From NCBI GenBank assembly GCA_007753675.1, contig CP036432.1, forward strand, positions 3,260,394-3,324,393: a DNA stretch of 64,000 bases, given 5' to 3'. This document shows, piece by piece, positions 1 to 64,000 of the stretch. The notes under the pieces were generated by a model. The model saw only the letters and a list, made by a program, of their open reading frames with translations, did no database searches and was not told where the DNA came from. The stretch's first letter is position 1. Each line of letters begins with the position of its first letter. The translations under genes were made by a program, and so were the position numbers. This DNA is from Stieleria magnilauensis (GTDB taxonomy: Bacteria; Planctomycetota; Planctomycetia; Pirellulales; Pirellulaceae).

Positions 1-659
1 CTTTTTATCCTTCGATCAAGGTGTGATGCATTGAAACCCGGCCTGCCCGTGCAGTGCGATCGCGTTTCAAAACGTGAGCCCGCCGGGAATCGTGATGGAT
101 TCAAATGCCGGCGGGCATTGACGCGACGAGGGATGCATCGACCGGACCAATCACGGCGTCGAAAAATGCGAAGGACCAGAAATCACCGTGAATTGCCGAG
201 TGAAAATTCAATCGCAGTGATCAAACGGCAACCGGCAGAAACGCCGGACGCGTAGAACGATTTTCAAACCCGCCTGTAAAAACTTCCGTCGCGGGGAAAA
301 AGTCGTGGTGGGAAATGGGTGACGTGTGAAGTTTCACGCGCGGGGAGCAGCTTGAGGCCGGAGGACCGTCAGCCGATGGCGTCGCGGCCTGTTGATCTAG
401 CGAGCCGTGACGCGTGAGCGGCCGGGCCCAGCGCAGTGCCGGGGGCCTTACAATCGATTCCGGTGGATGTCGATTGAATCACTGAAGGATATCAAAAAAC
501 GACACTGGCCCCCTCATCCCCGGCCCTTCTCCCCCACAAATCGACAAGCAAGCTTGTGAACGATTTGTGGGGGAGAAGGGTGCCATCATCTTTAAGAAGT
601 TGCATCGACGCCGTTGTGCAATGGACACAACCCCGTTCGGCGGTGAACCAGCCGACGCC
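1..659. other. gene-free leading region
   Basis: No open frame here has a recognisable product. The short ORF at 31-255 encodes a basic, low-complexity peptide unlike any family I know. The stretch is downstream of the minus-strand DUF1501 gene that ends at 660. It contains a strong hairpin at 524-580 (listed separately). The GC-rich text around 330-460 has the look of intergenic repeat DNA, but I found no second copy in this window. I see no tRNA or rRNA. Confidence 0.6.
524..580. repeat. perfect inverted repeat with 20-bp arms
   Basis: The arm at 524-543 is the exact reverse complement of 561-580 (20 of 20). Between them a second nested stem pairs 544-549 with 552-557. The result is a long cruciform or RNA hairpin. 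It lies 80 bases past the stop codon of the minus-strand DUF1501 gene, so it could end or protect that transcript. There is no T-run, so it is not a classical intrinsic terminator. A mobile palindromic repeat is an equal possibility. Confidence 0.8.
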
Positions 660-2129
<1,470 letters not shown>

Positions 2130-2205
2130 GATGGGGTTCTCCGAAACGAGTGTGGAGTGGTCGGCGGTTTGGCACCGAACGTGTGTCGAAACAATCCGGG
2201 CCAGG

Positions 2206-5200
2206 TTAGTGGTTGAACAAAAAGGCGGGGCTGTTGATCAGTGCCCACGTCAGGTCTTCTGCCGCCGTCAAACGTAACCGTTCGACTTGCTGTTTACTTT
2301 GCGCGACGTCATCTCGCAGCCGAATGATTCGGGCATCATCGGGCGTTGCGACCGACAAGGCGTCGCGACGCTGTTCCAACCGAACCGTTTCGGCGTCGCG
2401 AGGGACTGCTTTCCGGGCCTCGGCCAACGCGGCTTCGGCCTTGGTTCGATCCGGGTCGGTCTTGCCGACGTAATCGATTAGCGTTTGTTTCGCCGTTTCG
2501 TCGCGATCGGCGTCCGGTGTCGCGACGATGGCACGAAACGTTTCGGGCAGGTCCAATGGAATCTCGCCGGTGTCGGTCGTCGCGCTAATGCGGAACTTGC
2601 CCAACTGGTGGTCGGCGGCGTTGTGGAACTGGTGGATCTGGAATTGCAGCACGCAGCCGTCGGGATGATTGATCGGTTGCTTTAGCTTGAACGTGGCCCA
2701 GTGGTCGACACCGGTCGCACCGGCCACCGCCCATCCGCCCTGCCCGCGTTTGTTGCCGTCAAAGGTCGCTTCGATTGTAAAGCTCGGTTGCAAGAAATCC
2801 GCCTTGCCGCTTTCGATCGACACATCTGCGAACGTTTTGGGATCGGACTTGGATGCGACCTTGATTTCGAATTCGGTGATCACAAAGTTTCCGTTGGGCG
2901 GCAAACCGGGACCGTTGCTTGGCAACGACGGATCCGAGAGGGCTTCCAAGCGGAATCCGGTGATGTTTTTCAGTGACGTCGGATACTCGATCGTGTAGAC
3001 CGCCTTGCCGGTTTGACCGCTGGCGGTGATCGAGCGATCTTCCGCGGCGACCAACTTGGCTTTGTTGGTCGAGACCGCTTTGGAAGGTCGCAGCGGATGC
3101 CACTCGACCGCCGCGGCGTGTTCGGTTTCCCACTGCTTCACCTTTTCGGCCAACTGCTTGTTGACGTCTTCAAGCGCCTTGGTGGCCTTTTCGATTCGTG
3201 CCTCACGCTCTTTGGCCAGGCGTTCTTGTTCCGGTTTGGCGGCTTCGATCCGTGCGGCCAATTGGGTGTTGGTTTCGGCAAGTTTCGCCTCTCGGATCTG
3301 TTCCAATTCTTGCTTCCGCTCGGCCCACTCGATTTCTTTCGCAGCGAGTTCTTTCTCGAGCAGTTCGTGGTCGATCTTGATCTGTTGCTTGATTTGATCG
3401 AACGCCGCGAGTTCGGTTTCGCTGGGCGGTCGACCGATCGAGCGGAGGAAGATTTCCGTGGCCAGTTCGCGGTCGTCCGGATTCTCCTGGACGATGCGTT
3501 CCAGTTCGTTCTTGGGGTCGGCGATCGCGGTCGCCACGGTGGGACCACCGATCAAGGCCATGATCGGGCCGAGTTGCAGTTCGCTGGAGCGTTCGCATTC
3601 ACAGGCGCTTTCGCGGACCGGGCGTCCCAGGTTCTGCAAGAAGCCGTCATTGAGTTTGACGCCCGAGTCGGTGACGGCAGCGGCGCGCGTGCCTTTGGGC
3701 ATTCCGGGGATGTTGCTCTCGGCGCCGGTCAACGCGTGCACGGCGTCGTAAATGACTTCGGCCGGCAGACGCCGCGGCATCGCACGCGCGTAGTTCAACG
3801 TGTCGTCTTCGTTCATCGGGTGGGTCGCGACACTCAATTGATACGTGCGGCTGTTGCAGATTTGCCGCAACATGGCACGCACATCAAATCCCGACGCGAC
3901 GAACTGGTCGGTCAGATGGTTCAGCAATTCGGGGTTGGTCGGCGGATTGCCGGCACGAATGTCATCGATCGGTTCGATCAATCCGACGCCCAGCAGATAG
4001 CCCCACAAACGATTGACGAAGCTGCGGGCAAAGTACGGGTTGTCGGCGTCGGTCATCCAGGCCGCCAGCTTTTCCCGGCGAGTGCCTTCATCGGGCATTT
4101 CGCAGGGCACGTCGTACGGGAAACTCGGCGGTGCGACGTCGCCGGTACGCGCGTGGATGACTTCGCCCTGACTCTTGTCGACCACCTTTTCATACAACGG
4201 CTTGGCGCCCTCGACGGCGGTTCCCCCGATCTTTTTGCCACCGGAGGCGGGGTCGTTTTCCAAGGCAACTTGACCGAAGAACGCGGCGAGTTCGTAGTAT
4301 TGGTCTTGGGTCCAACGCTCGAACGGATGATCGTGGCATTTATTGCAATTGAATCGAATGCCCAAGAACAAGTGCGTGGTGTTTTCCATCGTGTTTTCAG
4401 GATCACGCAGCACTTTGAAGTAACTGGCCGCCGGGTTGTCTTTGTTGGAACCGGTGGCCGTCAAAATCTGTCGGGCGAACTCATCGTAGGGACGGTTCTC
4501 CACGACGGCGTTGCGTATCCAGTCGCGGAACGCCGTGCTGCCTTCGACGCCAAGAAACTTTCGATTCACCTGCAGCAGGTCGGCCCACTTGTTGGTCCAA
4601 TAGTCGACATAGCCTTCGCTGCCGAGCAACTGATCGATCTTGCGGGATCGTTTCTCTTGTGTCGGCGTGTCATCGGCCAGGAAATCACGGACTTGTTCAC
4701 TGGACGGCGGCAATCCGGTCAAATCCAAGGTCACGCGGCGCAGGAACGCGGCGTCGTCGCACAACTCACTGGGCTGGACTTTGACGCGTCGCCATTTTGC
4801 GGCTACCAGCTCGTCAATTTTGCCCCAGGTTTCGTAGTCTTGATCTTGGTAGTCATCGCGATTGCCCATCACCGTCAGCGTCGTCGCGGCGTACTTGCCT
4901 TCGTAACGTGCCAAGATGGCTGCTTCACCGCGCCGGACGGCTTTCAACAATCCGCCCTTGCCCGACGAGGCGACTTCGGTATTGCCGCTATCGATAAACG
5001 CTTCACGCGTCACATCACGTGTCTTGCCATCGGCAAAATGGGCGACCAAACGCACCTGTTGCTCGGTCCCGATCGCCTGGATCACGGGGTTCTGCGGATA
5101 GATCTCCAGCTTCGTCACCCGCGCGACGTCCAAGTTCAATTGGCTACCGTCGGCGATCCAACGTCGCAGGATCGCGTGATAGGGATCGCCGTGAGCCATC

Positions 5201-7329
5201 AACGCGCCGCCTTCGTGTGGGGTCAGCCCCAGTGGCTTGCGGAGCATCAGTGACTGCTCGGGAGCGGCCGCGTTGATTCGTCGGGCCGCCAGGTCATCGG
5301 TCAATGCCCGCAGATCAAAAATCGGGTCATAGCCGCGGAGCGAAAGTTTGAATCCGTTCTTTCCCTTTTGTGCCCCGTGACACGTTCCTTGATTGCACCC
5401 GAGTCGGCTAAGGAGCGGGTTGACGTCTTGGATGAAATCGACCGCGCCGATCGATTCGCTGGGGCCTTCGGTGATCTGTGTTGCCGAAACCGTCACGGTA
5501 CTTTGATGGTCACCGAGCGAAACGACCACGTTGCCGTTTCCGTCCTGGGTCGGACAGAGCAATCCGGCGGAGTTGGAAGCGACAAACGCTGGGGTTTGGA
5601 AGTTGCACGCACGCGTGACGTCCAGTGTTTCTCCGCTGGTGGTCGTGGCGGTGACGACCAATTGGACGTAGGCGTAGGGTGAATTCAGTTCGGCGGTTTG
5701 GGGTGCGACCTCGATCGATTGAATCGATTTCGGGTCCACCTCGGCTTGCCCGGCGCTGTCGAGTTTGCCGATCCAGGCTTCGGCGTCGAACCGACCCGCG
5801 ATCACGTCGGCTTCGCTAGCGGCCTGCCGTTCGGCGGCCCGGAACACTTCGAAGGTTTTGTCCGGCGTGCCGTCGGCGGCGATCCGCTGAAGTTGCCCGT
5901 TGCTGGCGGCGATGTACAGCGAGTTGTCCGGTGCGAACGCAATCGCGTAGGCCGCCGCACCGTCGATCGGGTGCAACGCCAATTGTTTGGTTTCCGACTG
6001 GCGATAAGCGTCTGCCTTTTTCTTCTCTTCGGCCGACCGATCGTTGACGCGTTTGGCGAGGATCTTTTTCAGTTCGTCGGTCAGATCACCGCTGAAGTCA
6101 AACGACCACACGCGGACTTCGGATTTGCCGTCCAGGGTTGCGACTGCGGCGATGCGGGTCGCGTCGTGGTTGATCGCGACGTTGAAGATCCGGCCCGGCA
6201 TCGCGGGCAGCTTGCGAATCAAATTTGCATCGTCACCGATCTTGCGGGCGGTTTCGCGGAAGATGCGATAGACCTTGGCGACGCCGTCGGCACCGCCGAT
6301 CAAAATCTCGTTTCGATCTGGATGCATCGCAACACTGCTCAATCCGCCCGACAGCGCCCCGGGCGTGATCGAAGTGATGTTGTCGATGAAGCGTTCCGTT
6401 TCCACCTCGGTCAATTTGCAGGACATGTCCCGTGCGACAGAAACCAGGTGCGTCCCGTCGGGCGTGAAGGCGACGTCGCGAATCCAATCGTCGTGGGCAC
6501 CCTGGAAGAGCACTTGTTGACCGGTTTGGGCGTCGATCGCGCGGACCACATTGTCCGACGCACCAAAGGCGAGCTTGCTGTTGTCGGGCGACCAGCCTGC
6601 GCCGGACAGGGCGTCGTAGGTGAAGGGCACCGACAATTCCAACTCGCCGGTGTTGGGATTCCAGATTTGCACTTCACCGCGAACGCCCGGGGTGCCACCG
6701 ATCGCCGCCAAGCGACTTCCGTCGGGACTGTAACGCACCGAATTGATCCGTGGACTGATTCCGATCAAGCGGCTTTGGATCGCGCCGTCCGCGGTATCGA
6801 CCAGCAAGACTTCGTGGTAGCCCGCAACGGCGATCTGTTTTCCATCGGGTGAGACGTCGATCGAGGGAACCGAGGGGGCGTCGTTGTAGTGCGGTGGGTT
6901 TTCGCGACTGAACGACGGCGTGGTGTCACCCGGCGAGTCATTCGTCGCTCCCTCGGCGATCCAACGCCGCACCAATTCGACTTCGACGTCGCTGAGCGGC
7001 TGGGACGGCGGTTTGGGCATCTCGGCCACGCCATCGACCGGGGTGATCTGCGCGATCAGATAGCTTTCCTCGGGTTTGCCAGGAACGATCGCCGGCTCAC
7101 CCGTCTCACCGCCGCTAACCAGGGACGCAAAGTCCGTCATCACGTACGCGCCGAGTTGCTTGGCGCCTTGATGACAACCGTAACAGTGCTGTCGGAAGAT
7201 CGGATCGATTTGCTTCGAGAAACTCACCGGAGTTTCAGCGACATCCGAACCGACGAGCGCGTGAGAGAAACCAACGGACACCAGCACGAATGCGGCGGCG
7301 ACCCGACCGAAGAAGAAGCGAGTTTTCAC
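2206..7329 (-). CDS. exported cytochrome c-WD40-DUF1549/DUF1553 protein
   Basis: About 1707 residues from the GTG at 7329. I chose this start because it opens directly into a signal peptide ([18 protein letters not shown]); the frame stays open to 7452 but that extension does not look like a leader. Domain order: a planctomycete-type cytochrome c domain with CYGCH at residues 49-53; WD40 propeller repeats about 150-480; a bacterial Ig-like (BIG2) domain about 570-640; a second heme-like motif CNQGTCH at 645-651; another BIG2-like segment; DUF1549 from about 835 with [10 protein letters not shown] at 995-1004; DUF1553 from about 1085. A charged coiled coil (about 1314-1407) and a discoidin-like segment are inserted before the family's typical ending, [13 protein letters not shown]. 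It is probably a periplasmic multi-heme protein that works with the DUF1501 partner. Substrate unknown. Confidence 0.9.
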
Positions 7330-7879
7330 AGTGGATACCTGGGTAACAATCCCGTCGGATCCGCAGTGACCGCGCCGGTGACCCGTCGCGTGATCATTTC
7401 GAAAGGACAATGACCATTCGACGCGTCGGAAACGGAAAGTCCTGCGGAACATTCATTTCTGACGAAGGCCAGTCCGACACGAAAACACCCGAACGTGGTT
7501 TGGACGCTCCGTGTAGGTAGCCCAGGAAGGGGCAGGCGGGGGCGGAAACCCGTGCTTACGGCGAGCTTCCACTCCCTTGACTCTACTGGGAAACCCAACC
7601 ATCGTCAACTTATTCGTTCAGCGATTCTGCCGGGGGGAGGGCGTTCACCTGAGCGTGTGAAAAACCAGTGCAAGCGGATGAGGGTGGAGGCCGCCTGGAA
7701 ACAACGGTGGGCTCGCGGGCAATGCCACTTACTTTGGCGCCAAACGGGGGCTTTTGTTAGCGGCAGGGCGCGAGCCCTCCGGTCTTTCAAGGTCAAACCG
7801 GACGGCTCGCGCCGTTCCGCTAAAAAAAGCTTCACAGCGTTGCCCGACGGGGTCGCGTCGTTCCTGGTCGCCGAACGGC
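7330..7879. other. intergenic region with palindromic element
   Basis: No credible gene. The two ORFs covering it (7495-8205 plus and 7605-7955 minus) are translations of repeat DNA or run into the real gene at 7880. The region lies between the start of the cytochrome/WD40 gene and the end of the dioxygenase gene, so any promoter for the former should be here. I see no convincing -35/-10 pair. The repeat at 7755-7845 is listed separately. Confidence 0.55.
7755..7845. repeat. dispersed palindromic element, intergenic copy
   Basis: Arms 7759-7783 and 7797-7821 are inverted repeats (22 of 25 positions pair). They are followed by an A-rich run and then GCTTCACAGCGTTGCCC. The same arms, A-run and flank occur inside the nucleoside phosphorylase gene at 12763-12850. 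On the minus strand both copies translate to a shared signature (GNAVK, then REPSG, then RRA.ALPLT), which will show up as false hypothetical proteins in automated annotation. Confidence 0.8.
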
Positions 7880-8701
7880 CTATTCCGGTCGGGGCTGGTT
7901 GCTCCAATGCCCGCTCGGGTCGGTGCCGCGGACCTGCACCCCTTTTTCGTTCCAACCGAGTGCCGCGTGCACGTCGGCGCTGCAGTAACGCAGCGTCAGC
8001 CCACAGCGTCGCCGGTTGGAATCATTGGCGTCGCTGCCGTGCAATAGCAAATCCGCGTGGATCGATGCCTGGCCGGCTTTCAGCGGATCGTAAACCAGTT
8101 CGCCGTACTGTTCCGGATCATCGATCGTTTGATTCAACACGTTGTGTTCGGTCGAGTCGCTGGGGCGGTAGGTCATGTGTCCCTTGGTATGAGACCCGGC
8201 GATAAATTTCATGCACGCGTTTTCTTGGTCGGCGTCATCGATCGCCAACCAGACGGTGACGGCCTTGCTGGGTGACAACGGCCAATAGCTGGCGTCCTGA
8301 TGCCAGGCGACCGCCTTTCCATCGCCCGGCATTTTGCAGAAGAAGTGCGACCCCCAGCCGATCACGTTTTCGCCGAACAGATCGGCGACCGGGTCCACGA
8401 TCCGTGGGTCTTTCAAAATGTCATACACGGGGCCGTACTTTAGGTGCGCCGAGCTGATCGAATAACTGTCGCCTCCACTGGCGGTGACCTTGCGGAGTAG
8501 ATCGTCAAAGTAGTCACGGATCTCCGCGATCTCCGCGTCAGAAAAGAGATCCAGCGGGGCGATAAACCCACGCGCGTTGAAGTGGTCGATCTGCTGCCGC
8601 GTCAAGGTTTTGGGATCGGCGACGCCGGCCGGGTGAAAGCTGAGGTCGCGTTGGAGTGATTCCAGTTCGTCGTCGCTCGGGATGATCTTAAAGTCTTTCA
8701 T
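7880..8701 (-). CDS. phytanoyl-CoA dioxygenase (PhyH) family protein
   Basis: 273 residues, a normal length for the family. The Fe(II)/2-oxoglutarate facial triad is visible: H134 and D136 in WHQDASYW, and H221 in LLLHGSDAND. Arginines at 230-232 and 238 are candidates for 2-oxoglutarate binding. The family hydroxylates small organic substrates using oxygen and 2-oxoglutarate in the cytoplasm; bacterial members act on varied targets and the substrate here cannot be told from sequence. No Shine-Dalgarno sequence precedes the ATG at 8701. It follows the ATPase gene by 60 bp on the same strand, which suggests co-transcription but no obvious functional link. Confidence 0.88.
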   Translation of the reverse strand: MKDFKIIPSDDELESLQRDLSFHPAGVADPKTLTRQQIDHFNARGFIAPLDLFSDAEIAEIRDYFDDLLRKVTASGGDSYSISSAHLKYGPVYDILKDPRIVDPVADLFGENVIGWGSHFFCKMPGDGKAVAWHQDASYWPLSPSKAVTVWLAIDDADQENACMKFIAGSHTKGHMTYRPSDSTEHNVLNQTIDDPEQYGELVYDPLKAGQASIHADLLLHGSDANDSNRRRCGLTLRYCSADVHAALGWNEKGVQVRGTDPSGHWSNQPRPE

Positions 8702-8761
8702 GTCAGTCGATGGGTTGGGGTTGTGAAGTTCTCAATCAGCCAGCGTTCATCCATACAGCAG

Positions 8762-11182
8762 TCATTCATACAGCGGCGTGGCGATACCATTGGCGTCGAC
8801 TTGCCAAGGCGTCCAGACCACGACGACCTCTTCGGTTTTCAGATCACTTTTTCGCGGCGGGATCTCGGTGGTTTCCAATTCAATCTTGTCGATGTCGCAT
8901 CGCTTGGCAAGGTCTTGGATCTCTTCATCGAGTTCCTCTGCGAGCGCTTTGATGTCCGCGTGCAACTCCTTCAGTGCTGCTTCGGCGCGGCGCACGTCGT
9001 CGGCCTGCTGCGTCGCGCGTCCGACTCCCCGGGCCGCCGTCATCACCCCGCCTCGCCGACCGCCCATGAAGGCGCCCAGAATCGAGTTGCCCACCGACAG
9101 GATCGTCGACCACTTGGCCTGGCCGTATTGCGACTGTTCGCGTCCGACTCGGTCTTCGGCGGTGCGGATTTTCTTTTCGACCGACTGCACTTTGGCGGCA
9201 TACTTGTCACGAAGCTTTTCTGTTTCCAGGTCGCGTTTTTCTCGCAGCAATTGCTGGAAATGTCGTCTGGCTTGCTCCCTGGTGTTTACGCCCGGCGCAT
9301 ACCCGGTCATTCCGGGGCACTTGTAGAGCGTGGCGGTCTCGTGACGGTACAAATAGTCTTTCAACTTTGACTTGAACGTGCGGTAGGAAGACTTGCCTCG
9401 CAAACCGTCCGGCAGATCGCTGAATTCGAAGGCGTCGTCCGGGTGGGTTAAGAATTCTGCATCCGGCGAAAGCGCTTTGCTGTGTTCCCAGAGGTCTTCG
9501 GGGACGCCACCGCCGCAGCACAGCAGCCGCACGGTGTCGACCCAATGATCCAAGTCGGCACTGGCGCGGATAAAATGCATCGACGCTTTGCCGACCAGCG
9601 CGGGCCGATAGACTTTCTTACAACCGCGGTTGGCTACCTGGGTTTGGCCGAGGAAGCATTCCTCCACGCCTGCCGGGATGACCGGACGCTGGGGTTTGGG
9701 GTGTTCTTCAACGATCGATTCGCTGTTTTCTTCGCGACGCGACTGGTCCGCCGCCTTTCGATGCTGCATCAGGTCGCTGATCTGCTTCCTGGCCAGCGGC
9801 CCGGCCAGAAACGACATCGCCCAACGTGTTTGAAACGTTACCGGATCGCCTTGGTGAACGTTGTTCATCAAAAAGACTCGGTTGCCCAGCCCCGCCAAGA
9901 TCTGTTCCATCCGATTGCGATCGAATGGCTGGCCGGATTCACCGGCAGCCCCCTCCAAGCCTTCCAAGACCCTGGCCTTGTCGCGTTCGGTTTGCAGCCG
10001 TCCCAGGAACCAGGTGCCGATATTGGACAAGCCCTTGTAATCCAAGTCGACGGGGTTTTGCGTCGCCAGGGTGACGCCCAAGCCGAACGCGCGGGCTTGT
10101 TTGAGCAGCGTCAGCATCGGCGGCTTGCTGGGCGGATTGGCGACCGGCGGAAAGTAACCGGCGACTTCGTCCATGTAAAAGATCGCGCGGAGCGAGCCGG
10201 TACCGGTTTGTCGCCGCATCCACGCGACCAGCTCGTTCAACAATAACGTGACAAAGAACATCCGTTCGCTGTCACGGAGATGAGCGATGGACAATATCGA
10301 CACACGCGGTTTGCCATCGGCAGTGTAAAGCAGTTTGTCGATCGACAGTGTTTCGCCTTCCAACCATGATGCGAACGCCGGCGACGCCAGCAAGTTGTTC
10401 AATCGCATCGCCAGTTTCGAACGCTCCGCAGCGGGCATGAAGGAGTCCAGGTCGACGACGCCGATCCGCGTGATCGGCGGGGATTGAATCAGACGGATCA
10501 GGTTGGCGATCGAGACGTTACGTCCCTCCCGCCACTGGTGCGTCAAGATCGACGACAGCAGAATGTGCTCCGGTGACGTCAACGGATCGGCATCGAGATC
10601 CATCAAGGTCAACAAGCCCGAGACCGCGCCGGTGACTTTCTCACCGATCGCTTCGGTATCGTCCAGTAATTCAGGCGGGGGGGCATCGAAGCTTTTGAGC
10701 ACCGTCAGCGGAAGCCCAATGGTGCTGCCAGGGGTGTAGATGGCGATGTCGACTGCGTCCTTGTAAGTCTGAATCCGTTGGGGTGATTGTCCCCAGGACG
10801 CCAACCCCTCTCGCCACCGCGTTGCGGTTGTCTCGGCCAACTCGTCGACACTCATTCCCTTGCGCGTCGCGTCGCTTTGCTCCAACCAGGGTTTGAAATC
10901 ACTCGGCGCGAGATCGGGGAACGCCAGCAACAGGTTGGCCAAGTCGCCTTTGGGGTCGACGCAAATGGCGGGGACGCCATCGATGGCGGCTTCTTCCAGC
11001 AAGGACAGGCACAGGCCTGTTTTGCCGCTGCCGGTCATCCCCACGCACATCGCGTGCGTGCACAGGTCTTTGCTGTCGTACATCAGCAGCTGGTCCAGCC
11101 GCCGGCCCGAGGAGAGATCGTATTGACGCCCGAGATAAAACGACGCCAGCTTTTCGAACTGGTCAGGATCGGGAATAGCCAT
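8762..11182 (-). CDS. HerA/DUF87-type ATP-binding protein
   Basis: 806 residues from the ATG at 11182; the frame also reaches a TTG seven codons earlier, which I consider less likely. Walker A is GMTGSGKT at residues 48-55 and Walker B is FYMDEV with D338/E339. ATQNPVDLDYKG, a sensor-like segment, follows, then GTWFLGRLQTERD. These are features of FtsK/HerA-superfamily hexameric ATPases. The C-terminal third holds charged coiled coils and a short glycine-rich hydrophobic segment (GNSILGAFMGGRRGG). HerA proteins pump DNA with NurA nuclease, but no nuclease gene is next to this one, so a role in DNA processing is inference. A general helicase-like ATPase is the safe name. Confidence 0.82.
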   Translation of the reverse strand: MAIPDPDQFEKLASFYLGRQYDLSSGRRLDQLLMYDSKDLCTHAMCVGMTGSGKTGLCLSLLEEAAIDGVPAICVDPKGDLANLLLAFPDLAPSDFKPWLEQSDATRKGMSVDELAETTATRWREGLASWGQSPQRIQTYKDAVDIAIYTPGSTIGLPLTVLKSFDAPPPELLDDTEAIGEKVTGAVSGLLTLMDLDADPLTSPEHILLSSILTHQWREGRNVSIANLIRLIQSPPITRIGVVDLDSFMPAAERSKLAMRLNNLLASPAFASWLEGETLSIDKLLYTADGKPRVSILSIAHLRDSERMFFVTLLLNELVAWMRRQTGTGSLRAIFYMDEVAGYFPPVANPPSKPPMLTLLKQARAFGLGVTLATQNPVDLDYKGLSNIGTWFLGRLQTERDKARVLEGLEGAAGESGQPFDRNRMEQILAGLGNRVFLMNNVHQGDPVTFQTRWAMSFLAGPLARKQISDLMQHRKAADQSRREENSESIVEEHPKPQRPVIPAGVEECFLGQTQVANRGCKKVYRPALVGKASMHFIRASADLDHWVDTVRLLCCGGGVPEDLWEHSKALSPDAEFLTHPDDAFEFSDLPDGLRGKSSYRTFKSKLKDYLYRHETATLYKCPGMTGYAPGVNTREQARRHFQQLLREKRDLETEKLRDKYAAKVQSVEKKIRTAEDRVGREQSQYGQAKWSTILSVGNSILGAFMGGRRGGVMTAARGVGRATQQADDVRRAEAALKELHADIKALAEELDEEIQDLAKRCDIDKIELETTEIPPRKSDLKTEEVVVVWTPWQVDANGIATPLYE

Positions 11183-11336
11183 AAAGCGAATGCGTGGAGA
11201 CAAGGGAGAAGACGGAACGTCGCTGCTGAATGAAGAGTTTAACGAGGTTTTGGCCGCCGATGGCAGCCAAGTCGTCGCGCGTTATGATTCGTGCGTCGTG
11301 CTCTCGTTCACCCCGTGATTCATCCAAACAGTTGAC
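11183..11336. promoter_or_regulatory. divergent promoter region
   Basis: 154 bp separate the minus-strand ATPase start from the plus-strand phosphorylase operon, so both promoters should lie here. The best -10-like match for the plus strand is TATGAT at 11283-11288, about 49 bases before the ATG. No good -35 box stands 16-18 bases upstream of it. There is no Shine-Dalgarno sequence before the ATG at 11337. Confidence 0.3.
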
Positions 11337-12176
11337 ATGCTTGATCTGTACGAAAAAATTGAAGAAGCCGCCGCGGTCATTCAAAATGCGTTTGCTCAGA
11401 CGCCCAAAGTTGCCCTCGTCCTGGGAACCGGGCTGGGTGGTTTGGTCGATCAAATCGATGTCAAAGCGTCGATTGAATATGGCGAGATCCCCCATTTCCC
11501 GACCTCCACCGCGACCGGTCACCGCGGACGGCTCGTCTGTGGATTTCTGGAAGGCGTGCCCGTCGTCGCGATGGAAGGACGGTTTCACATGTACGAGGGC
11601 TATCCGCTGAAGCAGATCACGTTGCCGATCCGAGTGTTCAAACGCATGGGCGCCGAATTGTTGATCGTCAGCAACGCCTGCGGCGGTTTGAACCCGTACT
11701 ACCAATCGGGCGAGATCATGGTGATCGATGATCAGATCAATTTGATGGGCGATAACCCGTTGATCGGCATCAACGATGATCGCTTGGGGCCTCGTTTTCC
11801 CGACATGTGTGAACCCTACGATCAGCAATGGATTGATCGCACGCTGGCATTGGCCCGCCGCGAAGACATTGGAATCCACCGCGGCGTCTTCGTTGCCGTC
11901 GCCGGTCCGAATCTTGAAACGCGGGCCGAATACCGGTTCCTACGCACGATCGGCGCCGATGTGGTCGGGATGAGTACAGTTCCCGAGACGATCGTGGCGG
12001 TGCACTGCGGGTTGAAGACAATCGGTTTGAGCGTGATCACGGACATGTGCCTGCCCGATTCGCTGCAGCCGGCCAATGTCGAAGAAATCATCGCGACGGC
12101 GAATCGCGCCGCACCCCAGTTGCTGAAAATCGTGTCCGGGATCGTGGCTGAAGCGGGGCAAACCCGGATCGCATGA
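11337..12176 (+). CDS. purine nucleoside phosphorylase, trimeric class (paralogue 1)
   Basis: 279 residues, the standard length of trimeric PNP/MTAP-family enzymes, which split purine nucleosides with phosphate into base and ribose-1-phosphate. Motifs in order: GTGLGG (phosphate loop), STATGHRG, GRFHMYEGY, SNACGG, DDQINLMG, GPNLETRAEYR, VVGMST, and VITDMC. The residue that contacts the purine ring, usually Asn (human Asn243), is Asp at 236. In methylthioadenosine phosphorylase Asp at this place goes with 6-aminopurine use, so an adenine-type preference is plausible. First gene of a four-gene operon; its stop overlaps the next start (ATGA at 12173-12176), which implies translational coupling. 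Confidence 0.9.
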   Translation: MLDLYEKIEEAAAVIQNAFAQTPKVALVLGTGLGGLVDQIDVKASIEYGEIPHFPTSTATGHRGRLVCGFLEGVPVVAMEGRFHMYEGYPLKQITLPIRVFKRMGAELLIVSNACGGLNPYYQSGEIMVIDDQINLMGDNPLIGINDDRLGPRFPDMCEPYDQQWIDRTLALARREDIGIHRGVFVAVAGPNLETRAEYRFLRTIGADVVGMSTVPETIVAVHCGLKTIGLSVITDMCLPDSLQPANVEEIIATANRAAPQLLKIVSGIVAEAGQTRIA

Positions 12177-13249
12177 GGGATCGCATGGAGGATCAAGCCG
12201 AATCGCCGGAAGCGGCGGTCGCGATGGCCGTGGCGATGTTGCGTGAGACCATTGGAACGGATTGGGACTATGGCAACGATATCGCCGGCCCGACTGTGAC
12301 GGCGATCGTCCTGGGTAGCGGTCTGGGTTCGCTGGCCGACAAAATCGAATCCCCCGTCATCGTGCCGTTCGGTGACATCCCCGGGTTCGCCCATTCCACC
12401 GCCAGCGGTCACCGTGGGCAGTTGGTGTTCGGCACGCTCGGCGGCGAACCGGTGGTTGCCATGGCCGGCCGTTTGCATCGCTACGAAGGCTGGTCCGACG
12501 ACCAGGTGACCTTTCCCATCCGGGTGATGCACGGGCTGGGGGCCAAACGTTTGATCGCCAGCAATGCGGCCGGTGGTGTCAATCCGAAGCTGGCGGTGGG
12601 CGACATCGTCGTCCTGTGCGACCAGATCAACTGGCTTCATCCGCGGCGGCAAATCGCGTTGCCGAAACGAACAGAGCAGAAAGAAACGGCGCCGAGCGCA
12701 ACCGAGGCAGCCCCTGGCAGTCACGCTGTGAAGCATTTATCCCCTGCGTTTGACGAGGTGTCAGCGGCAGGGCGCAAGCCCTCCGGTTCCTCATCGTTAC
12801 CGGAACACCGGAGGGCTCGCGTCCTACCGCAAAAAAATACTTCACCGCGTTACCCTGGCGGGTTGCCGATCGGTTTTCCCGCCGGACGGCGTGGTCAGAT
12901 TTTTGATCCGCAACTCGTCTCACTCGCACTGGCCGCCGCCCGAGAAGGGGGCTTTGTCGCCGTCCCAGGTACCTATCTGGCGACCCTGGGGCCGACCTAT
13001 GAAACCCGTGCCGAATACCGCATGATGCGGCGGATCGGAGCCGATGTGGTGGGAATGAGCACCGCAGGAGAGGTGTTAACGGCGGCGAATCTTGACATGT
13101 CCGTGCTCGCTTTGTCGATTGTCAGCAATGTGGCGGATCCCGACCGAGCGAAAGTCGCCGATCACGCGGAAGTGCTAGAGGCAGGGGACGCCGCGGCGGC
13201 TAAACTAGAGGGGATTGTTCGACGGATCCTTTCCGGCCACCGCGTTTGA
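12173..13249 (+). CDS. purine nucleoside phosphorylase with in-frame repeat insertion (paralogue 2)
   Basis: 358 residues, about 70 more than the family norm. It has the same motifs as its upstream neighbour: GSGLGS, STASGHRG, GRLHRYEGW, SNAAGG, CDQINWLHPR, GPTYETRAEYR, VVGMST. It keeps the usual purine-contacting Asn (N319, in SIVSN). The extra length is one block, residues about 159-230 (12647-12862), with no counterpart in paralogue 1. It begins right after DQINWLHPR and ends before LPIGFPAGRRG. The block is a palindromic repeat read in frame, so the protein may still fold with a large surface loop. An alternative start is the ATG at 12185. Probably a 6-oxopurine phosphorylase; activity of the interrupted enzyme is unproven. 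Confidence 0.85.
   Translation: MRDRMEDQAESPEAAVAMAVAMLRETIGTDWDYGNDIAGPTVTAIVLGSGLGSLADKIESPVIVPFGDIPGFAHSTASGHRGQLVFGTLGGEPVVAMAGRLHRYEGWSDDQVTFPIRVMHGLGAKRLIASNAAGGVNPKLAVGDIVVLCDQINWLHPRRQIALPKRTEQKETAPSATEAAPGSHAVKHLSPAFDEVSAAGRKPSGSSSLPEHRRARVLPQKNTSPRYPGGLPIGFPAGRRGQIFDPQLVSLALAAAREGGFVAVPGTYLATLGPTYETRAEYRMMRRIGADVVGMSTAGEVLTAANLDMSVLALSIVSNVADPDRAKVADHAEVLEAGDAAAAKLEGIVRRILSGHRV
12723..12852. repeat. dispersed palindromic element inserted in a coding sequence
   Basis: Inner arms 12763-12787 and 12807-12830 form an inverted repeat (about 21 of 24 pair). Outer arms are near 12723-12739 (containing GTGAAGCATTTA) and 12833-12850 (containing TACTTCACCGCGT). The copy at 7755-7845 shares the inner arms, the A-run and the right outer arm. 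The insertion in the gene is wider, 12647-12862, 216 bp or exactly 72 codons, with no stop in the phosphorylase frame. Confidence 0.8.
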
Positions 13250-13260
13250 TTGTCGTTTCG

Positions 13261-14265
13261 ATGCCGCACGTTCCCAAACCTCCTCAATCGGCGAAACCGC
13301 CAACGCCGCTGCGTTCCGCGCCGGCGGAGTCGGGTTCTCGCGAGACGTTGCCGAACAAGACGCTGCCTGCTGATGCACAGTCGGCTGAATCGCTGCCTGC
13401 TGATGCACTGCCCGTCGATGCACTGCCCGTCGATGCGCTGCCTGTCGATGCGCTGCCTGTCGGAGCGCTGTCCGATGCAGCGCCCCAGCTCGATTCGACC
13501 CACGATACGATGGTCGGGTTTGACCAGGAATCGGTCGACTCGACGAACCTGCCCGACATCGATCACGAATTCTCGATGCAGGAACTCTTTGATGCGGAAC
13601 TTCGCGAGGCGATTCGCTCGGTGCCGCTGCCAGGGGATGAAGAAAAATTACCGAGGGTCGAGATCCTGGGGGCGGACGGGCAACACGCGGCGCTGATGCG
13701 GATCGATCACCCGGTGAAGTTGCGTGTCCGCGGTTCACTGGGCGACTACGCGTTTGCGTACAACTCTCAAACGGTCATCAAGGTGTTCGGAAATGTCGGT
13801 CACGGGGTTGCCGAAGGCATGTCCAGCGGATCGATCCGGGTTCGCGGTCACGCCGGCCACGGTGCGGGAACCGCGATGACCGGCGGCACCCTGGGCATTT
13901 ATGGTTCGGCCGGGGATCGTACCGGGGGCGCGATGCGTGGCGGCGGACTGTTCGTTCGCGGCGACGTCGGCAACGATGTCGGACTCGGAGCCTTGGCGGG
14001 AACCATCGTGATCGGAGGCGACGCGGGCAACAACTTGGGCAATCCGCTCAGCAACGTTGCGGTGTTCATTCGGGGAAAGGCGGCGAGCTTGACTCCCGGC
14101 GTCACCGAGGCTCCGCTGCGAAAGAAGCAGGAGGTCCAACTGGGATTGCTGCTCATCAGCGCGGGGATCCGCGGCGACGCGACAGACTTTCGTCGCATCG
14201 TCCCGATCGCAAAACTGGCGGCGGAAAATGCAGCCCGCGGCGAAGTGGTTCCCAATTGGCGATAG
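13261..14265 (+). CDS. GXGXG-domain protein (glutamate synthase alpha C-terminal-like)
   Basis: 334 residues from the ATG at 13261; the frame opens at a TTG at 13246 that overlaps the previous stop, but the ATG is the more usual choice. The C-terminal half is a right-handed GXGXG beta-helix: IKVFGNVGHG, IRVRGHAGHGAG, LGIYGSAGDRTGG, LFVRGDVGNDVG, IVIGGDAGNNLG. This is the fold of the last domain of glutamate synthase large chain and of FwdC/MgsB/GlxC-type subunits, where it is structural rather than catalytic. The N-terminal 100 residues are a proline/alanine-rich linker with tandem pentapeptides, then an acidic stretch. It sits 11 bp after the phosphorylase gene and 18 bp before the barrel protein, so the two are likely partner subunits. 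Confidence 0.78.
   Translation: MPHVPKPPQSAKPPTPLRSAPAESGSRETLPNKTLPADAQSAESLPADALPVDALPVDALPVDALPVGALSDAAPQLDSTHDTMVGFDQESVDSTNLPDIDHEFSMQELFDAELREAIRSVPLPGDEEKLPRVEILGADGQHAALMRIDHPVKLRVRGSLGDYAFAYNSQTVIKVFGNVGHGVAEGMSSGSIRVRGHAGHGAGTAMTGGTLGIYGSAGDRTGGAMRGGGLFVRGDVGNDVGLGALAGTIVIGGDAGNNLGNPLSNVAVFIRGKAASLTPGVTEAPLRKKQEVQLGLLLISAGIRGDATDFRRIVPIAKLAAENAARGEVVPNWR
13363..13467 (+). repeat. 15-bp tandem repeat (seven units) in the GXGXG gene
   Basis: Seven consecutive 15-bp units of the type CTGCCCGTCGATGCA, with the second unit diverged, encode a flexible linker of LPVDA/LPADA pentapeptides. Four central units (13408-13467) differ by only a few bases, so the array is young or kept uniform and could vary in copy number between strains. 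Confidence 0.85.
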
Positions 14266-14271
14266 TGCTTG

Positions 14272-14277
14272 AAAGGA
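14272..14277 (+). promoter_or_regulatory. ribosome binding site AAAGGA
   Basis: AAAGGA with a six-base spacer to the GTG at 14284. It decides that start over the TTG at 14269, which the site itself overlaps. It is one of the few clear Shine-Dalgarno sequences in the window. Confidence 0.6.
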
Positions 14278-14283
14278 TTACCT

Positions 14284-15387
14284 GTGAATTCCGACCGACT
14301 CGCTTCGCTTCACCTCCTGCCTCCGCACTCGGCATCGGTCTGGGCGACCAGCCCGATGTATCCGGTAGCCCAAACGATCTCACGCCCCGACGGCAACTCG
14401 GTTCGATTGGAGTTGCCGTTGTTCTGGTACGAACCGCCGTGGATTCAATTGCCGCGCGAGGTTGCCGGACGACTCGCGGCGTCGGTGGCCAATCTCGATG
14501 TTGTGGTTTCGGCACTCCGCCGCGACATCGCGATCGACGAAGAACCCAGTGAGTTGTTTGCAGCGATTCCGGCCGACGAGAGTGCAGCAACCGATGCGGC
14601 GCAGCGGCAGTTCTTGCCGCGAATGACTCCCTATCGCGCCGAACGTTATGGATTCATGCCCGCCGATTTCGACGAGACACGCATCATCGATGTCCGCCTG
14701 GCAGCGACGCGGGATGATTCGGGACGATTCGCGTATTCGCCGGACCAGATGAGCCGTTGGGAAGGCGGTGCGGAAGGAACGACGATCGGCGGTGGCGGCC
14801 ATGTTGCCACCGGCTCCTTTCCCACCGATGTCGTCTCGCTCAACCAAGCCCGCACGAAACTCGACCAACTGCGGCTGCTGGCACCTTCGGCCGCAGTGTT
14901 CGTGTCCATCGATTGTTACAGATTGGAAGAAGAGATCGCCGCGGCGCTTGTTTCCCGGCCCGATGGGTTGATCGTGCGAATGAATCAGCCGGAGATCGAG
15001 GGGATCCAGTTGGCGGCGTTGGTCACCAAGACGCGTCGATTGATGGATGAACACGAATTCGCAGGCAAACCCCTGTGGATCGTGCCGGGCGAAGTCAGCG
15101 CCCGAGACGTTGCCAAGCTGATCGCCTTGGGGGCATCCGCCGTTGCCATCGATGCGTGGTGCCTGCCACTGGTGCGATTCTTGTTGGAGTCCATGCCGAC
15201 GTCACGGTACGATCGAACGGCATTCAATCAAATCCCCGCCGTCACCTCGCAACATCTGTGGGACGACATCGACCGCGTGATCGGACTTCTATCGGCAATC
15301 ATGCCACACGGCAGCACGCCCCAACGACTGGGCACGTATCACTCGCGGTGGGCCAAAGCGTGTGGCGCCTCGTTGCTGGTTCCGTAA
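14284..15387 (+). CDS. divergent glutamate-synthase-like barrel protein
   Basis: 367 residues from the GTG at 14284. The C-terminal part reads like the end of the FMN-barrel domain of glutamate synthase: GLIVRMNQPEIEG, GKPLWIVPGEVSARDVAKLIALGASAVAIDAWC. Against canonical FMN subunits it is short, and I do not see the GGTGA-type flavin loop or the spaced cysteines of the 3Fe-4S cluster; its only cysteines are isolated (SIDCY, AWCLP, KACG). With the upstream GXGXG gene it forms a two-gene set resembling MgsBC or GlxCD without the glutaminase subunit. The family call is moderately sure; a glutamate synthase activity is not supported. Substrate unknown. Confidence 0.55.
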   Translation: MNSDRLASLHLLPPHSASVWATSPMYPVAQTISRPDGNSVRLELPLFWYEPPWIQLPREVAGRLAASVANLDVVVSALRRDIAIDEEPSELFAAIPADESAATDAAQRQFLPRMTPYRAERYGFMPADFDETRIIDVRLAATRDDSGRFAYSPDQMSRWEGGAEGTTIGGGGHVATGSFPTDVVSLNQARTKLDQLRLLAPSAAVFVSIDCYRLEEEIAAALVSRPDGLIVRMNQPEIEGIQLAALVTKTRRLMDEHEFAGKPLWIVPGEVSARDVAKLIALGASAVAIDAWCLPLVRFLLESMPTSRYDRTAFNQIPAVTSQHLWDDIDRVIGLLSAIMPHGSTPQRLGTYHSRWAKACGASLLVP

Positions 15388-15568
15388 CACGAACACCGCA
15401 GGGCACGCCGTCGGGTGGCTCCCCCCTCCGACCGTCAGATTGTGCCACCGTTCCGTCCCAAACCGGTTAAATTGGTGGGTCGGCGTTTCGTGATCGTCGG
15501 GACGACGAAGTCTCTGCGATGGCGATCACCGTCCCCTCCACCCCATTTCCCCCGTTGCAGGTCCCATC

Positions 15569-16405
15569 ATGACCCTTACCGATCGATCGTTTTCAACGAA
15601 ATTGCTCGCCGGGCTGGCGTTCTGCTTTGTCGCTCCCCTGTTCACGACGACGCCCTTGCGTGCCGATGAACGCGAAACCGAGGTCCGTGAGCGCGAGACT
15701 GCTGAGCAAGACCGCAGCCCACGCGATGAAGAGCGAGCCGGAAATCGCGAAGAAGCCGATGAACGTGAACTGCGCGAACGCGCGATGGAAAGACGTCAAT
15801 CACGCCCGCATGAGCTCCGCGAACGCGAAATCGACGAACGCGAAATCGACGAACGCGAAATCGATGGACGCGAGTTACGTGAACGAGACATGCGTGAGCG
15901 AGACATGCGTGAGCGTCAGATGCGCGGGCAAGACATGCGTGAACGTGAAATGCATGAGCGAGAAATGAATGAGCGCGAGATGCATGAGCGTGAGATGCGC
16001 GAACGTGAGATGCATGAGCGCGAGCGGATGGAACGTCGCGAGCACGAGCAACGCGAGCGAGATCAACACCTGCAAGCGATGGAGCATGAAATGCGAGAGC
16101 TCGAGTTGCACCGCAATCGCTTGGAACTTCGCATCGCCGAAATGGAACTTGAAAATCGCTTGTCGCAATCGCTGTCCAAGGCCGATGAGGCGGCGCTGGA
16201 AGCGATCGAGATGGCATCCCGATTTATGGAACCCGAGGCGGCCGCCGAGTTTCTCACCGACACGCTCGGCCACGTCCATTCACCGATCGTGAAGCATCAG
16301 ATGCGTTTGCAACTTGCTGAGTTGCACTTCCGATCTGAGCAACCCGATCAAGCGGTCGAGCACCTGCGTGCCCTGATCGCGCCCGTTCGGCAAGGCGGTC
16401 ATTGA
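15569..16405 (+). CDS. exported highly charged pentapeptide-repeat protein
   Basis: 278 residues. A signal peptide covers about residues 1-32 (KLLAGLAFCFVAPLFTTTPLRA). Residues about 33-190 are almost only Glu, Arg, Met, His and Asp, built from tandem E-R-E-M-[RHN] pentapeptides, and should form one long charged alpha-helix or coiled coil. The last 80 residues look like a small TPR-like helical domain (ALEAIEMASRFMEPEAAAEF, then QMRLQLAELHFRSEQPDQAVEHL). No catalytic motif is present and I do not recognise a family. A structural or scaffolding role in the periplasm is inference. The gene is monocistronic, ending against a convergent hydrolase gene with hairpins between. Confidence 0.75.
   Translation: MTLTDRSFSTKLLAGLAFCFVAPLFTTTPLRADERETEVRERETAEQDRSPRDEERAGNREEADERELRERAMERRQSRPHELREREIDEREIDEREIDGRELRERDMRERDMRERQMRGQDMREREMHEREMNEREMHEREMREREMHERERMERREHEQRERDQHLQAMEHEMRELELHRNRLELRIAEMELENRLSQSLSKADEAALEAIEMASRFMEPEAAAEFLTDTLGHVHSPIVKHQMRLQLAELHFRSEQPDQAVEHLRALIAPVRQGGH
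15821..16045 (+). repeat. 15-bp tandem repeat, 15 units
   Basis: Fifteen in-register 15-bp units. The first three are nearly identical (GAACGCGAAATCGAC); later ones read GAGCGTGAGATGCAT and similar. They encode the E-R-E-[IM]-[DRHN] array. Because the units are so alike, slippage is expected, and the length probably varies between strains. A long ORF on the opposite strand is a by-product of the repeat. Confidence 0.88.
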
Positions 16406-16430
16406 CGTTCAGGGATGGAGTTGAAGAAGC

Positions 16431-16454
16431 GACCCTCCCGTGTGCGGGAGGGTC
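16431..16454. terminator. 10-bp hairpin between convergent genes
   Basis: GACCCTCCCG, a TGTG loop and CGGGAGGGTC form a perfect stem in the 80-bp gap between two convergent genes. No T-run follows. The right arm plus flank (16446-16462) is identical over 17 bases to 24877-24893, so this may be a mobile repeat as well as a transcript end. Confidence 0.6.
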
Positions 16455-16468
16455 GAGCGCAGTCTCCC

Positions 16469-16485
16469 GGCATGCACAGCATGCC
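16469..16485. terminator. 7-bp hairpin next to the hydrolase stop codon
   Basis: GGCATGC, ACA, GCATGCC. It abuts the minus-strand stop codon at 16486-16488 and, read on the plus strand, is followed by CTACTTTT, giving a weak intrinsic terminator for the charged-repeat gene. Confidence 0.5.
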
Positions 16486-18438
16486 CTACTTTTCGACCAA
16501 GCGCGTGGCCGCCGCGTTCACGACGTCATTGAGTTCCACGAACCGGCTGACATTCAATAGATCCGGCGCGTCGCGATTTCGCTCGGGCAGGTTCTCAAGA
16601 TTCAGTTGATCGATCCCGTCGACGAACAATGAGGCATAAAGGCCCCAAACAGCAGCGTCTCCCTCGGCCTCGATCGAGACCACTGACTTTTCTAATCCTG
16701 CCGTTTGCCGCAGCGTTTCCAGCCCCCGAATGACATCGTAGATCTGCATGCCCGCCAGGGTCTGACCGAGCAGCATGAAGCGTCGGCGGATGTGCGTCTG
16801 CGTTCGTTCGTCATCGGTCCAGCGTGTCGGTCCGACACCGCGGGGGACGATGAAAGCCGTGTTACGGTCCTCGGTCATCCGCTGCATTGCCGCCGCGACT
16901 TCCGGGTCGGGTTTCACGCCGGGCACATGACCGGGAAACAACACGGACAATCCCGCCGCCCATTTCTTCCAGCCATCCTGGTCCAGGATCAAGACGTCGA
17001 GTGGGGCGTTCGGGTCTCGGTCCGGTTGCAGCACATAGATCGGCAATCGGAACGGGGACTGACTGGTGAACTCGATCACATGGGCCTGCGAAGGTCCACC
17101 TTCGACTGCACTCGAGTGGACGTTTAGCGGTTCGGGCGAATCGGGCCAGCCGCGAAACGTTCGTTGCCTCAGTCGATCGATCAATGCCCGGACCGCTTCG
17201 GGAGAGTCCACGTCGAGATCGCCAGGTTCCGCTTTGGGCACAAAACTTTCGTGGATCGTCGTCACACGTTGTTGCTCCGGCAGCTCTTCAAAGACTCTCA
17301 AGTCACGTTTTTCAAACAGCGGCTCGGCGGCCATCTCGATCAACGAATGGTCCTCGCGCAGGAATCGATTCATCCATCGAAATGCGGCGACGCGCAGTTC
17401 TTGCGTGTCCTTGTGCGGACCCTCGGAAATTTGCAGTCCCAGTTTGTCGCGGGCGTCGTACAGGTCATAAATCTTTTGCACTTTTGTGTAGACGTCCACG
17501 ACGCCGTCGAGCGGAAAGATGCGGTCTTTGTCGGAATTGGTAATCAATAGCGGACGTGGCGCCACCAACGCGGCGACCATTGGAAAATCCCAACGGTAGG
17601 TGTTGACCATGTACATGCAATCGCAATGCCCCTCGACACATCCGTCGACGACATGGTTCTTCAGGCTGGTGATCCCGGCCACCGGAACCGCCGCGGTGAT
17701 GCGTTCGTCGATCGCCGCGATCCACCACGAATAAGCCCCGCCGCCGCTTCGCCCGGTGACCCCGATTCGATCCCCATCGACTTCGTCGCGCGACTGCAGA
17801 TAGTCCAATGACCGAATGCAATTGAACGCCTCGACGCCCGCCGACGAATACCCGCGATTGTTCCACCACCACATCTTCTCACGATAGGTCCCGTGGTGGA
17901 TGCCTTCGATCTCACCCAGTTGAACCGTGTCGATGGTCAGACAAACGTAGCCGTTTCGCGCAAACCAAGCTCCGTGGTGTTGATAATGTGTCTTGTTGCC
18001 CAGGCTCTTGCCGTCCTGCCGTTCGCCGCCGTGACCGCAGACATACAGGATCGCCGGCAGCTTTTCGTTTTGCACGCTCGGCCGATACAAATTGGCGGTC
18101 ACGTACAGGCCCGGCATCGATTGAAAATGCAATCGCTCGACGATCACTCCCGATTCTTCCAACGTGCCCGTCACGACGGGTTCCAGCGGGGTCTTGGGTG
18201 GCATCGGATTCAGTCCCAGCATCTCCAACATTTGGCGACGGTACTCGGGTCGTTTGCCAGTCCAATCCTCCAGCGTCTCGATGTCGGCGAACGTTCGATC
18301 GGTCAGCTTCTGTGTCTCGGCGCGAAAATATTCCGCGATCTGCTGATCACTGTTTGTCGCGGCAGGTTCAGCCGATTGTGCGGCAGTCGACTTCGCGAGG
18401 ACTACGGCAACAAGGATCACGATCGCAACGTTTCGCAT
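16486..18438 (-). CDS. secreted alpha/beta hydrolase (acetyl xylan esterase-like), two-domain
   Basis: 650 residues from the ATG at 18438, chosen because MRNVAIVILVAVVLAKSTAAQSA is a good signal peptide; a GTG at 18471 extends the frame by 11 unlikely residues. The first domain has ILYVCGHGG (oxyanion region), the nucleophile elbow GRSGGG with S231, then SDKDRIFPLDG and EGPHKDTQ as likely Asp and His of the triad. This is the dienelactone hydrolase/acetyl xylan esterase fold seen in planctomycete esterases. The last 250 residues resemble a second, degenerate hydrolase half (IYVLQPDRDPNAPLDVLIL, RRRFMLLGQTLAGMQIYDVIRGLETL) without a serine elbow. It likely acts on sugar esters outside the cytoplasm; the exact substrate is unknown. 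Confidence 0.85.
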   Translation of the reverse strand: MRNVAIVILVAVVLAKSTAAQSAEPAATNSDQQIAEYFRAETQKLTDRTFADIETLEDWTGKRPEYRRQMLEMLGLNPMPPKTPLEPVVTGTLEESGVIVERLHFQSMPGLYVTANLYRPSVQNEKLPAILYVCGHGGERQDGKSLGNKTHYQHHGAWFARNGYVCLTIDTVQLGEIEGIHHGTYREKMWWWNNRGYSSAGVEAFNCIRSLDYLQSRDEVDGDRIGVTGRSGGGAYSWWIAAIDERITAAVPVAGITSLKNHVVDGCVEGHCDCMYMVNTYRWDFPMVAALVAPRPLLITNSDKDRIFPLDGVVDVYTKVQKIYDLYDARDKLGLQISEGPHKDTQELRVAAFRWMNRFLREDHSLIEMAAEPLFEKRDLRVFEELPEQQRVTTIHESFVPKAEPGDLDVDSPEAVRALIDRLRQRTFRGWPDSPEPLNVHSSAVEGGPSQAHVIEFTSQSPFRLPIYVLQPDRDPNAPLDVLILDQDGWKKWAAGLSVLFPGHVPGVKPDPEVAAAMQRMTEDRNTAFIVPRGVGPTRWTDDERTQTHIRRRFMLLGQTLAGMQIYDVIRGLETLRQTAGLEKSVVSIEAEGDAAVWGLYASLFVDGIDQLNLENLPERNRDAPDLLNVSRFVELNDVVNAAATRLVEK

Positions 18439-18613
18439 TGAATTGGACTCGTCGTTCTCAAGGAGTTTCACTGAAAATACCGGTCGTCAGCGGCGTTGAC
18501 CCGCGGAACACAACACGTCCCTTTGGACTCTCTGGTGGATGATTCGCATCCGCTGCTCGACCTTCGCCGGCGAGCTACAATGGCGACTCCATCTTTCATC
18601 CTGGAGAATCACT
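18439..18613. promoter_or_regulatory. divergent promoter region
   Basis: 175 bp between the hydrolase (minus) and lactonase (plus) starts. On the plus strand TACAAT at 18576-18581 is a good -10-like hexamer about 32 bases before the ATG, with no clear -35. GGAG at 18603-18606 is the lactonase ribosome binding site. I see no good promoter on the minus strand. Confidence 0.35.
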
Positions 18614-19741
18614 ATGCGACTCGCGGTCCTATTGTATCTTCTGTCGGCAGGCACGATGTGTTCGGCCGAGACGCTTGTCTATTTCGGCACCTACACACGC
18701 GGAAACACATCCAGCGAAGGGATCTATGTTGCGACGCTGGACGAGGCCACCGGCGCACTCTCCCAACCGCGATTGGCAGCCAAAGCGGACAACCCGTCGT
18801 TCGTCGCGATTGCTCCTGACGGCAAAACGCTGTATGCCGTTTCGGAAACGCCATGGACCGACGAGAGTTCCATCGGCATCGTCGCGTATTCCATCGGCGA
18901 CGACGGCACACTGAAACAACTCAACCAGCGGTCGACGCGTGGCGGGGCTGCCTGTCATGTGGCGGTGCACCCATCGGGTAAGTGTCTTGGCGTGGCAAAC
19001 TATAGCGGTGGCAGCTGTGCGTCGTTCCCGATCAACGACGATGGTTCGCTGGGAGAAATCGCTTCCTTTCACCAGCATGTCGGCAGCAGCGTGAACCCGC
19101 GTCGCCAGCAGGAGGCGCACGCCCACTCGATCAATTTCAGCGCCGACGGAACCCAAGCGTTTGTCGCCGACCTCGGCATGGACCAGATCGTGATCTATGA
19201 CGTTGTTGCAGAAACGGGAACGATGACGCCTTCGAAACAGCGGTCACTGAAGATGCCCGCCGGAGGAGGCCCCCGCCACTTCTGTTTCGCTCCCGCGGGA
19301 AACATCGCACTGGCCAACTTGGAACTTTCCTCCGAAGTTGCGTTGCTGCGTTACGAGGATGCGGCACGCAGGTTATCGATTCTGAAAGTCGTCTCGACGC
19401 TTCCAGGCGGTCAGGCCGTTCCGGGTAACAGCACGGCGGAATGTCTGGTTCACCCCAATGGCCAAGCGGCGTACGTTTCCAATCGGGGGCACAACTCGAT
19501 CGCCGTCTTTCGGATCGACGCTTCCAACGGAGACATCGAGTGGATCGAAAACGAATCGATCCGGGGTGAAGTCCCGCGGGGGTTCGGGATCGATCCGAGC
19601 GGCAAGTTCGTGGTCGTCGCCAACCAGAATTCCGACAACGTGGTGTCGCTGAAGATCGACGGCGAATCGGGAGCCCTGTCACCGACCGGCAGCGAAATCA
19701 CCGTCGGCACGCCCGTGAACGTACGGTTCCTCAAACGTTAG
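18614..19741 (+). CDS. exported lactonase-family beta-propeller (6-phosphogluconolactonase type)
   Basis: 375 residues from the ATG at 18614, fixed by GGAG seven bases upstream and an immediate signal peptide (MRLAVLLYLLSAGTMCSAE). The rest is a seven-bladed propeller of the YbhE/lactonase family: YFGTYTRGNTSSEGIYVATLD at the start, blades with DNPSFVAIAPDGKTLYAVSE, HVAVHPSGKCLGVANYSGG and HAHSINFSADGTQAFVADLG, and an end LTVG-like TVGTPVNVRFLK. Cytoplasmic relatives hydrolyse 6-phosphogluconolactone; an exported form probably handles another sugar lactone. The carbohydrate esterase next door fits an extracytoplasmic sugar pathway, but this is inference. Confidence 0.87.
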   Translation: MRLAVLLYLLSAGTMCSAETLVYFGTYTRGNTSSEGIYVATLDEATGALSQPRLAAKADNPSFVAIAPDGKTLYAVSETPWTDESSIGIVAYSIGDDGTLKQLNQRSTRGGAACHVAVHPSGKCLGVANYSGGSCASFPINDDGSLGEIASFHQHVGSSVNPRRQQEAHAHSINFSADGTQAFVADLGMDQIVIYDVVAETGTMTPSKQRSLKMPAGGGPRHFCFAPAGNIALANLELSSEVALLRYEDAARRLSILKVVSTLPGGQAVPGNSTAECLVHPNGQAAYVSNRGHNSIAVFRIDASNGDIEWIENESIRGEVPRGFGIDPSGKFVVVANQNSDNVVSLKIDGESGALSPTGSEITVGTPVNVRFLKR

Positions 19742-19766
19742 GCTCGCCTGCCCCTCCCATTCCCCC

Positions 19767-19788
19767 AAAAAGGTGTCGGACACCTTTT
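19767..19788. repeat. compact palindrome, possible terminator
   Basis: AAAAGGTGTC at 19768-19777 is the exact reverse complement of GACACCTTTT at 19779-19788, with one base between. It lies 27 bases after the lactonase stop and 44 before the CsgG-like gene. It ends in T4 on the plus strand, so it could terminate the lactonase transcript, although the one-base loop favours a protein-binding or repeat palindrome. Confidence 0.6.
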
Positions 19789-19831
19789 CCGGCGGTTTCC
19801 AGTCCCTTAGCCCTGATAAGTCGATAGCCCC

Positions 19832-21424
19832 ATGCTTCCTCACCTCATTCGCACGCCGGCGTTCGCTCGATACTTGACCGCGGCGTTGCTCGGGATTCTC
19901 GTTTGCTCTACGGTTTCGGCTCAGGTTGCTTCGCCACCGCTGTTCAAGGTGCTGCTGAAGAATTCGTCCAAGCCCGTTATCGGAACGCTCATCAGCCAAG
20001 ACACCGAGAATGTGACGATCCAAGACATTGACACCAATACCAATGTCCGATTCGAGCGAAGCAATGTCAAAGAGGTGATCACACCCTTCCCATTCGATGA
20101 CGCGGTGGAGTCGATCGGACTGGCAGAAATGTTGAGTTGGAAGATCGGACAAGTTGCGGCACAGAGGAAATTGCCCGGCCGGATCGCCAAGGTGTCGTCG
20201 CAAGTCGTTTACCTCACACTTGGAACGAACAGCGGTATTCGTGAAGGCACAATCCTCTCCGTTTTCCGAAATGAAGGGGAAATCAAAGATCCGGTTAGCG
20301 GCGATGTGATCGCGGTCGAACGTCCGAAAATTGCTCAAGTTCAGGTCATCGAAGCCCAGGAAAAATATTGCAAAGCCAAATTGGTCGGGAATCTGGAACC
20401 CGAATTACGAGTAGGTGATGAAGTCGAACCCGATCTCGATCTGCGAGTCGCGGTTTGTCCCATCCGAGATCAGAATGGAGAATCCGTGGATGAAACACTT
20501 GTCATGGCTGAAGATATCACCACCAGACTCGTCAACCGAAAAGTTGCCGTCGTCGATCGTGGATCACTGGGACAAGTCCTCGGGGAGTTGCTCGTACAAA
20601 ACACACCCCTGTTCGATCCCAAAACAGCTCAAAAGTTGGGCGACTTGACAGGGGCGACGCATGTCCTGGCTGGAAAAGTTGTCCCCAGTGGCCGCACTCG
20701 GGGCATCGCTTACGTCCGATTGATCGATGTGCAGACCGGAAGAATCATCGTCGCAACCTCCACTTCGATCAGTTTGACCCGTACGATCACGCAAGCGGCA
20801 GGCGACCACGCAGCGGGGCGTCCCAGGCTTGCCATGACGGACCGAAACGCCAAAGCCTTGGGCAGTTCGCGAGTCCTGCCGTCATTCCTCACGACTCGAT
20901 CGCGTTATCAGAAAGGAGAATCCGGCGGTATTCGTATTCAGGGCTACAACGAGTTTACCTATCGAGAACAAGGCGTGATTTTCACCAAAGACATCGGTTG
21001 TGGTTCGAGTGATTTTACCTTCGAGGTGGTCGTCCAATTTGGACACGAAGACATGGTGGCGAACATTGGCATCGGATACGGCGTCGCGGATCGTAGCTAC
21101 AACGGACTGAAAGATTCGGTGTATTTACGGCTGCATTCACCACACATGCGAATCGAACCCGGAAAAGTCAAACTCAATCGCTTCAAGCTGGGTGAAGAGG
21201 AAATCGGTGAATTACCGACTACGGGTCCTCATCTCGTGCGGATTACCAGGGTGGACAATACCGTGACGTTTCAAGTCGATTCGGGTAACGACGGTCCTTC
21301 CGACGACGATTTTGAAACGACGATCGCCGACTTCAAGGATTTCGCACCATTCCTTCATTCAAAGAACTCCCCGCTGTTCTTCGCAGGCGCAGGCGAATAC
21401 GTGACAGCAACGCTCTCGAAATGA
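19832..21424 (+). CDS. exported CsgG-domain-like protein
   Basis: 530 residues with a signal peptide (LTAALLGILVCSTVSAQ). After an N-terminal region of about 170 residues rich in beta-strands (KVLLKNSSKPVIGTLISQDT, NVKEVITPFPFDDA), residues about 205-315 resemble CsgG/FlgO-type domains: LRVAVCPIRD, ITTRLVNRKVAVVDRGSLGQVLGELL, GATHVLAGKVV, YVRLIDVQTGRIIVATSTSI. The last 200 residues form a separate beta-rich unit (EFTYREQGVIFTKDIG, FTFEVVVQFGH), perhaps lectin-like. No lipobox cysteine is seen at the signal cleavage site, unlike true CsgG, so a secretion channel role is uncertain. Its partner is unknown. Confidence 0.68.
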   Translation: MLPHLIRTPAFARYLTAALLGILVCSTVSAQVASPPLFKVLLKNSSKPVIGTLISQDTENVTIQDIDTNTNVRFERSNVKEVITPFPFDDAVESIGLAEMLSWKIGQVAAQRKLPGRIAKVSSQVVYLTLGTNSGIREGTILSVFRNEGEIKDPVSGDVIAVERPKIAQVQVIEAQEKYCKAKLVGNLEPELRVGDEVEPDLDLRVAVCPIRDQNGESVDETLVMAEDITTRLVNRKVAVVDRGSLGQVLGELLVQNTPLFDPKTAQKLGDLTGATHVLAGKVVPSGRTRGIAYVRLIDVQTGRIIVATSTSISLTRTITQAAGDHAAGRPRLAMTDRNAKALGSSRVLPSFLTTRSRYQKGESGGIRIQGYNEFTYREQGVIFTKDIGCGSSDFTFEVVVQFGHEDMVANIGIGYGVADRSYNGLKDSVYLRLHSPHMRIEPGKVKLNRFKLGEEEIGELPTTGPHLVRITRVDNTVTFQVDSGNDGPSDDDFETTIADFKDFAPFLHSKNSPLFFAGAGEYVTATLSK

Positions 21425-21472
21425 AGTGAGAGCACGGCGAAATTGATGACGTCTGAGTCTGGCGTGATGGGT

Positions 21473-24400
21473 TTACCTGCGTGTGCCCAACATCAGATAC
21501 GCGAACAGGTCGATGATCTGTTGGTCGGTCATGTCTTTGAAAACCTGTTCGGGCATCAGCGACGTCTTGATCGCTTTGAATTCTTCCAGCTCGTCGCGCA
21601 CCAGCACGACCGTCTGGTCATCGGCGGTGCGAAGCGTGACGGTCTTGGGATCCTGGGCGGCCATCATGCCGGTAACGACGCGGCCATCGAGTGTCAGCGC
21701 CATGTACGACTGAAAGCCTTCGCGGATTTCGAGACTCGGTTCGATGATCGCCGGCAACCAGAACTTCAAACTGCCTCGTTCGTAACCGTCCAATGGTGGA
21801 CCGATCGTCTTTCCGTCGCCGAATAACTTGTGACACGTCCCGCACTTGGTCATGAAGTGTGTTTTGCCTGCGTCGGGATCGCCGGCGGAATGACTCAGCA
21901 AATCCGTCAGCCGCTCGATCTCGGCAATTTTCTCTGCCGAGGACACCGTCACGGCTTTGCCGAAGGCTTGTTCGACCCGGGCGATGAATGCCGGGTCCTG
22001 GTAAGTGCGCAATCGCTGGATGACGTCTTCGGGGACTTCAGGGACACGCACCCGCCACTGAATCACTTCTTCGAGCAATCGGTCGGCCCAGGCGGCACGG
22101 CTAGCCAGCGTTCGGCAGGCGGCGGCTCGCAGCCCATGTTCGCGTGAGATTTTTCCGTAGAACGCGCCGATCAACCCGGTTGCGATTCGGACATCGTCGA
22201 AATTGGCCAGCGTACTGATCGCGACACGTTGCAGCGCCGGTTCGCTGGTCTCACGCCCCGTCGCCAACCGCAACAGGGCATCCACACTCATGGGCTCGCG
22301 CAACTCGCCGAGTGCGTAGGCGAGTTCGATCCTCAGCCCGAGATCGGTCGTGGAGTCACGCAACAGTTTGATCGCGGCGTCCGCGGCGCCCTCGCGACCG
22401 CTGCGAAGTGCCAGCACCGCCCCGGATTCACCGCGAGATTCCTGATAGGCGGACAGCGCGCGGTCGAGACGTTTGGGCAGCTCCGGGATCGACCTGCCTT
22501 GGAACGCTTTGGTCAGCCCGACCAACAAGATGTCGCGGGTTGCGTCGTCCGGGGCCAGGGCAACCAGGTTGTCGCAGTGTTCCATGTCGGCGGCTGTTCC
22601 GGCGGCCGCATAGCGTTGGGCCAGACGGCCAAGAATGTGTTGGCGCACCAACGGGCGGCCCCATGACGCATCGTCAGAGAAGAATGCGTTGATCGCATCC
22701 CAATCATCTGCGTGGGCTTCGACCGCCCACCAATACAACAGCGGCAAGTGCGGGTCGTTTCCGTCTTCGTCGCGTCGCGTCAGGCGGTCGATGATTGCCA
22801 AACCCGTCTCACTGTCGATCCGCTTGGCCGTCGAGGCGAGTTGGCTGCGGACTTGTAGATCGGGTTCGTTCTCCGCCAGTGAAACCAGCTGGCGATGGCC
22901 TTCATGCCGATCCCCCAACAACCGAACGGTCCAACGTCGGATCTGGGGATCGTCGTGCCGCAACCAATCGGCGGCCCGCTCGGTCGACAGTTGCCCCATC
23001 AGATTCAGTGCCCAGAGCGATTCCAGCGACCCCGATTGGTCGACACGTTTGACAAGCGTCTCGGTCGCATCGCTGTCGTTGCGCCAACCGAGGACCAAAG
23101 CGGCGCGGCGGCGGAGCCATTTGTTGGGCGAGTCGAACAGGGCGATCAGGTCGTCGCTGGACAGGGCGGTGAGATCGCCGGAGCGGTAGACGGGCTTAGA
23201 TCCCTTGGGGCGGATGCGATAGATCCGTCCGCTGTTCTTGTGCCAGTCGTCGACGGGATTGACGTGGGACAAACGGGTGTCGTACCAGTCCGCGATGTAG
23301 ATCGCGCCGTCGGGCCCGGCGCCGGCGTACACCGGCCGAAACCAGCGATCGTCGGTTTCGATCAGGTTTTCGACGTCTTCGGTGCGATAGGTCGATCCAT
23401 CCGGAATCAGACGACTGTTCCAAACCAGATTGTGCAACGAATTCGGTGCGACAATGGATCGGTCAAAGTCTTTTGAAAACAACCCGCCATCATAGATCAT
23501 GAAGGCTTGAGCAAACCGTCGGGTGTCGCCTTTCATCGGCATGCCGGTGAAGTAGCCGAACGCATAGGGATTGGTCAGCGGACCGTGCTTGCCCCAGTTC
23601 TTGTCCGAATAGCTGCCTTGCGGATAGTGATACCCGCGTTTGCTACCGCCGTTGGTTCCCGAAAAAACTTGTCCGTACGAATCGATCTCCAGGCTGAACG
23701 TGTTCCCGCCGCCCTCGGCATAGATTTCGAAGACTTTCGATTCGGGGTGATATCGCCAAATACACTGGCCTTCGAAACGAACGCCCTTGGTCACTTGTGA
23801 GCTGACCGTTCCGGCCGTGGTGCTGCCGTTGGCACCGTACAGCCAACCATCCGGCCCCCACAACAGGCTGTTGGCCACCGAATGCGTGTCTTGCAGCCCG
23901 AATCCCGACAGATGCACTTCCGGATCGCCGTCGGGCACGTCATCGCCGTCGGCATCGGGATAATGCAGCAAATACGGCGGGTTCAACACCCAGATGCCTT
24001 TCGGACCGACTTGGACCGAGGTGGCGATGTTGAGTCCCGTGATGACGTCCTTGCTGGCGTCATACAGACCGTCGCCGTCGGTATCGCTGAACACCGTGAT
24101 CTTGTCCGCACCCACGGCGCCGTGGGGCGGCGGTTCGGGCACCTTGTCGTAAACAGCCCGCAGGTATTGATCGAAACGCTCGACCTTCAGCCCGGCAGGG
24201 TACTGGTACTGGCGGTACTGCACCGCCCACATGCGACCGCGTGAATCCCAGGACAGAAACAACGGCTGCGAAAGCTCGGGTTCGTGGGCGATCAAATCGG
24301 CTTCGACGTCGCTGCGGAGCCGAAGCCGGTCGATCATCTGATCCGGCGGTGTCAGCTCGGACGCGTCACGTTGGGCGCCCTTGGCGGAGAACGTGCGAAA

Positions 24401-24520
24401 GATCTCCGCGACCTTTTCGTTGCCGGCGGGGCTGTCCGTTGAACTCGTTTGCGCGAGGGAGTGCCGGATCGAAAGCAAGCCGGTGGCCCAAACGACCATC
24501 ATCAAAACAACGAATCGCAT
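21473..24520 (-). CDS. PVC-type heme-binding CxxCH protein with dehydrogenase-like propeller and HEAT-like repeats
   Basis: 1015 residues from the ATG at 24520, which has GGGGA five bases upstream and opens a signal peptide (MRFVVLMMVVWATGLLSIR). A GTG four codons earlier overlaps that site. Residues about 60-440 form the membrane-bound-dehydrogenase-type propeller common in planctomycetes and verrucomicrobia (PLFLSWDSRGRMWAVQYRQY, ADKITVFSDTDGDG, WYDTRLSHVNPVDDWHKNSG). About 445-850 is alpha-helical HEAT-like. The C-terminal cytochrome c domain has CGTCH at 893-897 and a likely distal Met in the following 100 residues. It is probably a periplasmic redox enzyme on a sugar or alcohol; substrate unknown. 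Convergent with the CsgG-like gene. Confidence 0.88.
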   Translation of the reverse strand: MRFVVLMMVVWATGLLSIRHSLAQTSSTDSPAGNEKVAEIFRTFSAKGAQRDASELTPPDQMIDRLRLRSDVEADLIAHEPELSQPLFLSWDSRGRMWAVQYRQYQYPAGLKVERFDQYLRAVYDKVPEPPPHGAVGADKITVFSDTDGDGLYDASKDVITGLNIATSVQVGPKGIWVLNPPYLLHYPDADGDDVPDGDPEVHLSGFGLQDTHSVANSLLWGPDGWLYGANGSTTAGTVSSQVTKGVRFEGQCIWRYHPESKVFEIYAEGGGNTFSLEIDSYGQVFSGTNGGSKRGYHYPQGSYSDKNWGKHGPLTNPYAFGYFTGMPMKGDTRRFAQAFMIYDGGLFSKDFDRSIVAPNSLHNLVWNSRLIPDGSTYRTEDVENLIETDDRWFRPVYAGAGPDGAIYIADWYDTRLSHVNPVDDWHKNSGRIYRIRPKGSKPVYRSGDLTALSSDDLIALFDSPNKWLRRRAALVLGWRNDSDATETLVKRVDQSGSLESLWALNLMGQLSTERAADWLRHDDPQIRRWTVRLLGDRHEGHRQLVSLAENEPDLQVRSQLASTAKRIDSETGLAIIDRLTRRDEDGNDPHLPLLYWWAVEAHADDWDAINAFFSDDASWGRPLVRQHILGRLAQRYAAAGTAADMEHCDNLVALAPDDATRDILLVGLTKAFQGRSIPELPKRLDRALSAYQESRGESGAVLALRSGREGAADAAIKLLRDSTTDLGLRIELAYALGELREPMSVDALLRLATGRETSEPALQRVAISTLANFDDVRIATGLIGAFYGKISREHGLRAAACRTLASRAAWADRLLEEVIQWRVRVPEVPEDVIQRLRTYQDPAFIARVEQAFGKAVTVSSAEKIAEIERLTDLLSHSAGDPDAGKTHFMTKCGTCHKLFGDGKTIGPPLDGYERGSLKFWLPAIIEPSLEIREGFQSYMALTLDGRVVTGMMAAQDPKTVTLRTADDQTVVLVRDELEEFKAIKTSLMPEQVFKDMTDQQIIDLFAYLMLGTRR

Positions 24521-25070
24521 CAAATTCCCCACAGAAAAAGGTGACGGACGGCCGAACAGCCGGCCCTAATAAACCTTGCAAGATGATAGCCGACCGCCCC
24601 CCGCTTTGCTCGACTCTCGGACGCACCACGTTACACGGTGGGTTCGTCATTGAGGTGTGAAGCCACCCTCCCCTGGCAGCATTGGTATCTACACATCGTT
24701 TGTATGTCAGATCGGTTCTGAGTTTGTGCATGGCCGTTGGCCAAATCCAACCTCATTGCGATGAGGTTCCTGGGGCGGCGCAACCATCGCAAATGCTCCG
24801 TTTGCTTGCCCCAGGCTAAGGATATGCATGCCCTTTGGGCAAAAAGCGACTTGTGTAGATACCAACCTCCCCGGCAGGGAGGGTCGAGCGCAGCGAGCAG
24901 AGGGTCGTTGCTCCTCGCTGGTTGCTATCAATCGGTGCCGTGAAACTGACCTTCCACTGAGCAGACGGGCTGACGTATGTTTCACGCGCAATGAAACCGC
25001 GGGTGTGGACGTCGACACGGCTCTTTCGATCTCGCGGCGCGAAACACTTTCCCAGGGATGGGATCATTTG
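24521..25070. other. intergenic region with structured repeats
   Basis: 550 bp between divergent genes with no convincing ORF; the frame of the coiled-coil gene is open from 24828 but its first 81 codons do not resemble the protein. It holds the terminal-inverted-repeat unit at 24664-24885 and several hairpins. TATCAT on the minus strand (24583-24588) is a weak -10 candidate for the CxxCH gene. Confidence 0.5.
24664..24885. repeat. element with inverted termini and internal hairpins
   Basis: TTGGTATCTACACA at 24682-24695 is exactly inverted at 24852-24865, and the similarity extends outward into ACCCTCCC / GGGAGGGT blocks, giving termini of about 32 bp and a unit of about 220 bp. Inside are a perfect 8-bp hairpin (24749-24756 with 24761-24768), a pair CCTGGGGC 24769-24776 / GCCCCAGG 24808-24815, and a short stem near 24731-24743. 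The right end also forms CCTCCC/GGGAGG (24866-24882). It codes for nothing recognisable, so it may be a non-autonomous mobile unit. Confidence 0.6.
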
Positions 25071-27284
25071 ATGGACGATCGCCGGCGCACCCATTACACC
25101 ACCGCTCCGCAGGCCTACCACACGCATTCGGTCGGCATGCCCCCCGACGTAATGCATGACACGGCAAGGCTTGGTTTGCCCCCTTGGCCGGCGGCCGATT
25201 TCCGTTTGTACCATGCCGAAATCGCGCGTCTGCGCCAGCTGCTCGAGTCCACTCATGCTGGCAACAACCGGCAAGCCGCTGAGATCCGCCGACGGGCCGA
25301 GCAAGCGCTGGCGCAACAAAAACAGTTCTTGGTGGGAAAAATCGAAACGCTGCAACAACAGCTCTCGGTGTTGCAGCATGAAACGCGGAGCGAACGGGAC
25401 AACCACGAGCAAGAAATCGCGACCGTCAAACAACAACTTGCCGAAGCTCGTAGCGCAGCCCAAGCCGTCAACCGGCACGTTGCGACGTTGAAACATGAAC
25501 TGAAGCACGTCGCGCAGGCCGCGTCGGCCGAACAAGAATCGCTCCAACGCGCCCACGATTCCTTCGTCAGCCGGCACCACGCAGCGATCGCGGACAAGCT
25601 CGCAACGATCAAAGCCCTGCAACAGCAGATGGATGACCAGGACGAGATCCTGGAACATTGGAAAACCGCTCAAGAACAAGCTGTCCAGCTGAGCGAATGG
25701 TATGAAAGCGAGCACGAGCGAGAACGTCTCCGGTACACGCAACTGGTCGACGAATTCGCCCGATTCCGATCCAAAACCTCCGAAGCGTTCGCGATCTGCG
25801 AAGACGAACTCGAAACGCTGGAGGCGACCGTCGGGATCTTGCAAACCGACCACGAAATGGTGGAGCTGATCAACGCCGACCTGGATCATCTGGCGGACAA
25901 GCGGGAATCGGAAATCCGGCAGTTGCAGACCGAGCTTGAGGCGGTGCTTGTCGAATCTTCCTGTGATCGGCAAGAATCCCAGCGTGCCATCGAGATGCTT
26001 CGCAATCAGCTTCACGACACCACCGCGCGACTGACGGCGGTCTCGGAAGAGAAAACGTCGCTGATCGAGACCGTCGCGAGTTTGAAGGCCAACTCGGATG
26101 ACTTCGACGCGTCCTTGTTTGCCAAGGATCAAGAGATCGATGCGACCAAACGACTCGCCGCCGACGCACAACGACAGCTGGAACAAACGCGGCGCGAAAA
26201 CAACGGACTGGTCAGCCAGAATGACCAGCTGAGGCATCGCGTCGGTGATCTGACGAAAGAGATCACAATCGTGCAGACCGAACTCGCCGATGCCAATCAG
26301 CGTGCCGACCAGGCGGAGTCGATGCTGTTGGAACGGGATCACCAGCTTCGCGAGATTCAATCCGCCGCCCGAGCAGCGGACGCCAACGCGCTGTTGCGGG
26401 CCAACGAATCCGAACAACAATACGCCGTGGAACTGCAGCGTCTGGAGGCGGAACTGGAGCGGCAAAAACAGGCACAACACAGCGAGTCACAGCTCAGCGC
26501 CAACGATCAGGCGAAAGTCGCCGAACTCGAACATGCCCTCGCGGCCAGTCAACGATCGGTAGCCGTCTCGTCGACCGAGAACGATCGTCTGCAGCAAACC
26601 ATCGATCAGCTCCACTCGCGGCTGGCCGATGTCGAACGTGCTGCCGCGGCGAAAGCCGATCGAATCGAACTGCTCGAAGCCACGCTGAGCGAATTGCGTC
26701 AGGACGCATCGAGTCACCAACAAGAAAACGTGCAACTGCGAGCGGATCTGGCCGAGCGGCGGTCTCAACTGGCCGAGTCTGCCGATCGAATGGCCACCGC
26801 CCAACACACGATCGCGCAACTGACCGAGAAGCTGGACCAACAAGCGCAACAATTGGAACAGCTCGAGCAAACACGACAGCAACAGGTTTCCGAGCCCGTC
26901 CAGTCGGACCTTGAGGCCGAGTTGTCCGCTAAGTGGCAAGCTCAAGTGACCGAGTTGGAGCACAACCAAGTGACACTACGCGAGCGTCATCATCAAACTC
27001 AACTCGCCCAACAACAAACGATCGAGAGTCTGCAGCAGCAGCTTCTGGAACGAACCGCTCAATTTGAGTTGCTGGAACAACGAGCCGCGGCATCGAGCGA
27101 GGAGGTCCGTACGTTGCAGGCGCAGCTGGAGCACTGGTCGATGCAGGAGAGTCCGATCAATGAGGTGAAACGTCTGAGCAACGAATTGTCCCGCTGCATC
27201 AGCCAGCACGCACGTGAGCGGGAAGCCTTGCTATGGCGGATCGAACAACTGCAAACGGTACGTAGCCTGAGCCGCGCGGCTTAG
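25071..27284 (+). CDS. long coiled-coil protein
   Basis: 737 residues from the ATG at 25071, chosen because MDDRRRTHY begins a plausible N-terminus preceded by GGGA; the open frame upstream passes through repeat DNA. After a 50-residue histidine- and proline-containing head, residues about 50-730 are heptad-patterned and rich in Gln, Glu, Leu, Ala and Arg (ARLRQLLEST, QQQLSVLQHE, and so on to the end), an SMC- or myosin-like rod without an ATPase. It has no signal peptide or membrane segment, so it is likely cytoplasmic. No specific family is recognised. It lies convergent with the giant gene, 278 bp away. Confidence 0.8.
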   Translation: MDDRRRTHYTTAPQAYHTHSVGMPPDVMHDTARLGLPPWPAADFRLYHAEIARLRQLLESTHAGNNRQAAEIRRRAEQALAQQKQFLVGKIETLQQQLSVLQHETRSERDNHEQEIATVKQQLAEARSAAQAVNRHVATLKHELKHVAQAASAEQESLQRAHDSFVSRHHAAIADKLATIKALQQQMDDQDEILEHWKTAQEQAVQLSEWYESEHERERLRYTQLVDEFARFRSKTSEAFAICEDELETLEATVGILQTDHEMVELINADLDHLADKRESEIRQLQTELEAVLVESSCDRQESQRAIEMLRNQLHDTTARLTAVSEEKTSLIETVASLKANSDDFDASLFAKDQEIDATKRLAADAQRQLEQTRRENNGLVSQNDQLRHRVGDLTKEITIVQTELADANQRADQAESMLLERDHQLREIQSAARAADANALLRANESEQQYAVELQRLEAELERQKQAQHSESQLSANDQAKVAELEHALAASQRSVAVSSTENDRLQQTIDQLHSRLADVERAAAAKADRIELLEATLSELRQDASSHQQENVQLRADLAERRSQLAESADRMATAQHTIAQLTEKLDQQAQQLEQLEQTRQQQVSEPVQSDLEAELSAKWQAQVTELEHNQVTLRERHHQTQLAQQQTIESLQQQLLERTAQFELLEQRAAASSEEVRTLQAQLEHWSMQESPINEVKRLSNELSRCISQHAREREALLWRIEQLQTVRSLSRAA

Positions 27285-27335
27285 CCACACGCGAAACGCA
27301 AGACCGCAACGTGGAGCGTCGTTTGCTCTCGCTTG

Positions 27336-27403
27336 GGCCCGAAGGCTCGCGCCAAACGGCTGATCATCCATTGACATCAGCCGGTTCGCGCCAGCTTCCG
27401 GGC
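27336..27403. terminator. imperfect hairpin between convergent genes
   Basis: 27349-27364 pairs with 27376-27391 (about 13 of 16), and flanking GCCCGAAG / CTTCCGGGC blocks extend the stem. It sits between the coiled-coil gene stop and the giant gene stop, so a bidirectional transcript end is plausible. No T-run. Confidence 0.45.
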
Positions 27404-27562
27404 CTCGCCACTTCGGTTCGCTTGGCGGTCTGGCGTCCTGGTGAGCGTCGCGATGGCACGTGGTCGTGCGCGTGGCGATCCTCGCCGTCTGGGAACGGCG
27501 GCGACAGAGCGGACGGTGATCGTCCGCTCGTGAGTATCTGGCATCGATCCGATGCGAGCCGA

Positions 27563-30500
27563 TTAGATCAGATCACCGAAGGCGGCATCGAGGGCATCGA
27601 TCCGGTCGTCCTCGTCGTCATCGTCATCAAATGCGATCAAGTCGATCACGTCACTGACGAGTGCGGCGGGCGCGTCCTCGGAATCGTCGATGAATCCGAC
27701 TTGCTCGCCTTCGATCCCTTCACCTAGACCGCTAACGGCTTGGCGACGGGCCAATTCGTTGATCACCGCCAGGGCATCGAGCGGCGTGATCACTTTGTCG
27801 CCATTGACGTCAAAGTAGGGCGGTCCGAAATCGCTGTCCTCGACCGGGATTTGCGACGCGCCGGACCGGGCCAATCGGTTGATCACCAACAGGGCGTCGA
27901 TCGGTGAAATATCACCATCGTCGTTCACGTCGGGGTTCAGGTTGGGGTTCTGCAATCGGCTTCCGATCACTTGCACCCGCACCGTACCGGGGCTGCTGAC
28001 ACGTCCGGTGGTATCGGCGATCGTGTAGGTGAAGCGATCGATCCCGAGGAATCCATCGGCGGGAATGTATCGAATGGTGCCGTCGCCGAGCGGCACGACA
28101 TCGCCGCTGAACGGACTGTCAACGATTTGAATCGATGTCAGATCGAGTCCGCGGTTGGGTGCCCCGGTTGCAGCATCGGGATCTTGGTCATTGGCAGACA
28201 CGTTGATCACGATCGTTTCATTGAGGAACGTTGCCACCTGGTCGGTGCGAGCGATCGGGGCGGCATTGGCCGAGATGGTCACCAACGCTTCGGCGCTGAA
28301 CTGGCCGATATTGTCGGCCACGCGATAGCGGAACACATCTTCCAGAGCGAAGCTTGGCGACGCGGTGAAGGTGATGACACCGTCGTTGCTGATCGACAAC
28401 GAACCGAATGCCGGTTGCAGAGTGATTTCGATCGAGGCGGGATTCAAGGTACCGTCCACATCCGAATCGTTGGCCAGCACGTTGATGACCGTCGGTCCAG
28501 TCGGGTTGAGCGTCGGGTTATCCGGCCGAGCAACCGGCGCGTCATTGACACCGTTGACCGTCACCGCCACGGAGACGATGTTGCTCAGCGCCCCCTGGGA
28601 ATCGACCACGCGGTAGTTGAAGGCATCCACACCGGTGCTGCCCTGCGTCAAGGCTTGCAAGGCAATCGAGGTGGACGGATCGTAGGTGATGACCCCGGTC
28701 GCCTGATTGTATTGGACCCGGGCTCCGCTGAGTGAGAAGCTGTCGGTGGGCATGACGATCGTCAGCGTATCACTGGGATTGCCGATATCGGGATCGATGT
28801 CATTGCTCACCAATTGGTCCGCCGTCAGCGTCAGCACTGCGTCTTCGCTGGCCGTCACGCTGTCGGTGACCGCAACGGGCCGATCATTGACCGCCGTGAT
28901 CACCAACCGCAGCAATTCTTGAGCGCTGGATCCACCCAGCGAATCGATCGCCCTGACGGCTAGGTCGACCGAACCGTTGGCGTTGGCCGCCGGAATGAAT
29001 CGCAGGGTGCCGTCGTCGCTGATGGCTGGCAGTTGTTGGAACAAGCCTTCGGCGCCAACTGGCGTTGTGACTTCAAAGCGAACCGTTTGAGTCAACTCGT
29101 CGGCCGGTCCGGGGCTGATGTTGGAAGCCCACGGTTGGGAGTACGGGCCGCTGTCCTCGTCGACGGTGATCGGATTGGCGACGCGATCGAATGTCGGCGG
29201 ATCGTTCACCGGATTGACCCTCAACGTGAAGGTCCGCGGTGCCGTCGACGCAGCCGGTGTGCCATCGGTCGGCACATCGGTCAAGACGACACGGAAACTG
29301 GCGATACCATTGGCGTCACCGGCGGGCTCGAACAACAACTGGGCGGTGTTCGTGTCGCCATCGACGACCGCGACCGGTGCCGAAGCAAACAGGTTGGGAT
29401 CACCGGCAATCTGGGTAACGGTGAAGAACACGTCTTGGCTGCTGAGTTCGTCGAGCGCCGTTCGCGGACCAGGCAGAACATTGACCGCCCAGTCGTCGAT
29501 CGTCACGGCACCGGCGTCCTCGTCGACGATCACGTTGACCGGACCGCTGTATTGCGGCGTGTTGTTGACCGGCATCACGTGGATCGAAACCGAGTTGGCT
29601 GCGATCTGGGGATTGAAGCGTTCGACGCCGCCGGTCCCGAAGTCCACCGTCGTCCCATCATCGGTCACGGTGTAGATAAAGGAATCGGTTCCGACGAAGT
29701 TCGGACGGGGCGTGTAACGCAGGCCGATCAAGGCGCCACCACCATCACGAATTTGAGTGATCGAGCCACCACGCGCGGTTTGAAGCGGCGTCGGCTCCTT
29801 TAACTGCAGCGTTTGATTGCCGCCGGGGGTCAAGTCTTGCCCTTCATTGGCCGGCCCCACGGCAAACACATCCAACAGACCTCGGTCATTGCCGACGCCG
29901 ACACTGAAGATGTCCAGCGATCCGTCTTCATTGATCGAGAATTCCAGCGGATCGACATCGGTACGGACCACCGGAGGATCATTCTGCGGCAGGACATCGA
30001 TGGTGATCGTGACCGGATTCGACTTGTTCAAATCGCCTCGTGCCAGATCGTCGGCCCCGTTATCGACCAACACGATCTCAAAGTCAAAGCTGCCGAAGAC
30101 GTTCGGTGCCGGTTGGAACGACATCACGCCGGTCGGCGTGATTTGTGGGGGCGTCGAGAAATAGTCGCCCGCCACGCTTGAGTCGAAGGACAGCGGCGAG
30201 ACGGTGAACTGAACGGTTTGACCGTTGATCACATCGACTTCGTCAAACGCGGTCGCCGGGGGAGCCGGTTCGATGTCGAAGGCGAAGTTGTCAAACGTGA
30301 TCGGCGCGCTATCTTCGATGACTTCGATGCTCCGCAGCGGGCTGTTGGGGTCACCGAGCGTGACGGGCAACAGGTTGACCGCAAATTGCGGCCGGTCATT
30401 GACCGGATTGAGGACGAACTGCACAAAGTTGGCGGCCGTTCGCGGAGCGGAGCTGAAGCCTCCACCCTGATACGTCGTTCCGTCATCGATCACCGTGTAG

Positions 30501-33500
30501 GAGAACGAGTCGACCGGACCGATGTTGGCGTTGTAATTGACCGGTGGGTCGTAGAACACGCCGGGATTGCCGAACGAATCGACGCCCAGGGTCAACGTTC
30601 CGCCCAGATTGGTGCGCGTCGGGATCTGATCGAGCGACAGAGTTTGATTGCCGCCCTCGATGTTCGGATCGGCTTCGTTGTCGGGTCCGACCACAAAGAC
30701 GTCCAGCAAGCCGACGCGGTTGTAGCCGCTGACGTTGGGATCCCGACGAAGTGGGATGAAGAACGGCGTGTCGACGTCACCGCCGGCCTGCGTGTTGTCC
30801 TCTTTCAACGTGTACGTGATCGTCCCGTCGATGATGCGATTCGTGTTCGGATCAATCACCTCGGCGACCGTGTATTGGTCGTCGGCGCCGGCGTTGTCAG
30901 AAGTACCGGTGACGTTCGGATCGAACTGCGGCGGGTCGTTGACCGGGCGGACGTTGACGGTCACCGTCGCGTCGGTCGATTTCGGATCCGTCGGATGGTC
31001 GTCGGTGAACGTGAACACATAGATCACTTCGCCGACGAGGTTCGCGTTGGGGAACACCGTCAATCCACCGCTGGCGGTGACGATCGGCAGATCGGCCATC
31101 ACGCCTCGAGGATCGGTCACCTGGATACCGGTCAATCGATCGACCGTCGGACGTCCCTGGTCTTGCAATTCGTCTGCAGCGGTCAGTGGACCGGGCAGCA
31201 CGGTGGTGAACACATTGTTGATCGTCGCCTCGGCCGGGGTCGGATCTTCCGGCACATCGATCGAATCGAGATTTTCGATCAATGGGAAATCGTTCGCCGG
31301 ATCGACCGTGATCGTGACCGTCGCTTCCTGGATGCTCGTCTGCTCCGGCAAGCCGAGTACGGTCTGGGCGATCGGCAGCGTCGTTCGGCCGTCGTCGGCG
31401 ATGCCGTAGGTGAACTGGTCAAACGGTTGGAACGGCTGCAATCGGTTGTAGTCGTCCGCCGGCTGGTACGTCCCGTCAGTGAAGGCTCCGTTGACGAAGT
31501 TCAACGTCAACAACCCGCCTTCGGGCGTCGCCAGCGTTTCGGTTCCGGTAAAGCCGCTGGCAACCGTCACGTTACCGGCCGGTGTGGTGAACGACACGAT
31601 GCGAAGCGTTTGCTCGCTCTCGTCGTACGGTGTTCCCAAATTCACATCGAAATCGCCCGGCACGTTGGGCAATTCCGTCACGACGACCGAAGTCGTTCCG
31701 CTCAGCGTGACCGTCGGTCCCGCCGCGGCGCCTGTCATCCCGGCGTTGACCAGCAGGGTCGCGAGACGGGTGGCGAGATCATCGGCCAGTTCCGACACCG
31801 TGTAGGTCAACAGCAGATCGGTTCCGATCGAGGCGGTCGAGGAGGTGCTCAGTTCGACCACCGTCGGTTGACCGGTTGCGTCGGTGATCACCAGCGTTTG
31901 CCCGTCAACCAATGCACTTCCGTCGACCAGCGTGATCGAATCCACGGTGGTGGTGATCGGCGAGTTGGTAATCGGGCTGACACCGTCGAGCAAGTCGGCC
32001 GCGGTGAACGTCAGCAGGTTCGGCCCCGCCGGTTCGACCGCTTCGGTCATCCCGAGGGCGCGATCGTAGGCGACCGGAGCATCATTGACCGGTTCGATAA
32101 AGATCGTGCTGGTGATCGTGGCCGTTCGCGGGACCACGTTGCGGGTGCCGTCGAGTTCCTCGTCGACGCCCATGTCCTGAACTTCATACGTGAATTCGAC
32201 CTGACCGTAGATGTCGTCGGCCGGCGTGAACAGGACATCCCCTGAAGCAGCGTCGATCGCCACCGTGCCGAATCGCGGGTCCATCGAAACCGAAATGATT
32301 TCCAGTGCTCCGTCGTTGCCGTTGACGCCGAGGACTTCATCGGCCGCGACGAAGGGGTCGAGGGGATTGGTCGTCACAGCCGGTCCGGGAACATCATTGC
32401 CCAGCAGGAACGCCGCGGGGATGATCAACTGGGTATCTTCGGTCGGGACCGGGAACTGCAGGTTCTGGTCCAGATAGAAGTTGCGGTAGGCGTCGTTGGC
32501 CGGCGAGATCAGCTCGGGCAACAACACCGGATCGCTGTTTCGCGGTGCGACCAGGATGTTCGCATCCGCGTCATCGGTCAACGGTGTCCCGGCAACGGGA
32601 TTGCCATTGAGATCCAGCGATCGACCATCATCTTGGATGGTGAACGAGAACATATCCAAGATGCGGGGGTCGGCAGCGTCCCGCAGGTTGTCGCTGTTGA
32701 AGTAATCGGCACCTTGATAGTAGATCTTGGTGATGAAGGTCCGCTCGAACGTGGTCGGATCATTCGGATCGGCCGGTTCGGTCGCGAAATCTGCCCAGAC
32801 CGTTCCGAACTGCGGGGTGGTTCCGATGGCGGACTGATTGTTCGCGTCGATCGTGACACCGCCGACGGTGATCGAGATCACCCGCAGCGAGGCGATTTGA
32901 TTGGATTCATCCCACGGCGAAGTGGGGATCATGATGTCCATGTCTGCGATCGCACCGACCAGCAATTCCGAGGCAAGGAATTCCTGGGGCTGATCGGCAG
33001 GCGACTGACCGGGCTGGAACTCCAGCGCCACCAAGTTCGCATCGGCGGCCAGCGGGGCATCGTTGATCGGCGCGACGTCGATGTTGACGGTGGCGAACAC
33101 CGCATTGGCGTCGGCTTCGGGGCCGTCGTTGCGTTGTTTGCTGATGCGATAGGTGAACGAGTCCGGTCCGTGATAATCTGAGTTCGGCGTGTAGGTGAAC
33201 AGCCCCAATGAGGCGTCATCCAGGCGGACTTCGCCCCACGTCGTCAAGTAGGTGTCAGTCGTGCCTGCTTTCAGTGGCGCGTCGATAACGACCAGGCTGT
33301 TGACGAATTCGTCAGCCGGCAGACTGTCATTGGCCATCAACGAGGCTTGGCTGCCGGAGGTTCCGTCGACGACCAGAACTTCGTCTTCGTCGACCGTGTA
33401 GGTGTCGTGATCGGGCAGCGGTTCAGCGATATGGACGATATTGACCTGGTAATCCTCGACTTCACCACCGATCGCCAATCCGAACGGATCAAAGCTGCCG

Positions 33501-36500
33501 GCTGCGGAAATCCGCACTCGGGCGTAGGTCAGGCCCGTCTTGGCAGTGGCCGGCGTGAAGACGCGGACCTGGTTGACGCCATCGACGACGTCCAATCCGG
33601 AGATCAGTTTTTCGCCCTGGTCCAAGAAGTCGCCGTCGATGTTCAGGTCGACCCAGATGTCCAGTTTACCGCTGCCGGTCACAGTGATCGGCAGGACGGC
33701 ACCGGCGCGATCATTGCGATCCAGGAACGCGATCACGTCGGCCGAATCGGACGTCGGTGAAACGGTGCCGTCGGCCAGGATCAGCCCGGCGGTCGTCGCC
33801 GTCCCTCGGAACGATCCGACGGTCAGACCATCGTCATCGCCACCGGTTCCGGTGAAGTCATCGCCCACGGCCCCGACCGACGGGTTGCCATCGTCGTCGC
33901 CGTCGATCAGGCCGCCAAGAATCGGGGTGCCAGTTTCGGCGATGACATGTCGTGGACCGTCACTGGCCAACAACGTGCGATAGGTGTCCGGGGCGTCACC
34001 GAAATCGATTTCCACGTCGGGAATGATGACGGTGAATCGGGTGTTACCGTTGCGTTGGTTCGATCGCAGCAGGTTGCCCGCCCGATCGGCGATCAGCGAG
34101 TTGTCCAAGTTGATGATGTAGACGCTGGACGGTTCCCAGAGAGTCGACAGCGGTGTCAGACGCAGAATGCCACTGAGTTCGTTGTAGCCGACGACGTAGT
34201 CAACGCCCTGGACCAACGGGACCCCATTCTGGGTGATCTCAATCGCTCGATCTGAGATCGTATCGTCGTTGGGATCGTCGACGGTCAATCCGTCCACCCC
34301 GGTGCCTTCGAACGGCGAATTCGGATCGCGACCGTCACCCAGGAAGATCGTAAAGTTTTCCAGCAGCGGATCGGTCACCCAAATCACCGTGTTGCTCGGA
34401 TCGCGATCGTTGCCTTCGGAATCGTTGTCGACCGGGTTCAAAATCACCGCGTACGGTGCGTCGACGTCGGTTTCTTCCAACGCTCCACGATCACCCAACG
34501 CCGATGCATTCGGGTCGACGCGGAGTTGACCGAACGCATCACGCAGCGGTGCATTGATCGGAGACGCCGGAATGCCAAGCTCCGTTTTGAACGTCAGATA
34601 GTTCTGGCGATCTTGCTCGGTGTTCTGCGAACTGTCGACCGCCGCCGATGAACTGTCCAGGTAGTAATTGCCGTTGGCGGCATCCACGAACAGCGGTGCG
34701 GTCGCCGGTGCGGTCAGCGCGCCGGTGCCGGTGTTGCCATTGTTGGTGTTGTTCTGGAAGAAGTTCGAACGGATGACGGTTCCGGTGCCGCCATCGGTGA
34801 TTCCTCGATTGAAATCCGTGATCAAGTTGTTCATCAACGTGGGACTGGCCAGCCCCACAATTTCGATTCCGGTACCCGTTCGTCCGGATCCGACCAGCGT
34901 GTTATTGAGCAGCCGCCCGAAGGGAACCGGTCGCTGTGGGATCGCGGTCGTCTCCCCGGCGAAACGGATCCCGGACGATCCGGAGATCACGTTATTTTGG
35001 ATGACGACGCCGGGCACCAGTCGCTGGGAGTTCAACTGTGGGAAGTTGATCGTCGATCCCGGATGCGGAACGCTGCCGCCGGCTTCAGTCGTTCCCGGCT
35101 CGACGTTGATGCCAAGAATGGACGAGTTGCTGATGAAGTTCGAATCGAGAATCAGGTTGCCCTGAGCGCGTTCGCGGTTGCGATCAGCCAGCAACCCCGT
35201 ACCGCCCTGCAGCAATTGGACATTATCGATGAACGCACGGTTGGCGCCCTGCGGCGGTGCGGTGTCAGTGAAGTCGTACACCCATGTGAAGGTCGGATTG
35301 CCCGAACCGAACGTGAATTCGGCCGTGACGTAACCGGTCACACCGGAGGCCAGTGTCGGATCGAGAATCGGCTCTTCGCCCGAGTCGCTGACCAATCGCT
35401 GCGGAACGCCATCGATCAAGAATCGTAAACCGTGTGTCTCGAGCGCCGAATTGACGTCGTAGGAGAAACGGATCACACCGGCGGTATCGGAAAGCGATCC
35501 CAATTCGGCTCGCGTGACCTCGAAAATCGAAACGCGATTGGTTCCCACCGGGCCGGATTGCAGACTATTGATGCCGGTGCTTGGATTCACGTTGGTGACC
35601 GACCATGGGGCGATTTCCGAAGCGGTGAATCCGCCCAGCACCGTCGTGTCTTGGGGCAACAAGCTGGGGACAAACGTGGCGGGTTCGAAGGACAGCAATG
35701 CCGTCTCGCTCGCTTCATCCACGTGCCGGTCGTTGGTGTCAAAAATTGCACCGACGACTGGACCGACCGGGGTCAGCGCCACGTGCTCGTCCGTCCGGCG
35801 AATCTCCAACTGATACGGTCCGTTGACGATGTCCGGGAACTGTTCCGGATCCAGGTCACGGGTGCGGCTTGTGCCGGCGAACAGGTTCGTCAGCCCCACG
35901 TCGCCGTTGGTACCGGTGACCATTTCACCGCGTTCGGCGTATCCGATGATAAAGTCGTCGACAAAGAACCCTTGATGTTGGTTGTCGAGCGATCGAATCG
36001 ACCGCGCGTTGTTTGTCGTGCTGACGTATTCGCCGAACGGAGCGACGTCGGTCGCGGCGGCGGGATTGTATTCATTGTCGATGCGGCCGAGCGTGGAATC
36101 GTTGACCGAACCGGCCGAGCTGAAATCGAGCCGCAGTTTCAATCCGGTGAGACCGGCATACTGAGACAAATCCACGCGGGCTTGTCGCCACTGGCCGGTG
36201 TTGTCAAACAACTCTTGAACGATCTGCTGGCTCTGCGCTCGGGGCGTCGCGCTATTGAGCCCGGCGTCGGACAGGTGTGACAGGAATCCGGGAAGTTCAG
36301 CGGTTCCGCCGAAATCGGTCGGATCGGCGACACTGAGTTGCGAGTTGTTCGATGCGACCAGATCCCAGGTCGCACCACCATCGGCCGAGATGAAGACGCG
36401 GGCGCTGTCGCGGAACGGATCCTCGCCATCGGAATCGATGTCGGAACCGTCGTGTCCCTCGGTTTCCAAGAAGTAGCTGAAGTACAACGTTGGGCGATCA

Positions 36501-39500
36501 GCCCGAACCGACCCGTCCAAATCGAACTCGCCGGTTTCCAACGTTCCATAACCGCCTCCGGGCAGGTTGTACGACCCTTGGACGCCGTTCCCAAAGTCGC
36601 CCACGATGGCCGGGTTGCTGCTCAAGTCGGCATGGAACTCGGTCGTCAGAATGCCGTACTGGGCATTGACGCCCGGCAGGTATTGCAGGTAGTGCTCGGA
36701 GTCCGAGTTTTGATTCAGGACCCATTGTTCTAGACCAAACTGGTAGCTCACGCCGCCTTCGTCTTGGTCAAAGTTTCGGAAGCTTCCCGGCGTGCCGTAG
36801 ACCTCGCTAATGTCACCGGGTACCCGAGTGTCATCTTCGGCTTCGTTGATCCCGTGTCCGGCGTCGGTGGCGCGGAGCGAGGTCGGGTGCCAGAGGTTGA
36901 AGTCCAGCGGCGAGAATGCCAATCCGATCGCGTTGGCGCCAAACCCATTGAGTCCGGAAACGTCCATGATGAAGCTACCGGCGACTCCGGATCCGACAGC
37001 GGCTTGCAAGCTGATGCTCGCAGCGGTCGAGGGCAAGTTCAACGAGTTGTCGATTTCCAGCAGTGAAACATCGACGCCCGCGTACTGTCCGACGAAGTTC
37101 AACAGCACGCCGTTTCCTGGCGGATTCAAGACGCCGGCGGACATGACGTCGGCCGGATTGAAGGTCGGCAGTCCGATCAACGCATCGCGGACGCTCAAGA
37201 TGCCATCGGTTGCGGGAGCGATCGGCACGTCGACATTGAGCCCCGCACGGGTCTCGACGATCGACGGCGCCGGTGCGTTGGTCGTCTGGACCGTCGTCAC
37301 GACGATCGTCGGCGATGTGCCACCGGTCAGTGCATTGTTGAAAATGAACTGGGCGATATCGGTGCTCGCCAGTGCCCCGGTGAACTCGATATTGATCGTG
37401 CCGCCGGGAAGCGCGCCCGTTCCGGTCACGATGATGTTGCCGTTGAGTGCGGGAATGCCTGCTTCCAACGCCGCCTGAACGGCGGCCACGGGGGCATCCC
37501 AGGCGATCGGATCCGAGACGCCCGTGACGGGACCGGAGGCGAGCTCCAGCGTGAAGTTACCGCCGTTGGGTCCGCCGGTGACGTTGAACTGCTGGATTTC
37601 GTTTTGCAACAGGTTTTCCGTTGCCGCGGGCACCGTGATCAGCGGCACATTGCTGTCCTGCAGATCACCGGTGAATCGGATGCTCAGGGGCCCGAACGCC
37701 AGGGTCGCTCCGGTGACGATCACGTTGCCGGGACCGATCGTTGGAAGGTTCTCGAGTGCAGTTTGGACGTCACTTGCCGACGCATTCCAAGCCACCGGCA
37801 AGGTCGTCGCGCCCAGGAAACGCATCGCAAAGTCGCCGTCGTTGACCCGCGGGTCGAGCGAGATTTGCTGAATCTCGTCGCCGACCAATCCGGTATCGTC
37901 CGCGGTCAGCAGTGGCAGGTCTTTGGCCGCCAGTGCGCCGATGAACTCGACACTGACCGGGTTCGAAACCGCCAGACCGTTCAACGGGCCGCCGGTGACA
38001 TTTACGTTCCCCAGCCCACCGACGAAGGGCAGTGCGGCAATTGCCGCGCGAATCTGGGGATTCGATGCGTTGTAGGGAAGCGCCACCGAGGTGTCGACGC
38101 GTGCCACGCCGGCCCCGAACGCGTGACTGGCCGGCGACGTTCCGTTGGCTCCGCGAATCACCGAGAATTGGGCGCCGAAATCACCGGGGTTGGGAACCAC
38201 ACTGGTGACTCGCAAGTCTTCGCCGCCGATTCGAATGTTGAATCCACCGAACGATGGGAAGGGTGTTGCATCGAGAACGGACAGGGTATCCGAAACGTTC
38301 AGCACTTCGCTGAAGTTGCTGTGGTGTGCGGCCGCCGTGCCGTTGTCACCCCGCTGGTCCACCGTCAACTCGTTGGCGATCGTGTTGACAGTGTTGACGC
38401 GCATCTCTTCGTCTTGGATGCGGATCGTAAACGGTGCCGCGGGAAACGCACTCGCATTGAGGACCGGAATCGTCAACGTCGTGTCGTTGATCGCCGACGA
38501 CAGGAAATCACCGCCCGGCAGCGACAGGGTGCTGGTGGTCAACGACGTCACTTTTTCGAACACCGTCGCGGTGTCGGCGTGCGCTGCCGCAAAGGTTCCG
38601 TTGATACCTCGGGTCACCGTCCATGCAGTGCCCACGGCCGAATCGACGCGGATCTCCTCGCTGCCGATTTGGATATTAAACGGGGCGGATGGGAATTCAG
38701 ATGAGTCCTGGACTGTGATCAACGTCTGCGTCGCGTCGATATTAAAGGCGGGACTGGTGACGCCACCTTGGTCGACCACCATCGACAACGTGAAGGTCCC
38801 GCCGGATCCGGATCCGGTCGTGTTGATCGACTGCGTTTCGTTGACGCTCAGGTACGAGGGAGCGTCGGCCGCGATCGGATCGGTCGTTTGACGACCAAAC
38901 AGGCCCGCGTCGGTCGTCAGGGTAAAGAAGCCGCCATCGGGACCGGCGCCGGTGCTGAGCAATTGCGCCGCACCGCCGGATTCGAAGGCCAGGAATCCGT
39001 TTCCGGAGGTGTCAAAGGCGACGAGTTGGCCATCGGTCGTGACGGCGAACAGGACGTTCTGGTAGACCCCGCCTTCGACGTTTTGCGGACCGAGGGAGAG
39101 ACCTTGGAATTCCAGGTTGGGCACGCCGATCGCGTTGGTCGCATCGACACGATTGATCACGTCGCCGGTGGAGGGATTGATCTCCAAAAACTCGCCCGCG
39201 TCGGTCACACCGTACAGGTTGCCGGTGCCGAAGAAGTTGGCAAACGACAGACCGGTGACCCGTCCGACCAGCGGTCCGTTGGCGCCGTCACTGGCCGCGG
39301 TCGTCAACGCCGAGCTGGTCGTGATCGCCAGCGTTCCCGGCGAACCGTTTCCGCGATTGTCATCGTTGCCGCTGTAAATCACCGCGGTGATCAGTTGGCT
39401 GGCGACCGGGTCGTTGTTGATCTCATCGACGATGGCTTGAGCCGAGGGCGCGCCGGTGATCGGGGGCCCGCCGGTGCCGCCCAGCGTCAACGTGATGGTG

Positions 39501-42500
39501 TTGCCGGCGACGTTGACGACGGCGTTGGTGTTGTTGGGACGGAACGGGTTGATGACCAGATCAAACGCACCGGCCAGACCGGCGATCTTTGACTTGATCC
39601 GGATCGTCGTCTGGGGAGTCGGACCGTTGGCCGGAGGCGTGCCACGTACCGTCAGGTTGTAAGTCTGGTAGGCGACGTCGGACGGTTGAATGTCGCCCTT
39701 GACCCCGTACGTGTTGCGGGCATTGAACGTCAAGGTTGCGTCACCATCTTCGGTCGCAAGGTACAGCTTTGACGAGTTGTCCGATTCACGGACGGCATAA
39801 TACACGTCGTAAATCGGCGTCGGCGCCGTGGCGGGGCCGGTGGTCCCGACACGTCGGAACGTCAGCGCGTCGACTTCGTCGGATGTCGTGAACTGGTCGG
39901 CGCGACGGACCCGCGAAATGTTGTCCTGGATCTGGTTGGAATACGACGACGTGTTCGGGGTGGGGGTCTGGCCGTTGATGTTGTCGTTGCCGACCAGCGT
40001 GATGTTGCCCGTTTCCGGATCGATGTTGACCAACGCACCGACGCTGGACGCGTTGTTGTTGAGTCGTTGATAGCCGTACATTCGGCCATCGGTTCGAATC
40101 ACGACGTCTTGAACGTCATTGACACCGCCATTGAGCCCACCGCCGTCGGTGACACGCGTCAACCAACGCGAGCTTTGGAAGGGATCGACGGTGTAAAGGT
40201 GGTCGCTGTTGCGATTGCTGTTGTCGTTCTCCGGTTCATCCGTTGCGACGTACAACGCCACATCCTGAAGCGTGAACGGCCGCACGTTCATGCCGACGCC
40301 GGTCAACGTGTTGATGTCGAACAGGCCTTGCGGAGTCTCCGGTAGGATGTCGATTCCGCGTGACGAATAACCTTGGAATCCGAGGTGATCTTCGACGATT
40401 CGTGAAACCGAGTTGACCGGTTCGAGTCGGACCAGGCCGTTCCCCTGGTTGGCCGGATTGGCTTGGAAGACGCCGGTCAGCGCGGTCGGCAACAATCGAT
40501 CGCTCATCACCGCGACAAAGAACTCGCCACCGGGTGTCAGGTGAATCGGACCGATGTAAGCGTCTTTGGTCCCCAAGGATCCACGGCTCAGATCGTCGAT
40601 GCTGCCGTCGGCAGACGCATTGCGATCGTCTTCGACGTTGGATTCTCGTCCGATAAAGACCAGATCGCCGTCTTCGTTAAAGACCGCAACGGTGGTGTCC
40701 GCGCGGACCGCCTTGTCGGAATAATCCAGATCCAACACCACCGCAATCGTGCCGGCACTGTCGTTGACGCCGGGAATCACCTGGACGCCGGTTTGATCCA
40801 ATCGGAAGCGATACCAATCCGCATCGGTTTCGCTGGAGAGATTTCCGGAGATGCCCAACGCCGCCAGGTCCGTTTCCAGCAGGTTGACCAGTTGTTGGGC
40901 CTGATCGAACGTCTGGTTGGCGTCATTGGTTTCGCCGGCTTCACCGATCAGCGGGCTGTGGGCGGGCAATCCGCGGACATCGATTCCCGTTTCGGCATTG
41001 CGAATGTCGGCGTAGCGGACCGTCGAACCGGGGAATTCCTGGACCTGGTCGAGCCGGATTTGCAACTGGTACTCGCCACGGCTTTCGCCGCGAAGCTGCG
41101 TGAGATCACCGAGCGCCGCGGGATTGCTGCGGACCCGAACGAAATAGGTGCCGGTCTGACCGGGCGTCCCGGGTAGGGTGTAACGGAAACCGGGATCACG
41201 GAAATTTTGGGTGTAGTGGTCGCCGCCGAGCAATGGGTTCTTGATCAGCGTGGCGGCGTTCAGGTTGCCCGGGTCGGCATCGCCGGAGCGGACCGATCGG
41301 GCCAGTACGGTACCGGAGGAGTTGATAATTTCGACGACCGCGTCCAAGTTGGTGTCGGTGCGATCGATGTCGATCCAGACTTCCGTCCCCGCGGTTCCGT
41401 TGAAGCTGTAGACATCGACGTCGTCCGGGCTGGTCGGGCTGATGTAGCCTTTGACCACGAAACCGAGCCGACGGTTTTCGTCACCGCTTTTCTGGTCCGG
41501 AGCGATCACGCCCAGGTTCTGTGCGACGACGACGTTGCGGTTGACATCTCTGCCATTGGTCAACGGGTTTTCCGCTTCGCGGACGATCGCCACGTTGCGG
41601 TCGTTGCTGAATTCATCGAACAGCAATCCACGCCATTGGCCGGCCGCCCCGGTCGTGGGATTGGCCGAGTTGTTGGTGTTGCTGCTGAGTGCACCGCTGG
41701 GTGTGAACCCGGCGCCGACCGAGTCGTCGGCGAGCGAGGTGAGCACCACCGGGTGTCCGGGGGTTCCCAACACATGGATGGTGCCGCCGATGCGATCGAT
41801 GATCTCCTGCGGGCTTCCGGTGGCGGTGAAACCGGCCGAGCCGTTGGTCGCCTTGATGACCAGACTTTCCGAATTGCTGCTTTGCAGGGTCAATCCGCTG
41901 TAGGTGTGGTGATTGCCGACGATGACTTCGCCGGAGATCACGTGGACCATGTCGGTGTCTTCCCAGAAGGTCTCGGTCGTCAACAGCTCACCGCGGACCA
42001 GCATCCCGTTGATCGAGTTGCCGTCGAGTTCGTTGAGCCGCACCAACGGGCCTTTGTTGTCATCGAACTGGGAGTAGCGATCGATCGGCCCGGTCGTGCG
42101 TCCGGAGTCACGTTGGGTTTCCCAGCGCATCGCGTTGGCGTTGATGTTGATCGCCGGTCCGCTGTTGTCGATGATCGTGTTGTCCACGATGATCGGTTGG
42201 GCCCCGCGGACATAGATCGTGGCATCGCTGTGTCCGCCACGACCATTTCGCGATCCACCGCCACCGCCACCGGCGTTGGACTGCAGCGTGCTGTTGGCAA
42301 TGCGGACTTCTGCTTGATGAATTTCGACCGCGTTGAAGGGGACGGCGCCGCCTTCGATCGGTGCCGAACCACCGCCGTAGGCGATCAATGCGTTGTCGAT
42401 GCTGCCGGAGGTCGATTGGCCGAAGTACAAACCGCCCCAATCCCCGGGTGCAGGTGAGGGGCCGCTGGTCGGATCGGAGTTGAACGACCCGCTTCCGCCG

Positions 42501-45500
42501 TAACGATCATCGGCGATGGAGGTGAAGATCACGGGGCGATTCAACGTGCCTTCGGCGATCAACGCGCCGGCACCGCGTTCGGCCTCGATCCGTGATTGAT
42601 CCAGTTTGACGACCACACCGGGATCGACGACCAGCCGACCGGCCGCACGCGCGACCAGTTGGCGCGCGGGGGTCAAGAATGGACCGCCGGCGGCACCGGA
42701 AATGATCAGGTTTTCGCTCAACACGTGTGTGATGTCGGTGTCGTCAAAACGCCCCGAAACGGTCAGTTTGTCGAGCGTGGAACCGAGCGACGTCTTGACC
42801 CGAATGAACAGACCATTGACCGCATTGTCGGCGAGGAAGTTGCCGCGGATGTCCGGTCCGATTCGGTCGTTCGAATCGTCGAACGCATCGGGGCTCGCCG
42901 AGATCGCCGGGCTCTTGGCATTGGTGATCCGGTTGAATGAAATCGTCGGTCGCGAGTCCGTGACGTAGATCGGCGCGAACGGCAACTCGTTGGCGTCGAC
43001 AAAGACATTGCCACCGCCGTTGTCGATGTCGGCGTGGTTGACATAGTTCAGATAGATGCCATTGGCATCCAAATCGGCATCGGCGCGGAACACAATTCCG
43101 CCGAAGTCGCCGGGAGAGGTGCCCGGGCCGACGCCATCGGAATCGCCCCCGACCGAGTCATTGTGATAGGAACGGAATAGAACCGATTGTTCGGGAGTTC
43201 CCAGCACCTGAATCGACGCGTTGCTGCGGTCGAGGTTGCCCGACGACGTCCCGGCGTCCAGGTTCGCGCGACGCATTTTGAACAGAGCGCCGGCTTCGAT
43301 CATCACGTTGACGCCCTGCGGCACCAGGAATTCCGCTCCATCATCGAGCGCGTTACCGGAGGTGTCCTGCCCGATCAGGTACGGGCGGTTGTCAAAGGCC
43401 GTCGCGATGTCGAGGTCGTCGCCGCCGTTGGCCAGAATCCGAATCGGATTGGGCGTGGCGATCAACGTGGGCGAACCCGCGATATTGAGGTTGTTGATAC
43501 CCGAGAATTGGACGATCCGTGTCGACACACTGACGTTGACCGACGCGCTCAGACGCCCCGCCGTTTTCGCGTTGTTGATCGCCGTTTGGATGGCGGCAGC
43601 CACATCGGCCGCGGTGTTGGCAGCGCTGATGTCGACCGGATTGGATCCTAACGTGCCAAAGCGGAACGTGGCCACATTGATGCCGTCATCAATAACGAAA
43701 CGCTCGCCGTCGTTGATCGAATCGGCGCCGTCAAGTGGGACGACGATGCGGTTGCCCGCCTGCCGCAGGGCGGCTTGGGCCGTGTCAAAGGGGCTGGACA
43801 ATCGCCCGTCGCCTTCCGGTCCGGGCGTCGTGTCACTCTGCTTGCCCACATAGATCGTCGTGTCCGGGTCGTTGGATTGGAACCAGAACGAATACACGCC
43901 GCCGGGGGTGCCGTCGGCATCTCCGTCAAACGCGGTGCCGTCGGCGTCGAGCAACACGCCGTCCTGTTCGGCCTGGAAGGACAGTTGCAAATCATACGCA
44001 CCGTCGGTGGTCCCGCCGTATCCGGAATCGGGAACGTTCGGGTCGTAGTCGGTGTTACCGGTGCTGGTGATGCCGATCGAGTAGTTGCCCGCTTCGAGAT
44101 GCAATTCCAGGAACGAGTCGGCGCCAAAATATTGGTCGTTGCGGGCGATCAACTGCCACTGGCCGTCGACTTCCTGGTAGAGCGACATTGCGGTGTTGAG
44201 CAGGCTGGGTGTGGCCAATCGCTCGGCAATCGTCTCGGCCCGCAGCTGTCCCGGCTGGGCCAACGTGAAGCCATACATGTCGATGTCGGTCGAGTTCGGC
44301 GGCACGATCCGTTGCAGGTGCACGACATCATGATCGCCGGGCAAGACATCGTTGGGGACGCCGCTGCCCTGATTGGACGGAATGTCGTACGAGTGTCCCA
44401 GCCCCAGCGAGTGACCGATCTCGTGGAACATCACCGTGGTGAAACCATCGCCGAAGAACCGGTTGGCCTGGTCGTAGATGGCACCGTTTGCCAACGCAAA
44501 GCTGCCGCTGGCCAACCCGGCCACGCCGTCGTTGGGACCAAGTCCGGGGCTGACCGCACGGAAGTCGCCTTTACCGATCATCAACTGATCGCCGCCGGGG
44601 GTGGTGGCGGGGGACTCAATGAACTCATAACCCGATAGCTGCGCGTAGATCTCGAAGATCTCGCGGATGATCTGTTTTTCCTTTGCAGTGATCAGGTTGA
44701 TGTAGGGATCACCGTTGGTGTCGGTGCCGAGCGTGTCGGGGAAGTAGTAGTTGACCGTGCGAATGGCCGCGGGCACCGTCGGCTGCGTGCCCCGGGCGCC
44801 GATGTGGGCTTCCCGTTGAATTTGGCGGTGCCCCGGTTCGTCTTCGCTGCCGGCCCGCGGCGGAATCGGGATCGGTTGCCGACTGATATTGGACGTGATG
44901 CGCAGATCGGCCGACCCGAGCGTGCCGAGATCGGTGGCGCTGTCAAACGTCGAGTTGTCGTCGTCGGTCACAATCGGGCTGGCGGTCACCGCGGCGTTGA
45001 GCAGGTACGACCCCGTCGAACCATCGGCGCTGGTGATTTCAACGAAGTAATTGCCGGAGACCGCGACCGGGAAACTCAACAGGTTGTCCAAGTCCGGACC
45101 GGCGGTGACGTTGTCGAGTTCGACTTCGGTTCCACCGGGGAACTGGAGCAAGCGCAGCCGGGTGTTCAGCCCCGCTGCCTGTGGCGAAACGTTGACCGTC
45201 AACGTGCTTCCGGCAGACAGTTGCAGACTGTACAGGTCGACGTCGGCCGCGTTGTCGCTGACACCGCCGGAGTCACCGAGGAATCCGTTTTGGGCAAACG
45301 CGTTGCTCGAATTCAGGCTCCCGACCTGGATGGCCGTCGAGGGGGTCGAGTTGTCGCCGCCGGACTGACCGATATCAAGCCGATAGTTGCCTTCGGGGAT
45401 GGCTGACGCAAATTTCAACGTGACGCGATTGGCGTCCGAATCATAAGTGACCGTTTCGGCGAGCAGCGTCGCGTCATCGGCCGACGTCATCGAGCCCGAC

Positions 45501-46216
45501 GTGTTGACCAGTCGATAATACGCGGGGTCGATGACCTGTGTCGGATCCAAGGGTTGGTCGTCGAAGTAGACGACGATCTCATCGGAAGCCTGGGACAGCG
45601 GGTTGTAGCTGATCGGTTGAGGAACGACCGCGACCACCTGGGCACCACGATCCAGGCGGAAGGTGGTGAATTCATCGACCCCGCCGTTGAATGCTTCACC
45701 GTTGAGGTTGGTGAGCACGTTGGCACCAGAGCCGAACACTTGGATTTGGTAGGTGTCGTCGGGTAACGCCGCGGCCGGATCAGTCGAGTTGAACGATGCC
45801 GAACTGGAGGGTCGGAAAACGATGCGTTGCAGGTTGGTCGGGTCCGTATCACCCGGGGTTTCCAGACTGACGTAGCCCATCGCGACGTCGACTTCGTTGC
45901 CATCGCCGAAGGTCCCATCGCCACCGCTGCGGACCAGCTTGACCGAATCGGTCGTGATCGTGCTTTCGTTGATATCCGCACCGGCGCGGAACTGCAGATT
46001 GAACTCGCTCGGGGCAACATTCAGCGTGTCGCCGTTGCGGAGCAGGGCCCCCGAATCGGGACGAATCGCAATCAGCTCCGGTCCGGCCAGCAGACGCCGG
46101 TCTTCCAATTGCTGGACGAGGTTCCGGCGCGTTTGAAAACGCTTTTGCGCGCGCTGCCGATCGTGGCGTCGCTCGGCGAGGTTCCTGACACGGTTACCAA
46201 GGCTTCGAAAGCTCAT
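27563..46216 (-). CDS. giant multidomain surface protein with metzincin-type protease domain and dockerin
   Basis: 6217 residues in one uninterrupted frame. GGGA stands about nine bases before the ATG. The basic N-terminus has no hydrophobic signal; instead QLEDRRLLAG at 36-45 is the LEPR-XLL-like motif of planctomycete surface proteins. Order by approximate residue: two Ig-like (SbsA-like) domains 46-290; PPC domain 295-410; metzincin-like domain 470-615 with HEIGHSLGLGH at 598-608; second PPC 630-770; parallel beta-helix 1000-1400; propeller-like segment around 1960-2100; short repeats 2495-2963; a concanavalin-like region near 3130-3300; second beta-helix 3670-3850; GEVED domain 4170-4262; cadherin-like/Ig-like tandem repeats 4270-6080; dockerin-like EF-hand pair (DVNDDGDISPIDALLVIN and DVNGDKVITPLDALAVIN) 6088-6160; acidic tail. 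Likely exported or attached to the surface, for adhesion or polymer breakdown; calcium-dependent. Substrate unknown. Confidence 0.88.
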   Translation of the reverse strand: MSFRSLGNRVRNLAERRHDRQRAQKRFQTRRNLVQQLEDRRLLAGPELIAIRPDSGALLRNGDTLNVAPSEFNLQFRAGADINESTITTDSVKLVRSGGDGTFGDGNEVDVAMGYVSLETPGDTDPTNLQRIVFRPSSSASFNSTDPAAALPDDTYQIQVFGSGANVLTNLNGEAFNGGVDEFTTFRLDRGAQVVAVVPQPISYNPLSQASDEIVVYFDDQPLDPTQVIDPAYYRLVNTSGSMTSADDATLLAETVTYDSDANRVTLKFASAIPEGNYRLDIGQSGGDNSTPSTAIQVGSLNSSNAFAQNGFLGDSGGVSDNAADVDLYSLQLSAGSTLTVNVSPQAAGLNTRLRLLQFPGGTEVELDNVTAGPDLDNLLSFPVAVSGNYFVEITSADGSTGSYLLNAAVTASPIVTDDDNSTFDSATDLGTLGSADLRITSNISRQPIPIPPRAGSEDEPGHRQIQREAHIGARGTQPTVPAAIRTVNYYFPDTLGTDTNGDPYINLITAKEKQIIREIFEIYAQLSGYEFIESPATTPGGDQLMIGKGDFRAVSPGLGPNDGVAGLASGSFALANGAIYDQANRFFGDGFTTVMFHEIGHSLGLGHSYDIPSNQGSGVPNDVLPGDHDVVHLQRIVPPNSTDIDMYGFTLAQPGQLRAETIAERLATPSLLNTAMSLYQEVDGQWQLIARNDQYFGADSFLELHLEAGNYSIGITSTGNTDYDPNVPDSGYGGTTDGAYDLQLSFQAEQDGVLLDADGTAFDGDADGTPGGVYSFWFQSNDPDTTIYVGKQSDTTPGPEGDGRLSSPFDTAQAALRQAGNRIVVPLDGADSINDGERFVIDDGINVATFRFGTLGSNPVDISAANTAADVAAAIQTAINNAKTAGRLSASVNVSVSTRIVQFSGINNLNIAGSPTLIATPNPIRILANGGDDLDIATAFDNRPYLIGQDTSGNALDDGAEFLVPQGVNVMIEAGALFKMRRANLDAGTSSGNLDRSNASIQVLGTPEQSVLFRSYHNDSVGGDSDGVGPGTSPGDFGGIVFRADADLDANGIYLNYVNHADIDNGGGNVFVDANELPFAPIYVTDSRPTISFNRITNAKSPAISASPDAFDDSNDRIGPDIRGNFLADNAVNGLFIRVKTSLGSTLDKLTVSGRFDDTDITHVLSENLIISGAAGGPFLTPARQLVARAAGRLVVDPGVVVKLDQSRIEAERGAGALIAEGTLNRPVIFTSIADDRYGGSGSFNSDPTSGPSPAPGDWGGLYFGQSTSGSIDNALIAYGGGSAPIEGGAVPFNAVEIHQAEVRIANSTLQSNAGGGGGGSRNGRGGHSDATIYVRGAQPIIVDNTIIDNSGPAININANAMRWETQRDSGRTTGPIDRYSQFDDNKGPLVRLNELDGNSINGMLVRGELLTTETFWEDTDMVHVISGEVIVGNHHTYSGLTLQSSNSESLVIKATNGSAGFTATGSPQEIIDRIGGTIHVLGTPGHPVVLTSLADDSVGAGFTPSGALSSNTNNSANPTTGAAGQWRGLLFDEFSNDRNVAIVREAENPLTNGRDVNRNVVVAQNLGVIAPDQKSGDENRRLGFVVKGYISPTSPDDVDVYSFNGTAGTEVWIDIDRTDTNLDAVVEIINSSGTVLARSVRSGDADPGNLNAATLIKNPLLGGDHYTQNFRDPGFRYTLPGTPGQTGTYFVRVRSNPAALGDLTQLRGESRGEYQLQIRLDQVQEFPGSTVRYADIRNAETGIDVRGLPAHSPLIGEAGETNDANQTFDQAQQLVNLLETDLAALGISGNLSSETDADWYRFRLDQTGVQVIPGVNDSAGTIAVVLDLDYSDKAVRADTTVAVFNEDGDLVFIGRESNVEDDRNASADGSIDDLSRGSLGTKDAYIGPIHLTPGGEFFVAVMSDRLLPTALTGVFQANPANQGNGLVRLEPVNSVSRIVEDHLGFQGYSSRGIDILPETPQGLFDINTLTGVGMNVRPFTLQDVALYVATDEPENDNSNRNSDHLYTVDPFQSSRWLTRVTDGGGLNGGVNDVQDVVIRTDGRMYGYQRLNNNASSVGALVNIDPETGNITLVGNDNINGQTPTPNTSSYSNQIQDNISRVRRADQFTTSDEVDALTFRRVGTTGPATAPTPIYDVYYAVRESDNSSKLYLATEDGDATLTFNARNTYGVKGDIQPSDVAYQTYNLTVRGTPPANGPTPQTTIRIKSKIAGLAGAFDLVINPFRPNNTNAVVNVAGNTITLTLGGTGGPPITGAPSAQAIVDEINNDPVASQLITAVIYSGNDDNRGNGSPGTLAITTSSALTTAASDGANGPLVGRVTGLSFANFFGTGNLYGVTDAGEFLEINPSTGDVINRVDATNAIGVPNLEFQGLSLGPQNVEGGVYQNVLFAVTTDGQLVAFDTSGNGFLAFESGGAAQLLSTGAGPDGGFFTLTTDAGLFGRQTTDPIAADAPSYLSVNETQSINTTGSGSGGTFTLSMVVDQGGVTSPAFNIDATQTLITVQDSSEFPSAPFNIQIGSEEIRVDSAVGTAWTVTRGINGTFAAAHADTATVFEKVTSLTTSTLSLPGGDFLSSAINDTTLTIPVLNASAFPAAPFTIRIQDEEMRVNTVNTIANELTVDQRGDNGTAAAHHSNFSEVLNVSDTLSVLDATPFPSFGGFNIRIGGEDLRVTSVVPNPGDFGAQFSVIRGANGTSPASHAFGAGVARVDTSVALPYNASNPQIRAAIAALPFVGGLGNVNVTGGPLNGLAVSNPVSVEFIGALAAKDLPLLTADDTGLVGDEIQQISLDPRVNDGDFAMRFLGATTLPVAWNASASDVQTALENLPTIGPGNVIVTGATLAFGPLSIRFTGDLQDSNVPLITVPAATENLLQNEIQQFNVTGGPNGGNFTLELASGPVTGVSDPIAWDAPVAAVQAALEAGIPALNGNIIVTGTGALPGGTINIEFTGALASTDIAQFIFNNALTGGTSPTIVVTTVQTTNAPAPSIVETRAGLNVDVPIAPATDGILSVRDALIGLPTFNPADVMSAGVLNPPGNGVLLNFVGQYAGVDVSLLEIDNSLNLPSTAASISLQAAVGSGVAGSFIMDVSGLNGFGANAIGLAFSPLDFNLWHPTSLRATDAGHGINEAEDDTRVPGDISEVYGTPGSFRNFDQDEGGVSYQFGLEQWVLNQNSDSEHYLQYLPGVNAQYGILTTEFHADLSSNPAIVGDFGNGVQGSYNLPGGGYGTLETGEFDLDGSVRADRPTLYFSYFLETEGHDGSDIDSDGEDPFRDSARVFISADGGATWDLVASNNSQLSVADPTDFGGTAELPGFLSHLSDAGLNSATPRAQSQQIVQELFDNTGQWRQARVDLSQYAGLTGLKLRLDFSSAGSVNDSTLGRIDNEYNPAAATDVAPFGEYVSTTNNARSIRSLDNQHQGFFVDDFIIGYAERGEMVTGTNGDVGLTNLFAGTSRTRDLDPEQFPDIVNGPYQLEIRRTDEHVALTPVGPVVGAIFDTNDRHVDEASETALLSFEPATFVPSLLPQDTTVLGGFTASEIAPWSVTNVNPSTGINSLQSGPVGTNRVSIFEVTRAELGSLSDTAGVIRFSYDVNSALETHGLRFLIDGVPQRLVSDSGEEPILDPTLASGVTGYVTAEFTFGSGNPTFTWVYDFTDTAPPQGANRAFIDNVQLLQGGTGLLADRNRERAQGNLILDSNFISNSSILGINVEPGTTEAGGSVPHPGSTINFPQLNSQRLVPGVVIQNNVISGSSGIRFAGETTAIPQRPVPFGRLLNNTLVGSGRTGTGIEIVGLASPTLMNNLITDFNRGITDGGTGTVIRSNFFQNNTNNGNTGTGALTAPATAPLFVDAANGNYYLDSSSAAVDSSQNTEQDRQNYLTFKTELGIPASPINAPLRDAFGQLRVDPNASALGDRGALEETDVDAPYAVILNPVDNDSEGNDRDPSNTVIWVTDPLLENFTIFLGDGRDPNSPFEGTGVDGLTVDDPNDDTISDRAIEITQNGVPLVQGVDYVVGYNELSGILRLTPLSTLWEPSSVYIINLDNSLIADRAGNLLRSNQRNGNTRFTVIIPDVEIDFGDAPDTYRTLLASDGPRHVIAETGTPILGGLIDGDDDGNPSVGAVGDDFTGTGGDDDGLTVGSFRGTATTAGLILADGTVSPTSDSADVIAFLDRNDRAGAVLPITVTGSGKLDIWVDLNIDGDFLDQGEKLISGLDVVDGVNQVRVFTPATAKTGLTYARVRISAAGSFDPFGLAIGGEVEDYQVNIVHIAEPLPDHDTYTVDEDEVLVVDGTSGSQASLMANDSLPADEFVNSLVVIDAPLKAGTTDTYLTTWGEVRLDDASLGLFTYTPNSDYHGPDSFTYRISKQRNDGPEADANAVFATVNIDVAPINDAPLAADANLVALEFQPGQSPADQPQEFLASELLVGAIADMDIMIPTSPWDESNQIASLRVISITVGGVTIDANNQSAIGTTPQFGTVWADFATEPADPNDPTTFERTFITKIYYQGADYFNSDNLRDAADPRILDMFSFTIQDDGRSLDLNGNPVAGTPLTDDADANILVAPRNSDPVLLPELISPANDAYRNFYLDQNLQFPVPTEDTQLIIPAAFLLGNDVPGPAVTTNPLDPFVAADEVLGVNGNDGALEIISVSMDPRFGTVAIDAASGDVLFTPADDIYGQVEFTYEVQDMGVDEELDGTRNVVPRTATITSTIFIEPVNDAPVAYDRALGMTEAVEPAGPNLLTFTAADLLDGVSPITNSPITTTVDSITLVDGSALVDGQTLVITDATGQPTVVELSTSSTASIGTDLLLTYTVSELADDLATRLATLLVNAGMTGAAAGPTVTLSGTTSVVVTELPNVPGDFDVNLGTPYDESEQTLRIVSFTTPAGNVTVASGFTGTETLATPEGGLLTLNFVNGAFTDGTYQPADDYNRLQPFQPFDQFTYGIADDGRTTLPIAQTVLGLPEQTSIQEATVTITVDPANDFPLIENLDSIDVPEDPTPAEATINNVFTTVLPGPLTAADELQDQGRPTVDRLTGIQVTDPRGVMADLPIVTASGGLTVFPNANLVGEVIYVFTFTDDHPTDPKSTDATVTVNVRPVNDPPQFDPNVTGTSDNAGADDQYTVAEVIDPNTNRIIDGTITYTLKEDNTQAGGDVDTPFFIPLRRDPNVSGYNRVGLLDVFVVGPDNEADPNIEGGNQTLSLDQIPTRTNLGGTLTLGVDSFGNPGVFYDPPVNYNANIGPVDSFSYTVIDDGTTYQGGGFSSAPRTAANFVQFVLNPVNDRPQFAVNLLPVTLGDPNSPLRSIEVIEDSAPITFDNFAFDIEPAPPATAFDEVDVINGQTVQFTVSPLSFDSSVAGDYFSTPPQITPTGVMSFQPAPNVFGSFDFEIVLVDNGADDLARGDLNKSNPVTITIDVLPQNDPPVVRTDVDPLEFSINEDGSLDIFSVGVGNDRGLLDVFAVGPANEGQDLTPGGNQTLQLKEPTPLQTARGGSITQIRDGGGALIGLRYTPRPNFVGTDSFIYTVTDDGTTVDFGTGGVERFNPQIAANSVSIHVMPVNNTPQYSGPVNVIVDEDAGAVTIDDWAVNVLPGPRTALDELSSQDVFFTVTQIAGDPNLFASAPVAVVDGDTNTAQLLFEPAGDANGIASFRVVLTDVPTDGTPAASTAPRTFTLRVNPVNDPPTFDRVANPITVDEDSGPYSQPWASNISPGPADELTQTVRFEVTTPVGAEGLFQQLPAISDDGTLRFIPAANANGSVDLAVRAIDSLGGSSAQELLRLVITAVNDRPVAVTDSVTASEDAVLTLTADQLVSNDIDPDIGNPSDTLTIVMPTDSFSLSGARVQYNQATGVITYDPSTSIALQALTQGSTGVDAFNYRVVDSQGALSNIVSVAVTVNGVNDAPVARPDNPTLNPTGPTVINVLANDSDVDGTLNPASIEITLQPAFGSLSISNDGVITFTASPSFALEDVFRYRVADNIGQFSAEALVTISANAAPIARTDQVATFLNETIVINVSANDQDPDAATGAPNRGLDLTSIQIVDSPFSGDVVPLGDGTIRYIPADGFLGIDRFTYTIADTTGRVSSPGTVRVQVIGSRLQNPNLNPDVNDDGDISPIDALLVINRLARSGASQIPVEDSDFGPPYFDVNGDKVITPLDALAVINELARRQAVSGLGEGIEGEQVGFIDDSEDAPAALVSDVIDLIAFDDDDDEDDRIDALDAAFGDLI
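37330..38100 (-). repeat. three ~85-92-residue protein repeats (WNA..VQ.AL type)
   Basis: Within the complete giant gene. Each unit has a strand GG.FTL.L, then a conserved IAW[ND]A....VQ.ALE..P..G.GN[VI].VTG, then .I.F.G.L....[VI]. The second and third copies are clearest, and the first lacks its opening strand. Encoded residues about 2706-2963. I know this pattern from planctomycete giant proteins but not its function. Confidence 0.65.
38101..38733 (-). repeat. three ~60-residue protein repeats (EE.RV....RG.NGT.AA.H type)
   Basis: Within the complete giant gene, residues about 2495-2706. Each unit runs: L.V.D.[ST].FP..PF.I.I..EE[IM]RV, a gap, then .V.RG.NGT.AA.H. The three copies are diverged, so this is an old duplication. 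Confidence 0.65.
44393..44425 (-). other. zinc-protease active site HEIGHSLGLGH in the complete giant gene
   Basis: Residues 598-608 match HExxHxxGxxH, the metzincin zinc site: ligands H598, H602, H608 and catalytic E599. The surrounding domain (RTVNYYFPDTL, then KEKQIIREIFEIYAQLSGYEFIE) resembles matrixin-like catalytic domains. A Met-turn after the site is not obvious from inspection. Confidence 0.8.
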
Positions 46217-46595
46217 CGGGGAATCCCAAAAATCAAAAATGATAAAACAAGGTGGCTCGACGAGTGCTTCATCGAGTGGTGTCGGCGCCGGGCCGCCGAC
46301 GAAAAATTCGGCTTAAATCCAGCAGGGAGTGTTCAGTCGCTCGGTAGGACCGAGCTCCAGTGTAGGGGCCTAGCGCGGCCGAAAGGGACACGCCGGTGGC
46401 GAATTGAATGGCGGTGTTGTCGCGTCGGGGAATGCAAGCGAGCCGTCACGAGCGAGACCTTGGGAGTGCAAACGTTTAGTATAATAAGGGTTCATTGACC
46501 GACAAACGGCCGGCGATTGCGTTGGCGAAAACCACTTTGGCGGTTTCCACCGACCGCCGGCGACCGGGGGGCCGGCCGCACGGCATTCAGGGTTG
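46217..46595. other. intergenic gap between the two giant genes
   Basis: 379 bp with no gene. It holds the promoter candidate listed next and GC-rich inverted blocks near 46507-46566 just after the upstream giant gene's stop. It is wide enough that the two giants need not share a transcript. Confidence 0.5.
46478..46505 (-). promoter_or_regulatory. candidate promoter of the 6217-residue giant gene
   Basis: On the minus strand TTGTCG (46505-46500) and TATACT (46483-46478) are separated by 16 bases, with 4 of 6 and 5 of 6 matches to the sigma-70 boxes. Transcription from here would give a leader of about 255 bases. Confidence 0.4.
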
Positions 46596-49500
46596 TCAAA
46601 GTTCGAACGCGTCATCCAGCTCCGTCAGCAAGTGGGCCATCGCGTGATCGATCGTTTCGTCGCTGGGCGTTTCGGCCAAGCTTTCGATCAGAATCGACCC
46701 TGCTTGCTGCGACGAAACCGGTTCGATGTTGATGCCGGCGGTCAGCAGGGCATCGGTCGAATCGGCGACCGTCGGCGTCTCTTGCTCTCGCTCGATCGAC
46801 CGCTGGACGTTGGTCGTCGGCAGGAAGTCCGAGTTTGCCGTTGCAAAGGAAACGGTGCTGGATGCCGAAAGTTCTCGGCCAATCTGTTCGCCTTCGCCTT
46901 GACCTGCGTTTTGCCGCTGCGCGAGCGTGTTGATCACGAGCAAGGCATCGAAGGGGTTGACGAAACCGTTTCCGTCGACGTCGTAGAAGTCCGGCGGGCC
47001 AGAGCCGATGTCGGCGACCGCGACTTGACCGGAACTCGGTGCCCGCCGTGCCAGGAAGTTGATCACCCGCAGGGCATCGATCGGCGAGATGTTTCCATCG
47101 GCCGTGACGTCAGATTCCATTCCCCGGATCGGGTTCTGGTATCGCGACTGTGACAGCGTCAGCGTCACGGTACGGAATTCGCTGAACCGCGGCGATCCGC
47201 TCGAGGGGGCATCGACGACGCGGTAGGTGAACGAGTCGACCGAGCCGACGTCGCCGGCGTTGCTGGTGTAGGTGAACGTTCCGTCGGCGTTGAGATTCAA
47301 CGTTCCCAGCCCCGGTCGTGTGAACGTGGCCATATCGACCGAGATCGGATCGCCATCGGCATCGCTGTCGTTTCGCAGCAACCCGTTTGCCGGATTGAGC
47401 ACGTTCAAGCTGGATCCGATCGCAACGTTGTAGTTGTCGGCGACGGCAACCGGCGCGTCCGGGACCGGATTGATCGTCAGCGTAAAGCTATCGCTGACGC
47501 GGAACGATCCGTCACTCGCTTCGATTTCGATCGTGACTTCACCGAATTGATCCGCCTTCGGGGTGATGACGATTTGGTCTCCCTCGAAATCGATGGAGTT
47601 GATCAGCGGATGGGCAGCGATCTGAGCATCGGAGGGGCGAATGACCGAACCGAGCCTCGCGACGACGTAGGTCAACGTATCTCCATCGGGATCGCTGAAG
47701 ACACTCGTCAGTTCGCGACGAGTAACTTCATCTTCGTCTCCTTCGAGCGGATCGAGTGATCCGATGACCAGGGGCGAATCATTTTCGTTGATGATCGAAA
47801 CGGTCACCTCTTGCTCAGTCGTCACGTTGCCGTCGAAGGCCCGCACGGTCAATGCGACCGAGCCGAACGCGAAGGCCGGGCGAGTCAGCGTCAACGTGCT
47901 GCCCTGCAAATTCACCTGCACGATCGAAGGATTGCTGCTGGTGACCTGATAGGACAACGTGTCGTTTTCCGGATCCGTGAACCAGGTATCCAGGTCGTAC
48001 ACCGTGGACTGGGCATTCGGTTTGCTTTCGGCCAAGGAGATCGTTTCGACGGGTTCGTTTTGCGCGTCCTTTTGGCCGTCGACGCCTTGGAAAATCGGCG
48101 CGTCGTTTTCACCGCCCACATCGAGCGAGACCAAACCGGTCGATTCGGCACCCAGGTTATCGACAATGCGATAACGGAAGCCGTCCGGGCCGCTGTACAA
48201 TCCCGGCGGGGTGTAGAGCAATTGTCCGTTGGGCTGCAACCGAACGATCCCACCGCGGTTTGTCGTCAGCGGGAACTGGTCCTCGGGCAGACTGATCGTT
48301 TGATTTTCCGGGGGATCGATCTCGTTCTGCGGACCGGGGCGGTCGTTGTCCAGAATGCCGACGATGGAACCGCCGCCATTGATCGCAATCACCAGATTCT
48401 GATCTTCAACAGCGTTGAAGAAATCGTCGCCGGCGATCGGCGGGTCGTTGACCGCATTGATCGTGATCGACACGGTGCCCGGCTTGTCCGCGGCTTGGGC
48501 GATCAAGTTGCCGCCGGGGACATCCGCGACGACAAAGTTGAACACATCCGGGATGTCGCCGTTGTAATCGGTCGGCGGTGTGTAGCGGACGCTGCGTCCG
48601 TCGGGCAGGATTTCCAGGATCCCCCCGAGCGCTGAGATCGAATCGCCCAAGTTCTGGCTGGAGACCGATTGGAAGATCAGCTGTTGGTTCAGCTCATTGT
48701 CCGGTCCGGCCGCGTAGAACGGATCGATCAGGTCTTCGGCGCGGAAGATCGTGATTTGGTCTTCGTCGATCGTCGCCGTGGTGATCACATCGGTTTCGGT
48801 CGCAAACGGCTTGTCGTTGACCGGCAACACGTCGATCGTCACGGTGATCGCCGTATCGTTGACCAGTTGTTCCTCCGGATTGGACTTGATATCCGTCACC
48901 CGAGCCTGGAACGAGATACTTCCGTTGAAGTTTTCTTCGGGTCGGAAGGTGAAGGTCCCGTTGGTGGCCAGATCCAACTCGCCGGCGAAGGTTCCGTCTT
49001 CGGTGAACAGGTCGCGGACCGTGGCGTCTTCGGGCAAGATCGACACGGGGTCGCCGTCACGATCAAACACGCCGACCAACAGTCCGTCATCCGATGGCAC
49101 CGTCCCGGTCAAGTTGCCGTCGATATCCAGGGCTTGCAGGACCTGGCCTTCATCGACGGAGAAGCGTCGCGTGGTGGTGTTCGCATTGAGCTGCGGCGGC
49201 TCACCGTTGAGCAACAGCACCTGATAGTCTTCGACTTCACCGCTGAGTGACAGTCCGACCGGCGAGAGGTTTCCGGTTCGCGAGAATCGGAATCGCGCGG
49301 TGGTGTAGGTCGGGAACAGCGGTGCGGGCGACGAATCGGGAACGTACGTGTCAAAGGTGAACGATCGCGTTCCATCACCGGTCAGTGCGAGCGACGTCCG
49401 CGGCCGCGCGGTGTCCGGATCGGCACCGGGATCGAAGAAGGCGATCGCTTCACTTTCGCTCCAGTCGCCGTCGCCATCGTAGTCGATCCAACCTTGCAGG

Positions 49501-52500
49501 ATGCCGCTGCCGGTGACCGTGAAGGTGATCGGCGTGACGACATTGGAGTTAAACACTCCGCTGGGGTTTTGATAACTGGAGAACGAAACGCCGTCTTCGT
49601 CATCACCGCTGATCACGATGCTGGTCGAGACGAAATCGATCGCCGCCGGCTCGACGGGACTCTCGGCGATCGCTGCGGCGATGGCTTGCAGGATCGAATC
49701 GACCGAATTCGGATCGGTCGGTTGGATCGCGTAGTGGTCTTCGTCGAAGCGTCCGTTCAGGTCAAATTCCAGCGTCGCGGTTCGGACACCGGTGTTGATC
49801 GTGATCGTATCGCCGTCACGTGTGGTCGGGTCCACGGTGGCGATGTTGACATTGACCGCCGTCGAGCCGTTGACCGTGGTCACCGAGAACAGGGTGCCGG
49901 TGGTCGAAACTCCCGTCAACGCGTCATCGCCGTCAGCTCCCACCGACGATTGTCCGTCGAGGTCGGCGTCGATGGTCGTCCCCAGGTACAACCCATCGGT
50001 CACCACGTGGCGAGCCCCGTCATTGACCAAGCGGGTCGGGTAGCGTCCGGGAATGTTGAGGACGGGGTCGGGTGCATCACCGTAATCCAGTCCGACCGTG
50101 GGCATCAAAATCGTGAACTGTGTCGTGTTGTCCGGCCGGTTGGCTTCCAACGCGTTGCCTTGGACGTCGCGAATCGCAGGCAGGAAGTAATTCGTCAGCG
50201 GCCCATCGATCAGCACGCTGTTTTCGACGAACAACGTCGCGCCGCCGCGGTCCTGTGCGGCCAGGGTCGTGACCACGCCGTCGGGGCCTTGGTTGACCGA
50301 GTTGATCGCCGAAAGGATCGCTTGCTTGATGTCGAACGGGGTATCGGCCGGCGAGATACTGATCGGGATCGCACCACCGGGGACGCCGGTCAAAATCAGC
50401 GACGGAGCGGCGGTGACGTCGACTACGGTGCCGGGCAGGTCGCGAAGGGCCACGCGGGGCACCGGCGGGCTGACCGTGTTGTCGAATTCCACCGCGGCAC
50501 TCAGGTTCAATCCACGCGGATTGTTCGTGATCGCGGCAGCCAAGCTGTCCGAGACGGCTTGTTGGGTCGAACCGGGTTCAAACGGAACCGGCACGTTGCT
50601 GCCGATCACGCCGCCGCCGTTGTTGACCGATTCGAATTCATAGGTCACCGACAGGGCACCTTGGGTGATGGTGATTCGCTCGCCATCGCTGACGATCCCG
50701 CGGCGGCTGGTCAGTGACGTGTTGCTCACGTCCACGCGTGACGTGGGAATCAACCCCAGCGAGATCGTGCCGCCGCCCTGGTTGTTGGCCGTCAATCCAA
50801 CGGTGGATCCGTTGATCGCATTGACGACCGAGGTGGCAACGGTGTCTTGATCATCAAACCGCGAGAACAGGATTCGAACCGCGTTCGGATTGTTCAAGAT
50901 GTTGTTGGAATCGAACTCGAAATTGATCGGTACGCCGGCGTTGTCCAAGATGGTGAAGCTGTCACCGTCATTGGGCGCGGTGAACGGAACCGACATCAAC
51001 AGCGGTCCAAAGATCTGCAACGTTGAGGGTCCGGTCACGTCCGGTGATCCGATGACTTCCAGGCTGGTGCCGGAGACCGACAACAGCAATCCGGGCTGTC
51101 CCCCGATCTTGAGGATGCCGCCATTGATCGGATTGACGTCGTTGGACGACAAGCCCGGAATCGAACGGGCCTGGATCTCGCCGGCCGCGATCGCCGCCAA
51201 CTCGTTGCCGGTGGTCAACCGGCTGATGTTGATCGGAATGTGGTTCTGATCGGACACACCGTCGTTGACGATGTTGCCGTTTGTGTCTCGCTCGTCGGTG
51301 CGGTTGATCTCGAAGATGACCGGCGCACTGCCGTCGTTGGGCGTGAAGGTGATCAGATCGCCGTCGGCCGGTGTTCGGCTGACCCCGACCGGACGCAATT
51401 GCCCCGACGGAACCGTGGCCGAACCACTGGCGGGCAAGTCCAGATACACCGTGGTTCCGATGATCGTCGGCGTCAATTCCAAGGCCGAACTCAAAATCGC
51501 ATTCTGAATGGCAGTGGCGACCGCGTTGGCACCGAGCGGCAGCGTCGGCGGTCCGGGCAGTGGATCGATGTTGATGCCGATGAAACCGGGTGCCGGCGTC
51601 GGACGGGTGGAATCGATGAACTGGAATCCCTGCACAAACGAGCCGTTGCTGATCTCAAACGTTTCACCCGCTTGCACGCCGCCGACATCGGCTCCCGCCG
51701 AGGGGACTTGCAATCCGAGCGTCCGCGGTGCGGTCACCAATCCGCTGGTCGCAGCGTCGATCCGGGTGTTCCGTTCCGAGCCGATGATGACCCGTGGTCC
51801 ATCCACCCGCACATCGACGTTCAGATTTGCCGATTGGGTCGCAATCGCCGCGGCGATGTTTGTGGCGATGGCGTTTCGGAACACATCCAGTTCTGCCGAA
51901 TCGGTGGGAGTCGGCGTGGTCGGCAGAGTGACCGGGATGCTGCTCGGCAACGACGTGCCGTCCAGGTCGAATTCGAAGACGACGACCGGGTTCACACCGT
52001 CGTTGATGGTGAAGACACCGCCATCGATCAGTCCGCCCTGATTGGTCCCTTCGATCGGCACCTCGACCGTCAAGGCCTCGGGCATCTGAATCACGAATCC
52101 GGATTCGAACTCGAACACCACCTTGCCGCCGTTGCTGTCGGTGATTTCGATCTGGTCACCGTCGTTGATCTGGTCGGCGGTCGGGGCGATCAGAACCGTG
52201 CGGTCCCGATTGTTCATCTCGATCCGGTACGCCCGTTGGTTGTTCCAGATCCCCGCCAGCGGCGTCAACGTGATGGTATTTTTCGTTTCGTCATAGTTGA
52301 AGGTGTAGTGAATGCCTTCGATCAACAGACGATCGTCTTCAAACAGCGTGACGTTCGCACCGCGGTCACGGATGCCCGGGATTTCGGCGACGACAATCGT
52401 GTTGTTGTCGATTCCCGAACCGGCAAACGGGTCGGAGGAATCGCCGGAGTCACGCAGTTGGATTCGGAATTGTTCGTAGACGCCGTCCTTCAAGTTGATG

Positions 52501-55500
52501 AAGCTGACGTTGGGGTCGGTGTCGATGCCTTCGGCGTCGTTGTCGCGAGGCGCTTCGGCGATCGCAATGGGTCCGACCAGGTCGGCCAGTTCGACCGAAC
52601 CGCGGTCACCAAAGATTGACGAACCTTGACCGGTGTTGGGATACAGCGGGTTGTCGGCTCGTTTGACCCCGGTGACGTCGCGTCGGGGTGCCAGCACGTT
52701 GCTGATCGGCAATCCGATCGATTCACGCAAACTGGACAACGCACTTCGCTCACGCAGCGAATCGACGTTGCTGTCGATGACCGAGGAGAACGGTGCGGGC
52801 AGGAAGTTGTCGCCGCCCGGATTGACCAGGGTCACCGCATCGTCGACGTTCGTCAGATTGAAATCGTCCGTTCCGCCGTTGACGTTGCTGGGGCCTTTGT
52901 TGGCATCGGTGGTGTGCCCGACGATGACCAACGGTGCATTGGTAAAGACGGGGGCTGCCGGTTCGTCGTGTTGGAACACGCTGCCGACGACCACGACTTC
53001 CATCGGTTTGACCTGTTGGTCGCCCCCGACGGCACTGAATCCGGGGCTGTGTGTTTCTTCCACGACCACACTTTCGTGCAGGTTGAGCAGCACGTTGTTC
53101 AAGATCGCGGGGCTGGCACCGGCGGTCACCATGATCCCGGTTTCGTTGATCACCTGATCGATGTCGAATCCGGGTGCCGGATCGAGTCGCAAGCCGGCGG
53201 CGATCGCCTCGGGGCTGAGTTCGATCTTGGCGGCGTTCTCGACAAACACGTAGTTTTCCGTGGTTCCACTGCCGGCCGTCGTGCGGCGGTCGTGACCGTA
53301 ACCGATCGTGTCTTGATCCAAGATGATCGTACTGTGGAAGTCGTGATCGACGGCATTGCCAATCCCATCGCGGTGGGTCATCAGCACGCCGTTTTCGAGC
53401 CCGCGGCGGGTCGTGTTGACGATGCCTTGGTTGTCGCTTTCGTAACCGCCCAATGCGGTCGCACGAACACGCGCGATCGGTCCCGGGACGGACGTGTGGT
53501 CATTGTTGGGCAACGGGTGCGCGTTGATGCCGTAGTTCACCCGCGCGTTGCCTACGCGTGGTTCGATCGCGTCGCTGATCGCCCGCATGATGTCCGGCAA
53601 AAAGTCTTCGGCCTGGTTCGCATCGCCGACTTCGATCGCAACATTCCCCGGTTGCGGGGCACCGCCCAGCGGAACAAACTCGAACGTCCGTGCGTTGGTG
53701 ACTCCGCCGACGATGAAGTTCGCCGGCAAGTCAGCAACCTGGGTGATCACGAACGTGGTGCCGATCACGTCCGAACCGACCATTCCGGTCGCACGGCCCG
53801 TGTCGGCACTGATCACATGCGTACGCGGTGCGTACGTTTCCAGGTTGATCGTGTAGTCGCCCAGATCCGCCGTGGCACCGGTGCGACCGGAGATGGCGTT
53901 GGGATCGAAGTTCAGATTGCTGTCGGCGCTGATCGCGACGTAGTAAACGCCCTTCTTGGGTGCGAAGAAGTCGACGAAGGGGTCGCGTGAATTGACGACG
54001 TCTTGAACCAGCCCTCCGGCCAAACCGGTTGAGGCGGGATCCAGGTGGTCCGGCGCGGTCGCAGTCAGGCTGATCACCGACGCGTTGCCGCTTCCGCCAT
54101 CGAAGGACTGGCGTTCACCCAGCTCATTAAAGATCTGAATCGCCGTGTTGGCACCGCCGGCGACGGTGTCGATGTCGACGACCAAACGATCGCCGAGGCC
54201 CAGGTTGACGCGATAGAAGTCGACGTCGCCGCCAGGTCCCAGGGGTCCGACGTTGTCGCCCAACGTCGCGGTGCTGGTGTAGACGTTGCGGTGACTCGGT
54301 CCGACCTTGGTGTCGATCGCATCGGCCATGATGTCGTTGGATTCATCATTGGCCTCCGGGAACAAACTCTCCAACCCGTCGGATCCGTAAATCGTGTTGT
54401 TGACGATTCGGGCAAAGGGTTGAACCGATTCGGCGACCGGAGCCTGCGTGGTGGTGAACGCGTTTTGGCTACCCCGGAAATAAACCTCGCTCGCACCCTG
54501 CAGGTAAACCGCCGCGCTGTCGAAGCTCATCGGCGTCTGCTGCAAGAACTCGAACGCCCGGTTTCGGCGGTACGGAGACGGCCCGATCGTCGGCGTGACC
54601 AGTTCAACCAATCCGTTGGTCACCAAGATACTGCCCTGGATCGACTGCATGATCGACGTGGCCAACTCGATCGACGAATACGAAACACGATCCACCGCGG
54701 CGGTTCGGTTGTAACCCGAGGCGGTGTCTTCGCGATAGTAGATCGGCACGTGGCCGTCGCGGACACCGTTACCGCCTTGGGTTCCCGAACCAACGGGTGC
54801 CCCGATGCCATCGATTTCCTCAAACTCGAACGTCACTCGGGTGCCGCCGGCGTCGATGGTCAGCAAGGCGCCTTCGAGAATCGTTCGGTTGCCCGCTCCG
54901 GCGATGTTCGGATCCAGCGCGGCCAATTCGATCATGTCGAAGACATCCAGCACAAACGGTGCGGATTCGCCATCGACTTTGACACCGGAGTAACCGGCTT
55001 GATCGATGGTGTTGTTGGACACCACGATCCCCGGCGCCAAACCGCCGAGCACCGAATCGTTCAAGATCGGCAGATTCCGTACGTAACCCGGATAGGCATT
55101 TCCTACCGGCGGGTATTGCAGGAACGGGTGGTTGCCGTCGATCAGCGGCAGGAAGGTCGGGGTACCGAAGGAGAAGTCGTTGTCGCGAACGTCTTCCGGA
55201 TCGATGTCGCGGACGCCCGGTTCGGCCCAAACGCCGATCGCACGGACATCGCTAATCTTGTTCGAATCAATGATCACCTGGCCTTGAGTCCGGACATAGT
55301 TCGAGTCGCCGAACCCGTTGTGCAGGATCGCTGGCAACAGCAGATGTCCGTCCGTATCGCGTGCCAATGACGTGCCCAACGGCGGGGCATCGGCGACCGA
55401 GTCGATCGCCACGAAACTGCCGCGGGCGCTACCGGCCAGGGACAGACGGCCGTCGGTCATCGTCTCGTTGTCTTGTCCGGCGGCCGAGGAAGCCTCGATG

Positions 55501-58500
55501 TCGATCCCGGTTTGCTGGGTGATCGCGGTGCGGATCGCCTGGGCGACTTGTGCCGGTGAATCGCCTACCCCGTACAACACCGGCGTGTTGCCGAATTGAA
55601 CGGTGCCCGGCGTGGTGGTGAATTCAAACGTCTGGATCGATGCACCATCACCGAGGACAAACGTGTCGCCATCGGAGATCTGGCTGCCGTCCGGAGCGAC
55701 GATCGTGAACGATTGGTTGTGACGGTCATTGGTATCGAAGTCCTCGACCAGTCCGACCGTACCGAATCCGATCGAAGCCGCATACGGAGTGGCCGGACGT
55801 GTTTCGAGTTGGTACTCGCCGGCACCACCGTTTCCGAAACCGATGAATTCATCGGTGCCGCCCGGGGTGTTGAAGATCGTTTCACCGCGTTCGGCGAATC
55901 CGATAATGAAGTCATCCAAGAACAAGCCATCGTTCTCGAAACTTTGCCCCGAAACCGGCGTGTAGGTCACCTCGACGCGGATCCCCGTGTCGCCGGCGAA
56001 ATCACCGATGTCTTCGCGGAATTGGAACCAGGTGTCGTCGGCCTGCAAGTTGACGTTGCTGGCGATGACCCGACCGATCTGGTTTTCGTTACTGAAAATC
56101 CGGATCTGGACGTCATCGGAGTTGAACGACGAATCGGTAAACGGATCGAAGCGATAGTTGAAGTAGAACGTCGGCAGGTCAAAGTCGACGTAGCCGCTCA
56201 AATCGAAGGGCTGACTGGTGATCGTCGCCGGGGCGGTCTTGCTCAGTCGGTCGTAATGCAGCGTTTGATTGCCGAACAACCCTTGCGGCAACAGGTGGTC
56301 TTCCACCGAAACGTGCAAGCGATAGTCGAGCGGGCCGAACAACGGATCGGTGGTGGCGGTCACAATCGCGCCGGTGTTGGCATCGACCGAAACCCCCACC
56401 TGGGATTGAGCGATCGCAACGACGTACGTCCCGGCCAACAGATTGGGCGTTCCGAACGCGGCGCTATCAAAGAACGGGTCCAGCACACTGTTACTGCCGC
56501 TTCGCCCGTCCAGGGTCGACGACAGGGTGTTGGAAAAGACCTGGATGTACCGGCCGGTCACCGGATCCTGGCGGAACAGATACATCGTCGTGTCCACGCT
56601 GGTCGCATCGGGGACGAAGACGATATTTTCCGAATCCGGGTCCAGATCGTTGACAAAGCTGTGCCCGTCATCGATGTCCAGGATCACGCGTGCGTTGTCC
56701 GTGTCCACCGTGAACTGGAACAGGTCCGAACGATCGCCGCCCAGTGAGCCGTTGATCGAAACGTGCGGGATCGAGGTGGACGTGTTGTCAGAATTGTTGA
56801 AGACAAAGTCACCGCCGATTTCGATGTTGTCATCGAGGGACCAGTTGAGTGCGTCGAGGTCGGCCGCACCAAATCCTCCGAACGCAAATCCGGGGGCATC
56901 ACCGCCGGCGACAAAGAACTCGCTGAAGACCTGGCTGAAGTTCTGTGCCGGTCCGCTGGTGCCGTCAAAGTGTCCGGGTTTGCCGTGGCCGAACATCCCG
57001 TCGCCGGCCAATTCGAATTCGCTGGCGCCGATATCCACATTGGTAAAGAAGTCCGGAACGACCGGTCCACCCGCGGTGCTGGGGCCTTCGCCGGCATCAA
57101 AACGTTGTTCCACGATCCGCCGCACCGAGTTGATCGGCTCGCGACGGACAAACTGGGACGACGTCAGCGCGACCGGCTCGACGCCGGCACCGGTGACGGC
57201 AATGTAGTAGGTCCCTTCGGGCAACGTGACCGGACCGATCAACGGGTCGCCGGTCGAGATCGAACCGCGTGAGAGTTTTTCTGAACCGTCGTTTTCGCCG
57301 TTCGGGCTGGTCAGGTCGTCCAGCACGTTGCTGTTGGTGCCGAACAGGACCAAGCGCGGCTCGACGGCTTCGCTGAATTCTCCATCGGGATCGTAGAAGA
57401 CGCTGATGTTGGTGTCAGGGCGATTGAATCCGGCGGCGTAGTCGATGTCAAAGATCATCGATCGAATCGCTGAGTCGATGTCGTCGTTGAGCAGGTCGAT
57501 CTGGTAGAAGTCGACGTCTGCCGAAGACGACAGTTCACCGGCAACACTGATCACGTTGTTGCGGTTTGCGACGATGTTACCGAGATACTGAGCGCGTTGC
57601 GAGGGAATCTCGGTACTGTTGGTCGTTGTGTCGATCAACACCGGCGGGTTGATTTGACCATTGTCAGCGTTGAAGGGGTCTGCCACCTCGTTCTCGCTCG
57701 CTTCACCAAGCAGTGGCGAGGTTCCCATCAGGCCCTGGACATGAACGCCGTGGTTGGCGTAGCGGATGTCGGAATAACGCACGACGCTTCCGGGGAACTC
57801 CTGGTCTTCGCTCAATCGCACCTGGAATCGGTAACCACCGCGGGTCAGTCCGCCCGCCGCGTCGTCGGGATTGATCGAGGCACTTCGCACGCGGAAGAAA
57901 TACGTGCTCCGCGAGTTCGGGTTGGTCGGGTTGCCGGTGAGGGTGAAGTGGATCCCGGCATCGCGCGGGTTGGTGGTGTCGAAATCTTCGTAGACACCGC
58001 CGACGCCGAACTGACTGAACTGTGGATCACGGGCCTGAAGCGAAGTCGTGACCCCGTCAAGACGCGGGTCGAAGACTTCGACGTTGGATCCGTTTGCGAT
58101 TTCATCGCCGCTGTCGTTGCTGCGGGCCAGCACATTGCCGTTGGCATCGAGCAACTCGATCACCGAGTCGAGCGTGAAGCTGGTCTTGTCGATGTCCACC
58201 CAGATCTCTGTGCCCGGGCTGCCGGTGAAGCTGTAGGTGTCGACGTCGTTGGGATTGCTGAGGAACCCTTCGACTTCGAAACCCAATCGCAGCACTTCGT
58301 CACTGGCGGTCAGCGAGGTGGCGAGTTCACCGAGCACCTGCGCGTTCTGAACACTGCCGTTCAATCCGGGAGCGACTTCGGTGGCCAGTTCCAACTCGGG
58401 AATCACATCGACGTTGCGGTCATTGCTCCACTGGTCCAGCAAGATGCTCCGCCAATCGTTGGCTTCGGGGCGTGAATTCGACTTGTCACCGTTGTTGTCG

Positions 58501-61500
58501 GTGAACTGTGTGCCTTCCGGGGTCAACCCGGCACCGACCGTGTCGTCGCGGAAACTGGTCAAGACGACGGGGGAATCCGGCAGACCGAGAATCGAGATCG
58601 AGCCGCCGATTCGATCGATCGCGTCGTTCGGCGTTCCCGAAGCGGTCAACCCGGTGCCGATCGTCGCGCTGTTGGGCGTGCCTTGACCGCTACTCAGTTC
58701 GGTCAGCAGCGGGTTGTCCTGGTCACCGAGTTTGACGACCAGACTTTCGTCGGGCCGGCTGCGAAGTTTCAACCCGCCGCCGGAGTGAATGTTGTCCACG
58801 ATGATCGAATCAAAGACCAAGTGAACGATATCGGTGTCGTCCCAAACGCTTTCGGTGGCCAAGGTGCCGCCACGGATTTCCATGCCGGTGATTTGGTCCA
58901 GTCCCGGCAGATCATTGTCGTCGTATCGGTTGAACCGAACCATCGGCCCGAAGTTGTCGTCCAACTCGCTGATGCGATTGATCAACCCGGTCTCGCGTCC
59001 GGTATCGATCACGCGGTCGCCGGTCAGCGAATCCACATCGATATCGATGATCGATCCGTCGTTGTCGATGAAGGTATTGCCGACGATGATCGGTTGGCTG
59101 CCGCGGATAAAGATCGTCGAGGGGGCAACGGCCAGTCGACCGAAGCGGCCCAGCGGTCCGGCACCATCCTGGCCACTGTCGTTGAACTCGAATCGGCTGT
59201 TGGTGATTCGTCCGTCGGCTTGTTGCAACTGCAGCGGGACAAAGCCGATCGTCTCACCGCCTTCGATCAAGCTGATGCCGCCGGCGTAAGAGATCACGCC
59301 GTTGTCGATGCTGATCGAGGAAGTCGGGCCGGCGTAAATCCCCGCCCAATCGCCGTGGCTGGGGGCTTGGAAGACAGGCGAGCCGTCATCGTTGTTGGTG
59401 TCGAACGTGCCGCCGGCGCCGAATCGGTCGTCGCGAATACTGGTCATCACAATCGGGTTGCTGCCGTCACCCTCGGCCAGCATCACGGCGCCGGGTTGCA
59501 GTTCAATCCGTGCACCACTGAGCTTCATCACGATGCCCGGATCCATCACCAACGAACCGTCCAAACGGCCACGCGTGCCGGTTCGGTTCAAATCCAAGGT
59601 GACAAAACCCTCGGTGCCGGCGTCCAGGGCCAGGTCATCGATAAACGATGCCGAGCTGGCGCCCAGATCCGCGACCAGGCGGAATTCCGGATTGGCCGAC
59701 GCTTCGGCGCGGTACAGACGCCGCGACACATAATCGTTGCCGCGACTGATTAGCGGCAACGCCGTCAATTCCACGCTGCTGTCGTCGTCGCTGACGGTAA
59801 AACTGAATTGATCGGCGCTGGCCAGCGATTCGAATCCGTCATCGTCGACGAACGTCATCTTGTACAGGTAAGTGCCTGCCGCCAGCGATCCGCCGGGCAA
59901 CTGACGGGCCGAGACGAGCGCGAGTGACGGTGCAAATCCGTCGGTGATCGATCCACCGGGCTTGCTGGCGATGACCAGATTTTCCGGCAACACGTGCACC
60001 ACGTCGATGTCATCGAATCGTCCCGAAACGGTCATCTCGCGGGGTGTTTGCGTGGCGGTCGTCGGGACCCGCACGAACAAGCCGTTGACCGTGTTTTCCA
60101 CCAACAGGTTGTCGTAGATCTCCGGCCCGATCCGGTCGTAATCGGCGGTGAACTCGCCGGCTTGTTGGAACCGTGGTGCCTGATAAGACGTTTCTTCGAA
60201 ACTGTCCGGCGATGCACTGATGGCCGAATCGGCGCTGAAGGTGATTTCGTTGAACGTGATTGTCGGCCGCAGGTTGATCACCAGAATCGGGTTGACCAAC
60301 TGTTGCACCGAATCGATCAACACATTGCTGCTGCCGCCATACCGGATCTCGGCGTGATTGACGCGCTGCAGGAAGATCCCTTCGTCTTCCAGATCGCGGC
60401 GGCCTTCGAACTGGTCCAAATCGCGACGGAAAATCAATCCGCCCCAGTCACCGGCTTTCGAGGTCGGGCTGTCCCCGGCGGCATCGGCATCGGCCATCCG
60501 ATCTCGGATGCTGGTGAAGATCACGCTGCCGTCATCGTAGCCTTCCAGCCCCGCATCGACATCGCTGATCAATGTCGTCGAAACCGGATCGCCTTCCAAA
60601 CTCAATCCGACCAACCGGGGTGCACCGAGCACTTGCAGTGCGCCGCCGCTGCGGTCGACCTGCAAGGTGCTGCTGCCGACGTTGATGTACGAGCCGCGGA
60701 GTTTCAAGATTGCCCCGGCGTCGATCATCGTCGTGACACCGCGGGGAACGTCCATCGTGCGGCCGTCCTCGAGCGATCGGCCGCCGACATCGGTCAGACC
60801 GATCTTGTAGCTGAAGTTATCGACTTCGGTTTCCACCAGACCGTCCAGACCGCCGTTGCCGACGATGCGAACGATGTCGCCTTCGATTGCCGAACCAAAC
60901 GCGTTGGCGACGTCCGAATTGGCGATGTTATTGAACGGATTTTCCAAGCTGCCGTCGGCGTTCGGCCCGGCGGTCTTGTCGACGAAGATGTTGCGACCGA
61001 TCGCGACTGCTGCGCGGAATCCGTTGGACAACGCGATCCGACGCTCGCCGGTGAATTCCAATCCGGTGCCCACCCGCACGACCGAAACGCCGGTTTCGTT
61101 TTGGCGGAAATTAATTGCCGAGGCCAACGCCGAAGCCAAGTTGCCACCGGGCGTCGGGAAGCCGCTGGTGCCGTCGCTGTAGAAGACCGGAACGTTGCCG
61201 GGAATCGGTTGACCGCCGCTGGGGACGAATTCGTAAGTCCGAACGATACCGGTACCGGACACGATCGTGATCGTTTGACGGGGGACAACCGCGTCGCCGT
61301 CATCGGTAAAGTTGAGGATTCGGTGCTCGGGCCGCGTTTGGAACCAGAAATTGTTCGCGCCGCCGGGTTTCCCGTCACCGTCACCGTCCAAGGGCGTCCC
61401 CGGAACTCCGACGCGGCTGCTGTCTCGGTCGCGGATCACGTCCACTTCGTCGACCAACGGCTCGAATTTCAAGTGCAGTTCGTACGCGCCCTGGGTGCGG

Positions 61501-64000
61501 CCGCCATAGCCGCTGCCGGGGATCGTCGGATCGTATTGATCGTTGCCGCTGGCGGAGACACCGACGTAGTAAACACCTTCGTCGAGCGACGCGATGATGC
61601 GAGAATCTTCGCTGAAGTAATCATCGTTCTGGGCGAGTTTGGTCAGACCACCACCTTGCAGCCGGACCGGCAAGGGAGCCGCGGCGCCGACGCTGATATC
61701 CGAAGCCGGATCACCCAGCGAGACCGACGCCCGCAGGATCGAGCTGGCGAAGGGGTCATTGTTGATCGCATCGACGACCTGTTGAGCCGTCACGGTGCTG
61801 ATGAAGACGCCTTTGCGGGGCAGGTCCAGCAACACGGCGTTGGCGATCGGATTGCCCGAGTTGTCAAAGACGCGATTGACGCGGATTTCGTCGTCACCGA
61901 AGTTTCGGTCCGATCGAATGAATCGCACTTCCGTTCCGTTACCCGATCGCCCGGTGATCAAGGCTTCAAACGTCACGCCGAGCGAGGATCCGAAGCCGAG
62001 ATCCGAAACCGCCGCTGCCCGCGTTTCTTCGAACAAGGACAGCGTGGTGTCCAACAGGCTGCTATCGGGCAAACGCTCGGCAAAGGATTCTGCCGTCAAC
62101 GTCCCCACCTTGTCTTCGTCACCCAACTTGACTTCGAATCGATACAGGTCGATGTCGACGCTGTCGGGATTGTGCAGGTATTGCCCGTGCTGGACGTCAT
62201 AGTTGCTGGGGAACACCGGCTCCAAATCGACCCCGGCAAGCGGCGTGTCAATGTTCTGGTTCAAGAACAGAAAATCGAGCGCCATCGTGGTTTGGGGTGG
62301 CAGCTCCGAAGCCTGCTCGAGCCCCAGCAGGAAGCCGACGCCCGCGGTCGCTTTGCGGGTGAAATCCTCGCCGAAGTCCAGATTCAAGTTCGCTTGATTG
62401 CTGAACACGATCGCCGACTCACCGAACGTCGGATCGATCCGCAGCGACGCATTGAGAACGGAACTGATGGCGCCGAATCGCACCAGCGTGGTGTTGGGGC
62501 GCGCTTGCAGATTGCCGGTATCACCGACGGCAAACGTGATGCCTTCGTTCAGTGTTTCGCGGAACTGGACGCCGAGTTCGGCCGCCCACAGGTTCAACAC
62601 TTCACGAATTCGCGTCTTTTGCCGCGCGTTGATCTGGTTCAAGTAGTCCGTCGAACCCTGGCTGTCAAAAATCCCTTGAAAGTTGTAGGCGATCTCGGTG
62701 ATGCCATCGAGCGCGTCGGGGCCGAAGTTCGAATTGATATGACCGCGCAGTCCATCGACGCCGAATTCAAGGTCGCGGTGTCCGGGATCATCATTTCCGC
62801 CGGCCAGTTCGATCAGGTACGGTTGCGGGTCGATCGATTCGGCGACCACCACACTGGTGATCGAGTTGTCTTGCCCGAAAATACCAACGTCCAGAGATGT
62901 CGACAGCGTGTCGCCGACGGCGGTCATCTTCAGCGCGGGCGCACCGATGACACTCCGCGGCAATTCCAATCCGCCACCGTCGTTGACGTCGCCATTTCGT
63001 TCCGAACGAACCGCCAGCACGGCGGCAACCGAAGGCGTGGCCGCAACGGCGGCTTTGAGTTCGTCGACCGTCGGCAGCGGATCCACGGCGGGATCGGCAA
63101 GCCCGAAATTGAACACGACGTTGTTGTTGGCGTCCAAAGAAACCGACAAGCCGCCCGAACCGGTGCTTTCGAATCGGACTTCGCGCCCGCTGGCCGCTTC
63201 ACCGATCTGATTGAGGATGAATTCGACCCGCAACCCTTCGTGCTGGAAATCGGTCACAGCGGTGGGTTGCACCGACAACTGACGCGGCGGCAGAATCAGA
63301 TCGACGCGGTCGTCCACGGCGGTGCCGATTCGCAACCGCCATGTTCCGCCTTCGTGCAACTCACCGGCGGCAATCGACGGTAAGGTGTTGATGTCACCAC
63401 TGAAGAACAAACGCGCCGTGTGGGTCGCTTCGTCATAGACCACTTCGTCCGGGAAGAACAACTCGTCATCGGTCGTTCGAACCGTCTCTTGTGTGAACAG
63501 CAGCTGATAGAAGCGCGGGTTCTCCGCCGACCGCATCGTGGGATTGCCGTTGTCATCGTCTTCGACAAACAACGGATCCTCGTTGAAGTAGACGACGATC
63601 TCATTGCGGTTTTGCCGGAGCTGGCCATTGGCGTCGCGGATCACCGGTTGGGGAACCACCGACTCGACCAGTGCACCGAGACTGAGTTTGAAATCGATTC
63701 GCTCGCTGCGTAGCGCGGGATTGCTGGGGACAAACAATTCGCCCGCGGTGTTGCGAAGCCCGGTGATTCCCAGACCGATGTCATCGAATCCGTAGACTTC
63801 GATGCGGTAGTCGTCATCGGGCAACGATTCGGCAAACCGAACGACCACTTCGTTCTGGTTGGGGTCGCCGAGGGTGACCAGGCCGCGTTCGATCGCCACG
63901 TCGTCGGCCGTTCCCAATCGCCCGTCCTCTCCGGCGCGACTGATCTGGATGCCATCAAACGTTGTCGAGTCCAGGACCTGATCTTCATCGAAACCGAACG
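46596..64000 (-). CDS. giant multidomain surface protein, paralogue with degenerate protease domain (5' end outside window)
   Basis: At least 5800 residues and no stop before the window edge. The frame has a TTG at 63917, but codons up to 63998 continue in frame as FDEDQVLDSTTFDGIQISRAG, matching the other giant's NESTITTDSVKLVRSG, so the real start lies beyond 64000. Domain order parallels the other: two Ig-like domains, degenerate metzincin region (about 62950-62250), PPC, beta-helix (about 60700-58700), PPC segments, a second beta-helix, a large array of short beta repeats (50270-52200), GEVED (about 49510-49200), cadherin-like and Ig-like repeats (49200-47150), and a dockerin (about 47145-46912) with two EF-hand-like loops (DVTADGNISPIDALRVIN, DVDGNGFVNPFDALLVIN). 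The C-terminal tail after it is about 80 residues. Role unknown; probably a surface polymer-binding or structural protein. Confidence 0.86.
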   Translation of the reverse strand, partial: FGFDEDQVLDSTTFDGIQISRAGEDGRLGTADDVAIERGLVTLGDPNQNEVVVRFAESLPDDDYRIEVYGFDDIGLGITGLRNTAGELFVPSNPALRSERIDFKLSLGALVESVVPQPVIRDANGQLRQNRNEIVVYFNEDPLFVEDDDNGNPTMRSAENPRFYQLLFTQETVRTTDDELFFPDEVVYDEATHTARLFFSGDINTLPSIAAGELHEGGTWRLRIGTAVDDRVDLILPPRQLSVQPTAVTDFQHEGLRVEFILNQIGEAASGREVRFESTGSGGLSVSLDANNNVVFNFGLADPAVDPLPTVDELKAAVAATPSVAAVLAVRSERNGDVNDGGGLELPRSVIGAPALKMTAVGDTLSTSLDVGIFGQDNSITSVVVAESIDPQPYLIELAGGNDDPGHRDLEFGVDGLRGHINSNFGPDALDGITEIAYNFQGIFDSQGSTDYLNQINARQKTRIREVLNLWAAELGVQFRETLNEGITFAVGDTGNLQARPNTTLVRFGAISSVLNASLRIDPTFGESAIVFSNQANLNLDFGEDFTRKATAGVGFLLGLEQASELPPQTTMALDFLFLNQNIDTPLAGVDLEPVFPSNYDVQHGQYLHNPDSVDIDLYRFEVKLGDEDKVGTLTAESFAERLPDSSLLDTTLSLFEETRAAAVSDLGFGSSLGVTFEALITGRSGNGTEVRFIRSDRNFGDDEIRVNRVFDNSGNPIANAVLLDLPRKGVFISTVTAQQVVDAINNDPFASSILRASVSLGDPASDISVGAAAPLPVRLQGGGLTKLAQNDDYFSEDSRIIASLDEGVYYVGVSASGNDQYDPTIPGSGYGGRTQGAYELHLKFEPLVDEVDVIRDRDSSRVGVPGTPLDGDGDGKPGGANNFWFQTRPEHRILNFTDDGDAVVPRQTITIVSGTGIVRTYEFVPSGGQPIPGNVPVFYSDGTSGFPTPGGNLASALASAINFRQNETGVSVVRVGTGLEFTGERRIALSNGFRAAVAIGRNIFVDKTAGPNADGSLENPFNNIANSDVANAFGSAIEGDIVRIVGNGGLDGLVETEVDNFSYKIGLTDVGGRSLEDGRTMDVPRGVTTMIDAGAILKLRGSYINVGSSTLQVDRSGGALQVLGAPRLVGLSLEGDPVSTTLISDVDAGLEGYDDGSVIFTSIRDRMADADAAGDSPTSKAGDWGGLIFRRDLDQFEGRRDLEDEGIFLQRVNHAEIRYGGSSNVLIDSVQQLVNPILVINLRPTITFNEITFSADSAISASPDSFEETSYQAPRFQQAGEFTADYDRIGPEIYDNLLVENTVNGLFVRVPTTATQTPREMTVSGRFDDIDVVHVLPENLVIASKPGGSITDGFAPSLALVSARQLPGGSLAAGTYLYKMTFVDDDGFESLASADQFSFTVSDDDSSVELTALPLISRGNDYVSRRLYRAEASANPEFRLVADLGASSASFIDDLALDAGTEGFVTLDLNRTGTRGRLDGSLVMDPGIVMKLSGARIELQPGAVMLAEGDGSNPIVMTSIRDDRFGAGGTFDTNNDDGSPVFQAPSHGDWAGIYAGPTSSISIDNGVISYAGGISLIEGGETIGFVPLQLQQADGRITNSRFEFNDSGQDGAGPLGRFGRLAVAPSTIFIRGSQPIIVGNTFIDNDGSIIDIDVDSLTGDRVIDTGRETGLINRISELDDNFGPMVRFNRYDDNDLPGLDQITGMEIRGGTLATESVWDDTDIVHLVFDSIIVDNIHSGGGLKLRSRPDESLVVKLGDQDNPLLTELSSGQGTPNSATIGTGLTASGTPNDAIDRIGGSISILGLPDSPVVLTSFRDDTVGAGLTPEGTQFTDNNGDKSNSRPEANDWRSILLDQWSNDRNVDVIPELELATEVAPGLNGSVQNAQVLGELATSLTASDEVLRLGFEVEGFLSNPNDVDTYSFTGSPGTEIWVDIDKTSFTLDSVIELLDANGNVLARSNDSGDEIANGSNVEVFDPRLDGVTTSLQARDPQFSQFGVGGVYEDFDTTNPRDAGIHFTLTGNPTNPNSRSTYFFRVRSASINPDDAAGGLTRGGYRFQVRLSEDQEFPGSVVRYSDIRYANHGVHVQGLMGTSPLLGEASENEVADPFNADNGQINPPVLIDTTTNSTEIPSQRAQYLGNIVANRNNVISVAGELSSSADVDFYQIDLLNDDIDSAIRSMIFDIDYAAGFNRPDTNISVFYDPDGEFSEAVEPRLVLFGTNSNVLDDLTSPNGENDGSEKLSRGSISTGDPLIGPVTLPEGTYYIAVTGAGVEPVALTSSQFVRREPINSVRRIVEQRFDAGEGPSTAGGPVVPDFFTNVDIGASEFELAGDGMFGHGKPGHFDGTSGPAQNFSQVFSEFFVAGGDAPGFAFGGFGAADLDALNWSLDDNIEIGGDFVFNNSDNTSTSIPHVSINGSLGGDRSDLFQFTVDTDNARVILDIDDGHSFVNDLDPDSENIVFVPDATSVDTTMYLFRQDPVTGRYIQVFSNTLSSTLDGRSGSNSVLDPFFDSAAFGTPNLLAGTYVVAIAQSQVGVSVDANTGAIVTATTDPLFGPLDYRLHVSVEDHLLPQGLFGNQTLHYDRLSKTAPATITSQPFDLSGYVDFDLPTFYFNYRFDPFTDSSFNSDDVQIRIFSNENQIGRVIASNVNLQADDTWFQFREDIGDFAGDTGIRVEVTYTPVSGQSFENDGLFLDDFIIGFAERGETIFNTPGGTDEFIGFGNGGAGEYQLETRPATPYAASIGFGTVGLVEDFDTNDRHNQSFTIVAPDGSQISDGDTFVLGDGASIQTFEFTTTPGTVQFGNTPVLYGVGDSPAQVAQAIRTAITQQTGIDIEASSAAGQDNETMTDGRLSLAGSARGSFVAIDSVADAPPLGTSLARDTDGHLLLPAILHNGFGDSNYVRTQGQVIIDSNKISDVRAIGVWAEPGVRDIDPEDVRDNDFSFGTPTFLPLIDGNHPFLQYPPVGNAYPGYVRNLPILNDSVLGGLAPGIVVSNNTIDQAGYSGVKVDGESAPFVLDVFDMIELAALDPNIAGAGNRTILEGALLTIDAGGTRVTFEFEEIDGIGAPVGSGTQGGNGVRDGHVPIYYREDTASGYNRTAAVDRVSYSSIELATSIMQSIQGSILVTNGLVELVTPTIGPSPYRRNRAFEFLQQTPMSFDSAAVYLQGASEVYFRGSQNAFTTTQAPVAESVQPFARIVNNTIYGSDGLESLFPEANDESNDIMADAIDTKVGPSHRNVYTSTATLGDNVGPLGPGGDVDFYRVNLGLGDRLVVDIDTVAGGANTAIQIFNELGERQSFDGGSGNASVISLTATAPDHLDPASTGLAGGLVQDVVNSRDPFVDFFAPKKGVYYVAISADSNLNFDPNAISGRTGATADLGDYTINLETYAPRTHVISADTGRATGMVGSDVIGTTFVITQVADLPANFIVGGVTNARTFEFVPLGGAPQPGNVAIEVGDANQAEDFLPDIMRAISDAIEPRVGNARVNYGINAHPLPNNDHTSVPGPIARVRATALGGYESDNQGIVNTTRRGLENGVLMTHRDGIGNAVDHDFHSTIILDQDTIGYGHDRRTTAGSGTTENYVFVENAAKIELSPEAIAAGLRLDPAPGFDIDQVINETGIMVTAGASPAILNNVLLNLHESVVVEETHSPGFSAVGGDQQVKPMEVVVVGSVFQHDEPAAPVFTNAPLVIVGHTTDANKGPSNVNGGTDDFNLTNVDDAVTLVNPGGDNFLPAPFSSVIDSNVDSLRERSALSSLRESIGLPISNVLAPRRDVTGVKRADNPLYPNTGQGSSIFGDRGSVELADLVGPIAIAEAPRDNDAEGIDTDPNVSFINLKDGVYEQFRIQLRDSGDSSDPFAGSGIDNNTIVVAEIPGIRDRGANVTLFEDDRLLIEGIHYTFNYDETKNTITLTPLAGIWNNQRAYRIEMNNRDRTVLIAPTADQINDGDQIEITDSNGGKVVFEFESGFVIQMPEALTVEVPIEGTNQGGLIDGGVFTINDGVNPVVVFEFDLDGTSLPSSIPVTLPTTPTPTDSAELDVFRNAIATNIAAAIATQSANLNVDVRVDGPRVIIGSERNTRIDAATSGLVTAPRTLGLQVPSAGADVGGVQAGETFEISNGSFVQGFQFIDSTRPTPAPGFIGINIDPLPGPPTLPLGANAVATAIQNAILSSALELTPTIIGTTVYLDLPASGSATVPSGQLRPVGVSRTPADGDLITFTPNDGSAPVIFEINRTDERDTNGNIVNDGVSDQNHIPINISRLTTGNELAAIAAGEIQARSIPGLSSNDVNPINGGILKIGGQPGLLLSVSGTSLEVIGSPDVTGPSTLQIFGPLLMSVPFTAPNDGDSFTILDNAGVPINFEFDSNNILNNPNAVRILFSRFDDQDTVATSVVNAINGSTVGLTANNQGGGTISLGLIPTSRVDVSNTSLTSRRGIVSDGERITITQGALSVTYEFESVNNGGGVIGSNVPVPFEPGSTQQAVSDSLAAAITNNPRGLNLSAAVEFDNTVSPPVPRVALRDLPGTVVDVTAAPSLILTGVPGGAIPISISPADTPFDIKQAILSAINSVNQGPDGVVTTLAAQDRGGATLFVENSVLIDGPLTNYFLPAIRDVQGNALEANRPDNTTQFTILMPTVGLDYGDAPDPVLNIPGRYPTRLVNDGARHVVTDGLYLGTTIDADLDGQSSVGADGDDALTGVSTTGTLFSVTTVNGSTAVNVNIATVDPTTRDGDTITINTGVRTATLEFDLNGRFDEDHYAIQPTDPNSVDSILQAIAAAIAESPVEPAAIDFVSTSIVISGDDEDGVSFSSYQNPSGVFNSNVVTPITFTVTGSGILQGWIDYDGDGDWSESEAIAFFDPGADPDTARPRTSLALTGDGTRSFTFDTYVPDSSPAPLFPTYTTARFRFSRTGNLSPVGLSLSGEVEDYQVLLLNGEPPQLNANTTTRRFSVDEGQVLQALDIDGNLTGTVPSDDGLLVGVFDRDGDPVSILPEDATVRDLFTEDGTFAGELDLATNGTFTFRPEENFNGSISFQARVTDIKSNPEEQLVNDTAITVTIDVLPVNDKPFATETDVITTATIDEDQITIFRAEDLIDPFYAAGPDNELNQQLIFQSVSSQNLGDSISALGGILEILPDGRSVRYTPPTDYNGDIPDVFNFVVADVPGGNLIAQAADKPGTVSITINAVNDPPIAGDDFFNAVEDQNLVIAINGGGSIVGILDNDRPGPQNEIDPPENQTISLPEDQFPLTTNRGGIVRLQPNGQLLYTPPGLYSGPDGFRYRIVDNLGAESTGLVSLDVGGENDAPIFQGVDGQKDAQNEPVETISLAESKPNAQSTVYDLDTWFTDPENDTLSYQVTSSNPSIVQVNLQGSTLTLTRPAFAFGSVALTVRAFDGNVTTEQEVTVSIINENDSPLVIGSLDPLEGDEDEVTRRELTSVFSDPDGDTLTYVVARLGSVIRPSDAQIAAHPLINSIDFEGDQIVITPKADQFGEVTIEIEASDGSFRVSDSFTLTINPVPDAPVAVADNYNVAIGSSLNVLNPANGLLRNDSDADGDPISVDMATFTRPGLGTLNLNADGTFTYTSNAGDVGSVDSFTYRVVDAPSSGSPRFSEFRTVTLTLSQSRYQNPIRGMESDVTADGNISPIDALRVINFLARRAPSSGQVAVADIGSGPPDFYDVDGNGFVNPFDALLVINTLAQRQNAGQGEGEQIGRELSASSTVSFATANSDFLPTTNVQRSIEREQETPTVADSTDALLTAGINIEPVSSQQAGSILIESLAETPSDETIDHAMAHLLTELDDAFEL
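50270..52200 (-). repeat. array of at least six ~70-110-residue protein repeats ([IF].DG..F.I.D....FEF type)
   Basis: Each unit starts with a strand motif such as INDGDQIEITD, GGVFTINDG, GETFEISNG, DGDLITFTPND, DGDSFTILDN or DGERITITQG, then .V.FEF[DE], and later an alternating strand and a helix ending in A..AI. Single scattered copies occur elsewhere in this protein and in the other giant. The copies differ at most positions, so these are old protein-level repeats. Confidence 0.6.
62313..62345 (-). other. degenerate metzincin site in the upstream giant gene
   Basis: The residues aligned without gaps to the other giant's H598, E599, H602 and H608 are Ala, Gly, Phe and Gln (AGVGFLLGLEQ). The flanking FG.DFT, the inner G, LGL and the later P remain, and so does a DVQH....SVDIDLY segment downstream, so the alignment is not in doubt. 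Confidence 0.8.

Follow-up and report, generated by a model that had tools for sequence, protein, structure and literature searches.

The in-frame capture of mobile palindromes by genes is best known from Rickettsia, whose palindromic elements (RPEs) have equivalents in Wolbachia, and from a few other MITEs. In the available text of PMC10969869 and PMC2229807, RPEs are described as palindromes of 105-146 bp that lie in frame in unrelated genes, many of them conserved, traits that make them resemble the element described below; in the one tested case given there, an RPE in guanylate kinase, the enzyme was active with an altered substrate affinity (PMC2229807). Further likenesses, in the portions of PMC2229807, PMC5896051 and PMC10969869 that treat them, are offered by ERIC and the 107-bp Correia element, which are small and non-autonomous, possess terminal repeats and contain open frames that form in-frame fusions with host genes, and by Coxiella QMITE1, copies of which contain ORFs and overlap annotated genes. 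GTAG/CGTC-tagged REPs are likewise abundant palindromes, and the accessible part of PMC3733652 reports members from Planctomycetes. A 2024 review, in the part available, judges that proteins could conceivably evolve this way in other prokaryotes too (PMC10969869), and among the papers listed in a literature search that covered few subscription papers, none dealt with the present element, with Rhodopirellula or Stieleria MITEs, or with palindromes within genes of Planctomycetes.

Here we analyzed a 64,000-nucleotide stretch of DNA (the window, G000:C1:3260394-3324393) from the single-contig 10.77-Mb genome of the planctomycete Stieleria magnilauensis (G000), in which two purine nucleoside phosphorylase paralogues, PNP1 and PNP2, lie in tandem, the ATG of PNP2 overlapping the stop of PNP1 (Table 1). 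A preliminary description of the window had read PNP2 as a nucleoside phosphorylase gene with exactly 72 extra codons at one point, which keep the frame, contain no stop and hold an inverted repeat found also between genes at 7755-7845, and had likened the insert to RPEs. Pfam, NCBIfam and PDB matches confirm the host gene, and the ORF is open to its end with no stop or frameshift anywhere. The 24-nt inverted repeat of PNP2, 88% complementary, is indeed common with 7760-7783/7797-7820 (4 matches, compared to 0 in 100 shuffles), a copy that proved incomplete. Insertion at a single point also held, while the size was revised: the insertion proper comprises 141 bp, or 47 codons, made up of a 132-bp element and a 9-bp duplication, and the remaining ~25 codons are an older linker. 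With high confidence we read this insertion as a 132-bp MITE, most likely moved by an IS4-like transposase, which would have entered the linker of PNP2 in the G000 lineage and added 47 codons in frame.

Table 1. Coordinates of the features discussed; positions are those of the window unless a contig is named.
Feature	Position	Strand	Basis or remark
PNP1, upstream paralogue without the insertion	11337-12176	+	279 aa
PNP2, second purine nucleoside phosphorylase gene, carries the insertion	12173-13249	+	ORF of 358 aa; phosphorylase matches
Variable linker of PNP2, older than the insertion, start of the 72-codon block	12647-12711	+	homologous in the three nearest congeners
9-bp target duplication, left copy CCCTGGCAG	12712-12720	+	flank comparison
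MITE copy, 132 bp, in the PNP2 frame as residues 183-227	12721-12852	+	alignment of genomic copies
9-bp target duplication, right copy CCCTGGCGG	12853-12861	+	flank comparison
Inner palindrome, left arm	12764-12787	+	inverted-repeat analysis
Inner palindrome, right arm	12807-12830	+	inverted-repeat analysis
Partial copy, right end of the element only, outside called genes	7755-7842	+	matches model positions 39-132 only, on its strand
Wzy_C/O-antigen-ligase-like gene with an element copy	G000:C1:2904009-2906396		Pfam E = 1.1e-18

DNA alignment showed that the three nearest orthologues (G006, G003 and G001) lack the 141 bp and possess the preceding linker, to which ~25 codons of the 72-codon block are homologous. 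In the protein alignment the 47-residue block was missing from every PNP2 orthologue aligned, 13 congeneric ones and four of other genera; the orthologue comparison suggested in the preliminary description thus points to a lineage-specific insertion, whereas an ancestral domain, the alternative raised there, would appear in all of them. The linker itself varies in length and sequence among the aligned orthologues, that of G009 harboring a short repeat of its own. At the place of insertion PNP1 carries the segment NPLIGINDDRLGPRFPDM and PNP2 orthologues have the variable linker instead, which argues that the site was probably permissive before the element arrived.

The two copies of the PNP2 target duplication are identical at 8 of 9 bases, and the terminal repeats of the element between them carry 2 and 3 mismatches. 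The RNA hairpin of this element gave a z of -6.09, and an Rfam search at E up to 1 returned six matches, all of them to microRNA models and far below the gathering score. Relative to the family consensus, 10 codons of the PNP2 copy differ, all nonsynonymously and none synonymously; we do not claim positive selection, as the copy belongs to a divergent subfamily, and part of its divergence looks like that of the subfamily, common to L062, L064, L065 and L086. When 12 random substitutions were introduced, the PNP2 frame was still open in 64% of trials.

A BLAST search of G000 with the block gave at least 82 matches, and the 47-codon insert recurs at a minimum of 29 other places in this genome. 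We aligned 30 copies (L061-L090), which are the best matches to the PNP2 copy and not a random sample, and found 24 to be 132 bp long, five 133 bp and one 131 bp, with no transposase gene. The 132-bp consensus harbors terminal inverted repeats CAACGCTGTGAAGCATT of at least 17 bp, with consensus ends CAACGCTGTGAAGCATTT on both strands and no TA at the termini; up to two mismatches to this repeat were seen at the left end in 26 copies, at the right end in 25 and at both in 23. Compared in a fixed register, the flanking 9-mers differed by 0-1 mismatch in 16 of the 30 copies (8 exact), compared with 1.6% when left and right flanks of different copies were paired, and by two or more in the same fixed register in the other 14, a one-base shift bringing some of these into alignment. 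The duplications often take the form CCC...GGG. Element-sized end pairs in other genera, 22 once L255 (at a contig end), repeats of one place and long combinations joining different elements were left out, showed 8 exact 9-bp duplications, with lengths from 132 to 343 bp, 4 with one mismatch and 10 with three or more.

The core palindrome was also seen in tandem arrays, at G000:C1:2292001-2292717, 161282-161576, 4719343-4719703 and 1652428-1652608, with spacings of ~84, 93, 43 and 33 bp, and its 16-mer core, allowing up to 1 mismatch, has 686 matches across the G000 genome.

Because 132 and 9 add up to 141, which is divisible by three, an unmutated copy leaves the frame downstream unshifted, and with three of the six consensus frames open, roughly half of the insertions within genes should read through. 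Three or more open frames were found in 15% of 5000 dinucleotide shuffles of the consensus, and so this property is helpful, not remarkable, and weak evidence alone. PNP2 uses forward frame 2, and the two further genes described below both use reverse frame 1.

Counting matches to the 17-mer terminal repeat with up to 1 mismatch, we obtained 147 in G000, 138 in G001, 118 in G003, 187 in G006, 15 in G004 and one in G010, and none in the other 8 of the 14 genus genomes. At least one match was present in 34 of 149 genomes drawn from the family, with high counts in G140 (120), G086 (95), G117 (63), G026 (59) and G177 (52). A phylum-wide draw of 392 genomes yielded matches in 8, namely 147 in G000, 2 in G075 and single, chance-like ones in six; a reversed pattern also gave single matches. 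The element is thus found in Pirellulaceae, and elsewhere in the phylum draw it does not rise above the level of chance.

A candidate mover comes from other genera. Among IS loci from eight genomes, G117:C576 bears an element of 1527 bp, whose 20-bp ends CTACGCCGTGAACCCTATTT are perfect and which the duplication CGTGCCACA flanks on both sides; it encodes a 493-aa DDE_Tnp_1 transposase with an IS4-like score of 106 bits, below the NCBIfam cut-off of 115. Relatives of this transposase (the L380 group) occur in 14 of the 149 family genomes at E <= 1e-30, and none was found in G000 at this threshold, in a draw outside which G001, G003 and G006 lie. For 15 of 29 retrieved loci, several of them near-identical G131 copies, we recovered ends with 9-bp duplications (0-1 mismatch), of which 14 begin C(A/T)ACGC(C/T)G and one GAACGCCG; the closest set, 9 copies in G131, shows 3 mismatches to the MITE end over 18 positions, and G131 itself had no MITE terminal-repeat match in the 17-mer scan of the family draw. 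The targets of L434 (CCCTGCGGG) and of L437 (CCCTCTGGG/CCCCCTGGG) are like those of the MITE, such as CCCTTCGGG, and the genome of L437, G086, is rich in MITE ends. Judging from these other genera, an IS4-like transposase likely moved the MITE.

Terminal-repeat pairs 0.3-3.5 kb apart with a 9-bp duplication were seen neither in the window nor in 30 end-variant loci or 60 sampled 20-kb stretches. Candidates for a parent IS were rejected in G000 itself, where 12 stretches around DDE_Tnp_1 matches had other ends or none recoverable, and in its relatives, where seven G001 stretches and one of G006 gave the same outcome; PF00872 (IS256-type) loci had no matching ends, and L387 was left out of the IS-end analysis as a contig-end artefact with an empty flank. 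Among 25 of 48 ORFs adjoining lone terminal repeats in other genomes, and among 25 of 43 Pfam families listed for them, there was no transposase. Two further observations concern IS elements in general: DDE_Tnp_1 matches number 99 in G000, 29 in G001 and 2 in G006, an uneven IS load among close relatives, and in G131 ten loci such as L432 hold ten IS4-like copies that are each aligned through one TAA codon, with 9-bp duplications recovered in 9 of the 10, 8 of them exact.

To assess how often copies lie within genes, we sampled 1.2 Mb of G000 as 60 stretches of 20 kb at even spacing, 83.6% of which is covered by a simple codon-usage gene caller; counting partial copies and core palindromes, this sample contains 37 element loci. 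One of these was wholly inside a called gene, compared to 73.7% of random 130-bp windows, and three more overlapped a gene edge, which supplies for this sample the count inside and between genes that the preliminary description had proposed. The sole in-gene locus, L168:16621, is 13 codons from the called start, possibly outside the true gene. Four of the 37 had come out of an earlier frame-based screen as candidates, each lying either close to the end of an ORF or in one of very short length, and among the 30 full copies two, those in PNP2 and in the Wzy-like gene of Table 1, are clearly mid-gene. Therefore, selection or target choice keeps the element mostly outside genes, PNP2 being an exception; such depletion would mean that few sites tolerate it, and the tolerated ones in PNP2 and the Wzy-like gene are variable linkers.

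Several apparent in-gene copies (L063, L085/L164, L089, L262, L263, L264, L265 and L266) were rejected, as each sits at the 5' margin of a stop-to-stop ORF with an upstream coding score near zero or negative, except for L089 (0.47, over only 17 codons). L166/L270, a doubtful case, is a weak, diverged match (40 bits) covering residues 56-98 of a 1051-codon ORF with an upstream score of 0.11, and is not among the loci that the gene caller puts within genes. At L164:11642-11772 (and in L085) a MITE copy immediately precedes the LEPRIVLNAT motif in a very large predicted protein; an in-frame ATG within this copy might supply the start codon.

Altogether, in-frame insertions of the element were found in three genes of a four-species group (G000, G001, G003 and G006), PNP2, the Wzy-like gene and a gene we term gene 3, each with empty sites in relatives; the latter two were found through element matches with long open frames and not by a complete survey. 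In the Wzy-like gene the copy is in the opposite orientation, in frame and flanked by an exact 9-bp duplication. G003 and G006 match this protein up to residue 502 and from residue 550, leaving the 47 between unmatched, and the distance between two fixed anchors is 94 residues in G000, 47 in G006 and 52 in G003, that is, 47 and 42 fewer. The same linker in G001 (L253, G001:C1:3769000-3772800) holds a different in-frame insert, a rearranged core palindrome and not the MITE, whose arms match window positions 7757-7784 (28/28) and 7792-7822 (30/31). The product of gene 3 had no Pfam or NCBIfam match. G001, G003 and G006 share one insertion site for its element, which is in frame in all three species, and 47 codons are missing there in G000, G002 and G013. 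The dN/dS of the element codons (0.34-0.46) is similar to that of the rest of the gene (0.28-0.42), in three pairwise comparisons that are non-independent and span 44 codons each. A three-gene tree separated G000, G003 and G006 from G001 and two outgroups (support 100) and placed G000 beside G006 (84), and thus within the insert-bearing group, so that the absence of the gene 3 insert from G000 represents a precise loss or a replacement.

NCBIfam and PDB sequence searches break the phosphorylase match of PNP2 in two around the block, and Pfam joins it across the block as one stretch. In the predicted structure, pLDDT reaches at least 90 at 184 of 358 residues and falls below 50 in a loop formed by residues 158-235, in which the insert would lie; a fold search with this model returned PNPs as top matches, 4m1e first. 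With the insert left out, six pairwise comparisons among the four nearest species gave PNP2 dN/dS values of 0.13-0.30 (0.26 for G000 versus G006), and so PNP2 outside the insert evolves under constraint, which mostly reflects the time before the insertion. The gene after PNP2 (13246-14265) carries ALPVD-type tandem repeats near its N-terminus, another in-frame coding repeat.

We propose that a non-autonomous 132-bp DNA transposon, most likely by means of an IS4-like transposase, entered PNP2 in the G000 lineage, its target being a linker, variable and probably disordered, in one of two tandem PNP paralogues. With the 9 bp duplicated in the process, PNP2 would have been lengthened by 141 bp, or 47 codons, with the downstream frame kept, and the element, placed so that one of its three open frames is read, would be translated as an unstructured extension between the halves of the phosphorylase fold. 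That the block is an ancestral PNP loop lost in other lineages is exceedingly improbable: the ~25 linker codons are older and common to the three nearest species, as such a history would have it, but the other 47 are missing from every congener and every other-genus orthologue aligned, and they sit within a near-perfect 9-bp duplication as part of a sequence dispersed through the genome. A true member of the RPE class, or a REP/REPIN moved by RAYT, in place of a DDE-type MITE, would share the palindromic form, the 132-bp length, the open frames and the in-frame presence in unrelated genes, and the smaller core palindromes are found arrayed in tandem as well; this reading is very unlikely given the 9-bp target duplications, the consensus terminal repeats of 17 bp or more and the IS4-like elements whose ends, and for some also whose targets, are similar.

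The fate of PNP2 may be viewed in two further ways. The insertion may have inactivated the gene, or be doing so, its open frame being transient in a nascent pseudogene whose function PNP1 covers; a complete paralogue directly upstream, a very stable hairpin and the absence of the NPLIGINDDRLGPRFPDM segment from PNP2 orthologues are consistent with this, but the reading frame is intact, PNP2 is present in the 13 compared congeners and its dN/dS is low in all six comparisons, albeit averaged over pre-insertion time, and we regard inactivation as unlikely. We regard as quite unlikely that the inserts were recruited, the added peptide being useful and kept by selection. The gene 3 insert, in frame in three species and with a dN/dS close to that of its surroundings, fits such recruitment, yet the three comparisons behind these values are non-independent and cover only 44 codons, the insert is absent from G000 though the tree nests this genome within the insert-bearing group, and the PNP2 insert exhibits no visible constraint. 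Returning to the MITE insertion into a permissive linker, we infer that the PNP2 protein is made with its insert, which is presumably tolerated as neutral rather than useful. A broader view, that the MITE repeatedly supplies proteins with ready-made disordered linkers, some of which are then kept for useful reasons, is tentative and has a modest chance of being correct; it draws on the gene 3 insert having been kept in three species and on the Wzy-like linker having been struck by two different palindromes in two species.

Planctomycetes of the Stieleria group are free-living, and if this broader view is true, RPE-style tinkering with proteins would here be carried out in free-living bacteria, and in a planctomycete, by a transposon with an identifiable mover. 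With target duplications, empty sites and candidate autonomous relatives at hand, one can read directly how old each insertion is, which frame it uses and what became of it. We consider the PNP2 finding moderately surprising: its anatomy and comparative evidence are unusually clean, and its kind is established.

REPs and REPINs moved by RAYT are not known to make target duplications, and differ in this from the present element with its 9-bp duplications. Set apart by description, GTAG/CGTC-tagged REPs are units of 20-40 bp, as opposed to 132 bp with a target duplication. The Pirellulaceae IS4-like elements (L380, L432, L434 and L437) resemble the MITE in their C(A/T)ACGC(C/T)G ends and 9-bp target duplications, a likeness assessed at the ends only, and differ in being ~1.5 kb long with a DDE transposase gene of ~500 codons. 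Compared by description, the ORF-bearing MITEs differ from this Pirellulaceae element and its 9-bp, often CCC...GGG, duplications, and several of the MITEs tabulated in the available text of PMC2229807 have TA termini, which it lacks. As for RPEs, nearly half lie within ORFs according to the accessible part of PMC10969869, in contrast to 1 of the 37 loci sampled here, and their target duplication is entered as a question mark in the part of the 2007 review available (PMC2229807), where here it is a clear 9 bp; moreover, this element has IS4-like elements with similar ends, and its host genome measures 10.8 Mb. The RPE likeness drawn in the preliminary description accordingly survives as regards a dispersed palindromic repeat that is captured in frame and behaves like an RPE, and not as regards MITE anatomy and the few copies in genes. 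On these grounds we class the element as a new family of MITEs, a kind already known, and not as an RPE; set apart from RPEs by description, it appears to work as they do, and RPEs are its closest functional analogue.
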